64,000 nucleotides of DNA. Source: Thermospira aquatica (GTDB taxonomy: Bacteria; Spirochaetota; Brevinematia; Brevinematales; Thermospiraceae). The stretch is taken from positions 744,001-808,000 of the forward strand of contig NZ_CP073355.1 in NCBI RefSeq assembly GCF_023525255.1. The letters run 5' to 3'. The first letter of the stretch is position 1. Every line of letters starts with the position of its first letter. Both the position numbers and the translations under genes were made by a program. Below the pieces are notes generated by a model. It had not been told where the DNA came from, made no database searches, and saw only the letters and a program-made list of their open reading frames with translations. Positions 1-64,000 of the stretch are shown here, piece by piece.

Positions 1-1172
1 ACGAAGGGGTTCCCGTTCCTGTTGAAGGAAGACTTCGCTACAGAGGCATCGATATTTTTGATCTTGTCGAGGGCTTCCAGAAAGAAAACCGCTATGGATT
101 TGAGGAAACCGTGTTTCTTCTCCTCTTTGGACAGCTTCCCACCAAAAAAGAACTCGAGGAGTTTTCTGCTCTTTTAGCCCGCTACAGGCAACTTCCCGAT
201 GGCTTCAAGGAAAATATCATCCTTAAATCCCCAAGTCCAAACATTATGAATCTCCTTACCCGTGAGGTCAGTGCCCTCTATGCGTACGATCCTGAGCCCG
301 ATGACATCTCCGTAGCCAATGTTCTTGATCAGTGTTTGCAACTCATCGCACAGTTTCCCGCTATGGTTGCGTACGGCTATCATGCCAAAAGACACTACTA
401 CGAAAACGAGAGTCTCTTTCTCCACCATCAAAGCGATCGTCTCGCTCATGTGGAGAACTTCCTCTCCCTTCTTCGACCAAACCGTGAGTTTGATCCCATA
501 GAGGCCCATATTCTTGATCTTGCCTTTGTGCTCCATGCAGAGCATGGGGGTGGCAACAACTCCACCTTTACCCTCCATGTGGTCTCTTCAACCAACACCG
601 ATACCTACTCAGCCATTGTAGCAGCACTCTGTTCCCTCAAGGGTCCCCGTCATGGCGGTGCCAACGCTGAGGTGGTCAATATGATGGATGATGTAAAAAA
701 ACACATCAAAGACTGGTCAAACGAAAACGAGATCAAAGATTACATCCGAAAACTCCTCAACAAGGAGGCGTACGATCGCCGTGGGCTGATTTATGGTATG
801 GGGCACGCCGTCTACTCCCTCTCCGATCCCCGCGCTATCCTCCTCAAGAAAAAAGCCGAAGAACTCGCCAGATACAAAAAACGCGAAGAAGAATTCCATC
901 TCTACGATCTCTTTGAACGTTTTTCCAGACAACTCTTCGCCGAAAAAGCAAAAAACAAAATTATCTGTGCCAATGTAGATTTCTACGCAGGTTTTGTCTA
1001 CGACATGCTGGGGATCCCACGGGAGCTTTACACTCCCCTTTTTGCCCTTTCCCGCATGGCAGGATGGTCAGCTCACCGACTCGAAGAGCTCATCGCGGGA
1101 GGGAGAATCATCCGTCCCGCGTACAAGTGTATCAGCGAACCAAAAGAGTATGTCCCGCTTGACAGGCGGTAA
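1..1172 (+). CDS. gltA: Citrate synthase, 5' end outside window
   Basis: Condenses acetyl-CoA and oxaloacetate to citrate, the entry step of the TCA cycle, in the cytoplasm. The frame is open from base 3, so the start lies upstream; 389 residues are visible. The family motif GRLRYRGIDIFDL lies at the left edge. The catalytic residues are present: His in GPRHGGANAEV, His in GLIYGMGHAVY and Asp in NVDFYAGFVYDMLGIP. The gene converges on the cupin gene with only 5 bp between the stops, and no terminator hairpin is visible there. A 2-methylcitrate synthase cannot be excluded from the sequence, but no prp genes are nearby. Confidence 0.93.
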   Translation, partial: EGVPVPVEGRLRYRGIDIFDLVEGFQKENRYGFEETVFLLLFGQLPTKKELEEFSALLARYRQLPDGFKENIILKSPSPNIMNLLTREVSALYAYDPEPDDISVANVLDQCLQLIAQFPAMVAYGYHAKRHYYENESLFLHHQSDRLAHVENFLSLLRPNREFDPIEAHILDLAFVLHAEHGGGNNSTFTLHVVSSTNTDTYSAIVAALCSLKGPRHGGANAEVVNMMDDVKKHIKDWSNENEIKDYIRKLLNKEAYDRRGLIYGMGHAVYSLSDPRAILLKKKAEELARYKKREEEFHLYDLFERFSRQLFAEKAKNKIICANVDFYAGFVYDMLGIPRELYTPLFALSRMAGWSAHRLEELIAGGRIIRPAYKCISEPKEYVPLDRR

Positions 1173-1177
1173 AAGAA

Positions 1178-1681
1178 TTAGCGATTGTTTTTGTGCGTTT
1201 TTGGGATACGCTTCCCGGTAATGAGCCATTCTTTCATGGTTTTCCGGGTTTCCGGTGCGTCCTCTTCCGGTGCCCATGGGGCAAATTCCTTGTCCGTCTG
1301 GGGATCGTAAGGGCCTGGTTTCACTTCAAAGAGCAGACTTTTTTTCACAGGTAAAAGGGTATGCCAGCATCCCGGCGAAATATCAACGACACTCACCTCT
1401 TTTCCATCCATCAGTACTGCATCGATTATACTCCCCTGATCATCAAACACAAATACCCACACCCTCCCTCTCAAGAGCACAAAGGTTTCTGTTTTTGGCG
1501 GTAAAACATGCCTGTGTGGTCTCACATACGAAAAAGAAAACATACAGTTAAGAAATCGTTGAACACTATCCGGTAGCCGGTGAAGATTAAAGTTTTTTCG
1601 TTTCCTTTGAGAAGAAGCCGCTTCTTTTTCAAGGGAAACGGCTTCCCGTTTGCCAAAGGTTTTGATAAACCCTGAAAACAT
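1178..1681 (-). CDS. WbuC-like cupin-fold protein
   Basis: A 167-residue protein of the WbuC-type cupin family, whose members often sit in sugar or O-antigen loci and whose biochemical role is poorly known. The beta-barrel core has the pattern SYVRPHRH followed by PPKTETF, then a late FEVKPGPYDP segment; these supply the usual His/Glu metal ligands. The start codon lies 2 bp after the motB stop with no separate Shine-Dalgarno, so it is probably translated by coupling as the last gene of the flagellar operon. A cupin there is unusual and nothing in the sequence links it to motility. Confidence 0.75.
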   Translation of the reverse strand: MFSGFIKTFGKREAVSLEKEAASSQRKRKNFNLHRLPDSVQRFLNCMFSFSYVRPHRHVLPPKTETFVLLRGRVWVFVFDDQGSIIDAVLMDGKEVSVVDISPGCWHTLLPVKKSLLFEVKPGPYDPQTDKEFAPWAPEEDAPETRKTMKEWLITGKRIPKTHKNNR

Positions 1682-1683
1682 AG

Positions 1684-2424
1684 TTACTGTGCCACCGAAA
1701 TATAAATATCCACCCGTCGATTGTACGCTCTTCCCTCAGGGGTAGCATTACTCTCAATAGGATCGTACTCTCCCCGTCCAGAAGCCTTCATGATAGAGGG
1801 TTCTACTCCAAAATCAGACAAAAAACGGACGACCGCACTCGCCCGAGCCGTGGAGAGTTCCCAATTGGTGGGATATATCTTGGCCATTTCTGATGCCCGT
1901 GGAATCTGCGAATTATCCGTGTGACCAATAACGTCAATCTTGTAATTATCCTTGATGTTTTTGAGCATCAGAGCAATTTTTCTTAAGGTCTCTTTTCCTT
2001 CATCAAAATCAATCTCCGCACTCCCCGGTCTAAAAAAGAGATCACTCGACAAAGAGATCTTGATGCCATTTTGTGTCTCGTCTATGCGCACCTTTCTGGA
2101 CCGAAGCTCAGGTTTTAGCACCTCCATCATCTCTTTCATAGAAATGGACAGCTTTGTTCCCACCTCTCGAGAAGGAAGAGCCTCTACCGTGTGCCCTCCC
2201 TCGGCAAGCCTCCCAGCAGAAAGCGTCTGTCCTCCCTCAAGAAAACCAATATTGCCTGTAAAAGCTGAAAGAATAAGCTGGAGATCGGATGTTTTCGCCT
2301 GGGGAGTCATATTCGCAATAAGAAACACAAAGAAGGTAAGGAGAAGGTTATTCATATCTCCAAAGGTCGTCATCCATGCCGGAGTACTATAGCCGGGAGT
2401 AGGACATTTTTTCGGTCTTCCCAT
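1684..2424 (-). CDS. motB: Flagellar motor stator protein MotB
   Basis: Stator subunit that anchors the MotA/MotB ion channel to peptidoglycan; 246 residues. A short cytoplasmic N-terminus leads into one membrane helix containing the invariant ion-carrying Asp in TFGDMNNLLLTFFVFL. The C-terminal half (about 125-245) is an OmpA-like peptidoglycan-binding domain with the motifs DVIGHTDNSQIP and LSTARASAVVRFL. The Shine-Dalgarno AAGGAG lies inside the end of motA, 7 bp before the ATG, so the two genes are coupled. In many spirochaetes fliL and fliM follow motB; here a cupin gene does. Confidence 0.96.
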   Translation of the reverse strand: MGRPKKCPTPGYSTPAWMTTFGDMNNLLLTFFVFLIANMTPQAKTSDLQLILSAFTGNIGFLEGGQTLSAGRLAEGGHTVEALPSREVGTKLSISMKEMMEVLKPELRSRKVRIDETQNGIKISLSSDLFFRPGSAEIDFDEGKETLRKIALMLKNIKDNYKIDVIGHTDNSQIPRASEMAKIYPTNWELSTARASAVVRFLSDFGVEPSIMKASGRGEYDPIESNATPEGRAYNRRVDIYISVAQ

Positions 2425-2428
2425 GCGA

Positions 2429-3205
2429 TTACTCCTTTACTTCCTGTTTGGTACGCTTATCCGCCGGCACAAAAGAATTGAGACGTTCGCGAAGAATGGT
2501 AGGGTTATCTCCTGCTTGAATAGAGAGAACCCCTTCTACCACGATCTCTTTGAGTAGAACCTCGTACTGATTATAAAGATCGAGACGAGATGCCCAGGGA
2601 AGAAAAAGAAAGTTTGCCATAATAGCACCGTACAACGTCGTAATCAACGCTGTGGACATGTTTTGTCCAATTGATGCCACGTCTGTCATGTTTTTGAGCA
2701 TCGCAATAAGACCCTGGAGTGTCCCAACCATACCAAAAGCAGGAGCAAAGTATCCCCAATCATCAAGCATTTTTTTCCCCTGAGCATGTCTTTTTTCCAT
2801 CTGATCAAGCTCGTTAAACATGATATTTTTTACAATTTCTGGGTCTGTTCCATCCACCACAAGCTGGATAGCTTTTTTCAAAAAAGGATCGGGAATCTCG
2901 GCTACATCATCTTCGAGAGAAAGCACACCCTCTCTTCGTGCTTTTTCGGCAAAGGTTACCAGAGTCTCTACCGTTGCAGCCGGATCTATCGATACCTTTT
3001 TGGTTGTTAGACCAACAATTTTTGGAAGAAGTTTGAAGCGCTCCATGGGAGTAGCAATCAAAAGAGCACCAAGTGATCCAAACACTGTGGTAAAGAGAGA
3101 CATCAAGTCCCAGTAAATTAAGAGATTTCCTCCTGAACCAAGGAAGAAAGAGAAGATAAGAAATCCTCCTCCCCCCGCAAGTCCTATCAGCCATGCTAAT
3201 TCCAT
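2429..3205 (-). CDS. motA: Flagellar motor stator protein MotA
   Basis: Integral-membrane stator subunit of the flagellar motor; 258 residues with four expected membrane helices and the large cytoplasmic loop between helices 2 and 3 that touches the rotor protein FliG. Family motifs include PAFGMVGTLQGLIAML and the terminal helix STALITTLYGAIMANFLFLP. I place the start at the ATG at 3205 because AAAGGAGG lies 7 bp upstream of it. The in-frame TTG at 3211 would overlap that site. The Shine-Dalgarno is embedded in the last codons of flbD, only 2 bp away. Confidence 0.96.
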   Translation of the reverse strand: MELAWLIGLAGGGGFLIFSFFLGSGGNLLIYWDLMSLFTTVFGSLGALLIATPMERFKLLPKIVGLTTKKVSIDPAATVETLVTFAEKARREGVLSLEDDVAEIPDPFLKKAIQLVVDGTDPEIVKNIMFNELDQMEKRHAQGKKMLDDWGYFAPAFGMVGTLQGLIAMLKNMTDVASIGQNMSTALITTLYGAIMANFLFLPWASRLDLYNQYEVLLKEIVVEGVLSIQAGDNPTILRERLNSFVPADKRTKQEVKE

Positions 3206-3207
3206 AC

Positions 3208-3417
3208 TCAAGCCTCCTTTGAAAGCCGGACACCCTCCGCTACCATCGACGAAAGAAACCGGCGAAACGCGGCATGTATTTCCTCCGGTTTCTCACGTAC
3301 GACATAGCGATCTCCGTTCATCATTGTAATCACCGTATCCGGACAAGCCTCTATGGTCTCCACCTGAAAGTAGTTGATAAGAATCTCCGTGTTATTGAGT
3401 CGTGTTACCCTAACCAT
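3208..3417 (-). CDS. flbD: FlbD family flagellar protein
   Basis: A 69-residue protein of the FlbD family, found between flgE and motA in spirochaetes and some Firmicutes; its molecular role is not settled. The family pattern is clear: MVRVTRLNNTEILIN at the start, then FQVETIEACPDTVITMMNG and RYVVREKPEEI. The start has only a weak ribosome-binding site 12 bp after the flgE stop. It belongs to the same transcript as flgE and motAB. Confidence 0.9.
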   Translation of the reverse strand: MVRVTRLNNTEILINYFQVETIEACPDTVITMMNGDRYVVREKPEEIHAAFRRFLSSMVAEGVRLSKEA

Positions 3418-3429
3418 AGATGCCTAGTA

Positions 3430-4806
3430 TTACCTCTTTAACGTAAGGATTTCTCGAAGCATATCATCAGAGGTTGTAACAACACGAGAATTTGCCTGGA
3501 AACCTCTCTCAGTAACAATCATATCGGTAAAGGTCTCAGAGAGATCCACGTTACTCATTTCAAGGGCACCAGCATAGATCTTTCCACGTCCCACTGTCCC
3601 GGGGGCTCCCACATTGGGCATACCCGAGTTGTTAGATTCAGAGTAGAGACTCTCTCCTTCTTTGGTTAAACCAGAAGGGTTCACAAAAGCTGCCAGAGCC
3701 ACCTGTCCCAGGATACGGCGTTCCCCGTTGGTGTATGCGCCGGTAATGGTACCAGAATCATCAATTTTGAAACTCTCAAGGTATCCCATCTCATAACCAT
3801 CCTGGAAATACGCATACGTGGTTGTTGGAGCACTAAACTGCGTGATGGAGTCTTTGACACTCCCTGCTACCCCGAGATGGAGATTCACCTGTTTCTGTTC
3901 TCCATTGGGAAGCGTAAAACTCAAAATCGCCTCGAGATCATTCTCCGTGTCTGAAGCTGGGTTGGCACCGGCTGCCTCTGTAATAGAGAGTAAAGTTCCC
4001 TTGTTATCAAAGTTAACAATAAGCTCGTTATTCGTATCTACCTTTACCCCACCAACATTGAGAGTGAGATTGGTTACCGCATCCTCTGGAGTTTGGGGTT
4101 CAAGCGTTGCAGTCATCCGCCACTGATTGAGACCTTCCTTGCGAAAATTGAGGATAAGTCGGCGCTTTGTTCCATAATCATCAAAGATATCAATAGCTGT
4201 AGAATGGGTATTTTTGATTCTCTCCGTTTCTGTAGCATTGGGACCAAGGACAGGCGTATCAAAATTCAAATTACTCTTGAAGTTCACAACCGTAGTAGCT
4301 CGGGCTTCCAGTTTTTCCATGAGAGGGATACGGATATCCTCAAGGGGAGCAGAATGGTTAATGTAACGTTCACCGTTTGCAAGCGTTATAGCGTTCCATC
4401 CCTGAACTTTGAGGCCATTCGGGTTAACAAAATACCCATCTCTATCAATCAAAAAGTTTCCCGCGCGGGTATAAAACGTTCTCTCCCCCTGATTGAGAAT
4501 GAAAAAGCCTTCACCAGTGATGGCGAGGTCTGTATTTTTCCCTGTAGTCTGGATGCTTCCCTGGGTCATCAGGGTATCGATGCTTGCAATAGTCATACCC
4601 AGACCAACCTGTTTTGGGTTCATACCCCCGCGTTCATCGGTAGGCTTCGCCGCACCGGTGAGTGTCTGGGAAAGAATATCCTGAAAGGTTACACGACCCT
4701 TTTTAAAACCGGTGGTATTGACATTCGCCACATTGTTACCGATCACATCCATTCTCGTCTGGTGATTCTGAAGACCAGAAACCGCCGAATACAATGATCT
4801 CATCAT
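3430..4806 (-). CDS. flgE: Flagellar hook protein FlgE
   Basis: Structural subunit of the flagellar hook, 458 residues. The N-terminal rod/hook signature SGLQNHQTRMDVIGNNVANV and the C-terminal coiled region ending VVTTSDDMLREILTLKR are typical, with a variable hook domain in the middle. Spirochaete FlgE normally self-cross-links through lysinoalanine between Lys165 and Cys178 (Treponema denticola numbering). Here Lys165 and Asn179 are present but position 178 is Ser (codon AGT), and the whole protein has no cysteine. AAGGAG lies 7 bp upstream of the first of two adjacent ATGs. Confidence 0.96.
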   Translation of the reverse strand: MMRSLYSAVSGLQNHQTRMDVIGNNVANVNTTGFKKGRVTFQDILSQTLTGAAKPTDERGGMNPKQVGLGMTIASIDTLMTQGSIQTTGKNTDLAITGEGFFILNQGERTFYTRAGNFLIDRDGYFVNPNGLKVQGWNAITLANGERYINHSAPLEDIRIPLMEKLEARATTVVNFKSNLNFDTPVLGPNATETERIKNTHSTAIDIFDDYGTKRRLILNFRKEGLNQWRMTATLEPQTPEDAVTNLTLNVGGVKVDTNNELIVNFDNKGTLLSITEAAGANPASDTENDLEAILSFTLPNGEQKQVNLHLGVAGSVKDSITQFSAPTTTYAYFQDGYEMGYLESFKIDDSGTITGAYTNGERRILGQVALAAFVNPSGLTKEGESLYSESNNSGMPNVGAPGTVGRGKIYAGALEMSNVDLSETFTDMIVTERGFQANSRVVTTSDDMLREILTLKR

Positions 4807-4832
4807 AAGCCTACTCCTTATGTTTTTTCTTT

Positions 4833-5285
4833 TTATTCCCTGGGTGCGGTAATCTCACTCACCTGTTCTAAAGACACTTCCTCACCACTTACGTTGAGGA
4901 AGGTTTGACCGTTTTTCACCCGTATACTCTCAACTATTCCCCGAGCCATCACCCCTTCAGCCCTTTCATAGATCACCTCTTTGTTCACCAGTCCAAGAGT
5001 ACGGGTAAACGCCAGCTCTTTACTAAACGTCTGCATGGTATTGATCATCTCATTGAGCTGTTTGAGAGAGGTGAGTTGTGTCATCTGATTGATAAATTCC
5101 TTATCCTCGAGAGGCTTGGTGGGATCCTGGTTGCGAAGCTGGGTAATAAGCAGCTTCATAAAATCAGCCTCCGAAAGGGTATGCTTGCTTCCCTGATTCA
5201 ATTCCCTTATCTGGGCATTGAAACCATCAACCTTGTAATTGAGTTCCTGAAGCTCGGCAGGACTCATCTGCGTGTTTATCATCAT
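4833..5285 (-). CDS. flgD: Flagellar hook assembly (cap) protein FlgD
   Basis: Scaffold protein that caps the growing hook so FlgE can polymerise; 150 residues, short like other spirochaete forms. The conserved core FMKLLITQLRNQDPTKPLED followed by FINQMTQLTSLKQL is diagnostic. The C-terminal part is a small beta domain (VKNGQTFLNVSGEEVSLEQV). Two adjacent ATGs follow a strong GAGGAGG; I use the first. It lies between fliK and flgE, the usual order. Confidence 0.94.
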   Translation of the reverse strand: MMINTQMSPAELQELNYKVDGFNAQIRELNQGSKHTLSEADFMKLLITQLRNQDPTKPLEDKEFINQMTQLTSLKQLNEMINTMQTFSKELAFTRTLGLVNKEVIYERAEGVMARGIVESIRVKNGQTFLNVSGEEVSLEQVSEITAPRE

Positions 5286-5297
5286 AGAAACCTCCTC

Positions 5298-6527
5298 TTA
5301 TACCACATAGTTTATACGGTTATCTTTCCAGAGAGAAGATCTCTCCTCAGAAACCATTCCAATCACCTCAGAACCCTCATGAGAAGGTCCGGCTTTCGAC
5401 ACAAAGGATGGAGATTCTTCTTCTCCTCTGCCGGATTGTCCAAGACTCACATCAAGACTCCCCACCTGAACACCAACCTGCTGGAGTTGTCGCTGAAGCT
5501 CCCCCAGATTCTGGTCAAAAAGCGCCTTAGCTTCTGGAGTCGAGACCACAATCTTTCCCCTCATCTGTCCATCTTCAAGAACAATCTTCATCTCCATACG
5601 CCCAAGATCCGGAGGAGTAAGCTGAAGCCTCATCTCACTCTGTCCATCCCGGAGAGTGATCAATGCCTTGCCTGCCACCTGTTGAAGCATCTGTTCCACA
5701 GAGACACGAGGAAGCGAAGGCAGTGCCGGGGCAAGTTTTATTCCATTGTCCTGAAATGACTTCTGTATTTGGGGTGAAACCATCTCTTTACCATCTATCT
5801 GGTTTTTACCCTCTATCTGTTTTATAAGAGTCTCTATCCGGGAGGAAAACTCTTTTTGGACGGTTTCCTTTCGAGAGAAAGTTGTGGTGGGAGAAAGTGT
5901 CTCCGATCTCTGCGTGCGTTTATCAACCACTCGAAAAGGAGAAGAGAGATTGTCTTGAGCATTATCCACAAGGGGTTTAGATTCTTCTCTGCGGGAAAGT
6001 GAAACATCAAAAGAGGAAACCTGAGAAGATTCACCCTGAGAAGGTAACGAGAGAAAAACCTGATTTGCCGTTTCAAGTCCTTGCAGCCACGAAAAAAGCT
6101 CCTTCAAAAAATCCTGTTTCGAAAGCATCCCCTTTTCCCATTGGGAAACGAGTTCTTTCAGAGCAGAAAGAACAGAAGTGGCCCCGGCTTTCTTTTCCTG
6201 GGGTATATTTACTGTGCCCTGTGTGAGAAAAGCCATGAGCTCTTCCAGAAGCCGGGCAATATTTTCGTCGGTTTGCATCTCAGGATGCTCTATCAAAGTG
6301 GCCACATCTTCTTGAATTTTTTTGAGTTTTTCCTCAGGTAACAAAGAATCTACGGAGGATTTTTTCTGTCTCGTGTCATCATGAATAACCTTCTGAAGCG
6401 TCTTTTCAAAGTCTGTTTTTTTCTCAGAAGACAAAGAAACACGGCTACTTTCAGTTGTTTTTTGGGATAGGGACATTTTTTCCTGTGACAAGGTTTCCTG
6501 CAGTTTGGGAAAGACTACCATATTCAT
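5298..6527 (-). CDS. fliK: Flagellar hook-length control protein FliK
   Basis: Secreted ruler that sets hook length and switches export specificity; 409 residues. The N-terminal two thirds is low-complexity, Ser/Gln/Glu-rich and poorly conserved, as usual. The C-terminal Flg_hook domain is recognisable in LRDGQSEMRLQLTPPDLGRM and the following VVSTPEAKALFDQNLGELQR. I choose the ATG at 6527 because AAGGAG lies 8 bp upstream; the in-frame GTG at 6536 overlaps that site. This is the first gene of the flagellar operon in the window, and its promoter must lie between it and the terminator at 6614-6653. Confidence 0.88.
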   Translation of the reverse strand: MNMVVFPKLQETLSQEKMSLSQKTTESSRVSLSSEKKTDFEKTLQKVIHDDTRQKKSSVDSLLPEEKLKKIQEDVATLIEHPEMQTDENIARLLEELMAFLTQGTVNIPQEKKAGATSVLSALKELVSQWEKGMLSKQDFLKELFSWLQGLETANQVFLSLPSQGESSQVSSFDVSLSRREESKPLVDNAQDNLSSPFRVVDKRTQRSETLSPTTTFSRKETVQKEFSSRIETLIKQIEGKNQIDGKEMVSPQIQKSFQDNGIKLAPALPSLPRVSVEQMLQQVAGKALITLRDGQSEMRLQLTPPDLGRMEMKIVLEDGQMRGKIVVSTPEAKALFDQNLGELQRQLQQVGVQVGSLDVSLGQSGRGEEESPSFVSKAGPSHEGSEVIGMVSEERSSLWKDNRINYVV

Positions 6528-6613
6528 TGGGGACACTCCTTCTGTGTCGTCTCTATTGTTTTCGGTTTTTTTGGAAAAATTTTAAGGTTAAAGGAGACTT
6601 TTTTAAGAAAAAA

Positions 6614-6653
6614 CTTCAGCCCCGCCAACGAGACTGGACGGGGCTGAAGTTTT
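6614..6653 (-). terminator. Intrinsic terminator after the MFS/spermidine-synthase-like gene
   Basis: A perfect 11-bp inverted repeat (CTTCAGCCCCG at 6614-6624, complement at 6639-6649) with a 14-nt loop. On the minus strand it is followed by TTTTTTC, the arrangement of a rho-independent terminator. It separates the gene ending at 6677 from the flagellar operon that starts downstream on the same strand. The flanking A and T runs extend the stem, so it may act in both directions. Confidence 0.9.
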
Positions 6654-6676
6654 GGTGGATCCTTCGGGAGAAAAAA

Positions 6677-9277
6677 CTACCTTTTTCTATGAAGAGAGAG
6701 CTGAGAGGCGATATCTGATAACCATCGATTGGTAAAGGACTTTTGAAGCATCTGGACAAGATCAAGCGCCTCATCATACTTTTCCTCGTTGGCAAGACAG
6801 AGGGCGTGTGCTATGCCAACAAAGAGTCTATCGTAGTTTTCAATTTGCCGAAGAATGGTATATTTTTGGGGATGCGTATTCTGGACAACCTTTTGAAGGC
6901 CTTCATCCTTCCGAAGAGACGCAACAAGAAACGACTCTATCCTTTGCTCTTGAAAAACCCATGCTTCATCCCGCCATTTTTCTGGAACCTCATACGAAAG
7001 AGCAAGGGCTTCAATAAAATCTTTAGCAAAAAATGCCCTGTGCACACGCAAAAGATACCTGGTTTTCTCTGGAAGGGTTGCCTGAGAAAGGAAAAGATCA
7101 ATATTCTCAATACGGGTATCCCTCCCATAGCTTCGAGTTTCCGAAAACTGGAGCGGAGAAAAATCCCGCGTTGAGAGGGGGGTGTGTTTCTCCCAGAGTG
7201 GAGGCAGGGTACTCTCCCAGACAAGCATATCGGCAAGATGATGAAAAGAGAGATGGACTTTCACTAAATCGTTCGAAACACGAGAGCTTTGCCATAGCCT
7301 CTCCCATCCTTTCATGTGGGGAGAAAATTCTTCTTTCCCTCCCATCATAACGAGATACTCATTACAAAAAAAGAGCTTCACATAGGGAAAGACATACGAA
7401 AACGTACGAAGAATAACCTTGAGATCCAAAGATGAAAGGTTGTGAAGTGGGAGCCACTGAGCCATGATTCCACCTGGAGAGAGACGGTCTCTTCCCATTT
7501 CATAGAATTCTTTTGTATACAAAACCCACGAATCCCCCGACGAAGGGTGTGTGGCATCAGCGATGATAAGATGATACTTACCCCGACTCTGAAGAAGGTA
7601 GGTATACCCATCATGAATGATGATACGATCCCGGTGTTTCTCTATCACGTTGTGGTTATAGTTGGTAAAAAACACCCCTGCTTCCAGCACATCAGGGCAT
7701 ATTTCCACATTCGTGGCCTGAACCCCTGGCACCTCCATCACACTTCCAAAGGTGATCCCTCCCCCCAGAGCAATAACCAGAATATTGGTGGCCGACGGAA
7801 CAAAAACAAAAGGCATGTACCCCAAAAAATGAAATACTCTCAGAGAATGATAATCTGTAGGCACCTCTCCCACCCCATTGATCTTGAGATGGAGGATACC
7901 ACCTGCATGGCGGGTCACACTTACGGTCCCGTGAGCTCCTTCCCGATAGTACAGAAGCTCGCTACTCACAAACTCTCTGGCAGCCATTCTGCCTATTCTA
8001 TCCTGGTAAGGAAGGAATCCCAGCAACAAGACTGCCACTCCTGCCACAAAAACAGATGCCCTCTTTGACACAAGAAATAACCACACCACACCAATTCCCA
8101 GACTTATCCAGGCAAGGAGTCGAAGACTTCCTGAGACTCCCAACCAATCCACCCATACAAAAGCCACCACCAGGATACCAAGAACACTTCCGAGGGTATT
8201 GACACCGGCAGCAAGGGCAGTATCCCCTGCCACATCCTCTCTGTTTTCCCGGTGAAAAGCATCCAGAAAAGCAGGATACAAAACCCCAAAAAGCAGGACA
8301 GGAAAACCGATAAGCAAAACAGGAGCAAAAAACCGTAGCACAAAAAGACTTCCAAGCGCCCCTGTTTTTAAAGGAAAAAGGAGAGCATTCACCCCCAGCG
8401 AGAGGATGGGAAAACCAGCATGCCAGAGGGCAATCCCCAGTTGAAAAATCCCTATCCAGAGTCCCAGTCGAGACATCAAAACCCCTCTCCATCGGTGATA
8501 AAGAAGCGAACCAAGGGCAAGCCCACCAATATACACAGCTGTGATAATCCCATAACAATAGATGGTATTCCCCGTAAAGTAGAGAAGTTGACGGTTATAA
8601 ATCAATTGATACCCCAACGACGTAAACCCCGAAATCCCAAACAAAACAAGCACCCACCATCCCCTTTTATACCGAAAAGCCCTGGGAGCAAGGGAGATTT
8701 TCTCCTCTCGCTGAGGGAGAAAAAGAACCAGCGCACCAAAAACCCCTACACCGATCGCTACCGCAATCAAAAGAGAAAACCTCGCCCCAGCCACAGGAAG
8801 CAAGAGAAAATCCGTCACAAGCACAGCAATCGAACTTGCCAGCGTATTCCAGCCATACACAAGAGAGAGTGACTCCTCCCCCAGCGCACCCCCAAGAAGA
8901 GGAAGCCCCATTCCCCAGCCAATCGAGGGCAAAAAAACCGTAATAAACGCGGTAATCCATACGATCTCACGGGGAAAACCCCGCATCACATCAAACCAGG
9001 GAAGATACAGAAGAGCAAGAGCACACACACCTATCTGAACCCACACCAGAAAAGTAAGGGGCCGACGAAGCCTCTGCGAAAACCACATCACCAAAAAGCT
9101 TCCTACCCCATAGCCTGCCATCCATCCCCCAACCACCAGCGAAACCCCATAGAGAGTATTCCCCGTAAGAAGGGCAAGTTGTCTCTGCCACAGCGCCTGA
9201 AGTACAAGAGAAATCCCCCCCATCACGATAGCCAGCACCAATCCTGCCGTATAAAGACGGCTCTTCTCCTTTCCCAT
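6677..9277 (-). CDS. Fused multi-span membrane / spermidine-synthase-like protein
   Basis: An 866-residue fusion. Residues 1-420 hold about a dozen hydrophobic segments of the transporter-like type that accompanies spermidine-synthase-like domains. Residues 440-680 form a Rossmann methyltransferase/aminopropyltransferase fold with VIALGGGITFGSVMEV, an acidic NVEICPDV and LIIADATHPSSGDSW. A C-terminal helical tail of about 180 residues follows. The start at 9277 is chosen because TTTTGGAG lies 6 bp upstream. It has its own promoter (9303-9331) and terminator. Substrate and reaction cannot be told from the sequence; no speD-like gene is in the window. Confidence 0.75.
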   Translation of the reverse strand: MGKEKSRLYTAGLVLAIVMGGISLVLQALWQRQLALLTGNTLYGVSLVVGGWMAGYGVGSFLVMWFSQRLRRPLTFLVWVQIGVCALALLYLPWFDVMRGFPREIVWITAFITVFLPSIGWGMGLPLLGGALGEESLSLVYGWNTLASSIAVLVTDFLLLPVAGARFSLLIAVAIGVGVFGALVLFLPQREEKISLAPRAFRYKRGWWVLVLFGISGFTSLGYQLIYNRQLLYFTGNTIYCYGIITAVYIGGLALGSLLYHRWRGVLMSRLGLWIGIFQLGIALWHAGFPILSLGVNALLFPLKTGALGSLFVLRFFAPVLLIGFPVLLFGVLYPAFLDAFHRENREDVAGDTALAAGVNTLGSVLGILVVAFVWVDWLGVSGSLRLLAWISLGIGVVWLFLVSKRASVFVAGVAVLLLGFLPYQDRIGRMAAREFVSSELLYYREGAHGTVSVTRHAGGILHLKINGVGEVPTDYHSLRVFHFLGYMPFVFVPSATNILVIALGGGITFGSVMEVPGVQATNVEICPDVLEAGVFFTNYNHNVIEKHRDRIIIHDGYTYLLQSRGKYHLIIADATHPSSGDSWVLYTKEFYEMGRDRLSPGGIMAQWLPLHNLSSLDLKVILRTFSYVFPYVKLFFCNEYLVMMGGKEEFSPHMKGWERLWQSSRVSNDLVKVHLSFHHLADMLVWESTLPPLWEKHTPLSTRDFSPLQFSETRSYGRDTRIENIDLFLSQATLPEKTRYLLRVHRAFFAKDFIEALALSYEVPEKWRDEAWVFQEQRIESFLVASLRKDEGLQKVVQNTHPQKYTILRQIENYDRLFVGIAHALCLANEEKYDEALDLVQMLQKSFTNRWLSDIASQLSLHRKR

Positions 9278-9302
9278 ACCATGCTCCAAAATAGTTTCCC
9301 AT

Positions 9303-9331
9303 ATTATAGTGAAAAAGAGGCTTTCTTTCAA
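9303..9331 (-). promoter_or_regulatory. Sigma-70 promoter for the fused membrane/spermidine-synthase-like gene
   Basis: On the minus strand TTGAAA (9331-9326), a 17-bp spacer and TATAAT (9308-9303), about 25 bp before the ATG at 9277. Confidence 0.8.
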
Positions 9332-9536
9332 ACAGGAGAAACTCCCTCTTCATGGAAAAGAAAACCCTTTGCCATTTTACCATAAACACCATCATGTTCT
9401 GTTTTCAAACAACCATCTTTTCCAGCAAAATACAAAAAACCACCGTACCCCTTTTTCATTTTGAAAAATCTTTATTTATGTTTTCTTCTCATTTGCCGAT
9501 AAAACAATAAGAAACTTTTTGCCTGCAGGAGTACCA

Positions 9537-10730
9537 ATGAAAAGATTTTTTCTTTTTTGTTTTTTGGGTTATGCTGTTCTCCTCTGGGCTCAAACCCCAA
9601 GACAGGATCAACTTGCCTATACCCTGTACAATCAGGGAAATGACGCCTATATCCGCAAAGACTTCGAGCTTGCAAAAAACTACTACCTTCAGGTAATAAA
9701 CGGTTATAACCAATCCCGTTATATGCCTTATGCCCTTTTTATGTACACCTATGTTGAAACAGATTATCCCAAAATTTTAGATGCCCTTTCCTATCTCGTA
9801 CAGAGGTATCCGGACTTTCCCTACTGGACCAACGCTGTAGAAAAACTGGGAGACATGTACTACATCATGGAAAACCACGCAGCAGCCATTGAGACGTATA
9901 GCCAGATCGCCTCTGATGAAGCTCTCTATAAACTTGGTATGCTTTACCTTGCCAACGGATTTCAGGATGAATCCATCAAGACCATCCAGCGTCTTCTCAT
10001 CCAGACAACCAATCGAGAACTCCTCTATCGCGCTCTGCTCATCCTGGTTAAAGCCCTTATAACCAAGCAAGAATTTGCGGCTTGTTATCCCCATCTCCAG
10101 AGACTTGTTTCCCTTCGGCCTTATGCCTATGACAATGGCTTACGAGCTCTCTATTACGCCGCGATGTACTATACCCAGGGAAAAGATGACGAATCCCAAT
10201 CGTATGCTCTCTACCTTTTTGGTCTTCTCCGGCAAATGTTTCCTCTCTCAGCTGAGGCCACCATTGCCAGCCAATATATTGTCCAACTTCAGTCACAAGG
10301 AAAAATCCCTCGAGAGGTAAGCTGGGTAAGTGTCTATTATACCTCTCCTTCACGGGTAACTATCCCAGATCCCGTGAGAGAACTTCCCCTTCCTCTTGCC
10401 AAGGAAAATGCCGCCACCAATACCCTTGAATCACAGATTGACAAACAAGCACAGGTAGTACGTCGAGAGATCCAGGAGTACGTAGTACGTATCGGCCAGT
10501 ACAAAGACCTCAGTGTGGCAAACATCATTGTCAATGATATCGTCAAATCCGGTATTCAGGAAGCACTCGGGGTATACTACAGAGATGACACCTATGTGGT
10601 AGAAATCCGCGGCTTTCCCTCAGAGGAAAAGGCTCGGAGCATCGCAGAGAAGATCATCGCGCTAGGTTACACTGATACCGTAGTAGTCGAGATAGCAAGG
10701 GTTGTACGTTACAATCCTCCCGTGCAGTAA
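9537..10730 (+). CDS. Secreted TPR protein with C-terminal SPOR domain
   Basis: A 397-residue exported protein. Residues 1-18 (MKRFFLFCFLGYAVLLWA) are a signal peptide ending just before Gln-Thr. Residues 20-280 are TPR-type helical repeats, visible as AYTLYNQGNDAYIRKDFELA and later KLGDMYYIMENHAAAIETYS. Residues 320-397 form a SPOR fold (EYVVRIGQYKDLSVANIIVN to the end), which in other proteins binds denuded peptidoglycan glycan strands at division sites. The ATG at 9537 has AGGAG 5 bp upstream. Likely a periplasmic envelope or division factor; its partners are unknown. Confidence 0.8.
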   Translation: MKRFFLFCFLGYAVLLWAQTPRQDQLAYTLYNQGNDAYIRKDFELAKNYYLQVINGYNQSRYMPYALFMYTYVETDYPKILDALSYLVQRYPDFPYWTNAVEKLGDMYYIMENHAAAIETYSQIASDEALYKLGMLYLANGFQDESIKTIQRLLIQTTNRELLYRALLILVKALITKQEFAACYPHLQRLVSLRPYAYDNGLRALYYAAMYYTQGKDDESQSYALYLFGLLRQMFPLSAEATIASQYIVQLQSQGKIPREVSWVSVYYTSPSRVTIPDPVRELPLPLAKENAATNTLESQIDKQAQVVRREIQEYVVRIGQYKDLSVANIIVNDIVKSGIQEALGVYYRDDTYVVEIRGFPSEEKARSIAEKIIALGYTDTVVVEIARVVRYNPPVQ

Positions 10731-10788
10731 TATCAATCATTCCCCTCTTTCGGATTCTTTTCTTTTTGTTTTTCTGAAACTTAAAAAG

Positions 10789-10817
10789 TTGACTTTTTTT
10801 GAAAATACGTGTATTAT
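10789..10817 (+). promoter_or_regulatory. Sigma-70 promoter for the PilZ gene
   Basis: TTGACT (10789-10794), a 17-bp spacer and TATTAT (10812-10817), 32 bp before the ATG at 10850. Confidence 0.85.
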
Positions 10818-10849
10818 GTAGTGGAAAGAGTAAAGCATAGGAGGTGGGT

Positions 10850-11593
10850 ATGAAAGCTCTCTTGTATGCCTATAACACCGAGTACGCCAAGGAGTTAGCC
10901 ATACGATTAATCCCATTCGGGATGGAAACTTTTCCGTTTTCAAGTGAACATGATATCCAAGCAGAAGAAAATAACGAAGAATCACCCTTTCAAGTCATTT
11001 TTACCGAGAAAACAGAAAAAGAGTTTCTTGAAAATCTCAAAAAAAAATATCAAAACCAACCTCTCATCATTTTAACTTCAAAGGATTTGCCTCCCAGCGA
11101 AATGCGGAATCTCATCCCTCTGGGGATATCCACTATTATGAAGATCAAAAACCAACCAGAGGCAATGGTAGAAGAAATTGTCCAGTTTATGACAGCCCAC
11201 AATATACGTTCCAAGGACAAACGTCTCCATATCCGTGTACAACCAAAACCCCATGAAACAGCAACTGCCTCCGTGTATCTCAAAAAAATGGCACGTTTTG
11301 TCAAGGGAAAAATTCTTGATATCAGTGCGGGTGGATTTGCTCTTGCCGCAGAAGATTCTCTCGAGATAAGCCTCCTCGCTCCTGGTGAACTCTATGATAA
11401 CGTTATTCTCAGCCTTAACGGCAAAGAAATCAAAACAGTAGCAAGAATGATTGTACGAAGAGACGTGATCGCCGGTTTCAAGTTCGAAAATGTTGAACCC
11501 AACGAGATGTACAAGATAGCCACCTATATCTATAACCATCTCGAAGAGAACTATCAACGAAAACTCAAATCAATGATGAGTGAAAGTGAATAG
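10850..11593 (+). CDS. PilZ-domain protein
   Basis: A 247-residue cytoplasmic protein. The first 115 residues resemble a degenerate receiver-like alpha/beta fold. The C-terminal 125 residues match the PilZ c-di-GMP-binding pattern: basic RLHIRVQP, then GKILDISAGGFALA and a late IAGFKFENV. The Arg motif is RxxxR-like, so binding is plausible but not certain. Start chosen at 10850 because AGGAGG lies 5 bp upstream. It is a single gene with its own promoter, ending 16 bp from a convergent gene. Confidence 0.75.
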   Translation: MKALLYAYNTEYAKELAIRLIPFGMETFPFSSEHDIQAEENNEESPFQVIFTEKTEKEFLENLKKKYQNQPLIILTSKDLPPSEMRNLIPLGISTIMKIKNQPEAMVEEIVQFMTAHNIRSKDKRLHIRVQPKPHETATASVYLKKMARFVKGKILDISAGGFALAAEDSLEISLLAPGELYDNVILSLNGKEIKTVARMIVRRDVIAGFKFENVEPNEMYKIATYIYNHLEENYQRKLKSMMSESE

Positions 11594-11609
11594 ACCTACA
11601 ACAAGTTTT

Positions 11610-12821
11610 TTATTCCAGAGAAAGCTCTTTGGAAATAAGCGTCATCCAGTCTTTCGCCTCTTGGGCGCGAAGATGAGACGGATAGCGCATAAGAAAATCC
11701 TGGTAGGTTGAAAGCGCATCGTGTTTTTGGTTGATCTCATAGAGAATGTTCGCCTTTTCAAGAAGAATATCCGGATCTTTTGAAAGATTGCGATTAGACA
11801 GTCCCTGTGAAGAAAGAGCAAGCGCCTTATCATACTTTTTCATCTGATGAAGGAGGCGAACTGATTGAAGAAATGCCTCTTCGGCTTCGTTTGAATCAAC
11901 AAATCGAAACAGTTTTGCATAATACTCGAGGGCAACACCAGGACTCTCGCTCGCAATACGCTGTGCATAATAGAATGTTTGCCTGAGAAACGCCAGTTTC
12001 ACCCCTTCTTTTCTTGGACTTGCAGGATAAAAGGCAAAAAAATTCTCATACTCCTGAATAACTGCCGGGTAATTAGCAAGAGCAAGATACGCTCGTGCCC
12101 GACCAATGATGGCAAGCTCTCCCTGTGCCTCCTGGAGATAACGGAGAGCCGTCTTTGGTTCATCTTTATAGAGGTATTGATACGCTATGCCGATAACAAG
12201 TTCTGAAACATCCTGAGGATGTCTCAGATATACCTGTTCCATCCAGCCCAAAAGAGCGGGATCAAACACCTCGCTATCCTTGAGAATGTATCCCACAAGA
12301 GAAGCAAAAACCCTCTCATACTCAGCGGGGATTCCCTCAGCAATCGCCTGACGACACCACTGAAGGGCCTCCTGCAACCTCCGCTGTTTGTACAAAGTGG
12401 CACTCACCAGATGAAGAATCGGAAAACGATACCCTCCCTCCGGATAAGAAGAAAGATAGCTTGTCGCCTTCTCAAAGACACGATCATACTGTTGCAGATC
12501 ATAGGCTGTCTGAATCTCCCGAAAAAGGTTCACCTCCACCTCTTGAGGATAACGTGCCTCGTGAGTGATATCCATCACATTGGTTTGCATCTCAAAAAAG
12601 CTTGCATTCTCTTCCTGCCCGGAGGATACCTCAACAAGAGCTTCAACCTCTCCTGATGAACTCTTTGAAACAGAACGAGAAAAAAGCGAAGAGATGGGGG
12701 ATAACCCCACCCCTTCGCTCGACAAAAATCTAAAATACCCTTCTGACCAGAGAAAAAAAGCAACAATCACCGCAAAGATGCTAATCGAGAGAGCAAAGGT
12801 AGCAATCCATTTTCTCTCCAT
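11610..12821 (-). CDS. Membrane-anchored TPR protein
   Basis: 403 residues: a short N-terminus, one membrane helix (about 7-24, FALSISIFAVIVAFFLW), a Ser/Glu-rich linker, then TPR-type repeats from about residue 95 to the end (for example LYKQRRLQEALQWCRQAIAE and ALSTYQDFLMRYPSHLRAQE). It probably displays a protein-binding scaffold in the periplasm, similar in build to CpoB/YbgF or BamD-like proteins, but no specific family is evident. It starts 3 bp after the stop of the barrel gene without its own Shine-Dalgarno, so the two are coupled. Confidence 0.7.
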   Translation of the reverse strand: MERKWIATFALSISIFAVIVAFFLWSEGYFRFLSSEGVGLSPISSLFSRSVSKSSSGEVEALVEVSSGQEENASFFEMQTNVMDITHEARYPQEVEVNLFREIQTAYDLQQYDRVFEKATSYLSSYPEGGYRFPILHLVSATLYKQRRLQEALQWCRQAIAEGIPAEYERVFASLVGYILKDSEVFDPALLGWMEQVYLRHPQDVSELVIGIAYQYLYKDEPKTALRYLQEAQGELAIIGRARAYLALANYPAVIQEYENFFAFYPASPRKEGVKLAFLRQTFYYAQRIASESPGVALEYYAKLFRFVDSNEAEEAFLQSVRLLHQMKKYDKALALSSQGLSNRNLSKDPDILLEKANILYEINQKHDALSTYQDFLMRYPSHLRAQEAKDWMTLISKELSLE

Positions 12822-12824
12822 GCG

Positions 12825-13520
12825 TTAACGTCGTCCACCCCACAGCCCGAGATAGAGGTTGCCTCCTACCATGAGACTCCGGTTAGCATCCATCAAATCC
12901 AGCCCCACAAAATCCAGAGAAAAGAAATCTGTCAGAATAAAACGAAGTCCCGCATTGAGAATACCCCTGTGATCATTCGCATAAGAAGCCCCTACACCAT
13001 ACTTATACGGAAAATTCGAGAAGTCCGCAACAATATACAACTGAGGGATAAGAAAATTCCGCTGAAAACCAATCGCAAAATTGATATTCCAGGCATTATT
13101 GAAGGTATATCCTACCAAAAAAGTCGCACCACTACTTCCAATGCCACTGGCTTTAAATCCCTCCTGCCAGGCAAAGTAAAGAGAGAAAAAGTTCCCGGTA
13201 TTATCCAGGCCTATCTCACCCATAGCCCCAATAGCTCCCTGTTTGGTAAACTGAAACTTTCCATTTAACAACAGAGGACTGGTTGGCTGGGTACTTATGT
13301 CTATGCCTGCTCCAAGCTCAAGCTGAGAGAGAGGGCTAAAATTTGCCGCAACCGTCAAGGGAAGCTGCGGCGTATACTTCACCGAGAGTCCCAGACGACC
13401 AGAATAGGCAGCATCAACACTCGGCACAATAATATACCCATCAGCACCCGAATACGTAGGTGCACCAAACCCCAACGTTACCAGCATCCCAAAAAACACA
13501 CCAACCACTATTCTTTTCAT
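12825..13520 (-). CDS. Predicted outer-membrane beta-barrel protein
   Basis: 231 residues. An N-terminal signal peptide (MKRIVVGVFFGMLVTLGFG, cleavage near APTYS) is followed by alternating amphipathic strands with aromatic girdles (YFAWQEGFKASGIG, WNINFAIGFQRNF, LNAGLRFILTDFFSLDF) ending NLYLGLWGGRR. This is the look of a small outer-membrane barrel. I do not recognise a named family. The start at 13520 has AAAGGAGG 6 bp upstream; a longer frame to 13577 has no ribosome site. It is coupled to the TPR gene that follows. Confidence 0.65.
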   Translation of the reverse strand: MKRIVVGVFFGMLVTLGFGAPTYSGADGYIIVPSVDAAYSGRLGLSVKYTPQLPLTVAANFSPLSQLELGAGIDISTQPTSPLLLNGKFQFTKQGAIGAMGEIGLDNTGNFFSLYFAWQEGFKASGIGSSGATFLVGYTFNNAWNINFAIGFQRNFLIPQLYIVADFSNFPYKYGVGASYANDHRGILNAGLRFILTDFFSLDFVGLDLMDANRSLMVGGNLYLGLWGGRR

Positions 13521-13559
13521 AAAACCTCCTTTGAAAGAATTTACCTGAGTTCTTTTCAC

Positions 13560-13588
13560 AATATATATAATTTTCAACCTTTCGACAA
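13560..13588 (-). promoter_or_regulatory. Sigma-70 promoter for the barrel/TPR pair
   Basis: Minus strand TTGTCG (13588-13583), 17-bp spacer, TATATT (13565-13560), 40 bp before the ATG at 13520. Weaker than the other promoters listed here. Confidence 0.6.
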
Positions 13589-13597
13589 GCCTTTTTT

Positions 13598-13882
13598 CTA
13601 CACCACCTGAACTATGGGCAAACGATTCCGAAAACGTTTATCATGTTTTTGAAGAACCTCAAAAATCTTTCGTTTCACAAAATACAATCCCCCCAGGTAC
13701 CGTACGAGCACCCCATCATAGGTGATTTTTGTACGATCAGACACATAATAGACGGTACCAACAAGTTCTACTTTTGTCCAATCACAGGTAAGCAGTTCAG
13801 GAAGCTTGGTGAGGATACTGGCGCTAATGGTGTTGTTCTTTACCGCATCAACATACATCTTCGCGAGAGCCGACGGATCCAT
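13598..13882 (-). CDS. Small conserved-looking protein, unknown
   Basis: 94 residues, no signal peptide or membrane segment. It begins MDPSALAKMYVDAVKNNTISA and ends with basic KHDKRFRNRLPIVQVV. I do not recognise the family. AAGGAG lies 5 bp before the ATG, which supports expression. Its mRNA leader would contain the structured segment at 13908-14063, so the two may be functionally linked. Confidence 0.55.
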   Translation of the reverse strand: MDPSALAKMYVDAVKNNTISASILTKLPELLTCDWTKVELVGTVYYVSDRTKITYDGVLVRYLGGLYFVKRKIFEVLQKHDKRFRNRLPIVQVV

Positions 13883-13907
13883 ACCAACTCCTTTTTTAAT
13901 ATTTTAT

Positions 13908-14063
13908 GGGGTATTGCTTGAACAATTTTTGGTCCCTTGTAACAAGGGGGGATCCGTACCTGTACTTCATGTTTCCCACAGAGGAGAAGCAAATCCATAC
14001 AGAGATCGGGAACCCAAATTTTTGGATATCGGACCCAAAAATTCTTTCGTCTCGCAATACCCC
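13908..14063 (-). ncRNA. Candidate structured RNA or leader (rod-like, about 156 nt)
   Basis: A perfect 10-bp pairing closes the segment: GGGGTATTGC at 13908-13917 and GCAATACCCC at 14054-14063. Directly inside it, AATTTTTGGTCC (13924-13935) pairs with GGACCCAAAAATT (14031-14043) with one bulged base. Further in, GTTTCCC (near 13971) can pair with GGGAAC (near 14008), and CCCTTG-TAA-CAAGGG (13934-13948) offers a competing hairpin. The strand is unsure. On the minus strand it would be the leader of the 94-residue gene; on the plus strand a T-rich tail follows. A 6S-like RNA is possible, but I could not match conserved bases. Confidence 0.4.
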
Positions 14064-14072
14064 ACAATCTTT

Positions 14073-14528
14073 TTATCTCAAAAAACTAAAAAACAACAAC
14101 CACTCTATGGGTTTGACCAGCGCCGCATAAAAAGAAGCCCCCAGTATAGTAGAAATATCAAATATCTTGAAATACTTGAGATACAGCAAAGCAAACCCTA
14201 TCACAAGCCATGCCCTGACAACACCAATCAAGGCTCCCAAAAATACATTCAAAAGATCTAGTTGTGTTTTCTTTTCTGGCAGACGGAGAGAAGCACTCAA
14301 TACCAGGAAGAAAATCACCGAAAGCACCAGCCCAAGAATATGACGGATCATACTATCCCTGGATATAAGAGAAACCAGAAAAACAATAATACCTGCCAAC
14401 ACCAGAGGCAACACCAAACGCAAAAGCCTGTAAAAAGCTCGATGAAAACCGTTTCTCGTATCGTAGTAGATAAAAGCCCCAAGAATAATCACCAGGATAA
14501 CGAGCGTAACAATATACATAGTGCTCAT
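14073..14528 (-). CDS. CvpA-like small membrane protein
   Basis: 151 residues with about four membrane helices (residues 3-20, 32-50, 63-80, 97-118). Hydrophobic pattern and spacing resemble the CvpA (colicin V production) family, including a conserved-looking GLVLSVIFFLVLSA helix and LGALIGVVRAWLVIGF. Function of this family outside E. coli is uncertain. Start at 14528 is chosen for the AAAGGAGG 6 bp upstream; upstream in-frame codons lie across the promoter. Confidence 0.55.
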   Translation of the reverse strand: MSTMYIVTLVILVIILGAFIYYDTRNGFHRAFYRLLRLVLPLVLAGIIVFLVSLISRDSMIRHILGLVLSVIFFLVLSASLRLPEKKTQLDLLNVFLGALIGVVRAWLVIGFALLYLKYFKIFDISTILGASFYAALVKPIEWLLFFSFLR

Positions 14529-14555
14529 AACAAAACCTCCTTTTTTTCTTTTGTT

Positions 14556-14584
14556 ATTGTAGCGAAAAAAAGAAAAAATGTCAA
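14556..14584 (-). promoter_or_regulatory. Strong sigma-70 promoter for the CvpA-like gene
   Basis: Minus strand TTGACA (14584-14579), 17-bp spacer, TACAAT (14561-14556), 27 bp before the ATG at 14528. Confidence 0.88.
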
Positions 14585-14792
14585 TATCGCACTCTCCCCC
14601 ACCACATGCTCTTTGAGAATTCAAAAAACTCCCACATTGCCAAAATATGGTTTGGCCAAATTGCCCAAAAGAAAAACAAAAAACACCTCATCTCTCTATT
14701 ACAGGGAAAACCCAAAAATACAGCTCTTCTTTTATTTTCTTCTTTCCAGACACAGATCCCTTTGAAAGGGAAAAAGGTGCCCCCCTAAAACA

Positions 14793-15509
14793 TCAATCTC
14801 GCAATTTATTGGCAACACAACAAACACATCTTCCCAATGTTGGAAATACTCTCCCTAAAAACCTTGAATATATTTTCCCATTAAAAGAAATATTGATCGC
14901 ATCGGTTTCCATCTTAACGATTCGAAACCCATTTTCAATCAAAAAACTTCTCAAATCTTTAAAAGTAAAGTATCGAATATGTCCCGCTCCTCCAGAGAGT
15001 TTATACTCAAGAACAGGATTTATCCCCAAAAGCAGCATAATCCTTCTTCCGAGAGAAGCCACATTGGGAGTAGTGATAACGAGAAGCCCATCCTCTTTCA
15101 AAATCCTTTTTATTTCCCTTATAAAATGTTCGGTATCATAGATATGTTCAATCACCTCAGTAGCAACCACTATATCAAAAAAACCATCAGGAAAAGGCAA
15201 TGTCTCCCACAGGTTACATTTCACCGTATTCATCCCTTTCTCCTTTGCAAGGGCTAAACTTTTTTCTGAAATATCACACCCATACAGCGTAAGGTTTTTT
15301 AGAGGAGAAAGAAACGTCGCAAGATGTCCTGGCCCACACCCCACATCAAGGAGTTTTACTTCTACATCTCTCTTGTTTTTTTCCACATACTCTTTTATAT
15401 GTTTATAAATAAGGTGATACCTCAAATAATTATTACTGGAATGAATATCCATAGAATGATCATCATCGTATCTCTCTGAATTAAATTCTTCAAGAATTTG
15501 TTTTTTCAT
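14793..15509 (-). CDS. Class I SAM-dependent methyltransferase
   Basis: 238 residues with a Methyltransf_11-type Rossmann fold. Motif I LLDVGCGPGHLATFL binds S-adenosylmethionine. The acidic residue ending strand 2 is in LYGCDISEKSLALAKEKG, motif II/III is FDIVVATEVIEHI, and GLLVITTPNV follows. Substrate unknown; the fold is shared by ubiquinone, sugar and lipid methyltransferases. The start at 15509 is preferred because GGGAGG lies 7 bp upstream; an earlier in-frame ATG at 15524 overlaps that site. It has its own promoter. Confidence 0.8.
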   Translation of the reverse strand: MKKQILEEFNSERYDDDHSMDIHSSNNYLRYHLIYKHIKEYVEKNKRDVEVKLLDVGCGPGHLATFLSPLKNLTLYGCDISEKSLALAKEKGMNTVKCNLWETLPFPDGFFDIVVATEVIEHIYDTEHFIREIKRILKEDGLLVITTPNVASLGRRIMLLLGINPVLEYKLSGGAGHIRYFTFKDLRSFLIENGFRIVKMETDAINISFNGKIYSRFLGRVFPTLGRCVCCVANKLRD

Positions 15510-15630
15510 GTTTTTGCCTCCCATAAAATTTACCTGAAATCATGTCTTTTCGCTGGTTACCATTTCTCAGGCAACCCACGGTTTTTCTTTTCACTCATTA
15601 TTTTCAAAAATTATTTCTCATTTTCCTTTT

Positions 15631-15659
15631 ATTATAAGGTTTTTTTGTTTTTTGATCAA
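15631..15659 (-). promoter_or_regulatory. Sigma-70 promoter for the methyltransferase
   Basis: Minus strand TTGATC (15659-15654), 17-bp spacer, TATAAT (15636-15631), about 120 bp before the ATG, so the mRNA would have a long leader. The remaining 15660-15835 stretch holds only a 6-bp hairpin (CCTCTC-AAA-GAGAGG at 15763-15777). Confidence 0.75.
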
Positions 15660-15836
15660 TATTTCGTCTTTTTTATAAACAATATGCTTTACAAAACCCT
15701 TCTTCTTATAACTCGATAACCACCAGATCCCCCGGAGAAAAAGGAGCATTGCTTCATTTCACCCTCTCAAAGAGAGGAGCAAAACCTTGAAATCCATCAG
15801 AAAATATATTAAGGAAGAGGGTGAGAGACAATCCTG

Positions 15837-17123
15837 TTAGCCCGTTGCGTCAAATAAAAAAGTACTCGAAATTCGAATCATTGCCTCATAAAAAAAAGTA
15901 CTCAAAAATTCCATACAGTTTCCTCCAAATTTTTGTTTTTTACATTCTTTTTTGAAGGCTGAAAAAGTTTCTCTCTTGAGCCAAGCCTTGTTAATTTTGT
16001 GAAACAAATCGAGAGCCTTATAAAGCCTTGTTAGGCGTTCCTTTTGTGCCTCACTTACATAAGAGCTTTCTAAAAGCCGTTGGTAGGGAGTTTTAATATC
16101 ATCATGCTTCTTTTGCACCTTGCTTCCGATTCTCTTTTTCTCTGTCATTTTCATAACCGGTTGAAAAAAGTTGGCATAAAGCCTGAGATACGCATAGAGT
16201 CGGTTCAAGTAGTAGACTTCTTCCTCGGTATCGTAGCGGAAGTATCCAACATTCTGGCGGACTATGGAATAGTTTTTCTGCTCAACGTAGCAGTTATCAT
16301 TGGAACGGGAGCTTCTCCCCCTTGTAAATTTTATCTGGTGCTTCTCACACCAATCGCGTAGAGGATGATTAATAAATTCAGCACCGGTATCAGAATCAAT
16401 TCCCCGTAAATCAAAAGGAAGTCTTCTTTGGACTTTTTCTATGGCTTCTCTTACCCATTTTGAAGCCTTGTTTTTGATTGCCACAAGTTCTGTCCAACCG
16501 CTCCAAACATCCACCATATTTAATGTTTGAGCAAAATCTCCCCGGCTATTTCCTCCCTCATGGGCAACCAGATCAATCTCCATAAAACCAGGGCAATTTT
16601 CATCCCACTCTGCCCACGTGCGTATAGCTATTTGTTGCTTTAACAACGTTCCAGGTTTTGTGCCTTTTCGTCCTTTTATCTCAAGCTTTTTACGCTCATG
16701 TTTCAAAAGTCGGTCAATACTTGAAGCACTTATATGGCGCAAGTTTTCTATAGCCTGTGGAGAACCGTGGAGATGTCCGTTTGCTAAGAGATTATCTAAA
16801 ACTTCATTGAGAATCGGCTTTAAACGTTTGCCACACATGTAGTTTTCAATTTCCCAGACCTTTTTTAGAAGTTTTAGTTCCTCTTCGCCGAATTTTTTCT
16901 TTCTGCCAGGTCTTTTGCCCTTCTTGGCTATGTCGGCTTTAAGGTAATTTTTCTTGCCTACATAGATGGTTTTTCCGTGCTGCCTCAAGAGCCTGGCGGC
17001 ATAGTTTCGGTTTTTTAAACCTGTTATCCTCACAAAGTAATCCAGTATCTCCATTTTTTCCTTTTTGCTGGCTTTTTGATATTGTTTTGCCGTTTCCCTG
17101 TAAATAGGTCTCCTTTCAAACAT
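15837..17123 (-). CDS. IS transposase, DD35E integrase core
   Basis: 428 residues. A basic helix-turn-helix N-terminus leads to an RNase H-fold catalytic core: first Asp in FMEIDLVAHEGG, second Asp in GIDSDTGAEFINHP, and Glu in NCYVEQKNYS. There are exactly 35 residues between the last two, the DD35E spacing of IS481/IS3-like enzymes. The start is the ATG at 17123 (MFERRP), with weak GGGGTGG upstream. The frame runs out through the IS end, and the TAA stop lies in the flanking GTTAG target duplication, so the host site supplies the last codon. Confidence 0.9.
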   Translation of the reverse strand: MFERRPIYRETAKQYQKASKKEKMEILDYFVRITGLKNRNYAARLLRQHGKTIYVGKKNYLKADIAKKGKRPGRKKKFGEEELKLLKKVWEIENYMCGKRLKPILNEVLDNLLANGHLHGSPQAIENLRHISASSIDRLLKHERKKLEIKGRKGTKPGTLLKQQIAIRTWAEWDENCPGFMEIDLVAHEGGNSRGDFAQTLNMVDVWSGWTELVAIKNKASKWVREAIEKVQRRLPFDLRGIDSDTGAEFINHPLRDWCEKHQIKFTRGRSSRSNDNCYVEQKNYSIVRQNVGYFRYDTEEEVYYLNRLYAYLRLYANFFQPVMKMTEKKRIGSKVQKKHDDIKTPYQRLLESSYVSEAQKERLTRLYKALDLFHKINKAWLKRETFSAFKKECKKQKFGGNCMEFLSTFFYEAMIRISSTFLFDATG

Positions 17124-17272
17124 CGCCACCCCAATTCCGGTTGGCGAGCTTGTCGAGCCACGGTTGGCGAGCCTGTCGAGCCATGAACTGGATTATTTTA
17201 CACAAATTTAAAGTACTTTTTTATTTTGAAGCAACGTTCCCTTTTCGAGTACTTTTATTATGAAGCAATTCG
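15841..17272 (-). mobile_element. Insertion sequence, copy 1 (DD35E, about 1.43 kb, 5-bp target duplication)
   Basis: One transposase gene between related terminal repeats. The end upstream of the transposase reads CGAATTGCTTCATAATAAAA inward; the other reads CCCGTTGCGTCAAATAAAAA. Each end carries two tandem versions of a motif of the form TTGCNTCA, A-rich run, GTACT, AAA. The 5-bp sequence GTTAG flanks both sides (15836-15840 and 17273-17277), a clean target duplication. The right-hand duplication directly abuts the -35 box at 17278. A second, decayed copy lies at 38583-40007. The IS family was not assigned. Confidence 0.9.
17138..17183 (-). repeat. Tandem 23-bp units with core GAGCTTGTCGA inside IS copy 1
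   Basis: Two 23-bp units (17138-17160 and 17161-17183) differing at one base, each containing GGCGAGC[T/C]TGTCGAGCC. They lie between the IS end and the transposase start. At the matching place IS copy 2 instead has the hairpin CCAGTTC-AAA-GAACTGG and a clearer ribosome site, so these units look like a later insertion into copy 1. Confidence 0.75.
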
Positions 17273-17277
17273 GTTAG

Positions 17278-17306
17278 TTGATTTTTTTCCTTTTTCTCTC
17301 TATAAT
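17278..17306 (+). promoter_or_regulatory. Sigma-70 promoter abutting IS copy 1
   Basis: TTGATT (17278-17283), 17-bp spacer, TATAAT (17301-17306), 25 bp before the ATG at 17332. The -35 box starts at the base immediately after the IS target duplication, so the core promoter is intact but anything upstream of -35 has been displaced. Confidence 0.85.
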
Positions 17307-17331
17307 ATTACAATATATAGAAGTTATATAA

Positions 17332-18333
17332 ATGGGGATAGCAGTGGAGTTAATAGAGACAAAACAGAGGTTGTATCAGCTCCTCAGCGAAGGGAAGCTT
17401 GATGATGTCCAGCAACAAGCTCTCGAAATTATGACTGCATATCCTCAAGATAAAGAGCTAGAAGAAATCCTGGCCACAGTCCATTTTTGGAAACATAGAG
17501 AGGAGTATTTTTTTCTCCAGGATGATACAGAAGGAGGTGAAGAGCTTTTTCAAGAGTGGTGGAAGTACGAATCCTTCCGAAAGGAAAACGGCCACACCAA
17601 CCTCAAAGTATACCAATCCATAAAGTATTTTGTGTTCTCGCGTCTCATGGAGATACTTATCGAGGTATACAGGCTCTCCCCCTTTCCCCGGAAGGATATC
17701 CTCCTTACACTGGGAGAGGTTTTTTCCACCCTGGGCATGACAGACAGGGCTATTGAAACCCTTGAATATGCCCTGAGTCTGGACAGAAACGATGAGGATG
17801 TCATGATCTACATTCTCCTGGGAAACGCTTATGCGGATGCTGGAGAGGAGGAATTGGCCTCGGTAATGTATAACGACGCTTTTTACATCAATCCGGCCAT
17901 GATAGAGTTGGAGAAGATAACCTACCCACCCATTCAAAAGCTTGCGCAACTCATCAAAACTCACGGCGTCAAAAAAGAGCTGCTGGCCGAGTGGATTCCA
18001 GTGTACGCTTTTGCCCATGGAACGCTAAAAAACAAACGTGAAATGTCCATGAGATTTCTCCAGGGGTTACGTCAGAGAATTACCGTTCTGGAGCAGACGA
18101 TTAAATACGACAAAAAGGCTATAGATGTCCTGGTTCCGCGACTGATTAACGCCTACTTGTGGCTCCTGGACTATCACCTGTGTCAAACCCAGGCAAAAAA
18201 TAATACCCAGGCAGTCGCGCGAAAGATTCTGGATATTATAGACAAGGGTATTTTTCTTGAAAGTGTACGAAAACATCTTCTGGAAAAGCTGGAACCTGCC
18301 CTAAACCAGATAGAAAAATATATAACGAGGTAG
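17332..18333 (+). CDS. TPR protein
   Basis: 333 residues, soluble, no signal peptide. The central part shows TPR-type repeats (DILLTLGEVFSTLGMTDRAI, then MIYILLGNAYADAGEEELAS). The C-terminal half is helical and without a known motif. No strong Shine-Dalgarno precedes the ATG at 17332; GGGGAT lies upstream of an in-frame GTG at 17344, so the start could be four codons later. It heads a plus-strand run with the PfkB kinase and the GreA fusion. Function unknown; the repeats suggest protein binding. Confidence 0.65.
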   Translation: MGIAVELIETKQRLYQLLSEGKLDDVQQQALEIMTAYPQDKELEEILATVHFWKHREEYFFLQDDTEGGEELFQEWWKYESFRKENGHTNLKVYQSIKYFVFSRLMEILIEVYRLSPFPRKDILLTLGEVFSTLGMTDRAIETLEYALSLDRNDEDVMIYILLGNAYADAGEEELASVMYNDAFYINPAMIELEKITYPPIQKLAQLIKTHGVKKELLAEWIPVYAFAHGTLKNKREMSMRFLQGLRQRITVLEQTIKYDKKAIDVLVPRLINAYLWLLDYHLCQTQAKNNTQAVARKILDIIDKGIFLESVRKHLLEKLEPALNQIEKYITR

Positions 18334-18337
18334 CAAA

Positions 18338-19243
18338 GTGGCAATAGTTGTTGTTGGTTCACTGGCATACGATAGTATAGAAACTCCCGCTGGGAAAAAA
18401 GAACGCATCCTTGGTGGATCGGTAACCCATTTTTCCAATGCAGCAAGCTTTCTCTCCAAACCCTACATTGTTGGAGTGGTTGGACAGGACTTTCGAGAAG
18501 AAAGCTGGGATTTTTTACGTCAAAAAACGCGCTCCCACCAGGGTGTTCTGATTCGTCCGGGGAAAACCTTTTTTTGGTCCGGATCTTACGAAAAAGACCT
18601 CAACGAAGCCAAAACAAAAACCACCGAACTCGGGGTTTTTGCCGACTTTCAACCGTATATACCACCCAAATATCCAAAACATGGTTTTCTCTTTCTCGCC
18701 AACATAGATCCCCTCATCCAAAAACAGGTTGTCGTTGAATTTCCCAAAATGCGGTGGCGTTTTCTGGACACTATGAATTTCTGGATCACCCATAAAGCCA
18801 GGGAACTCGATGATGTTCTCAACTACGTCAATGGCCTTTTCCTCAACGAAGGAGAAGCCATGCTTCTTTCAGGCAAGGAAAACCCCCTGGAAGCCATGGA
18901 AACAATCTATCGACCACATTTTGAACTCTTGATTATGAAAAGAGGTTCCCTGGGTGTCATCATCCGCGGGAAAAATTTTCGGGTGGTTCTGCCTGCTTAC
19001 CCAACAACGCACGTCGTTGATCCAACAGGGGCAGGAGACAGTTTCGCTGGAGCTTTCTGTAGCTATCTAGACAGCCATCACATACAAAAACTTACACCAT
19101 CCGTGGTAAAAAAAGCCGCTTCCTACGCTGCCGCGGTTGCCTCTTTCTGCGTTGAAGATTTTGGTGTTGAAGGTATAGCCAAACACACCTGGAAAGAGAT
19201 ACGCCAGCGATGGCTGGAATACCGACAAATGGTGTTTTTATAA
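18338..19243 (+). CDS. PfkB/ribokinase-family sugar kinase
   Basis: 301 residues. The family carries out ATP-dependent phosphorylation of a sugar or nucleoside. The N-terminal IVVVGSLAYDSIETPAG is followed by ILGGSVTHFSNAASFL. The C-terminal signature DPTGAGDSFAGAFCSYL contains the catalytic Asp and anion-hole glycines. Substrate not predictable; several spirochaetes and Bacteroidetes carry this shorter form near nucleotide genes. It starts at GTG 18338 with GAGG 7 bp upstream, 4 bp after the preceding TPR gene. Confidence 0.8.
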   Translation: MAIVVVGSLAYDSIETPAGKKERILGGSVTHFSNAASFLSKPYIVGVVGQDFREESWDFLRQKTRSHQGVLIRPGKTFFWSGSYEKDLNEAKTKTTELGVFADFQPYIPPKYPKHGFLFLANIDPLIQKQVVVEFPKMRWRFLDTMNFWITHKARELDDVLNYVNGLFLNEGEAMLLSGKENPLEAMETIYRPHFELLIMKRGSLGVIIRGKNFRVVLPAYPTTHVVDPTGAGDSFAGAFCSYLDSHHIQKLTPSVVKKAASYAAAVASFCVEDFGVEGIAKHTWKEIRQRWLEYRQMVFL

Positions 19244-19266
19244 GAGAATAATGAGGAGGAAATCCC

Positions 19267-21981
19267 ATGACAGAAACCCAGAAGAGAGAGGATATTCTCA
19301 GAAACCTGAGAGAAAGAATTAAACAAGAACAGTGGACGCAGACCGCTATAAACGAGTACTCTGTTAAAATGTTTGTTGAACTGGATAACATCATCCATAT
19401 TGCTGTGGAAGAAGGCTTCCAGAACGAACTCAAAGAGCTCTGCAACGAGGCTCTCGCCAGCAAGCAAGAGAGTGTTATCGCAACCTACATCCTTGGCATG
19501 TTGCCCTTTGAAGAAAACTCGATTGGCAACAACCTGATACCCGATCTCATTCGACGTTTCCTCGAAAACAAAAAATACAAAATAGCTGAGTACCTGAGCG
19601 AAAAGCTCCTTACCTATCGGGAGGATCAGGAGGCTCTGAGAGCACTCGAAACCATCTATGAAAACCAGAACAACCAGGAAGAGCTTCTCAACATCCGCCG
19701 TCGTCTCGTACTTGTCGACGCCAAAAACGCCTCCACCGCAAAATATCTTGGGGAGTACTATGAGGCTCAGGGCGACAAGGATCAGGCAGCCTTTTACTAT
19801 CGGCTCGCTTTTGAACGTTACATCAAGCTCAAAACCATACGCTCCCTCGAAGAATTGTGGTCTAAAATGGTAAAACTTTTCCACGACGATACCAACCTTA
19901 TCCTGCTTCTTGCAAGAAAAATGCGAGAACTTCAAGGAGATGCCAGGGTGGCTGAAACGGTCTATCATGACTATGTTCACACCTTAATGAAAGCGGGCAA
20001 ATATCAGGAAGCGCTCAACATTCTGAAGATTATCATCGAATGGAAACCCGAGGATAAAACACTCCGCAAAGCACTCGAGGACTGTTATCGTGCTCTCTAT
20101 CAGGATCATTCCCAGCTAGAGAAGTACCTCAAACTCTCCAACATTGGGCAGACATGGAAGCCCTATCGTGATGCCATCCGCATCTTTGAAAGCCATATTG
20201 CTTTTGATGTAGGAAAATATGTTCAACACAAAAACTGGGGATTTGGACAGGTCAAATCCATCGAAGATGAAAACGTAATCATTGATTTTGAAACCAAACC
20301 AGGCCATAAAATGTCTCTTGATATTGCCCTTCGAGCCCTTACCGTTCTCGACGACAACCACATTCTTCTCTGGAAAAAGAAACGTCCGGAAGAACTCACA
20401 AAACTTCTCCAAGAGGATCCAACGCAGGTGGTAGAAATCATTTTAAAAAGCATGGGTGGTACCGCTTCCGCAACCCAGATCAAAGAATGGCTTGTTCCTG
20501 ACATTCTTTCAGAGTCAAACTGGAGCAAGTGGTGGCTGGTCACACGAAAACGTATCGAGAGCAGCAATACGATTGTACCCAGTCTCACCAAGAAAAACTT
20601 TTTTGAACTTCGTACATCTGAAGTCTCTGTCCTTGACGAACTGATAAGCAAGTTCAAAAAATCCGGCACCATGGAAAATAAAATCAAATACATTATGGAT
20701 TACAAACTCCGGGGAGGAAATCTCTCAGATGGAGCAGCCACCGCCATGAGTGCTTACTTTGAAGACATTCTCAAATCAAATACTGAAGCTCCAGAGCGAA
20801 AACTCACAGCCTTTTTGGTGTTGCGTTTCGTACACGGTTCAAACATCTCTTATGACGATCTTGACAACAGTCTCCTCTACAACATCAAAAATCTCCCCGA
20901 ATTCTACACCAACCTCGATATCGAACTCAAGAAAGAGCTTCTTGCATTGGTACGAAACAAGATCAAAGAATGGCCTTCAAAGTATGTGGATCTCATTACC
21001 AAGACACCCATGAACCGTCTTGATAACCTCATGCTTGAAGAGCTGATTGCCAGCGAAAACTTCAGTGCCATTCAGGAAATCATGGAAATAGCCTTTTCAA
21101 ACTATATCGAAAAACCAGAGCTTTTCCTGTGGTTTAGTCAACGGCTCATGGAAGAAAAAGAACTCTTGAAACGATTTGGTATCAAGGAAAATGATGTGAT
21201 GTTCCGACTTCTCGACATCTACGACCATCTTGGACAGGAAATCGATGACAAGGTTAACGTCGCTCAGAACAAACGGCTCCTCTCAACAATTGAGAGCATC
21301 CTTTTTGACAAAAAACTGCTCGATACCGTTATGGATCATATGGAACCTTCGATAGCCCTTTCTCTGTATACTCAGCTTGAAAACTCCGGTTACTTCCCCG
21401 ATGCCCAGAAAACAAAGTATAGAGAGGAACTCCTCCAGAAGTATCCTGATCTTAAGAATAAAGAAATTCAGGAAAAAACCAAACAGGTGTCTAAAATTCG
21501 TCCTCCTCTTCTTGTTACTCGCAAGAGTCTTGAAGCAAAACGCGCTGAGCTTAACCGTCTTGTAACGGTAGAAATTCCGGAAAATAGCCGCGCTATTGGA
21601 GATGCCATGGAAAAAGGAGACCTCCGGGAAAATGCTGAGTATAAAGCCGCCCTCGAAAAACAGGATCAGCTCAAGGCCGCTGTCGCACGGCTTGAAGCGG
21701 AACTTGCCAAAGCCAAAGTGATAGAAAAGTCTCGGGTAGACACCTCTATCGTCGATGTAGGTACCAAGGTTACCCTCAAAACCAATACAGGAGAAAAGGT
21801 AACCTACCAGATTCTCGGACAGTGGGATGTGGATTTTGAAAAGCAGATTATCTCCTATCTCTCTCCTCTTGGTGCTGCCCTCCTTGATAAACAAAAAGGA
21901 GATGTGGTAGAGTTTGAGTTTGGCGGAGAAAAGAAGGTATACACCATAGAAGCAATTGAAATGGCCGATTTCGAAGATTAA
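19267..21981 (+). CDS. greA: GreA-type transcription factor with long helical N-terminus
   Basis: 904 residues. The last 160 are a complete GreA: a coiled-coil finger with the acidic tip GDLRENAEYKAALEKQ, then the FKBP-like domain (ISYLSPLGAALLDKQKGDVV). GreA enters the RNA polymerase secondary channel and stimulates cleavage of backtracked RNA. The preceding 740 residues are helical repeats of TPR type (residues 1-300) with an embedded small beta domain near HKNWGFGQVKSIEDENV. Very long GreA fusions are known from spirochaetes such as Treponema and Borrelia. GAGGAGG lies before the ATG. Confidence 0.9.
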   Translation: MTETQKREDILRNLRERIKQEQWTQTAINEYSVKMFVELDNIIHIAVEEGFQNELKELCNEALASKQESVIATYILGMLPFEENSIGNNLIPDLIRRFLENKKYKIAEYLSEKLLTYREDQEALRALETIYENQNNQEELLNIRRRLVLVDAKNASTAKYLGEYYEAQGDKDQAAFYYRLAFERYIKLKTIRSLEELWSKMVKLFHDDTNLILLLARKMRELQGDARVAETVYHDYVHTLMKAGKYQEALNILKIIIEWKPEDKTLRKALEDCYRALYQDHSQLEKYLKLSNIGQTWKPYRDAIRIFESHIAFDVGKYVQHKNWGFGQVKSIEDENVIIDFETKPGHKMSLDIALRALTVLDDNHILLWKKKRPEELTKLLQEDPTQVVEIILKSMGGTASATQIKEWLVPDILSESNWSKWWLVTRKRIESSNTIVPSLTKKNFFELRTSEVSVLDELISKFKKSGTMENKIKYIMDYKLRGGNLSDGAATAMSAYFEDILKSNTEAPERKLTAFLVLRFVHGSNISYDDLDNSLLYNIKNLPEFYTNLDIELKKELLALVRNKIKEWPSKYVDLITKTPMNRLDNLMLEELIASENFSAIQEIMEIAFSNYIEKPELFLWFSQRLMEEKELLKRFGIKENDVMFRLLDIYDHLGQEIDDKVNVAQNKRLLSTIESILFDKKLLDTVMDHMEPSIALSLYTQLENSGYFPDAQKTKYREELLQKYPDLKNKEIQEKTKQVSKIRPPLLVTRKSLEAKRAELNRLVTVEIPENSRAIGDAMEKGDLRENAEYKAALEKQDQLKAAVARLEAELAKAKVIEKSRVDTSIVDVGTKVTLKTNTGEKVTYQILGQWDVDFEKQIISYLSPLGAALLDKQKGDVVEFEFGGEKKVYTIEAIEMADFED

Positions 21982-21996
21982 CCCAGGAGGGAAACG

Positions 21997-23682
21997 ATGG
22001 AGACCAGGAAAACAACCTCTCTCTCAACAAAAAAAGACCTTTTTGCAAGACTCTACCCCGATGGTTACAGACCTTACAGGTTTCGTTGGTTTGATTATGT
22101 CCTGGCGCTCCTCGTGTTTCTCACGGCTTTCACCGGTTATATAAAAACCTTAACACCATCTATTGGTGCCGGAGATAGCGGAGAACTCACAACCACCCTC
22201 TACAACATGGGAGCCAGTCATGCACCAGGTTTCCCTCTGTATGGTATCCTCGGAAAGCTTTTTACTTACCTGGCAGTCGGTGACATTGGCTATCGTGTAA
22301 ATATCTACACAGCAACAACCGCAGCCGGAGCAGTGCTTTTCCTCTTTCTTACCCTGTTAAAACTTCTCGGGTTAAACCGAACAAGAGAAGATATTGCCTC
22401 TCAAAAACCCAAAGCCATTCTCAGTGTCCATATCCCTGCTCTGGCGGCTTCACTTGCCTTTGCTTTTGCTTCTGATCACTGGCAACAGGCAGTAGGGGGT
22501 GAAGTATACTCTCTCAATGTGTTTCTTGTCTCGATGATGATCTTTGTGATGGTTTGGTGGTATGAAGAACTCATCGCCAATCACAATCGTCAGGAGATGG
22601 ATTTTGCGTATCGTAAATCCCTTCTTCTCGCGTATGTGATGGGACTCTCCCTCACAGATCACCAGCTCCCCCTCTGGTACATTGTAGCATTTTTCGTTGT
22701 CATGTTTCCTTTGACTTTCTTCGCTCTTTTTGCAAACAAGGTCAAGGACACAGAGCACTTCTCTGCCTCTGAAACCTTTGATATATGGTGGATAGTGATT
22801 GCGGCACCTTTTCTTGCTCTCTTTGTTATGCAGTTTAGCGGTCGACTCGGGCTCTTAGTTCTCCTTTTTGGAATGCTGGCAGGATATTCCTTCTTTGCCT
22901 TACTTTTGTCACACCTCAAGGAGGAATATCGCAAAGATTTTATGATACGACTTCCCCATGTCCTCACCATGGGAGGACTTGCTATTCTCAGTGTAGCTAT
23001 TTTTCTCAATAAAGCTTATCTGGCACGATTGATCTATCCTCAGGATGTTGGCTGGATTCTTTTCTCTATCTTCCTTGTTCCCACCTATCTCATGGTATAT
23101 ACTCTTGTGGTAAAACTTCTTCATCTCAAATCAAACTGGGTCGATCGTGTCTTTGAAATTATGGGATTTGGGTCTCTTCTGTTTATTTTTGCCATGACTA
23201 TCTACCTCTACATGATGGTTCGTGCCAATGCCCTTGCCGATCTCCCTGATCCGAAACCCCTGAGTTGGGGAGATACAAGAAGTCTTGAGGTTCTCTTTAA
23301 CCAGATGCTCCGAAAACAGTACGGGGGAAGAGCGGCAAGTGGTGGTATCAACTATTTTTGGGGACAGCTTGCCTGGGTGGGAAAATTCATCGTGGATCAA
23401 TATGGAATTATCAACGTTCTCATCGGTATTGGTGGATTTGTGGTAATGCTCTTCCGTGAAAAGATATGGGCGACCTATCTTTTGTGGGCCATGACTCTCC
23501 TTGCAGTTTCTTTGATCAAGTTTGTCAATCCCGAAGTTGATGCCTGGACTCAGAGCTTTCAGGTAGTGATGCACATTCAAAACTTCTGGGTATACGCGAT
23601 CTTTCTTGCTTATGGATATCAGGCATTGATAGATGCTGCATCGGGATCCTGGTCATTAAAATCCGTCAATGAGGACGCTTGA
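21997..23682 (+). CDS. DUF2723 family membrane protein, possible glycosyltransferase
   Basis: 561 residues with at least ten membrane helices. The N-terminal signature TPSIGAGDSGELTTTLYNMG followed by HAPGFPLYGILGKLF is the DUF2723 pattern, where an Asp-Ser-Gly-Glu loop resembles the catalytic loop of protein O-mannosyltransferases (GT-C fold). Members are proposed to glycosylate lipids or proteins at the membrane; direct proof is limited. AGGAGGG lies 5 bp before the ATG. The next gene, an FkbM methyltransferase, starts 1 bp after its stop, which fits a glycan-modification pair. Confidence 0.8.
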   Translation: METRKTTSLSTKKDLFARLYPDGYRPYRFRWFDYVLALLVFLTAFTGYIKTLTPSIGAGDSGELTTTLYNMGASHAPGFPLYGILGKLFTYLAVGDIGYRVNIYTATTAAGAVLFLFLTLLKLLGLNRTREDIASQKPKAILSVHIPALAASLAFAFASDHWQQAVGGEVYSLNVFLVSMMIFVMVWWYEELIANHNRQEMDFAYRKSLLLAYVMGLSLTDHQLPLWYIVAFFVVMFPLTFFALFANKVKDTEHFSASETFDIWWIVIAAPFLALFVMQFSGRLGLLVLLFGMLAGYSFFALLLSHLKEEYRKDFMIRLPHVLTMGGLAILSVAIFLNKAYLARLIYPQDVGWILFSIFLVPTYLMVYTLVVKLLHLKSNWVDRVFEIMGFGSLLFIFAMTIYLYMMVRANALADLPDPKPLSWGDTRSLEVLFNQMLRKQYGGRAASGGINYFWGQLAWVGKFIVDQYGIINVLIGIGGFVVMLFREKIWATYLLWAMTLLAVSLIKFVNPEVDAWTQSFQVVMHIQNFWVYAIFLAYGYQALIDAASGSWSLKSVNEDA

Positions 23683-23683
23683 T

Positions 23684-24499
23684 ATGGATTGGTACCATAT
23701 CCTCCGGCGCGGTTATCATGCTTTACCAGAGAGTGGATTGAAACGTTTTCTTGTGGGAGTGGTGTACAAAACACTGCATCGTGCTTTCATTTCCTCCTAC
23801 CATTATAACAAAAAGGAAAAACTCTGGGAAATTGTAACCAGCGACGGTATAAGACTCTTGTCTCGTAAAGATTTTGATCCCGCACCTTTAAGTGATCGTG
23901 AAATTTCTAGTCTTTCCCCAGGGCAAAACGTTCTTGATCTGGGTGGAAACATAGGCATGGTAGCCATCTACATGGCAAAAAAAGTGGGCCCCGACGGTCA
24001 CATATGGGTTTATGAACCAGATCGAAAAAATCAACAGCTTCTCAAAGAGCATATCGCAATTAATGAAATCACCAATATCACGGTCGTTCCCTATGGAGTG
24101 TGGAATCAAAGCGGCACCCTCACTTTTTACGAGGGAGGCACCTACACCTCTTCGTTTGTAAAAACTAACTACATTGATGAAAAACCATCACACTATCAGG
24201 CGGTCTCTATTCCTGTGGTTACTCTGGATGAAGAAATGGAACGTTTCGGGTGGAAAAAACTTGACTTCATTAAGATGGATATTGAAGGAAGCGAAGTAGC
24301 CGCCCTTCAGGGAGCAAAAAACCTCCTCTCCAAACTTTCCCCCTCTCTTCTGATTGAAACACATTCCGCAGAAGGGAAAACAACCGCCGAAGAAGTCAAA
24401 AGATTTCTTCTTGATCTTGGCTATACATTGGAAGAGAAAGCCAGGGAAACCTATCCGACTATCATCGCATATAAATCTTTCTCAAGGAGGCAACCATGA
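23684..24499 (+). CDS. FkbM-family methyltransferase
   Basis: 271 residues. The FkbM-type SAM-dependent methyltransferase fold is seen in GQNVLDLGGNIGMVAIYMAKK (broken here by one residue beyond the motif), IWVYEPDRKNQQLL and LDFIKMDIEGSEVAALQGA. Members O-methylate sugars or polyketides. Two starts are possible: the ATG at 23669 overlaps the previous gene and lacks a ribosome site, while the ATG at 23684 has GAGG 9 bp upstream, so I use the latter. Position suggests it acts with the DUF2723 protein on a surface glycan. Confidence 0.8.
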   Translation: MDWYHILRRGYHALPESGLKRFLVGVVYKTLHRAFISSYHYNKKEKLWEIVTSDGIRLLSRKDFDPAPLSDREISSLSPGQNVLDLGGNIGMVAIYMAKKVGPDGHIWVYEPDRKNQQLLKEHIAINEITNITVVPYGVWNQSGTLTFYEGGTYTSSFVKTNYIDEKPSHYQAVSIPVVTLDEEMERFGWKKLDFIKMDIEGSEVAALQGAKNLLSKLSPSLLIETHSAEGKTTAEEVKRFLLDLGYTLEEKARETYPTIIAYKSFSRRQP

Positions 24500-24777
24500 A
24501 CTGGATCAAGATGCTTGCCATAGGTATCCAGATTTTTATAGGTTTTTTAGTGGCATTCTGGTTTGTGCGTATCATGAAGCGACGTTTCCTGGGAGGGCTA
24601 TGGGGTGCAACTGTAGTGGGCATCATTGGAAGCGTTCTCGGAGGATTTTTCCTCAATGACATCTTTGTCTGGATGGTCAACAATATCACAACCGTAAACT
24701 ATGTAGCAACGTTTTCGGGAGCCATTTTCCTTATCTGGGTATTTGCCAGGATGACCCACGAAGGTCGAGAAATGTAA
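24496..24777 (+). CDS. Small membrane protein, GlsB/YeaQ-like in appearance
   Basis: 93 residues with three membrane helices. The central GGLWGATVVGIIGSVLGGFF is glycine-rich, like the GlsB/YeaQ/YmgE stress-associated membrane family, but similarity is by look only. Its ATG overlaps the preceding stop (ATGA), with AAGGAGG in the end of that gene. Role unknown. Confidence 0.55.
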   Translation: MNWIKMLAIGIQIFIGFLVAFWFVRIMKRRFLGGLWGATVVGIIGSVLGGFFLNDIFVWMVNNITTVNYVATFSGAIFLIWVFARMTHEGREM

Positions 24778-24795
24778 GTCGAAAAGGAGGAATCT

Positions 24796-25197
24796 ATGAA
24801 CGAACTCGACGAAGTAAAAGTTGGCACCATAGGAAAAAAAGTGCCGTTCACGGTAACAGAAGACATGCCGATTACCAAAGCCGCGGACAAAATGCTCCGT
24901 GAAAAGGTTCATTCCCTCATCGTTATCGATCAGAAAGGAAAACCTGTTGGTATCCTGGATAGCTGGGATATCATGAAAGTAACCTTTATGGGAGAAGGTG
25001 GCAAGGATCTCCCTGTAAGTAAGGTTCTTGACAAAAAGAAGTTTTTCTTTGTTTATGAGGAGGTTTCTCTTCGTGATGCTTTGAACCTCATGCTGGACAA
25101 GGGAATAAGAGCTCTACCAATTCTCGATGAGAACGACAAACTCATAGGTAAAATCTCTCTCACCGATATTGCCATCTTTGTTCGGGAGAAGCTTTAA
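24796..25197 (+). CDS. CBS-domain pair protein
   Basis: 133 residues, essentially one Bateman module. The first CBS motif covers about residues 14-65 (VTEDMPITKAADKMLREKVH, then PVGILDSWDIMKV). The second covers 80-130 (EEVSLRDALNLMLDKGIRAL, then KLIGKISLTDIAIFV). Such modules bind adenine nucleotides and act as energy or nucleotide sensors. The protein has no effector domain, so it must act on a partner. AAGGAGG precedes the ATG; it sits between the small membrane gene and metG. Confidence 0.85.
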   Translation: MNELDEVKVGTIGKKVPFTVTEDMPITKAADKMLREKVHSLIVIDQKGKPVGILDSWDIMKVTFMGEGGKDLPVSKVLDKKKFFFVYEEVSLRDALNLMLDKGIRALPILDENDKLIGKISLTDIAIFVREKL

Positions 25198-25212
25198 AAT
25201 AAGGAGAAAACC

Positions 25213-27258
25213 ATGGCGCGTTACCTGGTTACCTCAGCTCTACCCTATGCCAATGGACCCATTCACCTTGGGCATCTCGCCGGGGCTTACCTGCCTGCTG
25301 ATATCTATGTGCGTTATCTAAAACTCAACGGTGATGATGTTGTCTACGTGTGTGGAACTGATGAACATGGAGTGCCTATCACTCTCCGTGCAGAACAGGA
25401 AGGAGTTTCACCAGCAGATATTGTAGCCCGTTATCATAAAAATATAAAAGAAAGTTTTGCCGGTATGCGTATAGACTTTGACAACTTCTCCGGTACCAGT
25501 CGGCCCCATCATTATCGCCTTTCACAACAGTTCTTCCTTGATCTTTACCACAACGGCTACATCAAAAAACATACAGAGAAACAGTTCTACGACGAAGAAA
25601 AAAAGCGATTTCTCGCCGATCGTTACATCGAGGGCACCTGCCCCCACTGTGGGTATGAAAGAGCCCGAGGTGACCAGTGTGATAAATGTGGTAAACTCCT
25701 CAACCCTGATCAACTTATCAATCCCCGAAGTGTTCTTTCCAACACTACGCCGGTCCAAAAAGAAACCGAACACTGGTATCTGGATCTCGCTGCCTTTAGT
25801 GAACGGCTGGAAAAGTGGATCTCCTCCAAAACCAACTGGAAAGATAATGTGCGAAACTTTGTCCTCGGATGGATCCAAAAAGAAGGTCTCCGTGAACGAG
25901 CCATCACACGAGATCTTGACTGGGGTGTGCCTGTTCCCCTGGAAGAAGCTAAGGACAAGGTTCTGTATGTGTGGTTTGATGCCCCTATAGGGTACATCTC
26001 CTCCACCATTGAATGGGCGGAACGTATCGGCAAACCCGAAGAATGGAAAAAATACTGGCTTTCTCCTGACACAAGGTTGGTTCACTTCATCGGAAAAGAC
26101 AATATCCCGTTTCACGCCATTATCTGGCCTGCAATGATCATGGGGCAAAACACCCCCTATGTCCTACCATATGATATCCCTGCCAACGAATACCTCACCC
26201 TTGAGGGAGATAAGTTTTCAACATCCATGAACTGGGCTGTGTGGGTGGATGAGTATCTGGAAAATTTTCCCCCTGATCCTTTGCGGTACTACCTTGCTGC
26301 CAATGCACCGGAAAACAAGGATGCAGACTTCGCGTGGAAGGCTTTTCAAGAAAGAAACAACGAAGAGCTCGCCAACATCCTGGGGAACTTTATCAACCGC
26401 ACCCTTACCTTTGTGAAAAACTATGCCGGAAACGAAATTTCCGCTGTTACCTGGAACAAAGAAGACGAAATCTTCTGGCAAGAAGTAAAAGAAAAAACCA
26501 TATCCTATGCCAATCTCCTCTCGCGTTTTCAGGTCAGAGAAGCCACCAAAACCATGATGGATATAGCCCGCCTTGGAAACCGTTACTATGATGAACAAAA
26601 ACCCTGGGTATTACGAAAAGAAAACCCAAAGCGGCTTTCTCAGGTTCTTTCGGTCTGCGTTCACCTCTGTCGCCTCTTATCAGTGGTAATGTACCCTATC
26701 ATGCCAGATTCAGCCAAAAAACTCTGGAACATGCTCGGGGAATCACGAGACATCCTTCAGGAACGCTGGGAAACATTGGCAGATTACCGGATACCTGCAC
26801 GTAAGCTTGGGGAACCTGAAATTCTTTTTGTAAAATATGATGACGCTCTTATCCAGAAACAAATAGACAGACTCATCCAAAAATCCAAAAAAGCCAAGGA
26901 GAAAATTATGGACGAGCAGAACGAACAGACATTGGTAACCATCGATGATTTTAAAAAGTTTGATCTCCGGGTAGCTGAGATTGTTGAGGTTATAGACATG
27001 CCAAAGTCTAACAAACTCTATAAACTCAAAGTCCGGGTAGGCGATCAGGAAAAACAGATCCTCGCCGGTATCAAGCAACACTATACCCCAGAACAGCTGC
27101 AAGGCAAAAAGATCATCATCATTAATAACCTGCAACCAGCAAAACTTATGGGCGAAGTCTCTGAAGGTATGCTTCTTGCCGCAAGTGATGAGGGAAAGAC
27201 CAAAGTGATTTTTCTCACCCCTGAAAAAGACATAGAAAGTGGTGCCAAAATAAGCTAA
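25213..27258 (+). CDS. metG: Methionyl-tRNA synthetase
   Basis: 681 residues; charges initiator and elongator tRNA-Met. The class I signature is in ANGPIHLGHLAGAYLPAD. A single zinc knuckle CPHCGYERARGDQCDKCG sits in the connective domain, and the KMSKS loop appears as GDKFSTSMNW, a variant with Thr for the usual Lys that other MetRS also use. The last 110 residues (from TIDDFKKFDLRVAEIVEV) are the fused EMAP-II-like tRNA-binding domain that dimerises the enzyme. AAGGAG precedes the ATG. Confidence 0.97.
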   Translation: MARYLVTSALPYANGPIHLGHLAGAYLPADIYVRYLKLNGDDVVYVCGTDEHGVPITLRAEQEGVSPADIVARYHKNIKESFAGMRIDFDNFSGTSRPHHYRLSQQFFLDLYHNGYIKKHTEKQFYDEEKKRFLADRYIEGTCPHCGYERARGDQCDKCGKLLNPDQLINPRSVLSNTTPVQKETEHWYLDLAAFSERLEKWISSKTNWKDNVRNFVLGWIQKEGLRERAITRDLDWGVPVPLEEAKDKVLYVWFDAPIGYISSTIEWAERIGKPEEWKKYWLSPDTRLVHFIGKDNIPFHAIIWPAMIMGQNTPYVLPYDIPANEYLTLEGDKFSTSMNWAVWVDEYLENFPPDPLRYYLAANAPENKDADFAWKAFQERNNEELANILGNFINRTLTFVKNYAGNEISAVTWNKEDEIFWQEVKEKTISYANLLSRFQVREATKTMMDIARLGNRYYDEQKPWVLRKENPKRLSQVLSVCVHLCRLLSVVMYPIMPDSAKKLWNMLGESRDILQERWETLADYRIPARKLGEPEILFVKYDDALIQKQIDRLIQKSKKAKEKIMDEQNEQTLVTIDDFKKFDLRVAEIVEVIDMPKSNKLYKLKVRVGDQEKQILAGIKQHYTPEQLQGKKIIIINNLQPAKLMGEVSEGMLLAASDEGKTKVIFLTPEKDIESGAKIS

Positions 27259-27285
27259 AGTAGCTATTACCAAAAGGAGTTACAT

Positions 27286-28491
27286 ATGAAAGTTCTCGTC
27301 GTAAACTGTGGCAGTTCGTCACTAAAGTACCAGTTTATTGAGACCCGGGACTCCCTGGTACTCGCCAAGGGTCTCGTAGAGAGAATCGGGCTCGGTGAAG
27401 TAGAATATTCTTTTACACATGGAAACCTTCCCAAAACCAAAATCACCATCCAGGCAAAAAATCACACTGAAGCCCTCAAAGAAGTCCTGAATAAGCTCAC
27501 AAGCAAAGAGTATGGAGTACTGGAGTCTCTTGATGAAATTGAGGCCATTGGTCACCGTGTCGTCCATGGTGGTGAATCATTCTATCATTCTGCCCTTATT
27601 ACCGACGAGGTGCTCAAGGCTATCGAGGTGAACTGTGAACTTGCCCCTCTTCATAATCCCCCAAACCTTCAAGGAATTCTTGCCTGCGAAGAGGTTCTCC
27701 CCTCCAAAAAACAGGTGGCCGTCTTTGATACTGCTTTTCATCAGACCATGCCAGAAGAAAGCTACATGTACGCTCTCCCTTATGAGTACTACCAAAAGTA
27801 CAAGATCCGCCGTTATGGCTTCCATGGCACCTCCCATCGCTATGTAGCAATGAAAGCTGCCGAATTTTTGGGTAAACCCCTTGAGTCGTTAAATCTCATC
27901 ACCTGCCATCTCGGTAACGGCTCAAGCATCACCGCCATCCGTGGTGGAAAATCTATCGACACCTCCATGGGCTTTACGCCTCTTGAAGGGGTAGTGATGG
28001 GAACACGTTCTGGATCACTCGATCCTGCTACTCTTCTCTACATTATGGAAAAAGAATCCCTTACTCCTAAACAAATGAGTGATCTTCTCAATAAAAAATC
28101 AGGGATTTTAGGACTTTCGGGCATTTCCAACGATATGCGAGAAATCAACGCCGCCGAACAGGGAAACGCAAGAGCTCAACTCACACTCAAAGTCCTTACC
28201 CACTCAATTCGTCGCTATATTGGTGCCTACATGGTAGAACTTGGTCGGGTGGATGCTATTATTTTCACAGCAGGTATCGGAGAAAACGATTACGTTGTCC
28301 GAGAACTCTGTATGGAAAACATGGAAAACTGGGGATTTGCCCTGGATAAAGAGAAAAACAAACAAACCAGAGGAACACTCACAGACATCAGTCTCCCCAA
28401 CTCTTTATCGAGAATCCTGGTAGTCCCAACAAACGAAGAGTTGATGATAGCTCTTGAAACCCAATGGGTTATCGAAGGAAAAGAAAAATAA
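27286..28491 (+). CDS. ackA: Acetate kinase
   Basis: 401 residues; interconverts acetyl phosphate plus ADP with acetate plus ATP. ASKHA-fold motifs: N-terminal VLVVNCGSSSLKYQFIETR, then GHRVVHGGESF, FHGTSHRYVA, HLGNGSSITAIRGGKSIDTS and VVMGTRSGSLDPA. It indicates fermentative acetate formation. It lies 27 bp after metG and is followed directly by a strong terminator. No phosphotransacetylase gene is adjacent. Confidence 0.97.
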   Translation: MKVLVVNCGSSSLKYQFIETRDSLVLAKGLVERIGLGEVEYSFTHGNLPKTKITIQAKNHTEALKEVLNKLTSKEYGVLESLDEIEAIGHRVVHGGESFYHSALITDEVLKAIEVNCELAPLHNPPNLQGILACEEVLPSKKQVAVFDTAFHQTMPEESYMYALPYEYYQKYKIRRYGFHGTSHRYVAMKAAEFLGKPLESLNLITCHLGNGSSITAIRGGKSIDTSMGFTPLEGVVMGTRSGSLDPATLLYIMEKESLTPKQMSDLLNKKSGILGLSGISNDMREINAAEQGNARAQLTLKVLTHSIRRYIGAYMVELGRVDAIIFTAGIGENDYVVRELCMENMENWGFALDKEKNKQTRGTLTDISLPNSLSRILVVPTNEELMIALETQWVIEGKEK

Positions 28492-28505
28492 AAAGATTTT
28501 TTCTG

Positions 28506-28533
28506 AGGCACGGCGAAAAGCCGTGCCTTTTTT
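28506..28533 (+). terminator. Intrinsic terminator after ackA
   Basis: Perfect 9-bp stem AGGCACGGC (28506-28514) and GCCGTGCCT (28520-28528) with GAAAA loop, followed by TTTTT. It ends the long plus-strand run that includes metG and ackA. The following stretch to 28762 holds no gene, only a perfect 8-bp hairpin AAAGAGAG-CTT-CTCTCTTT at 28697-28715. Confidence 0.93.
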
Positions 28534-28762
28534 AATAAGGGTAAAGGACGCGTTAAGAATGTTCCATAAAAAACAACTCCAAAACTTTTTTCTCAAGGAT
28601 TTTTTTCACTCTCAATGAAAAAGGTTTATCTTGATTCTGGATAAAATGAAAAGCATTTCCTCTACCCACAGCAAATTTTTATCAATTGTCCTTTTGAAAG
28701 AGAGCTTCTCTCTTTACAAAAATTTCACTGTCTCATTCCTTTTTCAAATCTAAGCTCAATTC

Positions 28763-28791
28763 TTTACAAATCCTTTCTCTCTCATTATAAT
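28763..28791 (+). promoter_or_regulatory. Sigma-70 promoter for the nucleotidyltransferase-thi operon
   Basis: TTTACA (28763-28768), 17-bp spacer, TATAAT (28786-28791), 26 bp before the ATG at 28818. Confidence 0.85.
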
Positions 28792-28817
28792 ATAAGCAGC
28801 TAGACCAAGGAGTACCT

Positions 28818-29801
28818 ATGAAAATTATTATCCCCGTAGCGGGAGTGGGTAGTCGTTTACGACCACATACCCATGTTACCCCAAAATCCCTCATCCGTGT
28901 TGCCGGAAAACCTATCATTGATTACATCCTTTCTCAGTGTCTCACTCTCAACTTCTCAGATATTATCTTTATCATTGGTCATCTCGGAGATCAGATCAAA
29001 AGCTTCATCAAAAGCCATTACAATTTTTCCATGAAGTTTGTTCGCCAAACTGAGTTTAAGGGACTGGGACATGCTATCTACCAAGCAAGAAACCTCTTTG
29101 ATCAGGACGAAGACGTGGTTATTCTGTTGGGGGATATTATTTTTAATGCGCATCTGTCTTCGATTGTTGGTACCAAAGATAATATGATTGGCGTTATGGA
29201 AGTTACCGATCCCAGAAGATTTGGGGTAGTGATGCAGGATGAAAACGGCTATGTCACGAACCTTATCGAAAAACCTGAAAATCCCCCATCAAACACGGTG
29301 ATTGGTGGTGTCTACTACTTTAAAAGTGCCCATGCCCTCTTTGAGGCGATACGCTATCTCTTTGATCATGACATCACCACTAAAAACGAATATCAGCTCA
29401 CCGATGCCATTAAACGTCTCATGTACACAGGAGAAAAGGTAAAAACTTTCTCCATCTCTGATTGGTACGATTGCGGTGAAAAGGAGGCTCTCCTTGAAAC
29501 CAACGAGCACCTTCTCAAAAAGGTAAATCTTCAGGTACGAATTCCTGGATCGATTGTGATTCCACCTGTCTATATCCATGAAAGTGTGGAAATCACAAAC
29601 TCCATCATAGGACCCAATGTTTCCATCTCCGAGGGATGCGTCATAAAAAACGCCATCATCTCTCATTCAATCATCGGTTCAGATGCCACCGTCGAGAATG
29701 CGATCCTGACCCGATCCCTCATTGGAGATAACGCCTATCTCTATGAAGCCCCCAGGGAAATGAACATTGGACCAGATTCCGAAATAGCTTCCTCGAGGTA
29801 A
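28818..29801 (+). CDS. Sugar-phosphate nucleotidyltransferase
   Basis: 327 residues. The N-terminal catalytic domain (1-230) starts MKIIIPVAGVGSRLRPHTHV with PKSLIRVAGKPIIDYIL, the NTP-binding loop and the sugar-phosphate site of the RmlA/GlmU-like superfamily; VVILLGDIIF contains the metal-binding Asp. The C-terminal 80 residues are hexapeptide repeats of a left-handed beta-helix (SIIGPNVSISEGCVIKNAII). Likely an NDP-sugar pyrophosphorylase for envelope glycan precursors; which sugar is unclear. AAGGAG precedes the ATG. Confidence 0.85.
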   Translation: MKIIIPVAGVGSRLRPHTHVTPKSLIRVAGKPIIDYILSQCLTLNFSDIIFIIGHLGDQIKSFIKSHYNFSMKFVRQTEFKGLGHAIYQARNLFDQDEDVVILLGDIIFNAHLSSIVGTKDNMIGVMEVTDPRRFGVVMQDENGYVTNLIEKPENPPSNTVIGGVYYFKSAHALFEAIRYLFDHDITTKNEYQLTDAIKRLMYTGEKVKTFSISDWYDCGEKEALLETNEHLLKKVNLQVRIPGSIVIPPVYIHESVEITNSIIGPNVSISEGCVIKNAIISHSIIGSDATVENAILTRSLIGDNAYLYEAPREMNIGPDSEIASSR

Positions 29802-29803
29802 CT

Positions 29804-30268
29804 ATGGGCAACATCCGCCTTTACGCTATTATTTTTGGATTTATCTTTCTGTTTCGACTGCTTGCGCTGGGTCCATGGATAGGCTATCCCCTGTTTTCTC
29901 CTTTTCAAATAGCAACCTATCAGTATCTTCTGGGAGAGAGGTTTGTTTCCCCACAAGACGAAGACACAATCCATCAGCTTGCTGTGTCTGTCATAGGCTA
30001 CCGCTGGCTTCTCTGGGGGATGGAGATAATGGTTGATGGTATCTCGTGGCTTGGCATGATCGGCCTCGTTCTCAAAAGAGAGTTTTTTAGTAGGATATTC
30101 TGGAGATTCTGGATATTTCTCTGCATTTTCTGGCAAATTTTTATAAGTCTCTGGCTGGGCTTGGATTTCCAGGGAATTATCGTGTGGCTTCTTATTTCTG
30201 CTACAGGACCGTTTTTACTTTTTATATATGGTTGGAAACGTCAATGGCTTCAAAGGAGGGTAGAATGA
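29804..30268 (+). CDS. Small integral membrane protein, unknown
   Basis: 154 residues, about four membrane helices (6-24, 62-84, 100-118, 122-143) and basic ends. No family recognised. Its stop overlaps the thiD start and it starts 2 bp after the nucleotidyltransferase, so it is part of that operon. Codon use is like the neighbours. Confidence 0.55.
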   Translation: MGNIRLYAIIFGFIFLFRLLALGPWIGYPLFSPFQIATYQYLLGERFVSPQDEDTIHQLAVSVIGYRWLLWGMEIMVDGISWLGMIGLVLKREFFSRIFWRFWIFLCIFWQIFISLWLGLDFQGIIVWLLISATGPFLLFIYGWKRQWLQRRVE

Positions 30269-31086
30269 ATCAACCCGTGATGACCATAGCCGGATCCGAT
30301 CCCTCTGGTGGCGCTGGCATCCAGGCGGATCTCAAGACGTTTACCACCCTTGGAGTGTATGGGGCTGCTGTGATCACAGCACTCACAGCCCAAAACACCC
30401 AGGGAGTTTTTGGAAGTATTGTGGTGGATCCAGCTTTTATCGCCCTCCAAATTCAGCGTGTACTTGAGGATATTCCTATCCGATTCATCAAAACAGGCAT
30501 GCTCGCCAATGCAGAGGTTATCACAACCGTTGCAGACAACCTGCCTCAGGACACCTTTCTCGTCTGCGATCCTGTGATGTATGCAAAATCTGGCTATCCC
30601 CTTCTTGAAAAAGAGGCTATTACCACCTTAAAAGAAGAACTTATATCGCGGGCACGTGTTCTTACTCCTAACTATCCTGAGCTTGCAGAACTTCTTGGAG
30701 ATGTGTTTATCCCCGAAAATGCAGAGGAAAGTGGAAAAAGACTTTTTCAAGCTTATCCGAATCTTCAGGCACTCGTAGTCAAGGGTGGACACCGCAGTCC
30801 TGTAGGAAATCAGGTAGAGGACATCCTTCTCTGGAGAGAGGGCACCACTATCCACACAAAAAAAGTGTATCATCCCTATATAAAAACCCAAAACACCCAT
30901 GGAACGGGATGCACCCTCGCCTCAGCGATAACCGCCTACCTCGCACGACACGAAAACCTTGAAAATGCGCTTGTGAAAGCGATTGACTACGTGGCCTTTC
31001 TCATCCAAAAAACCCAGCAAGAAACCTATGGTAAGGGACATGGTCCCCTACCTCATCACCGATTTTCTGAAAAGGAGGCTCTATGA
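30265..31086 (+). CDS. thiD: Hydroxymethylpyrimidine (phosphate) kinase ThiD
   Basis: 273 residues; phosphorylates HMP and HMP-phosphate to give HMP-diphosphate for thiamine synthesis. Ribokinase-like fold with [19 protein letters not shown] at the start, [15 protein letters not shown] and the C-terminal catalytic [17 protein letters not shown]. The start at 30265 is set by AAAGGAGGG 5-6 bp upstream and by the typical N-terminus; the frame extends further up without a ribosome site. It overlaps the start of thiC by 4 bp (ATGA). Confidence 0.95.
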
Positions 31087-32360
31087 CCCAGCTAGAATAC
31101 GCCAAAAAAAATCTCATTACGCCAGAGATGGTCGAAATAGCCCGTGTGGAGGAACTTTCTCCCGAAGAGATAAAAGAACTTGTAGCTAAAGGAGAGGTGG
31201 TTATCCTTAAAAACACAAAAAGAGATACTATCCCCACCGCCGTCGGCACAAAAATGCGCACCAAAATCAACGCCAATATCGGAAGTTCTCCGGAAAAAAT
31301 GGATCTGAAATGGGAACTTGACAAGCTCGCCGTGTGTGAGAAGTACGGAGCAGACACCGTGATGGACTTAAGCCTTGGTGGTATTCTCAACGAAGTACGA
31401 AAAAAGATCCTTGCCTCCACAAGACTTCCTGTAGGAACCGTTCCCATTTATCAAGTTGGGTTTGAACTTGCCCGTAATGCAAAACACCTGGAAGAAATGA
31501 CCATCGATCATTTCCTCTCTGTCCTTCGCCAACAGGGAGAGGAGGGAGTGGATTTTGTTACCATTCATGCTGGCATCACCCAAAAAACCTGGCAATACAT
31601 CAAAGAAAAAAAACGAATTCTCGATGTTGTAAGCCGGGGTGGTTCGATGCTTTGTGCCTGGATGGAAAAAAATCAGCGGGAAAACCTCCTCTATGAGCAT
31701 TTTGATGCCATCCTCGAGGTAGCTAAAGAATATGACATGACCATTAGTCTGGGAGATGGGATGCGCCCTGGTGCCACTGCCGATGCTAGCGACAGGGCCC
31801 AAATAGAAGAGCTTATCACCCTTGGAGAACTCGCCTCAAGAGCACGAGAAGCTGGTGTCCAGGTGATGATCGAGGGTCCAGGACATGTTCCCCTCGACCA
31901 GGTTGTTTCCAACATCCAGATGCAAAAAAGCCTCTGTAACCGTGCCCCTTTCTATATTCTGGGGCCTCTTGTCACGGATATCGCTGCAGGCTATGACCAT
32001 ATCGCAGCGGCGATAGGGGGTGCCGTAGCGGGGGCTGCTGGTGCAGATTTTCTCTGCTATGTCACACCTGCTGAACACCTTTCCCTCCCTGACCTTGATG
32101 ACGTAAAACAAGGGATTATTGCCTCTCGAATTGCTGCGCATACAGCTGACATGGTAAAAAATCCTGCCCGTTTCCGAAAAATCGACGATGAAATGTCCCG
32201 GGCTCGCAAAGCTTTGGATTGGGAAAAAATGTTTTCTCTCTGTCTTGATCCTGAGCTCGCAAAACAACGTCGAAGTATATCGGGGGTTAAAGACATCTAC
32301 TGTAGCATGTGTGGAGAGTTTTGTAGCGTCAAAACACTTCAGGAGCTCGGGTTATTGTAA
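31083..32360 (+). CDS. thiC: Phosphomethylpyrimidine synthase ThiC
   Basis: 425 residues; radical-SAM enzyme that converts aminoimidazole ribotide to HMP-phosphate. Diagnostic blocks: PTAVGTKMRTKINANIGSS, TVMDLSLGGILNEVRKK, SLGDGMRPGATADASDRAQI and EGPGHVPLDQV. The C-terminal cluster-binding segment is YCSMCGEFCSVK (CX2CX3C), the short form seen in clostridial-type ThiC. AAGGAGG lies at the end of thiD. No TPP riboswitch precedes this operon, unlike thiG-thiH. Confidence 0.96.
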   Translation: MTQLEYAKKNLITPEMVEIARVEELSPEEIKELVAKGEVVILKNTKRDTIPTAVGTKMRTKINANIGSSPEKMDLKWELDKLAVCEKYGADTVMDLSLGGILNEVRKKILASTRLPVGTVPIYQVGFELARNAKHLEEMTIDHFLSVLRQQGEEGVDFVTIHAGITQKTWQYIKEKKRILDVVSRGGSMLCAWMEKNQRENLLYEHFDAILEVAKEYDMTISLGDGMRPGATADASDRAQIEELITLGELASRAREAGVQVMIEGPGHVPLDQVVSNIQMQKSLCNRAPFYILGPLVTDIAAGYDHIAAAIGGAVAGAAGADFLCYVTPAEHLSLPDLDDVKQGIIASRIAAHTADMVKNPARFRKIDDEMSRARKALDWEKMFSLCLDPELAKQRRSISGVKDIYCSMCGEFCSVKTLQELGLL

Positions 32361-32361
32361 G

Positions 32362-33606
32362 ATGACATACGAACTCCTTTCTCCAGCTGGCAGCATCGAA
32401 AAGATGCGATTTGCTTTCACGTATGGGGCAGACGCTGTTTACGCAGGAGCAAAAGCCTTTTCCCTCCGTGAACAGGCAGCCAATTTTACCGTTGAAGAAC
32501 TTGCCGAGGCTGTAAAGTATGCCCATAGTCTTGGAAAACGCCTCTACCTTACCACTAATATTTTTTTCCATAACCGTCATATAAAGCCCTTTCAGGATTT
32601 TATCAAAGAGATTGCGCCTCTTGGTGTAGATGGACTGATCGTTTCTGATCTCGGAATGATAGCCTGGTTAAGAGAAAAATATCCAGAAATTCCTATCCAT
32701 GTGAGTACCCAGGCCAATACGACGAATGTAGAAAGCTGTCGCTTTTACGAAAAACTTGGGGTAACTCGCGTTATCCTGGCTCGAGAACTCTCTCTTGATG
32801 AGATTCGAGAGATTAGAGATGCCGTCACCATCGAACTCGAAAGCTTTGTCCATGGCGCTATGTGTGTAGCCTATTCAGGGCGATGCCTCCTCTCAAACTA
32901 TTTTACCAATCCAAGCATCTATCGGGCTGGAGAAAAATTCTCGCCAGGAAAAACCATTCGTACACGAGACGCCAACCTGGGGGATTGTGCCCAGAGCTGT
33001 CGCTGGGAATACTACCTGGTAGAAAAAAGTCGACAAAACCAGATGATCCCCTTCGAAGAAACTGAACATGGCACAGCCATCCTTTCCTCAAAGGATCTCA
33101 ACCTTGCTTCCCATCTTCACAAACTCATGAAAGCAGGTATTAACAGTTTCAAAATCGAAGGAAGAATGAAATCAATCTACTATGTAGCCAATGTTACTCG
33201 AGTCTATCGTCATGTGATCGATACCTTTTTGCAGGGCGGCACACCTTCCTTAGAGGTTCTTGCCGAACTTGAAAAAGTAAGCCACCGGGAATACACTACA
33301 GGCTTTTACTTCCCTCACAATGAGTCTCTTCAGGTTACCAATCCTCATTACCTCCGAGAGTATACCTTTCTCGCTTATGTAAAAGAAACACTGCCCGAAG
33401 GAAGTCTCTGCCAATCCATGAATCAGATCCGAAACACGATGATGATTGAGGCCATCCTTCCCCAAGTAAAGAATATCCTCCTTGAAAAGAAAACCTTCCT
33501 TCTCGATGGCAAAGAAACTCTGCTCATCCAACCCAACCAGGAATTCATTCTTTTGGGAGAAAAACTCCCTCCCTATGCTATTTTAAGAGAAGTACCTTCT
33601 TCATAG
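32362..33606 (+). CDS. U32-family protein (peptidase U32 / tRNA hydroxylation type)
   Basis: 414 residues. The N-terminus MTYELLSPAGSIEKMRFAFT, the U32 signature ELESFVHGAMCVAYSGRCLL and the four conserved cysteines (two here, two in DANLGDCAQSC) identify the family. E. coli relatives (TrhP, RlhA, UbiU/V) use these cysteines for a [4Fe-4S] cluster in oxygen-independent hydroxylation, so RNA modification is more likely than proteolysis. Starts 1 bp after the thiC stop with only a distant AGGAG, so it is coupled. Its end overlaps the RND remnant on the other strand. Confidence 0.85.
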   Translation: MTYELLSPAGSIEKMRFAFTYGADAVYAGAKAFSLREQAANFTVEELAEAVKYAHSLGKRLYLTTNIFFHNRHIKPFQDFIKEIAPLGVDGLIVSDLGMIAWLREKYPEIPIHVSTQANTTNVESCRFYEKLGVTRVILARELSLDEIREIRDAVTIELESFVHGAMCVAYSGRCLLSNYFTNPSIYRAGEKFSPGKTIRTRDANLGDCAQSCRWEYYLVEKSRQNQMIPFEETEHGTAILSSKDLNLASHLHKLMKAGINSFKIEGRMKSIYYVANVTRVYRHVIDTFLQGGTPSLEVLAELEKVSHREYTTGFYFPHNESLQVTNPHYLREYTFLAYVKETLPEGSLCQSMNQIRNTMMIEAILPQVKNILLEKKTFLLDGKETLLIQPNQEFILLGEKLPPYAILREVPSS

Positions 33607-33838
33607 TCTTTCTAACAATATGTAAGAAAATCCTTTCCTTTGTGTGAAAAAAGAGAGGAGAAAATACGAGTTGAAACACAAGAGAAGAGAATACCCCAAA
33701 CATAAGAGTAAGAGCAAGGGGTAACCACAGAGAACGAGCCTCTCCTGAAACCCAGAAAAGAGGAAGTAATCCTCCCACGGTGGTGATATTGATTGTCAGA
33801 AGGGAAAGTACTTTTCCTGGAACAATTTGATTGCCCCC
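33578..33838 (-). pseudogene. Remnant of an RND efflux transporter (C-terminal end)
   Basis: About 87 codons resembling the last two membrane helices of AcrB-type pumps: GKVLSLLTINITTVGGLLPL, then SLWLPLALTLMFGVFSSLVF and LVFSPLFF. The usual sequence is a TTITTIxGLLPL block followed by LWRPLAxTVxxGL. No start codon or ribosome site is present and the rest of the roughly 1000-residue protein is missing. The open frame continues up to the stop codon of the lipoprotein gene, so this is probably a deletion scar. Confidence 0.6.
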
Positions 33839-33855
33839 TCTTTTTAAAATTTTCC

Positions 33856-33886
33856 CCCTCTCCCGGCTTAATCTCCCGGGAGAGGG
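33856..33886 (-). terminator. Probable terminator after the lipoprotein gene
   Basis: A perfect 11-bp stem (CCCTCTCCCGG at 33856-33866, complement at 33876-33886) with a 9-nt loop, 9 bp after the lipoprotein stop. On the minus strand it is followed by GGAAAATTTT, a weak T tract. Confidence 0.65.
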
Positions 33887-33895
33887 AAATGATAC

Positions 33896-34453
33896 CTAAT
33901 CTTCGAGTTTAAACTTCCAGGCTGCGTTTACCACCTTGAGATCCTTTGCCTCGGGAATATCCCGATACAACATATCCAGATCCTCTTTCATCGTGTCAGT
34001 CGAAACGATGTCGTAGGTTATCCAGTAAGAATCATCCTTGGTATAACCACTTTGATGAAATCGGACATAGCCAAGATAGGTGATCGTATTCTCCTTCACC
34101 TCAAACTCGTAACCAACAGGGAAAGACCGAGCCCCGCTATCTCCCCCACTCACACCCCATTCATCGATAGCGTACGTCCCTGGTTTCACCCGATAGAAAT
34201 AGTATCCCTTCGTCGATGAGGTTGCTCCAATTGAAAAAGGCTTTTCGCCGTTTTCCGAAAGCGGAACAATCTGGAGATTCATCATGAGATTAAACGAGGT
34301 GTTTTCCCTGATAAGCTCACGCGTCCCATAAAGATAGCCCCAGGGACCACCAGCCTCTTGTTTCAAAAAGGTCTCCCGTGTCAGGCTCTCCTTACACCCC
34401 ATCGTCACCAACACAAACAACACCATACTTACCCATGCGATACATCTCTTCAT
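33896..34453 (-). CDS. Predicted lipoprotein, unknown
   Basis: 185 residues with a type II signal peptide: MKRCIAWVSMVLFVLVTMG then Cys20 (lipobox VTMGC). The mature part looks all-beta, with YGTRELIRENTSFNLMMNLQ and YYFYRVKPGTYAIDEWGVSG, similar in feel to small surface lipoproteins with a transthyretin-like fold. I do not recognise a family. Start at 34453 is chosen because GGAGG lies 5 bp upstream. Third gene of a minus-strand cluster with the glycan-binding-like and L,D-transpeptidase-like genes. Confidence 0.7.
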   Translation of the reverse strand: MKRCIAWVSMVLFVLVTMGCKESLTRETFLKQEAGGPWGYLYGTRELIRENTSFNLMMNLQIVPLSENGEKPFSIGATSSTKGYYFYRVKPGTYAIDEWGVSGGDSGARSFPVGYEFEVKENTITYLGYVRFHQSGYTKDDSYWITYDIVSTDTMKEDLDMLYRDIPEAKDLKVVNAAWKFKLED

Positions 34454-34508
34454 CTTTTCCTCCATTTTTTATATATTTTATGGTCTTATCTCTTTTTGTG
34501 CCTCATCA

Positions 34509-35519
34509 TCAATGCCCTGGATGACCCATTTCCAGTATCTCGTCCATCCCATCCTCTTCGTGAGAAATACCCTCCAGAAAGGTACCAGAAAAGTGCCTGA
34601 AATCGGTCGTTTTCTCCCACTGTTTCCCCCCCAGAGGCTTCACCATGAGTTCAGAAAACTCTGAAAGCTTCCATTCACCTATCTTCTTCGCTACGGCTCT
34701 ATTCATCTTTACTCTGCCTGTTTTGGGGTCCCGTATCGTGAAATCCTCCCCACTGTAGTCGTTTCTTGTCTTGCGGTAGACGTAGATCCCACCATCCGTC
34801 ATATCAAACTCAATGATATCCACATCATGGGTGATCCCCATCTTCTTGAGACTCCCGGCAAACCGACTGCTGGGATCATACCAAATAAAATGGGGCACGT
34901 AGGCAGGGATTCGGGCAAGAAAACGATCTTTGTACACCTCGAGAAAATTCTTCTTATCCTCTTCGAGAACAACTACATCGTATTTTTTACCCTGGTAAAA
35001 GAATTCTATCTCACTTATACACGTATCATCATATCGGGTTCCAGGATAGGTAGAGAGCACTTCAAAAAAGAGCCACTGAATCTTTACAGCTCTTCCCAAC
35101 TTTATTTCTTGAGGTCCCCACTCATCTTTTAATGGAAACACTTCTTCCTTGATCACATATTCATCCTCATTTTCTCCCTCCTTTTCTACATAGAAAGCTC
35201 CTGTTATACCAATGTTTTTTACCCTGTTGTTAGCCAGGTACACATTTGTATTCTTTTGATACCCATTGTAAATCACTATAGTGTCAATAAAAAAGGGTTC
35301 TCTAAATACTATTCGAAAATAAGGAGGGACATCACTCGTTGTGTAGTTGGTGTTTACAGCTACACAGGTAGAGAGGTTTTTGTCTAACGCCAGATAAGGA
35401 AAATAGGGGGGTACCACCGCCTGCCAGGCATTCTCTCTATTCGTTCCATCTAGGCGTATCTGCCCATACGCTACCGTCATCCCCAAGATGAACCATACTA
35501 TCACAAGAAACCGTTTCAT
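34509..35519 (-). CDS. Secreted protein with NADase-type glycan-binding (discoidin-like) domain
   Basis: 336 residues. Signal peptide MKRFLVIVWFILGMTVAYG, cleaved before QIRLDG. Residues 25-175 match the pattern of NADase-type glycan-binding, discoidin-like domains: an IVIYNGYQKNTNVYLANNRV strand pair and, later, YPGTRYDDTCISEIEFF. The remaining 160 residues are unassigned. AAAGGAGG precedes the ATG, 13 bp after the stop of the 986-residue gene. Likely an envelope or periplasmic partner of that protein; direct function unknown. Confidence 0.65.
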   Translation of the reverse strand: MKRFLVIVWFILGMTVAYGQIRLDGTNRENAWQAVVPPYFPYLALDKNLSTCVAVNTNYTTSDVPPYFRIVFREPFFIDTIVIYNGYQKNTNVYLANNRVKNIGITGAFYVEKEGENEDEYVIKEEVFPLKDEWGPQEIKLGRAVKIQWLFFEVLSTYPGTRYDDTCISEIEFFYQGKKYDVVVLEEDKKNFLEVYKDRFLARIPAYVPHFIWYDPSSRFAGSLKKMGITHDVDIIEFDMTDGGIYVYRKTRNDYSGEDFTIRDPKTGRVKMNRAVAKKIGEWKLSEFSELMVKPLGGKQWEKTTDFRHFSGTFLEGISHEEDGMDEILEMGHPGH

Positions 35520-35532
35520 ATTCTTCCTCCTT

Positions 35533-38493
35533 TTATTGGGTTACTATGAAACTGCGCCCTTCTTTACCATACACATCTTGAGCAAATGCCCACTTATCCT
35601 CTGACTTTTTCCCGCCAAACAGCTCGGCGAATTCTTCAAAGTCGTCCCTGTAAATGGTCTGACAGCCGTGAGACCAGTTCCACTGGGATTTATCGGTCTT
35701 TGTTCCGCCTGCATGGATAAGAATATCCCACCCTCTCTGATCTCCCTGACTATTCTTTTTGTCCATCAGAACACCATTCTTATAACCAAGGTGGATAGAA
35801 AACTCCCTTAGTGTCCCCTCTCTATCTTCACCTGGTCTTTTGTGGGTTTCTGACTCATACACTCCCGGTTGTGCTGTCCTGAAGCCTGTTCTTTGTTTTT
35901 TCTTATTATTTGGGTCAGAAGGGTCGTACTTGGTAGGGTCTACATTTGCCCGTGTAAACTCAATAATCTTTCCATTTTTGATAACTGTAATCCTATCATT
36001 GTAAATATCCCCATTTGTCAGTTTCGTTCCTTTCCCCATGCCTTCCTCGTGAATAGTAACAAATGAAACTCCACGAGTCAATCCTTCAATAGTATAATTC
36101 TCTTTAAGACGCTCGTTCCATACCTTTTGAAAACCATTCTTGTCTACAAGGAAGTTCTCTCCACCCCAACGATCCAGTATCTCTTTCTTTTTGTTGTTAA
36201 GATCCTGGATCTGCTTTTGAATCTTGCTTTGGTTGCTGCTACCTCCCTTCGTGCCCGTTGATTGTGTATTTCCTTGTAGTTCTTTTAGTTGTTTCTCTAT
36301 CTCTCCCAACTTTTCTTTATCTGCACTAAACCTTTCCTTCGCCAGGTTATAACCCTGGAGTTGGATGAAGTATTCATACTCTTTAGCAACATCCGTAAGT
36401 TTCCCATTCTTATCATAGAGACTCGTTTCGCTAATATTCCCACTCTCAGCAGCTCTCACCACCTTGTTGGTAAACATCTCTATAAACTCACGCGTCGAGG
36501 AAACTTCCTTAATAACCTCCTCCCCACCATACATCCCCATCGCTTTGTCTATTATTTTCTTCAGTTGCTTACTGGCAAACTCAGCAAGCTCTTTGCCAGA
36601 AAGTTTACTCCAGTCCTCCTTCTCTCCCAAAAATATTTGTCCCTGCTTTAACATCTGGTGGAGTTTACCTGCTTCGATAAGTTTAGCTACCTTCTTTTCT
36701 ATTATCTTCTTTGGAGCAGACTCTACTGCCGTTACTGCCTCCGCCGTTTGCTCGGCATCCCTCTTCTGTATCCCTTGGGCTATCTGTCCCACTCTTCCCT
36801 GAAGGTAGGAATTACCTGCCTCTTCCATCGCCTCTCTTAATACCTCTTCATACTCTTCTCTCGCACCAGGCTTCCCTCGCTTGGCCTCGTAATAGACCCT
36901 GTCAAGCCTATTCTCAATCGCCATCTCCCACCCTACCTGAGCACTAAACTGGTCAAGGCTCCCCGAAAAGGAAGGATCTTCCTTCTTCGCCTCATTATAG
37001 AGCTCCACCGCCCTCTTCATTCTCTTCTCATATTCTTCCTGTTTTATTAACTTCTCCCCATACTCGCTTATCGGCTTCTTGCCACCATCCTTTTCCCACT
37101 GCTTGCGCGCCTTTTTCCATGCGTTGTTGTAGACTTCGCTATTCACATGTCGGGAACGACCACCTCCTCCTGAGGGGCGACTGTTTCCACCACCAAACAT
37201 ACTCGAAACAGCATTCGATACCTGCTGGGAAACAAACGCCGCCGCTGTGCTCGCCGCCTGAACTACATTACTAACAGCGCTTCCAATGGCATTCAAGGCG
37301 CTTCCAATCGCATTCATAATGCCCCCTAACGGGTTGTTTTGCCCTGAAGAATTCCCACCTGACGAGGACGACGAAGAGGATGAAGAACTGCTGCTACTTT
37401 GCGAACTCGAGGAACTGCTTGCCGCCGAAGAGGAAGAACCACCCTCCCCCTGGGAGTTTCTCCTCCCTTCACTGTCCTCCCCCTCCTGAAGCATCTCCAG
37501 AGCCTCCCGAAAATCCTCAGCCGCCAGCTCCGCCCGCCTCTGCTCAAGAGACCCAAGCATCTCGTTTATCTCCCGTATCTCTGCCTCAAGCTCGTTCTTC
37601 TCCCGCTCAGCCTCTTCTCTCTCCCCCTTTGCCCGCTCATAAGCCTGACGTGCACTCTCTTCCAGCTGTCTCGCTCTCTCAAGCTCCGCCTGCAGTGCCT
37701 CTTTCTCCTTTTCACTTAAAGTAGGATCGGTAAGCCTGAGCTCAAGGGCTTCGCGCTTGGCCCTCGCTTCCTCATACGCTTCAAGCCTCTGCCCCTCAAT
37801 AAGAAGCTTCTGCTCATAGTCCTCTATCGCCTGACTAAGCCTCTTTTCTGCTTCCTCCCGGCGAGAAAGAAGCTCTCTCTCCTGCCGGCTGAGCTTCTCA
37901 CATTCCTTTTTTCGACTCTGCTGACGCCCCTCCTTCTCCACGACAAGCACAAAACCTGCCAGCGGACTATAGGGACTCATAGGAAGTGGCTCCTTCCACG
38001 GAAACTTCTCAAAAGGAGACTCTTCCTTCTTCTCGGTTTCAATCTCTGCCTGAACACGGGTAAGAGTACGAGCTTTTTCCTCTCGAGTAAACATAGACTT
38101 CACCGCTTCAACAACATCCTGCACAGTAAGCCTCTTGCCCCTCGCAAGCCTCCTCACCTCAACAGGATCCTCATGCCCTTCAATCCGCTTGAGCTCGTTG
38201 TACCCTATCGCCTGAACAAGGGAACGCTTTGCTCCCATCTCTGCCTCCCACAGAGTCCTCGTCACACTCCCTCCCGAGCTCTGAAGGAACGACATCTGAT
38301 GATACATACCTAAAACACTCTGGCCCGGCTCGACGAACGAGCCTCGCGGAGGAAGGGAACTGGAAAGATAACTATTACGATACCACTCGTAACCATAGAG
38401 AGGAGGAAGACACCCCAACACCACCATCCCACCGGTGAATACTGCCTTTCTCACACCCTTCTTCAAGGCTTCTTCATACTCTTTCCACTTCAT
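35533..38493 (-). CDS. Large exported multi-domain protein with L,D-transpeptidase-like C-terminus
   Basis: 986 residues. An N-terminal hydrophobic stretch (16-36, AVFTGGMVVLGCLPPLYGY) may be a signal or anchor. A long charged coiled coil covers about 185-335. A Ser-rich tract follows (about 350-385), then a glycine-zipper-like hydrophobic segment (385-435, IMNAIGSALNAIGSAVSNVV) and a helical region to 790. The last 180 residues end with ILIHAGG, 14 residues, then SHGC (His927, His942, Cys944), the catalytic pattern of YkuD L,D-transpeptidases. Start chosen for GGGGAGG 6 bp upstream. The build recalls secreted effectors or cell-wall enzymes. Confidence 0.6.
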   Translation of the reverse strand: MKWKEYEEALKKGVRKAVFTGGMVVLGCLPPLYGYEWYRNSYLSSSLPPRGSFVEPGQSVLGMYHQMSFLQSSGGSVTRTLWEAEMGAKRSLVQAIGYNELKRIEGHEDPVEVRRLARGKRLTVQDVVEAVKSMFTREEKARTLTRVQAEIETEKKEESPFEKFPWKEPLPMSPYSPLAGFVLVVEKEGRQQSRKKECEKLSRQERELLSRREEAEKRLSQAIEDYEQKLLIEGQRLEAYEEARAKREALELRLTDPTLSEKEKEALQAELERARQLEESARQAYERAKGEREEAEREKNELEAEIREINEMLGSLEQRRAELAAEDFREALEMLQEGEDSEGRRNSQGEGGSSSSAASSSSSSQSSSSSSSSSSSSSGGNSSGQNNPLGGIMNAIGSALNAIGSAVSNVVQAASTAAAFVSQQVSNAVSSMFGGGNSRPSGGGGRSRHVNSEVYNNAWKKARKQWEKDGGKKPISEYGEKLIKQEEYEKRMKRAVELYNEAKKEDPSFSGSLDQFSAQVGWEMAIENRLDRVYYEAKRGKPGAREEYEEVLREAMEEAGNSYLQGRVGQIAQGIQKRDAEQTAEAVTAVESAPKKIIEKKVAKLIEAGKLHQMLKQGQIFLGEKEDWSKLSGKELAEFASKQLKKIIDKAMGMYGGEEVIKEVSSTREFIEMFTNKVVRAAESGNISETSLYDKNGKLTDVAKEYEYFIQLQGYNLAKERFSADKEKLGEIEKQLKELQGNTQSTGTKGGSSNQSKIQKQIQDLNNKKKEILDRWGGENFLVDKNGFQKVWNERLKENYTIEGLTRGVSFVTIHEEGMGKGTKLTNGDIYNDRITVIKNGKIIEFTRANVDPTKYDPSDPNNKKKQRTGFRTAQPGVYESETHKRPGEDREGTLREFSIHLGYKNGVLMDKKNSQGDQRGWDILIHAGGTKTDKSQWNWSHGCQTIYRDDFEEFAELFGGKKSEDKWAFAQDVYGKEGRSFIVTQ

Positions 38494-38547
38494 AGATACC
38501 TCCCCATTTTTTATGTTGGAGCTTTGTTTTATAACTTTTTCGAATGT

Positions 38548-38577
38548 ATTATACCACCAGTTGGAAATTTTTGTCAA
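38548..38577 (-). promoter_or_regulatory. Sigma-70 promoter for the 986-residue gene, abutting IS copy 2
   Basis: Minus strand TTGACA (38577-38572), 18-bp spacer, TATAAT (38553-38548), about 55 bp before the ATG. The -35 box is immediately next to the target duplication of IS copy 2 (38578-38582). Confidence 0.85.
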
Positions 38578-38701
38578 TAGGCCGAATTGCTTCATAATAA
38601 AAGTACTCGAAAAGGGAACGTTGCTTCAAAATAAAAAAGTACTTTAAATTTGTGTAAAATAATCCAGTTCAAAGAACTGGAGGTAAAAGGTGGAATTAGC
38701 G

Positions 38702-39998
38702 ATGTTTGAAAGGAGACCTATTTACAGGGAAACGGCGAAATGATATGCTGAGCTTGTCGAAGCAGAGTATCAAAAAGCCAGCAAAAAGGAGAAAATGGAG
38801 ATACTGGATTATTTTGTGAGGATAACAGGCCTAAAAAATCGAAACTATGCCGCCAGGCTCTTGAGGCAGCACGGAAAAACCATCTATGTAGGCAAGAAAA
38901 ATTACCTTAAAGCCGACATAGCCAAGAAGGGCAAAAGACCTGGCAGAAAGAAAAAATTCGGCGAAGAGGAACTAAAACTTCTAAAAAAGGTCTGGGAAAT
39001 TGAAAACTACATGTGTGGCAAACGTTTAAAAGCCAATTTTAAATGAAGTTTAGGATAATCTCTTAACAAACGGACATCTCAACGGTTCTCCACAGGCTAT
39101 AGAAACTTGCGCCATATAAGTGCTTCAAGTATTGACCGACTTTTGAAGCATGAGCGTAAAAGCTTGAGATAAAAGGACGAAAAGGTACAAAGCCTGGAGC
39201 ACTATTAAAAGCAACAAATAGCTATACGCACGTGGGCAGAGTGGGATGAAAATTGCCCTGGGTTCATGGAGATTGATCTGGTAGCCATGAGGAGAAATGG
39301 CCCGGGGAGATTTTGCTCAAACATTAAATATGGTGGATGTTTGGAGCGGTTGGACAGAACTTGTGGCAATCAAAAACAAAGCTTCAAAATGGGTAAGAGA
39401 AGCCATAGAAAAAGTCAAAGGAAGACTTCCTTTTGATTTACGGGGAATTGATTCTGATGCGGTGCTGAATTTATTAATCATCCTCTGCGTGATTGGTGTG
39501 AGAAGCACCAGATAAAATTACAAGGGGTAGAAGCTCCCGTTCCAATGATAACTGCTACGTTGAGCAGAAAAACTATTCCATAGTCCGCCAGAATGTTGGA
39601 TACTTCCGCTACGATACCGAGGAAGAAGTCTACTACTTGAACCGACTCTATGCGTATCTCAGGCTTTATGCCAACTTTTTCAACCGTTATGAAAATGACA
39701 GAGAAAAAGAGAATCGGAAGCAAGGTGCAAAGAAGCATGATGATATTAAAACTCCCTACCAGCGGCTTTTAGAAAGCTCTTATGTAAGTGAGGCACAAAA
39801 GGAACGCCTAACAAGGCTTTATAAGGCTCTCGATTTGTTTCACCTAAGACAAAAAATTACAGCTTGCCAGAGAAAACTTTTCAGCCTTCAAAAGAAAAAG
39901 AATGTAAAAAACAAAAATTTGGAGGAAACTGTATGGAATTTTTGAGTACTTTTTTTTTATGAGGCAATGATTCGAATTTCGAGTACTTTTTTATTTGA
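38702..39998 (+). pseudogene. Broken IS transposase (copy 2)
   Basis: Clearly homologous along its length to the 428-residue transposase of copy 1 but interrupted. A 25-bp palindromic insertion near 38741-38765 disrupts the N-terminus. Frame changes follow near 39030, 39160, 39290, 39465 and 39850. The catalytic DSDTGAEF block is shifted out of frame, so no active enzyme can be made from it. Recognisable in-frame pieces include MEILDYFVRITGLKNRNYAA and TLNMVDVWSGWTELVAIKNK. Confidence 0.92.
38746..38764 (+). repeat. Palindromic mini-repeat with core GAGCTTGTCGA inside IS copy 2
   Basis: TGCTGAGCTTGTCGAAGCA, flanked by GATA and TATC that extend the inverted symmetry. Copy 1 of the IS lacks any insertion at this point. 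The core matches the tandem units at 17138-17183, which are inserted at a different place in copy 1. Confidence 0.7.
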
Positions 39999-40028
39999 CG
40001 AAAGGGGTGGGCATTTGTCACAATTTTT

Positions 40029-40632
40029 GCTGTTTCCTTGTTGCAGTGTAAGAAGGGACGCTTGTTGCTATTACCTTATCGCAGTACAAAAAACTCCAGC
40101 TATTACCATATTGCAGTTAATGCGTGAAACCCGAAAGTTATTCCCTTGTTGCAGTGGAAAACAGCAATGCTCTTACCTTTTCACAGTCAAAACGAGAAAA
40201 TTTATTCCCTTATCGCAGTTGGTCTTTCCCCGGTAGCTCTTTCTTTATTGCAGTTGAGAAGCAGGAAATTTTTTAGCTATTACCCTGTTGCAGTCGGAAG
40301 AGGGTATTGTTTAAGCTATTATCGTGTTGCAGTGGAAATATGGAAATTAAGTAGGCTCTTCCCTTGTTGCAGGAAAAAACTCTTGCCGTTACCTTATCAC
40401 AGTGGGAAAAATTCCAGCTATTACTTTTTCACAGTGGTAAACCTCGCGATAATACTGCAAAAAGGGAAGAGCTTATGTCGAAAACTCCAGCTTAAACGTT
40501 TAGCCTTTATATCCCCTCTTACAATCTCACTTACTTTGAGATTTGCTCTTACCATGTTGCAGTAAAGAAAAAACTTTCTCTTACCCGACCTTAGGAAATC
40601 TCTTGTCCCACACACTGCAACAAGGTAAGAGC
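40029..40632 (+). repeat. Left array of a degenerate 19-bp motif (15 copies)
   Basis: Consensus GCTMTTACCTTGTTGCAGT. Forward copies start at 40029, 40067, 40099, 40137, 40169, 40201, 40236, 40276, 40315, 40355, 40385 and 40417, with 30-40 bp from start to start. Then an inverted copy at 40454-40472, a forward copy at 40545-40563 and an inverted copy at 40614-40632. The ends GCT and GCAGT are best kept; the middle varies (CCTTGTTG, CCTTATCG, CTTTTTCA). Sequences between copies are unrelated. The last copies form head-to-head pairs of 56 bp (40417-40472) and 88 bp (40545-40632), like miniature inverted-repeat elements. Confidence 0.9.
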
Positions 40633-40760
40633 ATTTTTCTCAACCCCCAAAATCTCCCCATCGATCTTACTTTTAAAATATATAAAACATCTTTTTTAAC
40701 AACTATAACAAAAAATTTTCGATATATATAGTATGAAAAAATTTCTCTAAGGAGAAAACC

Positions 40761-41561
40761 ATGGAAAAGGATTTTTTCACACTCTCAGAAAAAGAATCTT
40801 ACCAGATTCTCGAAAAAGCCCTCTGGCCAGAGGGACCTATTTGCCCACGGTGTAAAGAGAAAGCGCATCTTCTCTCGTGCCGGCTCGTGTATCAGTGCCC
40901 CAAGTGTGGCAGACAATTTTCCTTAAAAAGCCAGTCCATCATGCGAAAAAGTCACCTTTCGCCAAAAATCTGGCTTTCTGCCATGTTTCTTGTCTGCCAG
41001 GATGGGGGGATAAATGCGGTGAAGCTTTCACAACTTCTTCACATTAGCTACAAGGCAAGCTGGCTTCTTCTTCAGAAGCTACGAAGCCTTATGCGGCTTA
41101 CCACTCGCCATCACACGAAATCCCTCCGAAAGCTTGTCAAAACCTTTTTCTTTCTTTCTGGCATCAAACGCCGCCAAAGAAAAAACTTTTCCCCCATGCA
41201 GGTTTTAGAAATTGATGCAGATGATAATCCTTCTAAACTTCATATTCACCTTGTGGATGATGTGAATAGTGATTGGCTTTCAGACTTTTTTGGCAAGCTT
41301 TTCCGCCACACGCCCGTAGAAAAGAGAACGCCTTGGCTTTCCCACATTAACGATGGGTTGAAAAACCTTCTTGAAGACGTCTATCACTATGGTTGTCGAA
41401 AGCACATGCAGCGCTATCTTGATGAGTTTTGTTTTCGGTTTAATATCGAGGGGGTTTCTTCCAGGCTTGAAGAGCTTTTAATAAGGCTTGGCAAACGTCG
41501 CCAGCTTCTCCCGTGGAAAAAGCTTGTTGCTGAAGGGCTTATTCTTCCCATCTGGGCGTAG
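40761..41561 (+). CDS. IS1595/ISXO2-like transposase relative, shortened
   Basis: 266 residues. A zinc ribbon (Cys28, Cys31, Cys46, Cys49: CPRC and CPKC) is followed by QFSLKSQSIMRKSHLSPKIW and a helix-turn-helix (KLSQLLHISYKASWLLLQKL), as in IS1595-family transposases. The C-terminal KHMQRYLDEFCFRFN block is also typical. The catalytic region between them is shortened and unusual: the family's ID-E-x-Y-x-G block reads EIDADDNPSKLH, and the later Asn/Glu block reads PWLSHINDGLKNLL. It may bind DNA without full transposition activity. AAGGAG precedes the ATG. Arrays of the 19-bp motif lie on both sides. Confidence 0.75.
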   Translation: MEKDFFTLSEKESYQILEKALWPEGPICPRCKEKAHLLSCRLVYQCPKCGRQFSLKSQSIMRKSHLSPKIWLSAMFLVCQDGGINAVKLSQLLHISYKASWLLLQKLRSLMRLTTRHHTKSLRKLVKTFFFLSGIKRRQRKNFSPMQVLEIDADDNPSKLHIHLVDDVNSDWLSDFFGKLFRHTPVEKRTPWLSHINDGLKNLLEDVYHYGCRKHMQRYLDEFCFRFNIEGVSSRLEELLIRLGKRRQLLPWKKLVAEGLILPIWA

Positions 41562-41739
41562 GTTCTGGTTTTTTCTTTCTCACAACGTTTCCTGAGTCTG
41601 TCAAATGGAAATTGAAGGTTTTTGTCTTACTTTTTTCTTTCTGGATTTTTTTCATTCTTTTGAAAGAAAAGGAGAGGAAAAACTCGAAAATTCATGGTGA
41701 AAACGTTTTTTTCGTGAGGTAAAAGATGAAAAAACTTCT

Positions 41740-42017
41740 GTTCTTCCCTTGTTGCAGTAAGGGACAAGGGGATTTGGGTGTTAGCTATTACTTTGTCGCA
41801 GGAAAAGAGAACTGCTCTTACTTTTTCGCAGCAGAAATGTGAAAGAAAAAACTGTGATAAGGTAAGAGCTTTTGTTTTTTAGATTCCTTTTTTGTAAAAG
41901 GTTTCATCCAGAGGGGAATTTTTTATGAAAGGGAAGAAATCGAGGCGTACTGCTCTTACCCTGTTTCAGTTCTTCGAGTGTTTGTGAAAGGTTTTTTTAC
42001 TGCAACAAGGGAAGAGC
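41740..42017 (+). repeat. Right array of the 19-bp motif (6 copies)
   Basis: Forward copies at 41740-41758, 41784-41802, 41814-41832 and 41952-41970; inverted copies at 41851-41869 and 41999-42017. Head-to-head pairs span 56 bp (41814-41869) and 66 bp (41952-42017). Together with the left array at least 21 copies surround the transposase-like gene. The stretch from 41562 to 41739 holds nothing else that I can see. Confidence 0.88.
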
Positions 42018-42072
42018 AATTCCTAACCACCATCTCCCTTTCCCCTTTTCCCATTTCAAATATTCTCTCTCC

Positions 42073-42101
42073 TTGACATTTTTCTCATCCCTTCCTACAA
42101 T
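42073..42101 (+). promoter_or_regulatory. Strong sigma-70 promoter for addAB, leaderless start
   Basis: TTGACA (42073-42078), 17-bp spacer, TACAAT (42096-42101). The ATG of addA is at 42112, only 11 bases after the -10 box, so transcription should begin about 4 bases before the ATG. No Shine-Dalgarno is possible. Confidence 0.88.
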
Positions 42102-42111
42102 ACTTCTCGTT

Positions 42112-45100
42112 ATGCCCCTTACCCTTTACGAAGCCTCAGCCGGTTCAGGAAAGACCTACACTATTGTCAAAGAATATCTTGCCGTTCTCTTTAACGCCTA
42201 TGATCCCTCCCACCCCGAAAACCTTGAACGTTCTCTTCGCGCCACATTAGCTATAACCTTTACCAACAAAGCCGCCGCCGAGATGAAAGAACGAGTCCTC
42301 CACGCTCTCAAAAGACTTTCCGAAGGAGACCATACCCTTTACCCCGAGTTCTGGCAAAACTACCCCCATCTTAGCGAGATGGCTTATGCTATTCTTACCT
42401 TTCTCCTCCACCATTACCAATGGTTTACCATAACCACGATTGATAGTTTTATCCAAAAACTCTCCCGTAGCATCGCCTTTGAACTTGATATTCCTCTCGC
42501 TTTCCAAACCCTCTTAGACAAAAGCTCCCTTTTCAAAGACATTTTAAACGATATCCTCGAACAATTCGGACAGGACACCACCATCACCATGCTTCTTGAG
42601 GACTTCATTACTACCCAACTCTCTCATCAGTCCTCTTTATCTCTCGAGCTACAACTCCTGAACCAGGCAACCACCATTTATCAGGAAAAAAACTACAACC
42701 CTCTTCTTCCTGTATTAGAAGAGATAAACCAAACCCCTTTTTATCATGAAGTCAAAAAAAACTACCATGCGCTTCAAAACCAGATCCAACAAGAAGCCCG
42801 ACAAATCCTCCAAAAAATGCAACAAGAAAATATAGAAAAAGAAAACATTCTTTACAAAGGGGCAGGCAATGTCTCTTTCATCGAAAAACTCGCAAAAGGA
42901 AACATAGAGGAAGTCAATCACGAAAGTTCCCGACTCTACACCTGGACCAATAAAAAGACCCCAAACCATCTCCTTAAAAAAATAGTCCCCTTTTTTGAAA
43001 CCTATGTTGCCCCTTTTCTTAAAAAATACCACATCCATCCCGACAACGGCATCAATGACATGGTTCGTTACTATGCCTATAATGCCCTCATTGATCATCT
43101 TTTTTCTCTTACGCTCATGAATATTTTTCAAAAAGAACTTCAGAAAAAAATCCGCATCCATCAACTCATTCCCATCGAAGAGTTTACACGACGGCTCCAT
43201 GACAAGATCTCCAAACAAAATGCCATTCCCTATCTCTACATGCGTCTTGGAGAAACCTATAGGTACTTCTTTATCGATGAATTTCAGGACACCTCCCGCC
43301 TCCAATGGGAAAACCTTCTCCCCCTCATTGAAGAAGCCCTCAGTCAAAATGGTCACACCTACCTTGTTGGGGACCCCAAACAATCCATCTATCGCTGGAG
43401 AAATGGCGATGTGCGCATCATGCTTCAGGATGTCCGCCGACAATTTCCCAACTTCACGCACACCTCTTTGGATACAAACTACCGAAGCTACAAAACGATT
43501 GTCGAATTTGTCAATACCTTTTTTTCTTCTCTTGTCACCTATATCAAAAATAAAACCTCATCCTCTTCCACCTCCTCAACCTCCCTCTTTCTCACCTCAT
43601 ACACCAATATTACTCAAAAATACAAAGACCAATCCGAAGGCATGGTTTCCCTTGATTTTGAGTTCGTTTCTTCTGAAAAAACTACCTTTCAATCCAACGA
43701 GCCCATAACATCTGATGAAGAATCTCCCATACCTATCATCGAAGAAGATGACATCGACATCGAAGAGGAAACGGAAACAGAGGAAGAAAAGCTCACCCAA
43801 GAGTGGTGTATTTATAAAATCAAAAAATGTCTCGAATCCGGGTACAGGTATCAAGACATTGCCATTCTTGTTAGAACCAACAAGCACGCTTCGTTTATTG
43901 CCGAGGGTCTTCTTAAAGAAAATATTCCCTTTATCTCGGGAGAAGCCCTCTTTGTTGCCAACTCTCCAGCTATTCAGCTCCTCATTGCCAGCATGAATCT
44001 TCTCCTCCGTCCTACAGAGAAACAACACCTCATCACCTTTCTTGAACTTACTGCGTTTCTTTTTGAGCAACCCCTTGAACAAACCTCTCTGGAAAACCTC
44101 TTTTCCTCTCTCTCCTCCTCCCTTGAAGATCTTCAAAATCAGCTAAACAGTGAACACCCCGTATTCCAGAAAGCTTATTCTCTTATCCACGATCGCCTTT
44201 TTCTTTTCACCCTTTCTCTGTATGACCTTACCGAAGAATTGATACGTCGTCTCCATCTTCATACTCTCCAATCCCAATACATCTTTCTTGCTAAATTCCT
44301 AGACACTATCCAGGAATTTTCTCTCCAGTCTCGAGGATCACTTGCTGACTTTCTCGAAGAGTGGGAAAAACTCGCCCAAAATCTTACCCTTGATCCCGAT
44401 GAATCCGCGGATGCCGTGCGGATCCTTACCGTTCACAAGGCAAAGGGACTCGAGTTTCCGGTTGTACTCTTCCCCATCCTCCCACAGAAAAAACCTTCCA
44501 ATGTTGATATAGTGGGAAATCTTCCCCTCAACACTTTACCGGAACTTTCTGAAAATGCCTCGCAATGGAAATGGCTTTACAAACACAAAAAAAATCTCTC
44601 GTATGTTCCTGAACTTAAGACTATTTACGAAGAGGAAAAAGATTTAAGTCTGCTTGATGAGATTAACATCCTCTATGTCGCCTTTACCAGACCCAAAGAG
44701 GTTTTCTGTGCGTACATTCCCCTCAGGATAATAAAAAACAAAAGCAAATTCCAGGACTTCTCCCAGGGATGGGAAACGTGTCTTCAACAAGATCTGGAAA
44801 CCTTTCTGGAAAAAAATGCCCTCTCTGAGAAAATTGGACATCTCATCCTTTTTCTTCTCAGTCAACAAACAAAACCCACTTCTCTTCATGCCTATTCACT
44901 CTCCTATCAACAAGGATCATGGCCCCAGAAAACCCCATCATCCACCTCGAACAAAAATATTCACGCAAATATTATGCTTTTCCCCTCAACATCATGGCAA
45001 AAGAAACTCCGTGTTCGACAACACGAGGCCGAAATCCATCTTCTCTTTCACGAAACCCAGCGTATTCACCGTGAAGAAGGTATCATTCTTCATGAACTCC

Positions 45101-45528
45101 TCTCTCACGTATTTTCAGAGGAAGATATCCCTGAAATAGTAGAAAATTACGCCATTCATCTTCCAGGCAACCTCACTCCCGAAGCAAAATCCGACCTCAT
45201 CAAGGTGCTTTCAGGTATATGGCATATCTTCTCCAGCCGAGGATGGACAGAAAACTATCGCATCTACAACGAGGAAACCCTCCTCACTCCCCAGGGACTT
45301 ATAAGGCCAGATAAAATCTTTCTCAATAATGACAGATCCCACGCTGTCATTATTGACTATAAATCCGGACTTCAAACAGAAGAACAAAACGAACAAACCA
45401 TTATCAAACGCTATTCTCCTCAACTAAACGCCTACTGCCGGGCGATTGCCTCCATGGGATACTCTCATGTAGAGGGCTACATCCTTTTTGTCACCAATCA
45501 AAAAATATTTCAGGTAGTTTCCCTATGA
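42112..45528 (+). CDS. addA: AddA-type UvrD-like helicase/nuclease
   Basis: 1138 residues; double-strand-break end resection with AddB. Superfamily 1 helicase motifs: Walker A EASAGSGKTYTIVKEYL at residues 6-22, Ia LAITFTNKAAAEMKERVL, II FFIDEFQDTSRLQWENL, III LVGDPKQSIYRWRNGDV, V/VI RILTVHKAKGLEFPVVLFP and ILYVAFTRPKEVF. The C-terminal 200 residues are a PD-(D/E)XK nuclease with Asp-x-Lys in HAVIIDYKSG and QLNAYCRA. The overall form resembles the AddAB pairs of Bacteroidetes. The ATG at 42112 is used because the upstream TTG is part of the -35 box. Confidence 0.88.
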   Translation: MPLTLYEASAGSGKTYTIVKEYLAVLFNAYDPSHPENLERSLRATLAITFTNKAAAEMKERVLHALKRLSEGDHTLYPEFWQNYPHLSEMAYAILTFLLHHYQWFTITTIDSFIQKLSRSIAFELDIPLAFQTLLDKSSLFKDILNDILEQFGQDTTITMLLEDFITTQLSHQSSLSLELQLLNQATTIYQEKNYNPLLPVLEEINQTPFYHEVKKNYHALQNQIQQEARQILQKMQQENIEKENILYKGAGNVSFIEKLAKGNIEEVNHESSRLYTWTNKKTPNHLLKKIVPFFETYVAPFLKKYHIHPDNGINDMVRYYAYNALIDHLFSLTLMNIFQKELQKKIRIHQLIPIEEFTRRLHDKISKQNAIPYLYMRLGETYRYFFIDEFQDTSRLQWENLLPLIEEALSQNGHTYLVGDPKQSIYRWRNGDVRIMLQDVRRQFPNFTHTSLDTNYRSYKTIVEFVNTFFSSLVTYIKNKTSSSSTSSTSLFLTSYTNITQKYKDQSEGMVSLDFEFVSSEKTTFQSNEPITSDEESPIPIIEEDDIDIEEETETEEEKLTQEWCIYKIKKCLESGYRYQDIAILVRTNKHASFIAEGLLKENIPFISGEALFVANSPAIQLLIASMNLLLRPTEKQHLITFLELTAFLFEQPLEQTSLENLFSSLSSSLEDLQNQLNSEHPVFQKAYSLIHDRLFLFTLSLYDLTEELIRRLHLHTLQSQYIFLAKFLDTIQEFSLQSRGSLADFLEEWEKLAQNLTLDPDESADAVRILTVHKAKGLEFPVVLFPILPQKKPSNVDIVGNLPLNTLPELSENASQWKWLYKHKKNLSYVPELKTIYEEEKDLSLLDEINILYVAFTRPKEVFCAYIPLRIIKNKSKFQDFSQGWETCLQQDLETFLEKNALSEKIGHLILFLLSQQTKPTSLHAYSLSYQQGSWPQKTPSSTSNKNIHANIMLFPSTSWQKKLRVRQHEAEIHLLFHETQRIHREEGIILHELLSHVFSEEDIPEIVENYAIHLPGNLTPEAKSDLIKVLSGIWHIFSSRGWTENYRIYNEETLLTPQGLIRPDKIFLNNDRSHAVIIDYKSGLQTEEQNEQTIIKRYSPQLNAYCRAIASMGYSHVEGYILFVTNQKIFQVVSL

Positions 45529-48344
45529 GTTATGAAAAGTTTCTCAAAAAAGTTGCCCACGAACTTATCTCTACATACAAAGAAGTGCTTCCCTCTTCTC
45601 TGATTGTTGTACCAAACAAAAGAGCCCGAACCTTTCTCTTTGAGTATATGCGGGAGAGTATCCAAATCCCTCTTGTAGCTCCCCGATGCTTCTCCTCTGA
45701 AGAGCTTGCCAAAAATCTTGCCGGTATGGAAAAAGAAGAAAACCTCCCCCTGCTTTTTGAACTTTACGAAGCCTACGAATCCACATACCGAAAAAAACAA
45801 CTCGCCCCACTAGCCTTTGAAGATTTTTACTTCCTGGGACGAACCCTTCTTGCTGACTTTAACGAAATAGATCGCTATCTTGTTGACGTCTCTCAACTCT
45901 TTTCCCACCTCTGTAAACTTGAAGCCTACGAAAAAGGTGCTCCCACAATTGCCCCAGCCTTTTCCCGGTTATGGGAAAACCTCGCTGAAATTTACCAAAC
46001 ATTTCAAGATCGTTGCAAGAAAAATAAACGTGGATATCCCGGGCTTTTCTATCGCCTGGCTGCAGAAACACTTCCGCCAAACCCTCTGGTTAGAGATGGG
46101 CTTGTCTTTTGGGTAGGATTCCACGCCCTCTCTCCCGCAGAAGAAAAGATCTTTCTCAAAACCAGACAAGACGGTCAGGCAAAGGTCTTTCTTGATATCG
46201 ACACCTATTTTACCGACAATCCTCTGCAGGAAGCAGGACATTTCTATCGAAACTTCTGGGAAAAACACCTGGGGCTTGAACTCGAATCCCAAAAAGAAAA
46301 CCTGCTTTCTCATCATTCCCTTCGAGAGATAAAAATCTTTGCTACCACCAACGAAACCTCTATGGTAAAACTTCTCGGAGAAGAGTTGCACAAAAAAACT
46401 TCTCAAGAAGAGAATCCTTCCACGTTATCCCAAAAACCAGACACCCTAGCCATCATTCTCCCCAGAGAAGAACTTCTCTTTTCCGTCCTCAATGCCATTC
46501 CTCCCGAGATCAAAAGTGTCAATGTCACCATGGGCTTTCCTTTACGTGCTTCACAGATAGCCTCCTGGATAGAAAACCTGCTTTCTCTTCGAGAAAGTAT
46601 CATCATCGACGAAACAACCAAAATCCCCACCATTTCAGGTAAAATACTCTCTGAAATACTTGATCACCAGTACACCCGTCTCCTCGTCTCAAACGAGATT
46701 ATCAACACCATTATCAAAACCATCCGAGAGAAAAACCTGGCACGACTTTTTATACAAAGTCTTCCTTTTGAAAACTTTCCCTCATCCCTTGTGACCTGGA
46801 TCACAGCCCCTTCCCTAACAGGGAAAGAAACCATCCTGACCCTCTTTGCAATTGTCAAAAACCTCCTGGATGCCTACAGAAAAAAACACCTTGCCCTTGA
46901 TAGCGAGTTTATTTATACCGCCCTTCAATCTCTCGAAAACATCCGTCAACTCATCGAAGAAAAAAAATTCCAGCTTTCTTTTGAAGCAACAAGTCGTATT
47001 ATTCGGGATGTTCTTCAGGAAGCCATCATCGCCTTCAGTGGTGAACCTCTTGAAGGATGGCAGATCATGGGATTTCTCGAAACTCAGGCCCTCGATTTTG
47101 ACGAGGTTTACATTCTCTCCATGAACGAGGGAATTCTACCTGCCTCCGGGGCACGCATATCGTTTCTTCCCCCTGATATAAAAAAAGCCTATAATCTCCC
47201 CCTCCCCCACGAGAGTGAAAATGTCTATGCCTACCATTTTTACCGTCTCCTTAAACGAGCACGCAAAGTGTCTCTCTTTTACACCCGTGAAGCAGGTGAG
47301 AACCAGCAACAGGAGAAAAGCCGTTACATCGAACAGCTTCTTTTCGAATATTTATCCCCAAAAAACACCTGCCACGAAATAGCCTACGCCTACCCTTTTG
47401 TTCGCCCATCGTGGCCAAAACCCTCCTATGCCAAAACCTCTTCCGTCCTGGACAAACTTCGCTCCATGTCATATTCTCCCACCTCTCTTATCACGTATTT
47501 CAAGTGCTCTCTCTGGTTTTATTACAAATATCTTCTAGAAATTCCCGAAGCAGAAAATCTAGAAGAAGATCCAGATGCAAAAACGAAGGGAAATATCATT
47601 CATGAAGTCATGGAAAACATTTTCCATAAAGGAAAAATATTCTTTCCGCAGGATCTTGCTTCTCTCCTCCAGACAAATGAGATAGAATCATTTATCACGC
47701 AGGCTATAAAAAACCAGTTTACCGAACGCCCACTCAAGGGAAAAATTACCCTTCTTCAACACATCATCACTCAACAAACAAAAAAAATATTAGAAAAACA
47801 CACAACTATCACCCCCTTTCAAATTCTGGAAACAGAATACAGCCTCGCATCTACTTGTACCCTCGACGATGGTACAACTATAAAACTCAAAGGAAGGATC
47901 GATCGTATCGACCAGAGAAACAATGCTATTTTCATCATGGACTATAAAACAGGGGAAGCGGGCTCCCTTTCCCTTCCTTCCAACGAACAAAGAGAATACG
48001 TTCTTTCGAGCCTCTTTCAAGAAAAGACCCGAAGTCAACTCTTCCAGCTCCTTTTTTATGGGTACCTTTTTACCCAAAACCCTGCCCCTCTTCTGCCTTC
48101 CCTCTCCCCGGAGAACCTTTTCTTCTCCATTTGTGCATTCAAACAAGGCGACTTCAAATACGTCGAGTCGAAATCCCCATCCGAAGGAAAACTCTCCTAC
48201 GAAAAACTCCGAAAACCCTTTGAAAGAGGACTAAAAAAAGCCCTTCAGCTTATACTCTCAGAAGCACCCTTCCAGCAAACCCAGGATATTTCTACATGTG
48301 AAAAGTGCCCATTTCGGCATATCTGTGGAAGAGAAAAACTCTAA
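45525..48344 (+). CDS. addB: AddB-type nuclease/helicase-like subunit
   Basis: 939 residues; partner of the preceding gene, overlapping it by 4 bp. The N-terminus (SLIVVPNKRARTFLFEYM) replaces a canonical Walker A, so the helicase half looks inactive. The C-terminal nuclease shows KGNIIHEVMENIF, KLKGRIDRIDQRNNAIFIMD and DYKTGEAG. An iron-sulphur cluster is likely from Cys in FKCSLWFYYKYL plus three in CEKCPFRHICGREKL, as in AddB. The stop overlaps the convergent msrBA gene by 4 bp. Confidence 0.85.
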   Translation: MSYEKFLKKVAHELISTYKEVLPSSLIVVPNKRARTFLFEYMRESIQIPLVAPRCFSSEELAKNLAGMEKEENLPLLFELYEAYESTYRKKQLAPLAFEDFYFLGRTLLADFNEIDRYLVDVSQLFSHLCKLEAYEKGAPTIAPAFSRLWENLAEIYQTFQDRCKKNKRGYPGLFYRLAAETLPPNPLVRDGLVFWVGFHALSPAEEKIFLKTRQDGQAKVFLDIDTYFTDNPLQEAGHFYRNFWEKHLGLELESQKENLLSHHSLREIKIFATTNETSMVKLLGEELHKKTSQEENPSTLSQKPDTLAIILPREELLFSVLNAIPPEIKSVNVTMGFPLRASQIASWIENLLSLRESIIIDETTKIPTISGKILSEILDHQYTRLLVSNEIINTIIKTIREKNLARLFIQSLPFENFPSSLVTWITAPSLTGKETILTLFAIVKNLLDAYRKKHLALDSEFIYTALQSLENIRQLIEEKKFQLSFEATSRIIRDVLQEAIIAFSGEPLEGWQIMGFLETQALDFDEVYILSMNEGILPASGARISFLPPDIKKAYNLPLPHESENVYAYHFYRLLKRARKVSLFYTREAGENQQQEKSRYIEQLLFEYLSPKNTCHEIAYAYPFVRPSWPKPSYAKTSSVLDKLRSMSYSPTSLITYFKCSLWFYYKYLLEIPEAENLEEDPDAKTKGNIIHEVMENIFHKGKIFFPQDLASLLQTNEIESFITQAIKNQFTERPLKGKITLLQHIITQQTKKILEKHTTITPFQILETEYSLASTCTLDDGTTIKLKGRIDRIDQRNNAIFIMDYKTGEAGSLSLPSNEQREYVLSSLFQEKTRSQLFQLLFYGYLFTQNPAPLLPSLSPENLFFSICAFKQGDFKYVESKSPSEGKLSYEKLRKPFERGLKKALQLILSEAPFQQTQDISTCEKCPFRHICGREKL

Positions 48345-49252
48345 TCCCCCTCCCACATCCTTGAAAGATTAACATGACAGTAACCGCCAGGATTTTTTGT
48401 AAGATAGTCCTGATGGTACTCCTCTGCAGGATAAAAATTTTTTGCTTTCTCCACCTGCGTAACAGGATGCTTTCCCTGATTTCTGAGTTTCTCGAGCGCC
48501 TTTTCAATCGCTGGCACATGCTTCTCATCGAGATAAAAAATAGCCGAACGATACTGCGTCCCCACATCATTTCCCTGTCTATTGAGACTTTCTGGATCGT
48601 GAATAAAGAAAAAATGCCCCAAAACCTTTTCAACAGGAAGAACCGTGGGATCAAACTTCACCAGAACACTCTCGGCATGTCCCGTTTCTCCTGTACACAC
48701 GTCATCATACGTTGGCCACATCACATCTCCCCCCGAATAGCCCACCTTTGTACCCACCACCCCTTTGACGCGCTTAAAATACGCCTCTACTCCCCAGAAA
48801 CACCCCGCCGCTAAAATAATCTGCTCAAACGGAAGTTTCACATGAGAAAAAAGAGAAAGATACTCCATATAGCCCTCAGCTACCATATCCTCAAGAGGAA
48901 TAAAATGCAATGACGCTGAATTGATACAAAACCTCATCCCCGTTGGTTCAGGTCCATCATCAAACACATGCCCCAGATGTCCCTTGGTATGTTTTGTTCT
49001 CACTTCAACCCGATGCATTCCATAGGAAAAATCCTCCACATATTCGAGAAGTTCAGGATGAACAGGTTTTGAAAAACTCGGCCACCCGGTTCCTGAATCA
49101 AACTTATCCAACGAAGAAAACAAAACCTCCCCCGAAACAGGATCAACATAAATTCCAGGATGTTTATTATCCCAATATTCATTCTGAAATGGCGGTTCTG
49201 TTGCCCCCTCATAGAACACCTTCCTCTGCCACTGAGAAAGTTTTCGTTTCAT
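48341..49252 (-). CDS. msrBA: Bifunctional methionine sulfoxide reductase MsrB-MsrA
   Basis: 303 residues; repairs both epimers of oxidised methionine. Residues 1-145 are MsrB (DSGTGWPSFSKPV, then RFCINSASLHFIP with the catalytic Cys). Residues 150-300 are MsrA (ILAAGCFWGVEAYFKRVKGV with the catalytic Cys, then GYSGGDVMWPTYDDVC and YRSAIFYLDE). The B-then-A order occurs in several lineages. The zinc-binding cysteine pairs of some MsrBs are absent. Start at 49252 set by GGAGGG; a longer frame upstream has no ribosome site and crosses the promoter. Confidence 0.93.
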   Translation of the reverse strand: MKRKLSQWQRKVFYEGATEPPFQNEYWDNKHPGIYVDPVSGEVLFSSLDKFDSGTGWPSFSKPVHPELLEYVEDFSYGMHRVEVRTKHTKGHLGHVFDDGPEPTGMRFCINSASLHFIPLEDMVAEGYMEYLSLFSHVKLPFEQIILAAGCFWGVEAYFKRVKGVVGTKVGYSGGDVMWPTYDDVCTGETGHAESVLVKFDPTVLPVEKVLGHFFFIHDPESLNRQGNDVGTQYRSAIFYLDEKHVPAIEKALEKLRNQGKHPVTQVEKAKNFYPAEEYHQDYLTKNPGGYCHVNLSRMWEGD

Positions 49253-49286
49253 ACTTCCCTCCTTTTTCAAACCATCCTTTTGATTG

Positions 49287-49315
49287 AGTATACTTACACA
49301 CCAACAAAAAGGCAA
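49287..49315 (-). promoter_or_regulatory. Sigma-70 promoter for msrBA
   Basis: Minus strand TTGCCT (49315-49310), 17-bp spacer, TATACT (49292-49287), 35 bp before the ATG at 49252. Confidence 0.75.
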
Positions 49316-49362
49316 AAATTTTTCTCGTTTTCCCTCACACTTCGGAAAGATTTTTGCCCTCT

Positions 49363-49394
49363 AAAAAAAGAGGCCACCGGTATACACGGTGGCC
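49363..49394 (-). terminator. Intrinsic terminator of the frameshifted membrane gene
   Basis: Stem GGCCACCG (49372-49379) and CGGTGGCC (49387-49394); on the minus strand it is followed by TCTTTTTTT (49371-49363). It lies 21 bp after the stop at 49416. Confidence 0.88.
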
Positions 49395-49415
49395 CTTAAA
49401 AGAAATTTCCCCCTT

Positions 49416-50340
49416 TCATCCATACCAATATCGAATTCTTTTCTTTCTCTTTCGTTTATTGAGAGCACGATAGAGAAACGCCCCCGCTACCTTCAACAAA
49501 GGATGCGTAATAAAAAATGCCGCACCAACCAATAACATTCCTCCTCCCATTAAAAAACGAAAAACATCAGAAGAAGAGTTCATACAAAAGTAAATCAACG
49601 TACCCAACAAAAGGATCTCTCCCAGCGTTATAAAACTGGCCATCACACGAAACCAGAAGAGCTTTCCCTTTACTCCCTTGGTTATCTCCTCACTTCGTTT
49701 GAGAGCCTTATACGGACCTACTTTCTCATCCACGATCATATGAGCAAAAAACGTAAAAGCAAGCAACTTGACCACAAAATAGCCACTTCCATAAATAAAT
49801 GTCCCTATCACTATCATAAAACCAAATAAAATTAATGATCCCCCTGTAAACACTTCCAGACCTGTTATTACTTCCTCTGGAAAATCATTTAGAAAAAACT
49901 TCCTTATTGTCTCTCCCTCGTATTGAATAGCGTCAAAAATAGCACCTCCTCCCGGGGCAACGAGAAAAAAGGCCAAAAGTAACCCAGCAATATATGGCCA
50001 TATCGCCATGACAAACCCAAAAACTGATGCGGTAACATACGCAGGAAAAAAAGAAAAAGCAGAAAAAGTGTCTTTGAGAGAAGGTTTTTCCCGATCACAT
50101 AACTGCAGAGATATCTTTTTCCAGCAAAGAGCACTTAAAGCAGCAACCACTATTCCCATTCCTAGCCCACATCCCTTTGCCCGAATTCAAAAAAGAAATC
50201 TCTTTTCTAAAAACAAGCAGAAATACGAAAAAAACGACCATCACCACTCCCACCAACGTCCAGAAAAAGAGAAAACCAAAATTTTTTCTTATAGCCATCC
50301 ACCCAAAACTCAAAGCTTCACCAAGAGAAAAAGATTTCAT
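49416..50340 (-). pseudogene. Integral membrane protein gene with a frameshift
   Basis: Two overlapping frames together make one protein of about 305 residues with six membrane segments. The first part (from ATG 50340, AGGAGG upstream, MKSFSLGEALSFGWMAIRKN) runs to about 50165. The second continues from about 50160 (GMGIVVAALSALCWKK) to 49416. The shift falls in GGGATGTGGGCTAGGAATGGGAA, after which the first frame encodes unlikely Cys-rich sequence. It has its own promoter and terminator, so it was recently functional, or this is a sequencing error. The layout resembles DUF975/YciC-like membrane proteins; function unknown. Confidence 0.65.
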
Positions 50341-50368
50341 AGAGGCCTCCTAAAAATGTTGTTACTCT

Positions 50369-50397
50369 ATTGTATTACAAAAAAGCTTTTTTCTCAA
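50369..50397 (-). promoter_or_regulatory. Sigma-70 promoter for the frameshifted membrane gene
   Basis: Minus strand TTGAGA (50397-50392), 17-bp spacer, TACAAT (50374-50369), 29 bp before the ATG at 50340. Confidence 0.8.
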
Positions 50398-50418
50398 TAC
50401 CCTCTAATTTCAAATTTT

Positions 50419-51618
50419 TTACGCCTCTTTTCCCCTTACGTTCCATCTCCAGACCACTGTTGAGAGTAGAATTACCATTGCCGAAAGAAAACACAACATT
50501 CCCATACCCCAAAAAATAGCCGAGGTCCGAAGTCTATCCCCAAACATTCCCAACACCGAAGAAATCACAAAACCTCCCAGCGTATAACTCCCGATGAGAA
50601 CGCTATTGGTCACAAATTTTTCTTCTTCAGCACTTTCTTTTACCACCTGCGCACTCAAAACAGGATAAAGAATCGTATGAGCTATGCCATACAGAAAACC
50701 AACGAAAAAAACCTCCCACTTATTTCTTACCATAGCCATCTCTATCATTGCCATTGCCGCAAGAAAAAAACCTCCCAAAAGCAACCAGTTCTTCTCCACC
50801 CTATCAAGAAACGAAGAAAAAAGCACACGAATCAAAATAGCCACAACCGCATACGAGGTAAAGTAAGTAGCCAAAAACGAGGTGCCTAACCGTTGGAGTG
50901 TTTGTTGAGGAACAAAGGTGGAAAGTGTACCAAAAGCACCCCCCAGCACCCCTGCCAGAAGAAGATACAACCAGAGATTCCTCTTTTGAAGCACATCCCC
51001 TACATCCTGAGCATGAAATTCTTCCTTTTTCCATGGCTTTTCTTCCACAAAAAAAAGTATCCCGAGAGCAAGCACAACAAGAGCTGCACCAAAGAGAAAA
51101 ATACCTTTCGGAGAAACCTCAAGAATATGCTTTCCTACAAAAGCAGCAAAGGGATGAGAAAGAATTCCCGAAATACCAAAGAGGGCAATTCCCCCCACCC
51201 GTTTTTCAACAGGCAACGTATCAAAAGCAAACGCCGCATTCACGGTAAAACCCACCGCATAAGAAAACGAAGAAAAAATTCGAAGTATGACCAACAGAGG
51301 GATATTCCAGGCAAAAAGAAACATCAACACGTACGAAACCAGCTGAATCCCATACGACAAAAACATCATTCTCTTCTTACCCATACCTTCTGTAAAACCA
51401 AGGAAAAACATAACAAAAAACACAACCACAGCACCATGGATATTCATAAAAAAACCTACAAACGCATGACTTATACCCAGGCTGGAAAAATACACTGGAA
51501 GCGTATTTAAAGCTGCATGACTGGAAAATGAAAGAAAATTAAGAATAAACAAAAACCAAAAAGCCGCCTCACCAACAAAAGGATTCCAGGAAATTTTTAA
51601 AAAAGGCTTTTTCTCCAA
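50419..51618 (-). CDS. Major facilitator superfamily transporter
   Basis: 399 residues, twelve predicted membrane helices. The first half starts FWFLFILNFLSFSSHAALNT and has the loop 2-3 motif GFTEGMGKKRMMFLSYG, related to the MFS motif A (GxxxDRxGRR) but without its Asp. The second half begins after VEEKPWKKEEFHAQDVG. Substrate not predictable. It starts at TTG 51618, 1 bp after the thiH stop, with GAGG 9 bp upstream, so it is the third gene behind the TPP riboswitch. That makes uptake of thiamine or a precursor a reasonable guess. Confidence 0.75.
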   Translation of the reverse strand: MEKKPFLKISWNPFVGEAAFWFLFILNFLSFSSHAALNTLPVYFSSLGISHAFVGFFMNIHGAVVVFFVMFFLGFTEGMGKKRMMFLSYGIQLVSYVLMFLFAWNIPLLVILRIFSSFSYAVGFTVNAAFAFDTLPVEKRVGGIALFGISGILSHPFAAFVGKHILEVSPKGIFLFGAALVVLALGILFFVEEKPWKKEEFHAQDVGDVLQKRNLWLYLLLAGVLGGAFGTLSTFVPQQTLQRLGTSFLATYFTSYAVVAILIRVLFSSFLDRVEKNWLLLGGFFLAAMAMIEMAMVRNKWEVFFVGFLYGIAHTILYPVLSAQVVKESAEEEKFVTNSVLIGSYTLGGFVISSVLGMFGDRLRTSAIFWGMGMLCFLSAMVILLSTVVWRWNVRGKEA

Positions 51619-51619
51619 T

Positions 51620-52726
51620 CTATGCCATCCTCACCCAATCCTTAAACACCGGATCAAATCCCTTTGAAGAGATAACTGATTTTATCTCCTCAACACTTCG
51701 TTTATCCGCCACCTCAAATTGAGGTACCTGCTCTTGATGTTCTGCATACCCCCCCACCTCTGTGTGAGATTCTGCCGAAACCTTTGTCACACCAAGCGGA
51801 ATAAGGATATCCCTCATCTCTGGTCTTTCCCTTGTTGAGAGAGTTATCCCTACTGTTGGGAAAAAGATTCGAAACGCCAGAAGAAACTGAACAAACTGTT
51901 TATCCGGAAGATTATACTTCTGAACAAAATCTCCCTCTGCCGGATTCATTCTTGGAAGAGACACGCCCCATTCCACTTCTGGATAGTATTTTTTGAGTGT
52001 CATGAGATGCATTGCCGTCCAAAAGGCATCATGGAGAGGATTGGCAAGTCCATACAAGGCACCAATAGTCACCCACCGAAGACCAGCTTGAGCCCCTCTC
52101 TCCGGCGTTCCCAAACGCCAGAAAAAATCCCTCTTTGGACCCGAGGGATGAACCTCCGCATAAACCTTCCTATCATACGTCTCCTGATAAATAGTAAGAC
52201 CATCCAGGCCTACCAGACGGAGTTTCTGATACTCCTCCACCGTCATCGGATAAACCTCAACCGCCAGAGAATCAAACATCGGAGAAAGAATGCTCATCGC
52301 CTCTTCCAGATAAGAAACAGGTGTCACTGCCGGAGCATCCCCAGTGAGAAGAAGAATATGACGAAATCCTTTCTCGGCAAGTATTTCCCCATTTCGTTGG
52401 ATTTCTTCGAGGGAGAGTTTTTTTCTTGGAAAACGATTCATTACCCGGAAACCGCAATACACACAGGCATTTTGACAATAATCTGCCAGATACAAAGGTG
52501 CAAAAAGCAAAATCGCCCTTCCAAAGTGCTTCGCTGTAAGCTGCTGAGAACAAATAGCCATTTTCTCAAGAAAGCGTGAAGCTACAGGAGATAATAAACA
52601 AAGAAAATCCTGATACCCAAGAACTTCTTTCTCGAGTACTCTCTCAACATCCTTTTCTGTCACACGTGAAACAAAACCATCAATATCAAAGTCCAGCCAA
52701 GGAAGAAATGCCTCTGTAGCTTTCAT
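51620..52726 (-). CDS. thiH: 2-Iminoacetate synthase ThiH
   Basis: 368 residues; radical-SAM lyase that cleaves tyrosine to dehydroglycine for the thiazole ring. The cluster motif is [10 protein letters not shown] (CX3CX2C). Conserved ThiH blocks follow: [53 protein letters not shown] and [13 protein letters not shown]. The use of ThiH rather than the oxygen-requiring ThiO fits an anaerobe. Overlaps thiG by 4 bp. Confidence 0.95.
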
Positions 52727-53502
52727 AACTTTTCCTCTGAGAGAAGCCCGGAAAGGGGAGAACTCGCCTGAGCATAAAGAGTTTCCTGCTGTTTTTGAGT
52801 AAGATACGATATTCTCCCTGCTTCAACCGCAAGAGAGAAAGCCCGCGCCGCTGCCACTGGATCCACACTCGTTGCAATAGCTGTGTTGACCAATACCGCA
52901 TCAGCACCCATCTCCATAGCTTCTGCCGCGTGGGATGGTTTCCCAATACCAGCATCCACTACAATAGGGAGATCAATCTTTTCAATAAGCATTGCAATGA
53001 GATCCCTGGTTCTCAAACCCCTGTGGGATCCGATAGGAGATCCCAGAGGCATCACAGCTGCTGCCCCAGCATCCACCAATTTTTGCGCTACAATAAGATC
53101 AGGCATTACATAAGGAAGAACGACGAATCCTTCCTTTGCAAGGATAGCTGTGGCCTTTATCGTTTCCTCATTATCAGGCATCAGATAATCCATCTCATGG
53201 ATAATCTCTATCTTCACAAAATTTCCACACCCTGCCTCGCGAGCAAGACGCGAAATCCGAACTGCCTCTTCTGCATTTCGTGCCCCTGAAGTATTTGGTA
53301 ACACCACTACCCCTTCTGGAATATACGAGAGAATATTCTCTTCCGGACGGGAAAGATTGACACGTCTCAAAGCCACTGTAATCATCTGCGTGCCACTTGC
53401 TTTTACAATCTCCGGTAAAAGACGAGAAGAAGGAAGTTTTCCGGTTCCAACAAACAAACGACAGGAAAACTCTCTGTTTCCAATAACAAGAGGAGAATCC
53501 AT
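52723..53502 (-). CDS. thiG: Thiazole synthase ThiG
   Basis: 259 residues; TIM-barrel enzyme that builds thiazole phosphate from DXP, dehydroglycine and ThiS-thiocarboxylate. The N-terminus [18 protein letters not shown], the Schiff-base lysine region FVKIEIIHE and the phosphate-binding [12 protein letters not shown] and [20 protein letters not shown] are typical. No thiS or thiF gene is adjacent. GGGAGG lies 6 bp before the ATG and can be covered by a hairpin with the riboswitch tail. Confidence 0.96.
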
Positions 53503-53525
53503 AGAATACCTCCCATAATATTCGC

Positions 53526-53617
53526 GGGAGGGCGCTTTCCTCCGCCGGTATAACCCGGATCAGGTTCGAGGGTTAGGAGATATCTCCCTCTCAGCCTCGT
53601 ATAGGCACCCCTAGCGT
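53526..53617 (-). promoter_or_regulatory. TPP riboswitch upstream of thiG-thiH
   Basis: Minus-strand leader with the conserved THI-box bases: AGGGGTGCC, then GAGGCTGAGAGGG, then ACCCTCGAACCTGATCCGGG and TACCGGCGGAGGAAAGCG. CGCT at the start pairs with AGCG at the end as P1. Immediately downstream, CCTCCC (complement of 53526-53531) can pair with the thiG Shine-Dalgarno GGGAGG (complement of 53509-53514) across an 11-nt loop. Control is therefore probably at translation: bound TPP frees CCTCCC to hide the ribosome site. The alternative pairing is GGAGG (in the tail) with CCTCC. Confidence 0.95.
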
Positions 53618-53623
53618 ATCTAT

Positions 53624-53652
53624 AGTATAGAATAAACTTTTTCTTTCGTCAA
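53624..53652 (-). promoter_or_regulatory. Sigma-70 promoter for the TPP riboswitch leader
   Basis: Minus strand TTGACG (53652-53647), 17-bp spacer, TATACT (53629-53624). Transcription would begin near 53617, just before the first helix of the riboswitch. Confidence 0.88.
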
Positions 53653-53689
53653 GAAAAAATCATATTTTTATTGTTATGAAAATTTAACA

Positions 53690-53725
53690 AAAATAAAAAA
53701 ATTCCCCCGGTTTTTCCGGGGGAAT
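53690..53725 (-). terminator. Intrinsic terminator after the purine permease
   Basis: Perfect 10-bp stem ATTCCCCCGG (53701-53710) and CCGGGGGAAT (53716-53725) with a 5-nt loop, followed on the minus strand by TTTTTTATTTT. 14 bp after the permease stop. Confidence 0.94.
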
Positions 53726-53739
53726 CTTCTTTAAAATTT

Positions 53740-55068
53740 TTACTTTACCAGAAGAATTAACACCGCAAGGACATCAATCACGTAGAGCATAGGATGAATA
53801 TCCTTTATCTTTCCGGTAAAAAGCTTGATAAGAGTATAGATCAAAAATCCCCATACAATACCCTGGGTAATCGAGTAGGTGAGGGGAATAAGAATAAGCG
53901 CCATAAACGCAGGAATAGTCTCCTCAAAATCATTCCAGTTAATCTGAAGAAGCGGTTTCATCATAAATGCCCCCACAATAACCAGAACAGGTGCCGTCGC
54001 AACAGCAGGAATAAAACTCAGAAGAGGACTTAGAAACATAAATGGGAGAAACAAAAGCCCTGTCACAATAGCAGTCAAACCCGTCCTTCCACCCTCCTCA
54101 ATACCCGCGGCAGACTCTATATAGGTAGTACCAGAAGAAGTCCCAAAAAGACCTGACATCATCGTTGAAATAGCATCCACCAAAAGAGCTTTCTTTGCTT
54201 TTAAAGGTTGTCCATCCTTATCCACAAGTCCGGATACCTGAGCAATACCCATAAAAGTAGAAATAGAATCAAACATATCTGTAAACAAAAGAGAGAACAC
54301 AGGACCAATCATCGAAAGTTTAAAAGCCCCAAGAATATCCAGTTTAAAAAATACATCAAGTTTAGGGAGAGCTACAATCGATTTTGGCAACTCAACAAGA
54401 GGAGCTTTAAGCCAACCATATTTTAACCCGAGAATAGAAACAATCAATGTTGCAATAGAAGTCACCATAATACCTAAAATCAAAGCACCCTTCACACGAC
54501 GAATCACCAAAATAGAAGTAAGAATAAGCCCAAAAATAAAAAGAAGTGTTTGAGCATTAATCCCTCCAAAACCCACGAGAGTAGCCTCATTAGATACAAT
54601 AAAACCCACAGACTTAAACCCAATCAAGGTTAAAAACACCCCAATACCCGCAGCCACACCATAACGAATCGATTTTGGAACAGCATGAAGAATCCAGAGT
54701 CTCACAGGAAGAATAGAAAGAATAATAAAAATTATACCCGAAAGAAACACTGCTCCAAGGGCAGTCTGCCAGGAAAGCCCCATCCCCATAACCAGACTAA
54801 AGGTAAAAAAGGCATTGATACCCATGCCTGGTGCAAGAGCATAGGGAAGATTAGCGTAGAGTCCCATTAAAACACTGGAAATAGAAGCCACCAAAACCGT
54901 CGCAAGAAGAACACCACTAAAATCCATTCCTGTTAAAGAAAGAATCCCGGGATTCACCACAATAATATAAGCCATCGTAAGAAAAGTTGAAATACCCGCT
55001 AAAACCTCCACTTTTAAAGAGGTTTTTCTCTCTGAAAACTCAAAAAATTTTCCTAGAGTCTTCTCCAT
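53740..55068 (-). CDS. NCS2/AzgA-type purine permease
   Basis: 442 residues, about 13 membrane helices; proton-coupled uptake of purine bases in the AzgA (adenine/guanine/hypoxanthine) branch. The N-terminus LGKFFEFSERKTSLKVEVLA leads to GISTFLTMAYIIVVNPGIL, then YALAPGMGINAFFTFSLVMG and GTSSGTTYIESAAGIEEGGR, the branch signatures. The specific base is not certain. AAGGAGG precedes the ATG. Single gene with its own promoter and terminator. Confidence 0.9.
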   Translation of the reverse strand: MEKTLGKFFEFSERKTSLKVEVLAGISTFLTMAYIIVVNPGILSLTGMDFSGVLLATVLVASISSVLMGLYANLPYALAPGMGINAFFTFSLVMGMGLSWQTALGAVFLSGIIFIILSILPVRLWILHAVPKSIRYGVAAGIGVFLTLIGFKSVGFIVSNEATLVGFGGINAQTLLFIFGLILTSILVIRRVKGALILGIMVTSIATLIVSILGLKYGWLKAPLVELPKSIVALPKLDVFFKLDILGAFKLSMIGPVFSLLFTDMFDSISTFMGIAQVSGLVDKDGQPLKAKKALLVDAISTMMSGLFGTSSGTTYIESAAGIEEGGRTGLTAIVTGLLFLPFMFLSPLLSFIPAVATAPVLVIVGAFMMKPLLQINWNDFEETIPAFMALILIPLTYSITQGIVWGFLIYTLIKLFTGKIKDIHPMLYVIDVLAVLILLVK

Positions 55069-55093
55069 ATATCCTCCTTATCTAAGATACAAT

Positions 55094-55122
55094 ATTTTAA
55101 TGAAGAAAAAATTTTTTGTAAA
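55094..55122 (-). promoter_or_regulatory. Sigma-70 promoter for the purine permease
   Basis: Minus strand TTTACA (55122-55117), 17-bp spacer, TAAAAT (55099-55094), 26 bp before the ATG. The rest of the gap up to 55419 is very AT-rich and I see no gene, DnaA-box cluster or hairpin in it. Confidence 0.7.
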
Positions 55123-55419
55123 CCTTTTTCATCTTCTCTTGTGCAAAATCCTTACGTTTCCCTTTCTTATCCCTTTCTTTATTCTCTTAAAAAAAATTAT
55201 AACAATCTTTTTTGGTAATTTTTTTGTTCTTTTCTCCATTAAAACACACAACAAAACACCCTTTTTTACACATAAAAAAAATATCCTATCTTCTTTCAAT
55301 AAAAAAACTTCGAAATTAAAAATACACAAAAAATTTCTCTTATACTACTATGATTACCCCTTTTTTTTGGTTTCTCTCATAAAAAAATACTACAGAGAAA
55401 TATGTGCGTAAAAAAGAAT

Positions 55420-55448
55420 TTGAGAAAAACTCACCTTTATTGTATAAT
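55420..55448 (+). promoter_or_regulatory. Sigma-70 promoter for parAB
   Basis: TTGAGA (55420-55425), 17-bp spacer, TATAAT (55443-55448), 31 bp before the parA ATG. Confidence 0.88.
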
Positions 55449-55479
55449 ATATACCTTATTAAAGAAATGAGGAGGAAAC

Positions 55480-56250
55480 ATGTCAAAAATTATCGTTGTA
55501 GCAAATCAGAAGGGTGGAGTAGGGAAAACCACCACCACCGTCAATCTTGCTGCCTATCTTTCTAATGTGGGAAAAAAAACTCTTCTTATCGATATTGATC
55601 CTCAAGGAAATGCTTGCAGTGGCTTAGGAGTTGATATTCGAGAACGCTCAGGAAACGGAATCTATGAAGTTCTGATAGGACAAAAAAAGATTCAAGAAGT
55701 TATTCTTGCCACAAAGTATAAAAATCTATTTCTTATTCCAGTAACTCTTGATCTTGCTGGAGCTCAGATCGAACTTCTTAATGTTCCGCGAAAGGAGTTT
55801 GTTCTTAAAGATGCACTAGATGAGATTCGTGAACAGTATGATTTTATTCTTATTGATACTCCACCTTCTCTTGGTCTTTTTACCCTGAATGGTTTAGTAG
55901 CCGCTGATTCAGTTCTTATTCCCATGCAAAGTGAGTTTTATGCAATGGAAGGACTTGCTCAGCTTCTTAAAGCTATTAAACTTGTCAAAAGTGGGCTTAA
56001 CAAAAACCTGGCTATAGAAGGTGTTTTGGTAACAATGTACGATTCTCGCACCAATCTCTCAAAACAGGTTCTTGATGAGGTAAAAGGATATTTTCAAGAA
56101 AAGGTCTATGAAACAGTTATTCCTCGAAATGTCCGCCTTTCAGAAGCCCCGAGCCATGGTATCGCTATCTTTGAATATGATGAGAAGAGTCAGGGAGCTG
56201 AAGCGTATGCTGCGTTTGGGCGAGAGTTTTTAAACAGAGTGGGAGGTTGA
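55480..56250 (+). CDS. parA: Chromosome-partitioning ATPase ParA (Soj)
   Basis: 256 residues; ATP-dependent DNA-binding ATPase that moves ParB-parS complexes. The deviant Walker A is VANQKGGVGKTTTTVNLAAYL broken across residues 7-27, with Walker A' in TLLIDIDPQGNACSG and the Walker B Asp in FILIDTPPSLGLFTLNG. The length and the lack of an N-terminal HTH mark it as the chromosomal Soj type, not a plasmid ParA. GAGGAGG precedes the ATG. Followed 1 bp later by parB. Confidence 0.96.
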   Translation: MSKIIVVANQKGGVGKTTTTVNLAAYLSNVGKKTLLIDIDPQGNACSGLGVDIRERSGNGIYEVLIGQKKIQEVILATKYKNLFLIPVTLDLAGAQIELLNVPRKEFVLKDALDEIREQYDFILIDTPPSLGLFTLNGLVAADSVLIPMQSEFYAMEGLAQLLKAIKLVKSGLNKNLAIEGVLVTMYDSRTNLSKQVLDEVKGYFQEKVYETVIPRNVRLSEAPSHGIAIFEYDEKSQGAEAYAAFGREFLNRVGG

Positions 56251-56251
56251 T

Positions 56252-57121
56252 ATGGCACAAAAACATGGTCTTGGAAAAGGGATGCTGGCTCTTGTTGATG
56301 AAAATATGATTGAGGAAGAGGTTTACAAGGGAAATATTCAAATGATAGATGTTGGGAAGATTCTTCCCAATAAACATCAACCGAGAAAATTTTTTGCAGA
56401 AGATGAGTTAAAAGAACTTGCTGATTCTATTAGAGAAAAGGGAGTTATTCAACCCATTCTGGTTACCGATCTTGGAAATGGAAAATACGAGCTTGTTGCT
56501 GGTGAAAGACGCTGGCGAGCAGCAAAAATGGCGGGACTTTTAGAAATTCCCGCTATAGTAAGGGATTTTAGCGAAGAAGATAAACTCGAGATTGCTCTTA
56601 TTGAAAATATTCAAAGGTCAGATCTTAATCCTATTGAAGAAGCTTTAGCATTTAAAGAGATTATGGAGCGTTTACATCTTTCTCAAGAAGAACTTGCTCA
56701 AAGGATTGGAAAAAATAGGAGTTCTGTTGCAAATACCCTTCGTCTTCTTAAACTTCCTGAGATAATTCAACAGAAAATTATTCAAAAAGAACTTACCGAG
56801 GGTCATGCAAGGGTAATTCTTATGTTAAGTGAAAGGGATGTTATGATTCAGTTCGCAGATTATATTATAGAGAAGGGGCTTTCTGTTCGTGAAGCTGAGG
56901 TTATGGTAAAGGATTTTGAGAAAAAAAATGTTTCACGTGAAACATTAAAAGAAAAAAATGAAACCGTTCATCCTCTCACAAGTCTTGAAGAGAAGTTTAT
57001 TCAGTCGTTAGGTTTAAAGGTAAGTGTTACAGGTTCAATAAAGAAAGGGAAGATAGAGATTCATTATTTTTCTCAAGAGGAATTGGAATATATTTATCAG
57101 AGGCTTGTAGGAAAAGAATAA
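56252..57121 (+). CDS. parB: Chromosome-partitioning protein ParB (Spo0J)
   Basis: 289 residues; CTPase clamp that loads at parS. The nuclease-like CTP-binding domain has LVAGERRWRAAKMAGL and the arginine-rich ENIQRSDLNPIEEALAF. The helix-turn-helix that reads parS is LSQEELAQRIGKNRSSVANT, followed by LTEGHARVIL. The C-terminal dimer domain ends at residue 289. The codons for NVSRET contain a perfect parS. Codon use shifts to T- and G-rich plus-strand bias compared with genes before 55 kb. Confidence 0.96.
   Translation: MAQKHGLGKGMLALVDENMIEEEVYKGNIQMIDVGKILPNKHQPRKFFAEDELKELADSIREKGVIQPILVTDLGNGKYELVAGERRWRAAKMAGLLEIPAIVRDFSEEDKLEIALIENIQRSDLNPIEEALAFKEIMERLHLSQEELAQRIGKNRSSVANTLRLLKLPEIIQQKIIQKELTEGHARVILMLSERDVMIQFADYIIEKGLSVREAEVMVKDFEKKNVSRETLKEKNETVHPLTSLEEKFIQSLGLKVSVTGSIKKGKIEIHYFSQEELEYIYQRLVGKE
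56929..56944. promoter_or_regulatory. parS centromere-like site inside parB
   Basis: TGTTTCACGTGAAACA, a perfect 16-bp match to the bacterial parS consensus and itself palindromic; with flanking A and T the symmetry extends to 18 bp. It lies in the linker between the DNA-binding and dimer domains, as in Bacillus subtilis, where a parS lies inside spo0J. Confidence 0.95.
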
Positions 57122-57122
57122 G

Positions 57123-57138
57123 TGTTTCACGTAAAACT
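57123..57138. promoter_or_regulatory. Degenerate second parS-like site
   Basis: TGTTTCACGTAAAACT directly after the parB stop codon, two mismatches from parS in the right half. It may bind ParB weakly or be a relic. Confidence 0.55.
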
Positions 57139-57186
57139 TATGAGAAATTTTAAAGCAAAGATAAAAGCAAAGATAGAGGAGTGTCT

Positions 57187-58407
57187 ATGGTTCGTGTAAA
57201 CGAAAATTATACTCTTTTACAGGGAAGTTATCTCTTCTCAGAGGTTGCGAAAAGGGTTCGGATGTATCAGGAGAAAAACCCTGAAAAAAAGATTATCCGT
57301 CTTGGAATAGGGGATGTAACCCAACCCCTTGTACCCTCGGTTGTAAAAGCTTTCCAAGAGGGTGTGGAAGAGATGTCAAAGAAGGAATCTTTTCATGGGT
57401 ATGGTCCTGAGCAGGGGTATGAGTTTCTTCGTGAAGCAATCGCTGAAGTGGATTTTAGAAAGAGAGGAATAGATATTTCACCTGATGAAATTTTTATCTC
57501 CACAGGAGCAAAAGAGGATACCGCAAACTTTCAAGAGCTCTTTGATCAAAAAGTTTCTGTGGCTATTCCAGATCCTGTGTATCCTGTGTATGTCGATAGT
57601 AATGTAATGGCAGGAAGAAGTGGTAGACTTAAAAATGGGCGGTATGAACGTTTCTTTTATCTGGATGCAACGCTTGAGAATAATTTTAAACCAGAAATAC
57701 CTAAAAAAAGGTTTGATCTTATCTATCTTTGTTTTCCAAATAATCCTACGGGTCAGGTGCTTACAAGGGATGAGTTAAAAGCCTGGGTAGAGTATGCGCA
57801 TAAATACGGAAGCATTCTTTTTTTTGATGCGGCTTATGAGGCTTTTGTTAGTGATCCTTCTCTTCCTAAGAGTATTTTTGAGATAGAAGGGGCACGGGAA
57901 GTAGCTGTGGAATTTCGTAGTCTTTCAAAAACTGCAGGGTTCACTGGAACACGCTGTGCTTATACAATTGTTCCAAGGGATGTAAAGGTTTATACAAAAA
58001 AGGGTCACGCCGTCTCTCTCCATGCACTCTGGTTTCGAAGACAATCTACCAAATTTAATGGAGTTTCTTATCCCGTACAAAAAGCAGCAGCCGCTGTTTT
58101 TACACCGGAGGGCCAGAAAGAGATTCAAGAGGTTTTGGCTTATTATAAAGAAAATGCCCGGATCATTCTTGAAGCTATTCGGGAGATTGGTTTTCCATGT
58201 ACCGGTGGAACGCATTCTCCTTATATCTGGTTTAAAACACCAATGGACTCCTGGAAATTTTTTGATTATCTTTTAGAGAGAGTCCAGATTGTTGGAACTC
58301 CCGGTATTGGTTTTGGAAAGAATGGGGATGGATTTTTCCGTCTTTCTGCCTTTGGTGATCGATCAAATGTGAAGGAAGCTATTGAAAGGTTGAAAACAAT
58401 TTCCTAG
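57187..58407 (+). CDS. dapL: LL-diaminopimelate aminotransferase
   Basis: 406 residues; PLP enzyme converting tetrahydrodipicolinate directly to LL-diaminopimelate for lysine and peptidoglycan. DapL features: NENYTLLQGSYLFSEVAKRV at the start, RLGIGDVTQPL, HGYGPEQGYEFLREAIA and the PLP lysine in EFRSLSKTAGFTGTRC. This route is known in Leptospira, chlamydiae and plants. The ATG at 57187 is preferred over GTG 57181 because GAGGAG lies about 5 bp upstream of it. Confidence 0.94.
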   Translation: MVRVNENYTLLQGSYLFSEVAKRVRMYQEKNPEKKIIRLGIGDVTQPLVPSVVKAFQEGVEEMSKKESFHGYGPEQGYEFLREAIAEVDFRKRGIDISPDEIFISTGAKEDTANFQELFDQKVSVAIPDPVYPVYVDSNVMAGRSGRLKNGRYERFFYLDATLENNFKPEIPKKRFDLIYLCFPNNPTGQVLTRDELKAWVEYAHKYGSILFFDAAYEAFVSDPSLPKSIFEIEGAREVAVEFRSLSKTAGFTGTRCAYTIVPRDVKVYTKKGHAVSLHALWFRRQSTKFNGVSYPVQKAAAAVFTPEGQKEIQEVLAYYKENARIILEAIREIGFPCTGGTHSPYIWFKTPMDSWKFFDYLLERVQIVGTPGIGFGKNGDGFFRLSAFGDRSNVKEAIERLKTIS

Positions 58408-58432
58408 TAATCTTGAGATAGAGGAGGGAAAG

Positions 58433-58657
58433 ATGCCACATTATGATTATGTTTGTCTCAATTGTTCTCACGAGTTTGAGGTCTTCCAGATGATGAATGA
58501 CCTTCCCCTTGAAAGTTGTCCTTCCTGTGGAGGAAAAGTGAAAAGAAAAATTGGAGGTGGAATGGGTATCATTTTTAAGGGAAACGGGTTCTATGTCACT
58601 GACTATAAGAAGACCTCTTTTTCTGGTGAGAATAAATGTGAGAGCTGTTCCAACTAG
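58433..58657 (+). CDS. FmdB-family zinc-ribbon protein
   Basis: 74 residues. Zinc ribbon with CLNC and CPSCGG (MPHYDYVCLNCSHEFEVFQM, then LPLESCPSCGGKVKRKIG), the FmdB/CxxC regulatory-protein pattern. Two extra cysteines lie at the C-terminus (CESCSN). Often called regulatory but without a proven general role. GAGGAGGG precedes the ATG; the next gene starts 1 bp after its stop. Confidence 0.85.
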   Translation: MPHYDYVCLNCSHEFEVFQMMNDLPLESCPSCGGKVKRKIGGGMGIIFKGNGFYVTDYKKTSFSGENKCESCSN

Positions 58658-58658
58658 T

Positions 58659-59486
58659 ATGAAGAAGATTAAAAAGAAAGATTTTGTTCGCCGTATGGAG
58701 GAGGCGCTCCATACGGCACATTTTTCCCTTCGTCCGGACGTTTTAAAATATTTTCAGGAATGGAAGAAACGGCTTCCTTCCTCGGCCGAGGAGATTTTTG
58801 GTCTTTATGAAGAGAATGCCCGCTTTGCAAAAACTGAAGAGAGGGTCCTTTGCCAGGATACGGGATATATTCAGGTTTATCTCTATATCGGAAGGGTTTG
58901 TTTTGATTTCCCCCTTCAGAAAACCATAGAGGATGTTGTGCGTGATTTTTATCGGAAAAACCATCTTCGTATGTCTTTGGCGCATCCTTTAACCAGGGAG
59001 AATACAGGCGATAACACACCGGTTTTTATAAATACAGAGTGGACGGAAAAAGAAGGATTTGAGTGTGTTATTCTTGTGAAGGGCGGTGGTTCTGAGAATG
59101 TGACGAGAAATCGTTTTTTTCTTCCCACAGAAAATGTTCAGGCAATAGAGGATTGGGTTGTTGAGGAAATGAAAACCATAGGGTCAAAGGGTTGTCCTCC
59201 TTATCTGTTAGGGCTTTGTATTGGAGGAACTATGGAAAAGGCCATAGCGTACTCAAAGCAGCTTCTTTTAAAGCCGCTGGGAGCTTCAGGTGACCCTATG
59301 GCTCAAGAAATAGCCCATCGACTAAAGGAAAGAATCAATGCGCTGGGTATTGGTTTACAGGGTCTGGGGCTTGGGGAAACGGTGATGGATGTTTTTGTAA
59401 AATTGGTTCCCTGTCATATAGCGACACTTCCTGTGGCTTTTTCCCTGGGGTGTCATGCTGTTCGTCAGGCACATTTTTCTCTCTAG
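58659..59486 (+). CDS. Class I fumarase / tartrate dehydratase alpha subunit
   Basis: 275 residues, the N-terminal (alpha) half of two-subunit class I hydro-lyases. The [4Fe-4S] ligands are Cys in VLCQDTGYIQVYLYIG, in GSKGCPPYLLGLCIGGTMEK and in FSLGCHAVRQAH. LVKGGGSENVTRN is another conserved block. The function as fumarase needs a beta subunit of about 200 residues, which normally follows; here argB follows instead. No strong ribosome site, so translation is probably coupled to the zinc-ribbon gene. Confidence 0.85.
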   Translation: MKKIKKKDFVRRMEEALHTAHFSLRPDVLKYFQEWKKRLPSSAEEIFGLYEENARFAKTEERVLCQDTGYIQVYLYIGRVCFDFPLQKTIEDVVRDFYRKNHLRMSLAHPLTRENTGDNTPVFINTEWTEKEGFECVILVKGGGSENVTRNRFFLPTENVQAIEDWVVEEMKTIGSKGCPPYLLGLCIGGTMEKAIAYSKQLLLKPLGASGDPMAQEIAHRLKERINALGIGLQGLGLGETVMDVFVKLVPCHIATLPVAFSLGCHAVRQAHFSL

Positions 59487-59495
59487 GAGTGGGAT

Positions 59496-60353
59496 ATGGA
59501 AAGATATATTGAAAAGGCTCGTGTTATCATGGAGGCTCTGCCTTACATTCGTGAGTTTTCTAAAAAGACGGTGGTGATTAAATACGGCGGAAATGCCATG
59601 GAGTCTCCCCAGCTCAAAGAGCTTGTGATGCAGGATATTGCTTTGCTTAAACTGGTGGGCATCAATGTGGTGATTGTTCATGGTGGAGGCCCGGCTATCT
59701 CTGAAATGATGCAGCGGCTTGGTAAGGAGCCGAAATTTGTGGATGGCTATCGTTATACCGATGAAGAAACAATGGAAATTACAGAGATGGTTTTGAGTGG
59801 TCTTATCAATAAAGAATTGGTAGCAGCGGTTAATGCTCATGGAATTAAAGCGGTGGGATTGTCTGGTAAAGATAATCGATTGATTTTAGCAAAGAAAAAA
59901 GGACCAAAAGATATTGGAATGGTAGGGGAAATTATTTCTATCCAGCCAGAGGTCGTTCAGACGCTCATTGCCTCTGATTACGTACCGGTTATTTCTCCTG
60001 TGGGGGTTGGTGAAGATGGAAAAACCTACAACATCAATGCGGATATTGCAGCAGGAGAGATAGCGATTGCCCTCAAGGCGTATAAACTGATATATATGAC
60101 TGATATTCGAGGTATCTACGAGGACATCAATGACGAAAACTCTTTTCTCTCTACGGTCAATGAAACCGCAATAAATCGCCTCAAAAAAGAGAAAAAAATC
60201 AGTGAAGGGATGATTCCCAAGATAGATTCTGCCCTCAAGGCAGTGAAACAAGGGGTGGAAAAGGTTCATATTATAGACGGACGTATTGAACATTCTCTTC
60301 TTCTTGAGCTTTTAACGGACGCGGGTATAGGAACGGAGATTGCAAGGGGTTAA
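59496..60353 (+). CDS. argB: Acetylglutamate kinase
   Basis: 285 residues; second step of arginine synthesis. Amino-acid-kinase fold with VVIKYGGNAMESPQLKELVM, IVIVHGGGPAISEMMQRLG-type substrate loop (seen here as VVIVHGGGPAISEMM), VGLSGKDNRLILAKK and the C-terminal MIPKIDSALKAVKQGVEKVH. The N-terminal helix (RYIEKARVIMEALPYIREFS) is the extension typical of arginine-sensitive hexameric forms. A TAGGAG ribosome site precedes the ATG and a terminator follows. Confidence 0.95.
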   Translation: MERYIEKARVIMEALPYIREFSKKTVVIKYGGNAMESPQLKELVMQDIALLKLVGINVVIVHGGGPAISEMMQRLGKEPKFVDGYRYTDEETMEITEMVLSGLINKELVAAVNAHGIKAVGLSGKDNRLILAKKKGPKDIGMVGEIISIQPEVVQTLIASDYVPVISPVGVGEDGKTYNINADIAAGEIAIALKAYKLIYMTDIRGIYEDINDENSFLSTVNETAINRLKKEKKISEGMIPKIDSALKAVKQGVEKVHIIDGRIEHSLLLELLTDAGIGTEIARG

Positions 60354-60360
60354 AAGGAGA

Positions 60361-60403
60361 AAGCCTTCTCCTCTTAAAAAGAGTTGAGAAGGCTTTTGTT
60401 TTA
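60361..60403 (+). terminator. Intrinsic terminator after argB
   Basis: Perfect 10-bp outer stem AAGCCTTCTC (60361-60370) and GAGAAGGCTT (60386-60395) with an inner CTCTT/AAGAG stem, followed by TTGTTTT. Confidence 0.9.
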
Positions 60404-60464
60404 TAAATAAAACACTTTTTAAATTTATAAAACATTTTGCTTTTTGATGAATATTTTTTAAGAG

Positions 60465-60493
60465 TTGCATTTTTTTCTTTCCTGCACTATGAT
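60465..60493 (+). promoter_or_regulatory. Sigma-70 promoter for the coiled-coil/STAS/RsbW-like operon
   Basis: TTGCAT (60465-60470), 17-bp spacer, TATGAT (60488-60493), 19 bp before the ATG at 60513. Confidence 0.78.
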
Positions 60494-60512
60494 AAAACGA
60501 GGAGAATGGTGA

Positions 60513-61055
60513 ATGTCAGTGATTATTTCACTTCTTATTTTCGGGTTTTCAGTGTACCTTTTTATGGTAACGCTCAATCGTATCAAAAAGCTCGAGGATG
60601 GGGTGATTGATGCCCAGCTTAAAAAAGAGATGGAAGGGCTTATTGTAGAGTTTAATGCGGCAGCCACAAGAAATATTGAAATGCTTGAACAAAAGATAGA
60701 AGAGATTCAGCGCCTAATTCAACGGGCAAACCAGAAGATCTTTCAGCTTGATGAACGTATTGAAAGAGCTCAACGGCCTGTAGTGGTAGAGAAAATTGTA
60801 GAAAAGCCCGTAGTTTCAGAAACTCTTTCGAAACCGGAAAAACAGCGAAAGGCGGTTTCCCGAGAACGCACGGAATTTTCCTCGTCAGACAAGGTTTTTT
60901 CTCAAAAGCAGGAACACGAGCTTCCTCTTTCAAGGGATGAGCAATTGAAGCAGTATCTTTTAGCCGGCAAAAGTCGAGAGGAGCTTCTTGAGATGGGTTT
61001 TGTGGAAAATGAAATTAACCTTATTTCTTTCCTTTTGAAAACAGAGAAAAAATAA
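60513..61055 (+). CDS. Membrane-anchored coiled-coil protein, unknown
   Basis: 180 residues: one N-terminal membrane helix (2-20, VIISLLIFGFSVYLFMVTL), a coiled coil (about 22-90), a Lys/Glu/Ser-rich linker and a short C-terminal helical motif (EQLKQYLLAGKSREELLEMG) resembling a small DNA- or protein-binding HTH often placed at the end of spirochaete proteins. No family recognised. GAGGAG lies 8 bp before the ATG. Same operon as the STAS and kinase-like genes. Confidence 0.6.
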   Translation: MSVIISLLIFGFSVYLFMVTLNRIKKLEDGVIDAQLKKEMEGLIVEFNAAATRNIEMLEQKIEEIQRLIQRANQKIFQLDERIERAQRPVVVEKIVEKPVVSETLSKPEKQRKAVSRERTEFSSSDKVFSQKQEHELPLSRDEQLKQYLLAGKSREELLEMGFVENEINLISFLLKTEKK

Positions 61056-61069
61056 AATAAGGAGGATAT

Positions 61070-61402
61070 ATGGCAGGTTTTCAGGTGACCAAAACAGGGA
61101 ATGTGGTCGTTCTCAAGATAAGTGGGGAGATGGATGCCCATACAGCCCCTCAGATGGATAAGGCTCTCAAGGAGGCTATAGCTCAGGGGAATAAGATAGT
61201 TCTCGATGTGAGTCAGATGACCTATGTGGCTACGGCTGCTCTTGGGGTATTGATCGCCAACAACAATGTTGTGAAAACAAAGGGTGGAAAGATCGTGATA
61301 GCTGGGATGCTTGACAAGATCAGAAAGGTTTTTGATACCATGGGTTTTTCCAAGGTTTTTCCTATTGCTTCTTCGGTAGATGAAGCGAAAAATCTTTTTT
61401 AG
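61070..61402 (+). CDS. STAS-domain anti-sigma factor antagonist
   Basis: 110 residues, a single STAS domain as in SpoIIAA/RsbV. NVVVLKISGEMDAHTAPQMD starts the fold and the phosphorylation-loop region is IVLDVSQMTYVATAALGVLI. The usual phosphoserine position (DLSxVxFIDSSGLG) reads MTYVATAALG, so the acceptor could be Thr or Ser nearby but the canonical Ser is missing. AAGGAGG precedes the ATG. It is followed by a kinase-like partner, a typical partner-switching pair. Confidence 0.88.
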   Translation: MAGFQVTKTGNVVVLKISGEMDAHTAPQMDKALKEAIAQGNKIVLDVSQMTYVATAALGVLIANNNVVKTKGGKIVIAGMLDKIRKVFDTMGFSKVFPIASSVDEAKNLF

Positions 61403-61408
61403 TGTGTG

Positions 61409-61822
61409 ATGAAAGACGAAGTGAAAATTAGGATAGAAGGAAACCTGAAAGAACTTGAAAAAGTGCGAAAAACCATTGAGAGTTTTTTAAAAAATTATTC
61501 CTCTGACGAGGAAGGGATTTTTGCCCTTCTTCTTATGGTGGATGAAGTGGTGACCAATATCATTAAGTACGGGTATCGCGAAATGGGTGGAGAGATATGG
61601 CTTCAGGTGTTGTACCAGGATGGGGAGGTAGAGGTTCTGATTGATGATCAGGCACCTCCCTTTAATCCTCTTCAGCATCCACAGGTAGATATGGAAAACC
61701 GTCTTCAGAAGGGCTTTACCCATGGTTTTGGGATTCAGGTGGTTCGTACCTTTTCTGATAGTTGTGAGTATCAACAGCTTGATCATGGGAATCGCTTGAT
61801 TATACGAAAAAAACTTGCTTAG
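61409..61822 (+). CDS. RsbW-like anti-sigma serine kinase (HATPase)
   Basis: 137 residues of GHKL ATPase type. The N box is MVDEVVTNIIKYGY; the G1 region is VLIDDQAPPFNPLQ and the G2 region is THGFGIQVVRTFSD. In related systems the kinase phosphorylates the STAS protein and holds a sigma factor. The ATG at 61409 lacks a ribosome site, consistent with coupling to the STAS gene that ends 6 bp earlier. Its stop overlaps the convergent acyltransferase-like gene by 4 bp. Confidence 0.85.
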   Translation: MKDEVKIRIEGNLKELEKVRKTIESFLKNYSSDEEGIFALLLMVDEVVTNIIKYGYREMGGEIWLQVLYQDGEVEVLIDDQAPPFNPLQHPQVDMENRLQKGFTHGFGIQVVRTFSDSCEYQQLDHGNRLIIRKKLA

Positions 61823-63084
61823 TCACCGATGGCAGAAAAAAGGATCTCTTTTCCTCGTTGGAAGAGGGCTGTGCTTGTTTCGTCTGGCATAAATTCTGGC
61901 TTACTTACCCATGTAAGAGTGAGTTCATCTGCATAGGTGGAAACGCCGAGAACGGTTTCGGTGGGGAGACCCTGAGCAATCGGGCCATACACGCGTTGAA
62001 TTCTTCCCTGGAAAAAGTCTGGTTCAATAACTCCAACATTGGTAAGAGAGAGGTCATAGTCTTTGCGTGTATCAAAGCGAGGACGTTTGGAAAATCCGTG
62101 GAGAAGAGCCTTTTCTAAATCTTTTCCCGCTCGATAATGAGAATAGAGAAAATCAGTGTTTTTATACTGAAGATCAAGATCCTGTTTGAAACGACGACAT
62201 TTTTCCCAGAAGCTTTCTTTTCGAAGGAAGTCTACTGAAGTGCGTAACGTTCCATTGAGAAGTCCATATCCTCTCGGAAGGTGGTACTTTTTTCTCAGAT
62301 CTACAGGACTGAGAACCGTTCGATAAGGGCGATGGTGGGCAAAGCCTCTCTCGTAAAAAGCCTGGAGGAAACTCACGCTAAGAGCGGCGTGAACGGAACT
62401 ACCTTCTTCTTTTGCTTTTTGTTTGAGTTTTTGTGTTGTTTGGGTGTCAAGGATAGCGGTTTGTATGGTGTAGTGGAGTTCTTTTGGCCAGGAGGGCTGA
62501 AAAAGGACTTCAAGGTTTTTTTTCAAAGTATCTGCCATGCTTCTTCGGGAGGAGGTGTACTGTTTTTCCCACTCGTGAGAGAAGTGGTTTTGTAAAAGGT
62601 TTTCAATGTCGATACAGGGAGGAACTGGGGGCTTTTGATTCTGGAGGATGGCAAAAAGTATTTTTAGCCAGAGTAAGGCGGAAATACCATCAGCGAGGGC
62701 ATGGTCAAAGTGAACGTAGAGAAGCTGGTTTTCGGTTTCTCTTTCGTAGAGAAAGACACGAAGGAGGGGCTCGTACGGATCGTCAAAGGGTCGGGGGAGT
62801 TCCCGGGCGATGTTTTCCCAGGGATTGTTTGTTTTCTGGTAGAAAAGGGGAATAGGTTTGGTTTCTTCGGTGGTAAGAATTCCCCTTTTGTGGGGATAAA
62901 GAATCACACGGGCAAGGGAAAAGGGGAAGACTTCACCAACTTTTTGAAGGGCAATTTTGAGTTCTTCGGGGTTTATGGGGGAGAGGAGTTCAACGGCAAA
63001 ACCAAAATTTATAGGGAGGGGAGTAAAGGTTCGTCTTGATGCGCGATAGATCCATTCTTCGATAGGAAAGAGTGTTCTTGTCAT
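61819..63084 (-). CDS. Condensation-domain / PapA-like acyltransferase
   Basis: 421 residues. The fold of CoA-dependent acyltransferases is suggested by the motif VHFDHALADGISALLWLKIL: His128 and Asp132-Gly of HHxxxDG are kept, while the first His is Asp. The C-terminal YDLSLTNVGVIEPDFFQGRI and YADELTLTWV match the second half of this family (PapA5, alcohol acetyltransferase and wax-ester-like proteins). Substrates unknown; no peptide-synthetase genes are nearby. Start at 63084 is preferred over longer frames, which cross an AT-rich promoter region on the other strand. Confidence 0.7.
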   Translation of the reverse strand: MTRTLFPIEEWIYRASRRTFTPLPINFGFAVELLSPINPEELKIALQKVGEVFPFSLARVILYPHKRGILTTEETKPIPLFYQKTNNPWENIARELPRPFDDPYEPLLRVFLYERETENQLLYVHFDHALADGISALLWLKILFAILQNQKPPVPPCIDIENLLQNHFSHEWEKQYTSSRRSMADTLKKNLEVLFQPSWPKELHYTIQTAILDTQTTQKLKQKAKEEGSSVHAALSVSFLQAFYERGFAHHRPYRTVLSPVDLRKKYHLPRGYGLLNGTLRTSVDFLRKESFWEKCRRFKQDLDLQYKNTDFLYSHYRAGKDLEKALLHGFSKRPRFDTRKDYDLSLTNVGVIEPDFFQGRIQRVYGPIAQGLPTETVLGVSTYADELTLTWVSKPEFMPDETSTALFQRGKEILFSAIGD

Positions 63085-63163
63085 AGGGCACCTTAAAATT
63101 TTTTTATTAATATAACTAAAAAATGCAAAAAAAGCAAAAGCAAAACCAGCAGAGAAAGAAAAT

Positions 63164-63192
63164 TTGCAAAAAATACGAGAATTATATACAAT
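63164..63192 (+). promoter_or_regulatory. Sigma-70 promoter for the membrane protein at the window edge
   Basis: TTGCAA (63164-63169), 17-bp spacer, TACAAT (63187-63192), 38 bp before the ATG at 63231. Confidence 0.78.
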
Positions 63193-63230
63193 GTAATGGA
63201 AAATGAATGAAAGAAAATGTGGAGGGGAAT

Positions 63231-64000
63231 ATGTCGGCATTAAAAAAGTTGTGTTTTTTTCTCTTGTTTTCACTGGGAATCGTGACGGCTCTCATTGTTC
63301 TTTTCCCTTATGAACGGGTGTATATTCTGGGACTTTTTCTGGCATTTGTTGGTATGGGAACAGCGTATCTTTATGTAGTTGGGGCAACAAGTGCATTTGT
63401 AAATTTTGATTTTTTGTTTTTTTCCGCTCTGGGTTTGGCTGGTGTTCTTGTAGGAACGCTCTATGAGATTTTTTTCTTGACTGGAGCTCCCGCGTATGAT
63501 TTTCTTTATCCTCTTCATTTGGTGCTTTTTTCGTGGATGAGTCTCTGGCTGTTCTTTTCGGCTTTTTTTGTTTCACGACGATTGAAGTATCGCTGGCCTG
63601 TGGTTCTGATTTGGGGAGTTGCCATGGCGGGGCTTTTTCTTGTTCTTCAACAGTATGGTGGGAGGGTGTTGCCGTTTCTTAAGGGTGAGGTTATGCCACG
63701 AATAGTACAATGGGTTATTGGTATTGAGGGCTTAAGTCTGGTCACCCTTGGGTTGGTATTTTTTTGGAGACACCGGATGGCTCTTACGCTCTATGCCTCT
63801 CTGGTTTTATGGATAGTGTTTCGTATGATTGCAGGTGTTTTTTGGTTGAAAGCCTCTGTTGATATGGCAAATCCTTTGTGGTTTCAGTATATTCTCACCA
63901 TTGAATGGTTGGGGCTTCTTTTTGGATTGGATGGGGCGCTCTATAGTGGGATACATCAGCCTTTTCATAAACTTTCTCGACAGATTCAGATTTTAAATGA
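63231..64000 (+). CDS. Multi-span membrane protein, 3' end outside window
   Basis: 256 residues are visible, with seven hydrophobic segments (about 8-26, 31-50, 58-76, 88-106, 118-136, 160-178, 185-205 and possibly 218-238) and then a charged turn LSRQIQILN that looks like the start of a linker. This is the layout of 7TM sensor modules that precede a kinase, diguanylate cyclase or PP2C phosphatase domain. GGAGGGG lies 3 bp before the ATG. The closeness of the STAS and RsbW-like genes makes a SpoIIE-type phosphatase attractive, but the effector domain is not in view. Confidence 0.65.
   Translation, partial: MSALKKLCFFLLFSLGIVTALIVLFPYERVYILGLFLAFVGMGTAYLYVVGATSAFVNFDFLFFSALGLAGVLVGTLYEIFFLTGAPAYDFLYPLHLVLFSWMSLWLFFSAFFVSRRLKYRWPVVLIWGVAMAGLFLVLQQYGGRVLPFLKGEVMPRIVQWVIGIEGLSLVTLGLVFFWRHRMALTLYASLVLWIVFRMIAGVFWLKASVDMANPLWFQYILTIEWLGLLFGLDGALYSGIHQPFHKLSRQIQILN

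Follow-up and report, generated by a model that had tools for sequence, protein, structure and literature searches.

A divergent, single-copy RNA beside cvpA in Thermospira aquatica is very probably a 6S RNA

Many bacteria make 6S RNA, which imitates an open promoter and thereby captures RNA polymerase. It binds the RNA polymerase holoenzyme carrying the housekeeping sigma factor, is abundant and stable, and usually increases in the stationary phase. Members of the Rfam family RF00013 such as E. coli ssrS and B. subtilis 6S-1 form a rod with a closing stem, the junction J1/2, helix P2, a central bubble and an apical arm, and the template of the product RNA is located at the start of P2. The surveys Barrick 2005 and Wehner 2014 reportedly are likely to list spirochaete 6S RNAs; a literature search on 6S RNA and Brevinema, whose reach did not include these two surveys, found no paper. 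Within the spirochaetes, Bb6S of Borrelia burgdorferi, from another lineage of the phylum and likened here by its description, is increased under nutrient stress according to the available portion of the source (PMC6041397). In Lactobacillales, as far as the accessible part of the report goes, 6S RNAs missed in a first round with RF00013 were found by a clade-specific covariance search together with a conserved locus (PMC8414754).

The locus considered here lies in a window of 64,000 nucleotides, which is the whole stretch of Thermospira aquatica DNA that was analysed and to which positions without a locus label refer. Judged by sequence comparison, a segment of about 164 nt on the minus strand (13904–14067) is very probably the single-copy 6S RNA (SsrS) gene of this organism, flanked by genes for a CvpA-like protein and a 95-residue protein. 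One of two guesses in the initial annotation was a rod resembling 6S RNA, some 160 nt long, and it had proposed a covariance search against Rfam. A permissive cmscan of 4 kb with all Rfam families returned RF00013 on the minus strand from 14071 to 13899, covering model positions 1–187 of 187 with 36 bits and an E-value of 7.3e-5, and a genome-wide RF00013 search of the 2,515,453-base genome gave the same RNA as the sole match (E 1.1e-5). Matches to SmY (E 2.9) and 5.8S rRNA (E 5.9) at or beside the RNA were at chance level and were disregarded. The RNA remained unassigned because its 36 bits fall below the curated RF00013 cut-off of 46.4 bits, a curation rule and not a biological feature, so that pipelines applying this cut-off would skip it. 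The 6S guess was borne out by the full-length match, by orthologues at the same locus that exceed the cut-off, and by covariation. A transcript from the plus strand was ruled out by the scores with the covariance model R1, which were 165.6 bits for the minus strand vs 28.3 bits for the plus strand, the window's RNA being itself included in R1.

Both neighbouring genes are encoded on the minus strand. Directly upstream, the gene for a CvpA-like membrane protein (14073–14528) ends with its stop codon 5 nt before the RNA; its match to PF02674 (E 5.1e-4) is below the family cut-off. Directly downstream lies a 94-residue gene (13598–13882) belonging to a family of about 95 residues, whose start codon is 21 nt past the RNA in the window and 133 nt past it in the sister-family locus L018. 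No Pfam or NCBIfam family matched the 95-residue protein above cut-off, one member having a Pfam match at E 0.047. Its AlphaFold2 prediction reached a best mean pLDDT of 85.3 (five models, 59.4 to 85.3), the predicted fold gave no Foldseek match at E ≤0.001, and the best VIA-align Z of 3.2 was uninformative either way. As in E. coli ssrS-fau, a protein gene comes after the 6S gene in the same orientation. A simple consensus scan of 13700–14300 displayed no promoter-like site on the strand of the RNA and no terminator-like site, which is why the 6S RNA may arise by processing of an extended cvpA transcript. Elsewhere in the window, a 904-residue protein (19267–21981, plus strand) carries a C-terminal GreA/GreB domain, preceded by a long stretch that matches TPR weakly, and a 430-residue frame (15837–17129, minus strand) resembles an integrase-type transposase by eye.

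The claim that the segment holds more structure than expected by chance was confirmed, the minus strand folding at -54.7 kcal/mol (z -3.92) with none of 200 dinucleotide shuffles as good; the plus strand of the segment reached -53.7 kcal/mol (z -3.77, likewise 0/200), and the RNA of the congener locus L025 gave a folding z of -5.01. The closing stem consists of a 5' arm UUGUGGGGUAUUGC (14054–14067, minus strand), whose helix covaries in both alignments described below, and a 3' arm GCAAUACCCCAUAA (13904–13917, minus strand); the arms are 14 nt each and 93% complementary. The perfect 10 bp of the earlier closing helix (13908–13917 with 14054–14063) held, and its loop, given as 137 bases, was measured as 136 nt between the 14-nt arms. 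The second helix also recurred as described (13924–13936 with 14031–14043, 12 pairs and one bulged base) and corresponds to P2. In the predicted fold, its 5' strand AAUUUUUGGGUCC (14031–14043, minus strand) doubles as the predicted product-RNA template, and its 3' strand is GGGACCAAAAAUU (13924–13936, minus strand). A 6-bp hairpin CCCUUG-UUA-CAAGGG (13934–13948, minus strand) is predicted in the 3' central bubble; 13949–14015 (minus strand) form the apical arm and terminal loop, where one G-C pair of the window RNA is A-U in both congeners. The rod of the 150–200 nt class, with closing stem, central bubble and apical arm, is present, but the minimum-energy fold of the single minus-strand sequence is non-canonical and leaves P2 open. 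The imperfect tandem repeat ATCGG..ACCCAAA pointed out in the initial annotation is visible by eye at 14005–14019 and 14028–14042, although the ungapped repeat scan did not list it. On the plus strand, the copy at 14028–14042 equals the predicted product-RNA sequence, and the one at 14005–14019 is complementary to the beginning of the apical arm and to the bubble ahead of it.

A comparison of relatives for compensatory changes, also proposed at the outset, revealed covariation in two alignments, contrary to one of the two outcomes that the initial annotation had named as refuting. In the sequence alignment of seven RNAs (A3), 99.1% of the cells were paired and two-sided changes occurred in 6 of 32 pairs, two each in the closing stem, P2 and the apical arm. 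The covariation score was 0.324 vs 0.201 for shuffled alignments (0/500 as high) and 0.003–0.095 when the structure was slid; two of five measures were weak, since only two clades are represented: 44/500 shuffles came up to the number of two-sided pairs, and 441/500 did so for further pair types. In the alignment of eight sequences (A8), from which L018 and L039 were left out to keep antisense matches away, two-sided changes were found in 21/32 pairs and the score was 0.626 vs 0.281 (0/500; slid, at most 0.177); the fitting of this alignment to the model structure tilts the counts in its favour. P2 showed two-sided changes in 2/8 pairs in A3 and likewise in A8. Across 92 6S RNAs from 25 families of the phylum, a set that includes L026 and L028 (33.7 and 30.5 bits, below the cut-off) and excludes a partial match in G186, the true partners of the closing stem, J1/2 and P2 each beat swapped ones in 20/20 draws, with 0/2000 permutations as good. 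Within the genus, the RNA is 92–97% identical (156/167, 153/167 and 162/167 between species), vs 68–73% for cvpA (310/456, 313/456 and 334/459) and 72–81% for the 95-residue gene.

To place the RNA in its class, 18 Brevinematia genomes, divided into the window genus (g1) and the groups f2 to f5, were searched with each query. The two congeners scored 39.2 and 31.9 bits with RF00013, and all four genomes of the sister family f2 scored 55.7–59.6 bits, above 46.4, every copy lying between cvpA and the 95-residue gene. The covariance model R1 was built from seven g1 and f2 copies, and R2 from f2, f3 and f4 copies only, without the window genus; both derive from RF00013 hits and hence lend no independent support to the family name, and their E-values are rough owing to a shortened calibration. 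In f3, RF00013 gave the two copies no more than 27.5 and 27.1 bits and R1 gave them 95.7 and 73.8 bits, in the same gap between cvpA and the 95-residue gene. As a leave-out test, R2 recovered the window RNA with 86.4 bits (E 1.5e-15), no other match appearing in that genome at E up to 1, and the congeners with 100.3 and 91.2 bits, one of them having also an antisense match of 38.1 bits. Homology to the 6S RNA family is thereby detectable over the whole length, through the end-to-end RF00013 match, the f2 orthologues and R2 made without the genus.

The f4 genomes required a different judgement. RF00013 gave no match at their cvpA loci even at E up to 10, and the top-scoring R1 matches, one per locus, had 16.6–26.6 bits, values that alone are unconvincing because antisense matches of true 6S rods score 17–34 bits with this model. 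Each match started within 10 nt of the cvpA end on the same strand, two of them overlapping the last bases of cvpA, and the opposite strand gave only 3.1–7.7 bits. These sequences fold into 6S-like rods in which the P2 motif GGGGUCU or GGGGUUG stands against GGACCC. They were accepted as 6S-like despite the low scores because place, strand and fold agree, giving RNAs of 148–171 nt directly after cvpA: L121 1954–2124 (plus), L122 1329–1486 (minus), L123 1259–1410 (minus) and L124 1347–1494 (minus). In the f4 genome G008, a sub-threshold RF00013 match (17.5 bits) was seen on contig 8, which differs from the contig of the cvpA copy, and at L122 2363–2415 many weak Rfam matches clustered near 2370–2410 on both strands, as from a strong hairpin.

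Altogether, the CvpA-like gene occurs in 13/18 class genomes (three g1, four f2, two f3 and four f4), and a 6S-like RNA follows it directly in 13/13. The 95-residue gene occurs in nine (three g1, four f2 and two f3), with the order cvpA, RNA, 95-residue gene in 9/9. The five f5 genomes showed neither cvpA nor the 95-residue gene, and no 6S RNA with RF00013, R1 or R2. Of the 13 Brevinematia copies, four passed the Rfam cut-off, and nine either fell short of it or escaped RF00013. The analysis thus shows homology, fold, covariation, strand, synteny and copy number of this 6S RNA. The structured stretch is a common kind of gene that has strongly diverged in Brevinematales spirochaetes and is missed by the standard RNA library; the window's 6S RNA is a real, single-copy, divergent member of an already known RNA family. 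Unlike known RF00013 members, it scores below the cut-off, lacks by eye the UUCGUG-type closing-stem motif seen in most copies of the phylum, and carries a 5' hairpin whose formation, in predicted folds, competes with that of P2. It is also shorter than E. coli 6S (about 164 vs 183 nt). Its recovery by a clade model plus synteny parallels that of the copies missed by RF00013 in Lactobacillales, where the neighbours named in the accessible text are rarA and upsA (PMC8414754), unlike cvpA and the 95-residue gene here. Among 60 genomes including that of the window, 6S RNA was detected at E ≤0.001 in 28 and above the cut-off in 23, and in a phylum draw of 247 genomes it was detected at E ≤1e-5 in 87, a threshold that the window copy (E 1.1e-5) just fails. 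Outside the class, neither neighbouring gene was found near the 6S loci searched, with flanks of at most 1.5 kb per side and 72 loci in all, many of which were overlapping copies of Brevinematia loci.

The second guess of the initial annotation was a leader of the riboswitch type for the 94-residue gene, and a cis-acting leader, either riboswitch or autoregulatory element, would account for the RNA preceding this gene on the same strand in 9/9 genomes having it and for the ribosome site AAGGAG just 3' of the RNA. This guess did not survive the comparison: no riboswitch or leader family matched the RNA locus at E up to 10, the f4 genomes have the RNA after cvpA in 4/4 cases with no match to the 95-residue gene, the L018 gene starts 133 nt past the RNA, and the 6S match runs end to end, which together make a leader very unlikely. 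Another reading is a 3'-end element of the cvpA mRNA, acting in stability or processing without a free RNA. The position directly after the cvpA stop in 13/13 genomes and the consensus scan without an own promoter fit it, but full-length 6S homology, above the cut-off in four sister genomes, and the phylum 6S loci searched outside the class, whose flanks of up to 1.5 kb had no match to this cvpA, render it extremely improbable. Cutting from a cvpA transcript may still take place and would leave the 6S identity unchanged.

Look-alikes of the Ms1 type, which bind core RNA polymerase instead of the holoenzyme bound by 6S RNA, are described in Actinobacteria in the accessible part of PMC9130861. 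RF00013 is the best match at this locus, and the RNA retains the template sequence where P2 begins, for which a look-alike that binds the core enzyme would presumably have no use, so that an Ms1-type RNA is scarcely conceivable here. A 6S RNA remains the preferred reading.

For a 6S RNA, polymerase binding, product-RNA synthesis and release can be inferred from the family. The closing stem, central bubble and apical arm form a rod; by homology, its bubble would mimic an open promoter, and this rod would hold the RNA polymerase with the housekeeping sigma factor during nutrient shortage. The product-RNA start was placed at U14028 (minus strand, U as template) by alignment to the 6S consensus and the start position in E. 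coli. From there the predicted product is 5'-AUCGGACCCAAAAAUUC, equal to the plus strand at 14028–14044 and beginning with AUCGGACCC; its template GGGUCCGAU sits, on sequence grounds, where a 6S product-RNA template is expected, beside and through P2. When nucleotides return, the polymerase would copy the 5' side of the bubble from near U14028 through the 5' strand of P2; this synthesis would open P2, the 3' bubble would hold a local hairpin, and the polymerase would be freed. Folding predictions in which a product of 9 or 14 nt blocks the template retain the 6-bp hairpin of the 3' bubble, which the free RNA already shows in its lowest-energy fold. A 3'-bubble hairpin using P2 bases is likewise reported for E. 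coli 6S on opening of P2, in the available text of PMC8876501.

The genus RNAs may possess a second fold. The ungapped repeat scan detected an exact 9-nt repeat AATTTTTGG at 13924–13932 and 14017–14025, and the P2 5' strand AAUUUUUGG can pair either with CCAAAAAUU at 13924–13932, forming P2, or with the identical CCAAAAAUU at 14017–14025 in the bubble. The latter pairing belongs to an alternative hairpin of 12 bp within the 5' half (14016–14044, minus strand), which appears in the minimum-energy fold, is incompatible with P2 and has a loop that contains the predicted start site; its sequence is invariant in 3/3 species of the genus. Folding at 37 °C favours the bubble partner, the probability of P2 being 0.04, 0.01 and 0.16 in the three species, and at 60 °C the balance shifts towards P2 (0.55, 0.36 and 0.90), the two pairings then being about equal in the second species; at 70 °C both are predicted to weaken. 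It is imaginable, though in our estimation unlikely, that the genus 6S RNA would be a strand-exchange switch between the polymerase-binding rod and a closed form with the start site in the loop of the 12-bp hairpin, the predicted balance shifting towards the rod between 37 and 60 °C. Evidence for selection of this fold is thin: an exact 9-nt repeat turned up in 5.4% of 2000 shuffles, p was 0.034 for the 9-nt complement of L001, and the 5' segment folds no better than shuffles in the genus (p 0.147, 0.147 and 0.067). Covariation is silent on the matter because the region is invariant in all three species. A hairpin of the genus type, P2 with the distal 5' bubble, had median p of 0.26, 0.30 and 0.033 for three window choices in 25 families, giving no clear phylum-wide support. 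For B. subtilis 6S, the accessible portion of PMC8876501 describes a predicted pairing inside the 5' bubble as unconfirmed by probing.

Other 5' hairpins are found in the phylum. The f2 6S RNAs (L012 1501–1678, minus strand; L013; L015; L018) contain a different and stronger perfect 7-bp hairpin, GUAGACC/GGUCUAC, of -13.4 to -14.1 kcal/mol (p 0 to 0.003 vs shuffles), which in the predicted fold would hide the product-RNA template. In some 6S RNAs of family f23, a hairpin of about 8 bp seen by eye brackets the P2 5' strand and the start site with compensatory changes, UGCAGUAU/AUACUGCA and UGUCGUAU/AUACGACA, as in L050 1501–1683 (plus) and L061 1501–1682 (minus). A phylum-wide 5' hairpin of J1/2 with the template gave p 0.002–0.07 for 17 representatives in six settings and median p 0.007–0.046 for 25 families in four settings. 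The median p rose to 0.07–0.11 without f2, 0.12–0.30 without f2 and f7, and 0.033–0.13 without f1, f2 and f3; with the signal fading on removal of f2, or of f2 and f7, this hairpin was counted as not established.

The genus-specific second fold offers a testable idea on the tuning of 6S capture or release and, if true, the strand-exchange switch would make polymerase capture temperature dependent in the genus. For the phylum, the present results indicate that absence calls for 6S RNA in spirochaetes can be false, and that the cvpA locus rule together with two clade models recovers copies missed by the standard cut-off. Brevinematia, a little-studied class of spirochaetes, thereby gains a 6S RNA in 13 out of 18 searched genomes, vs four by the Rfam cut-off.
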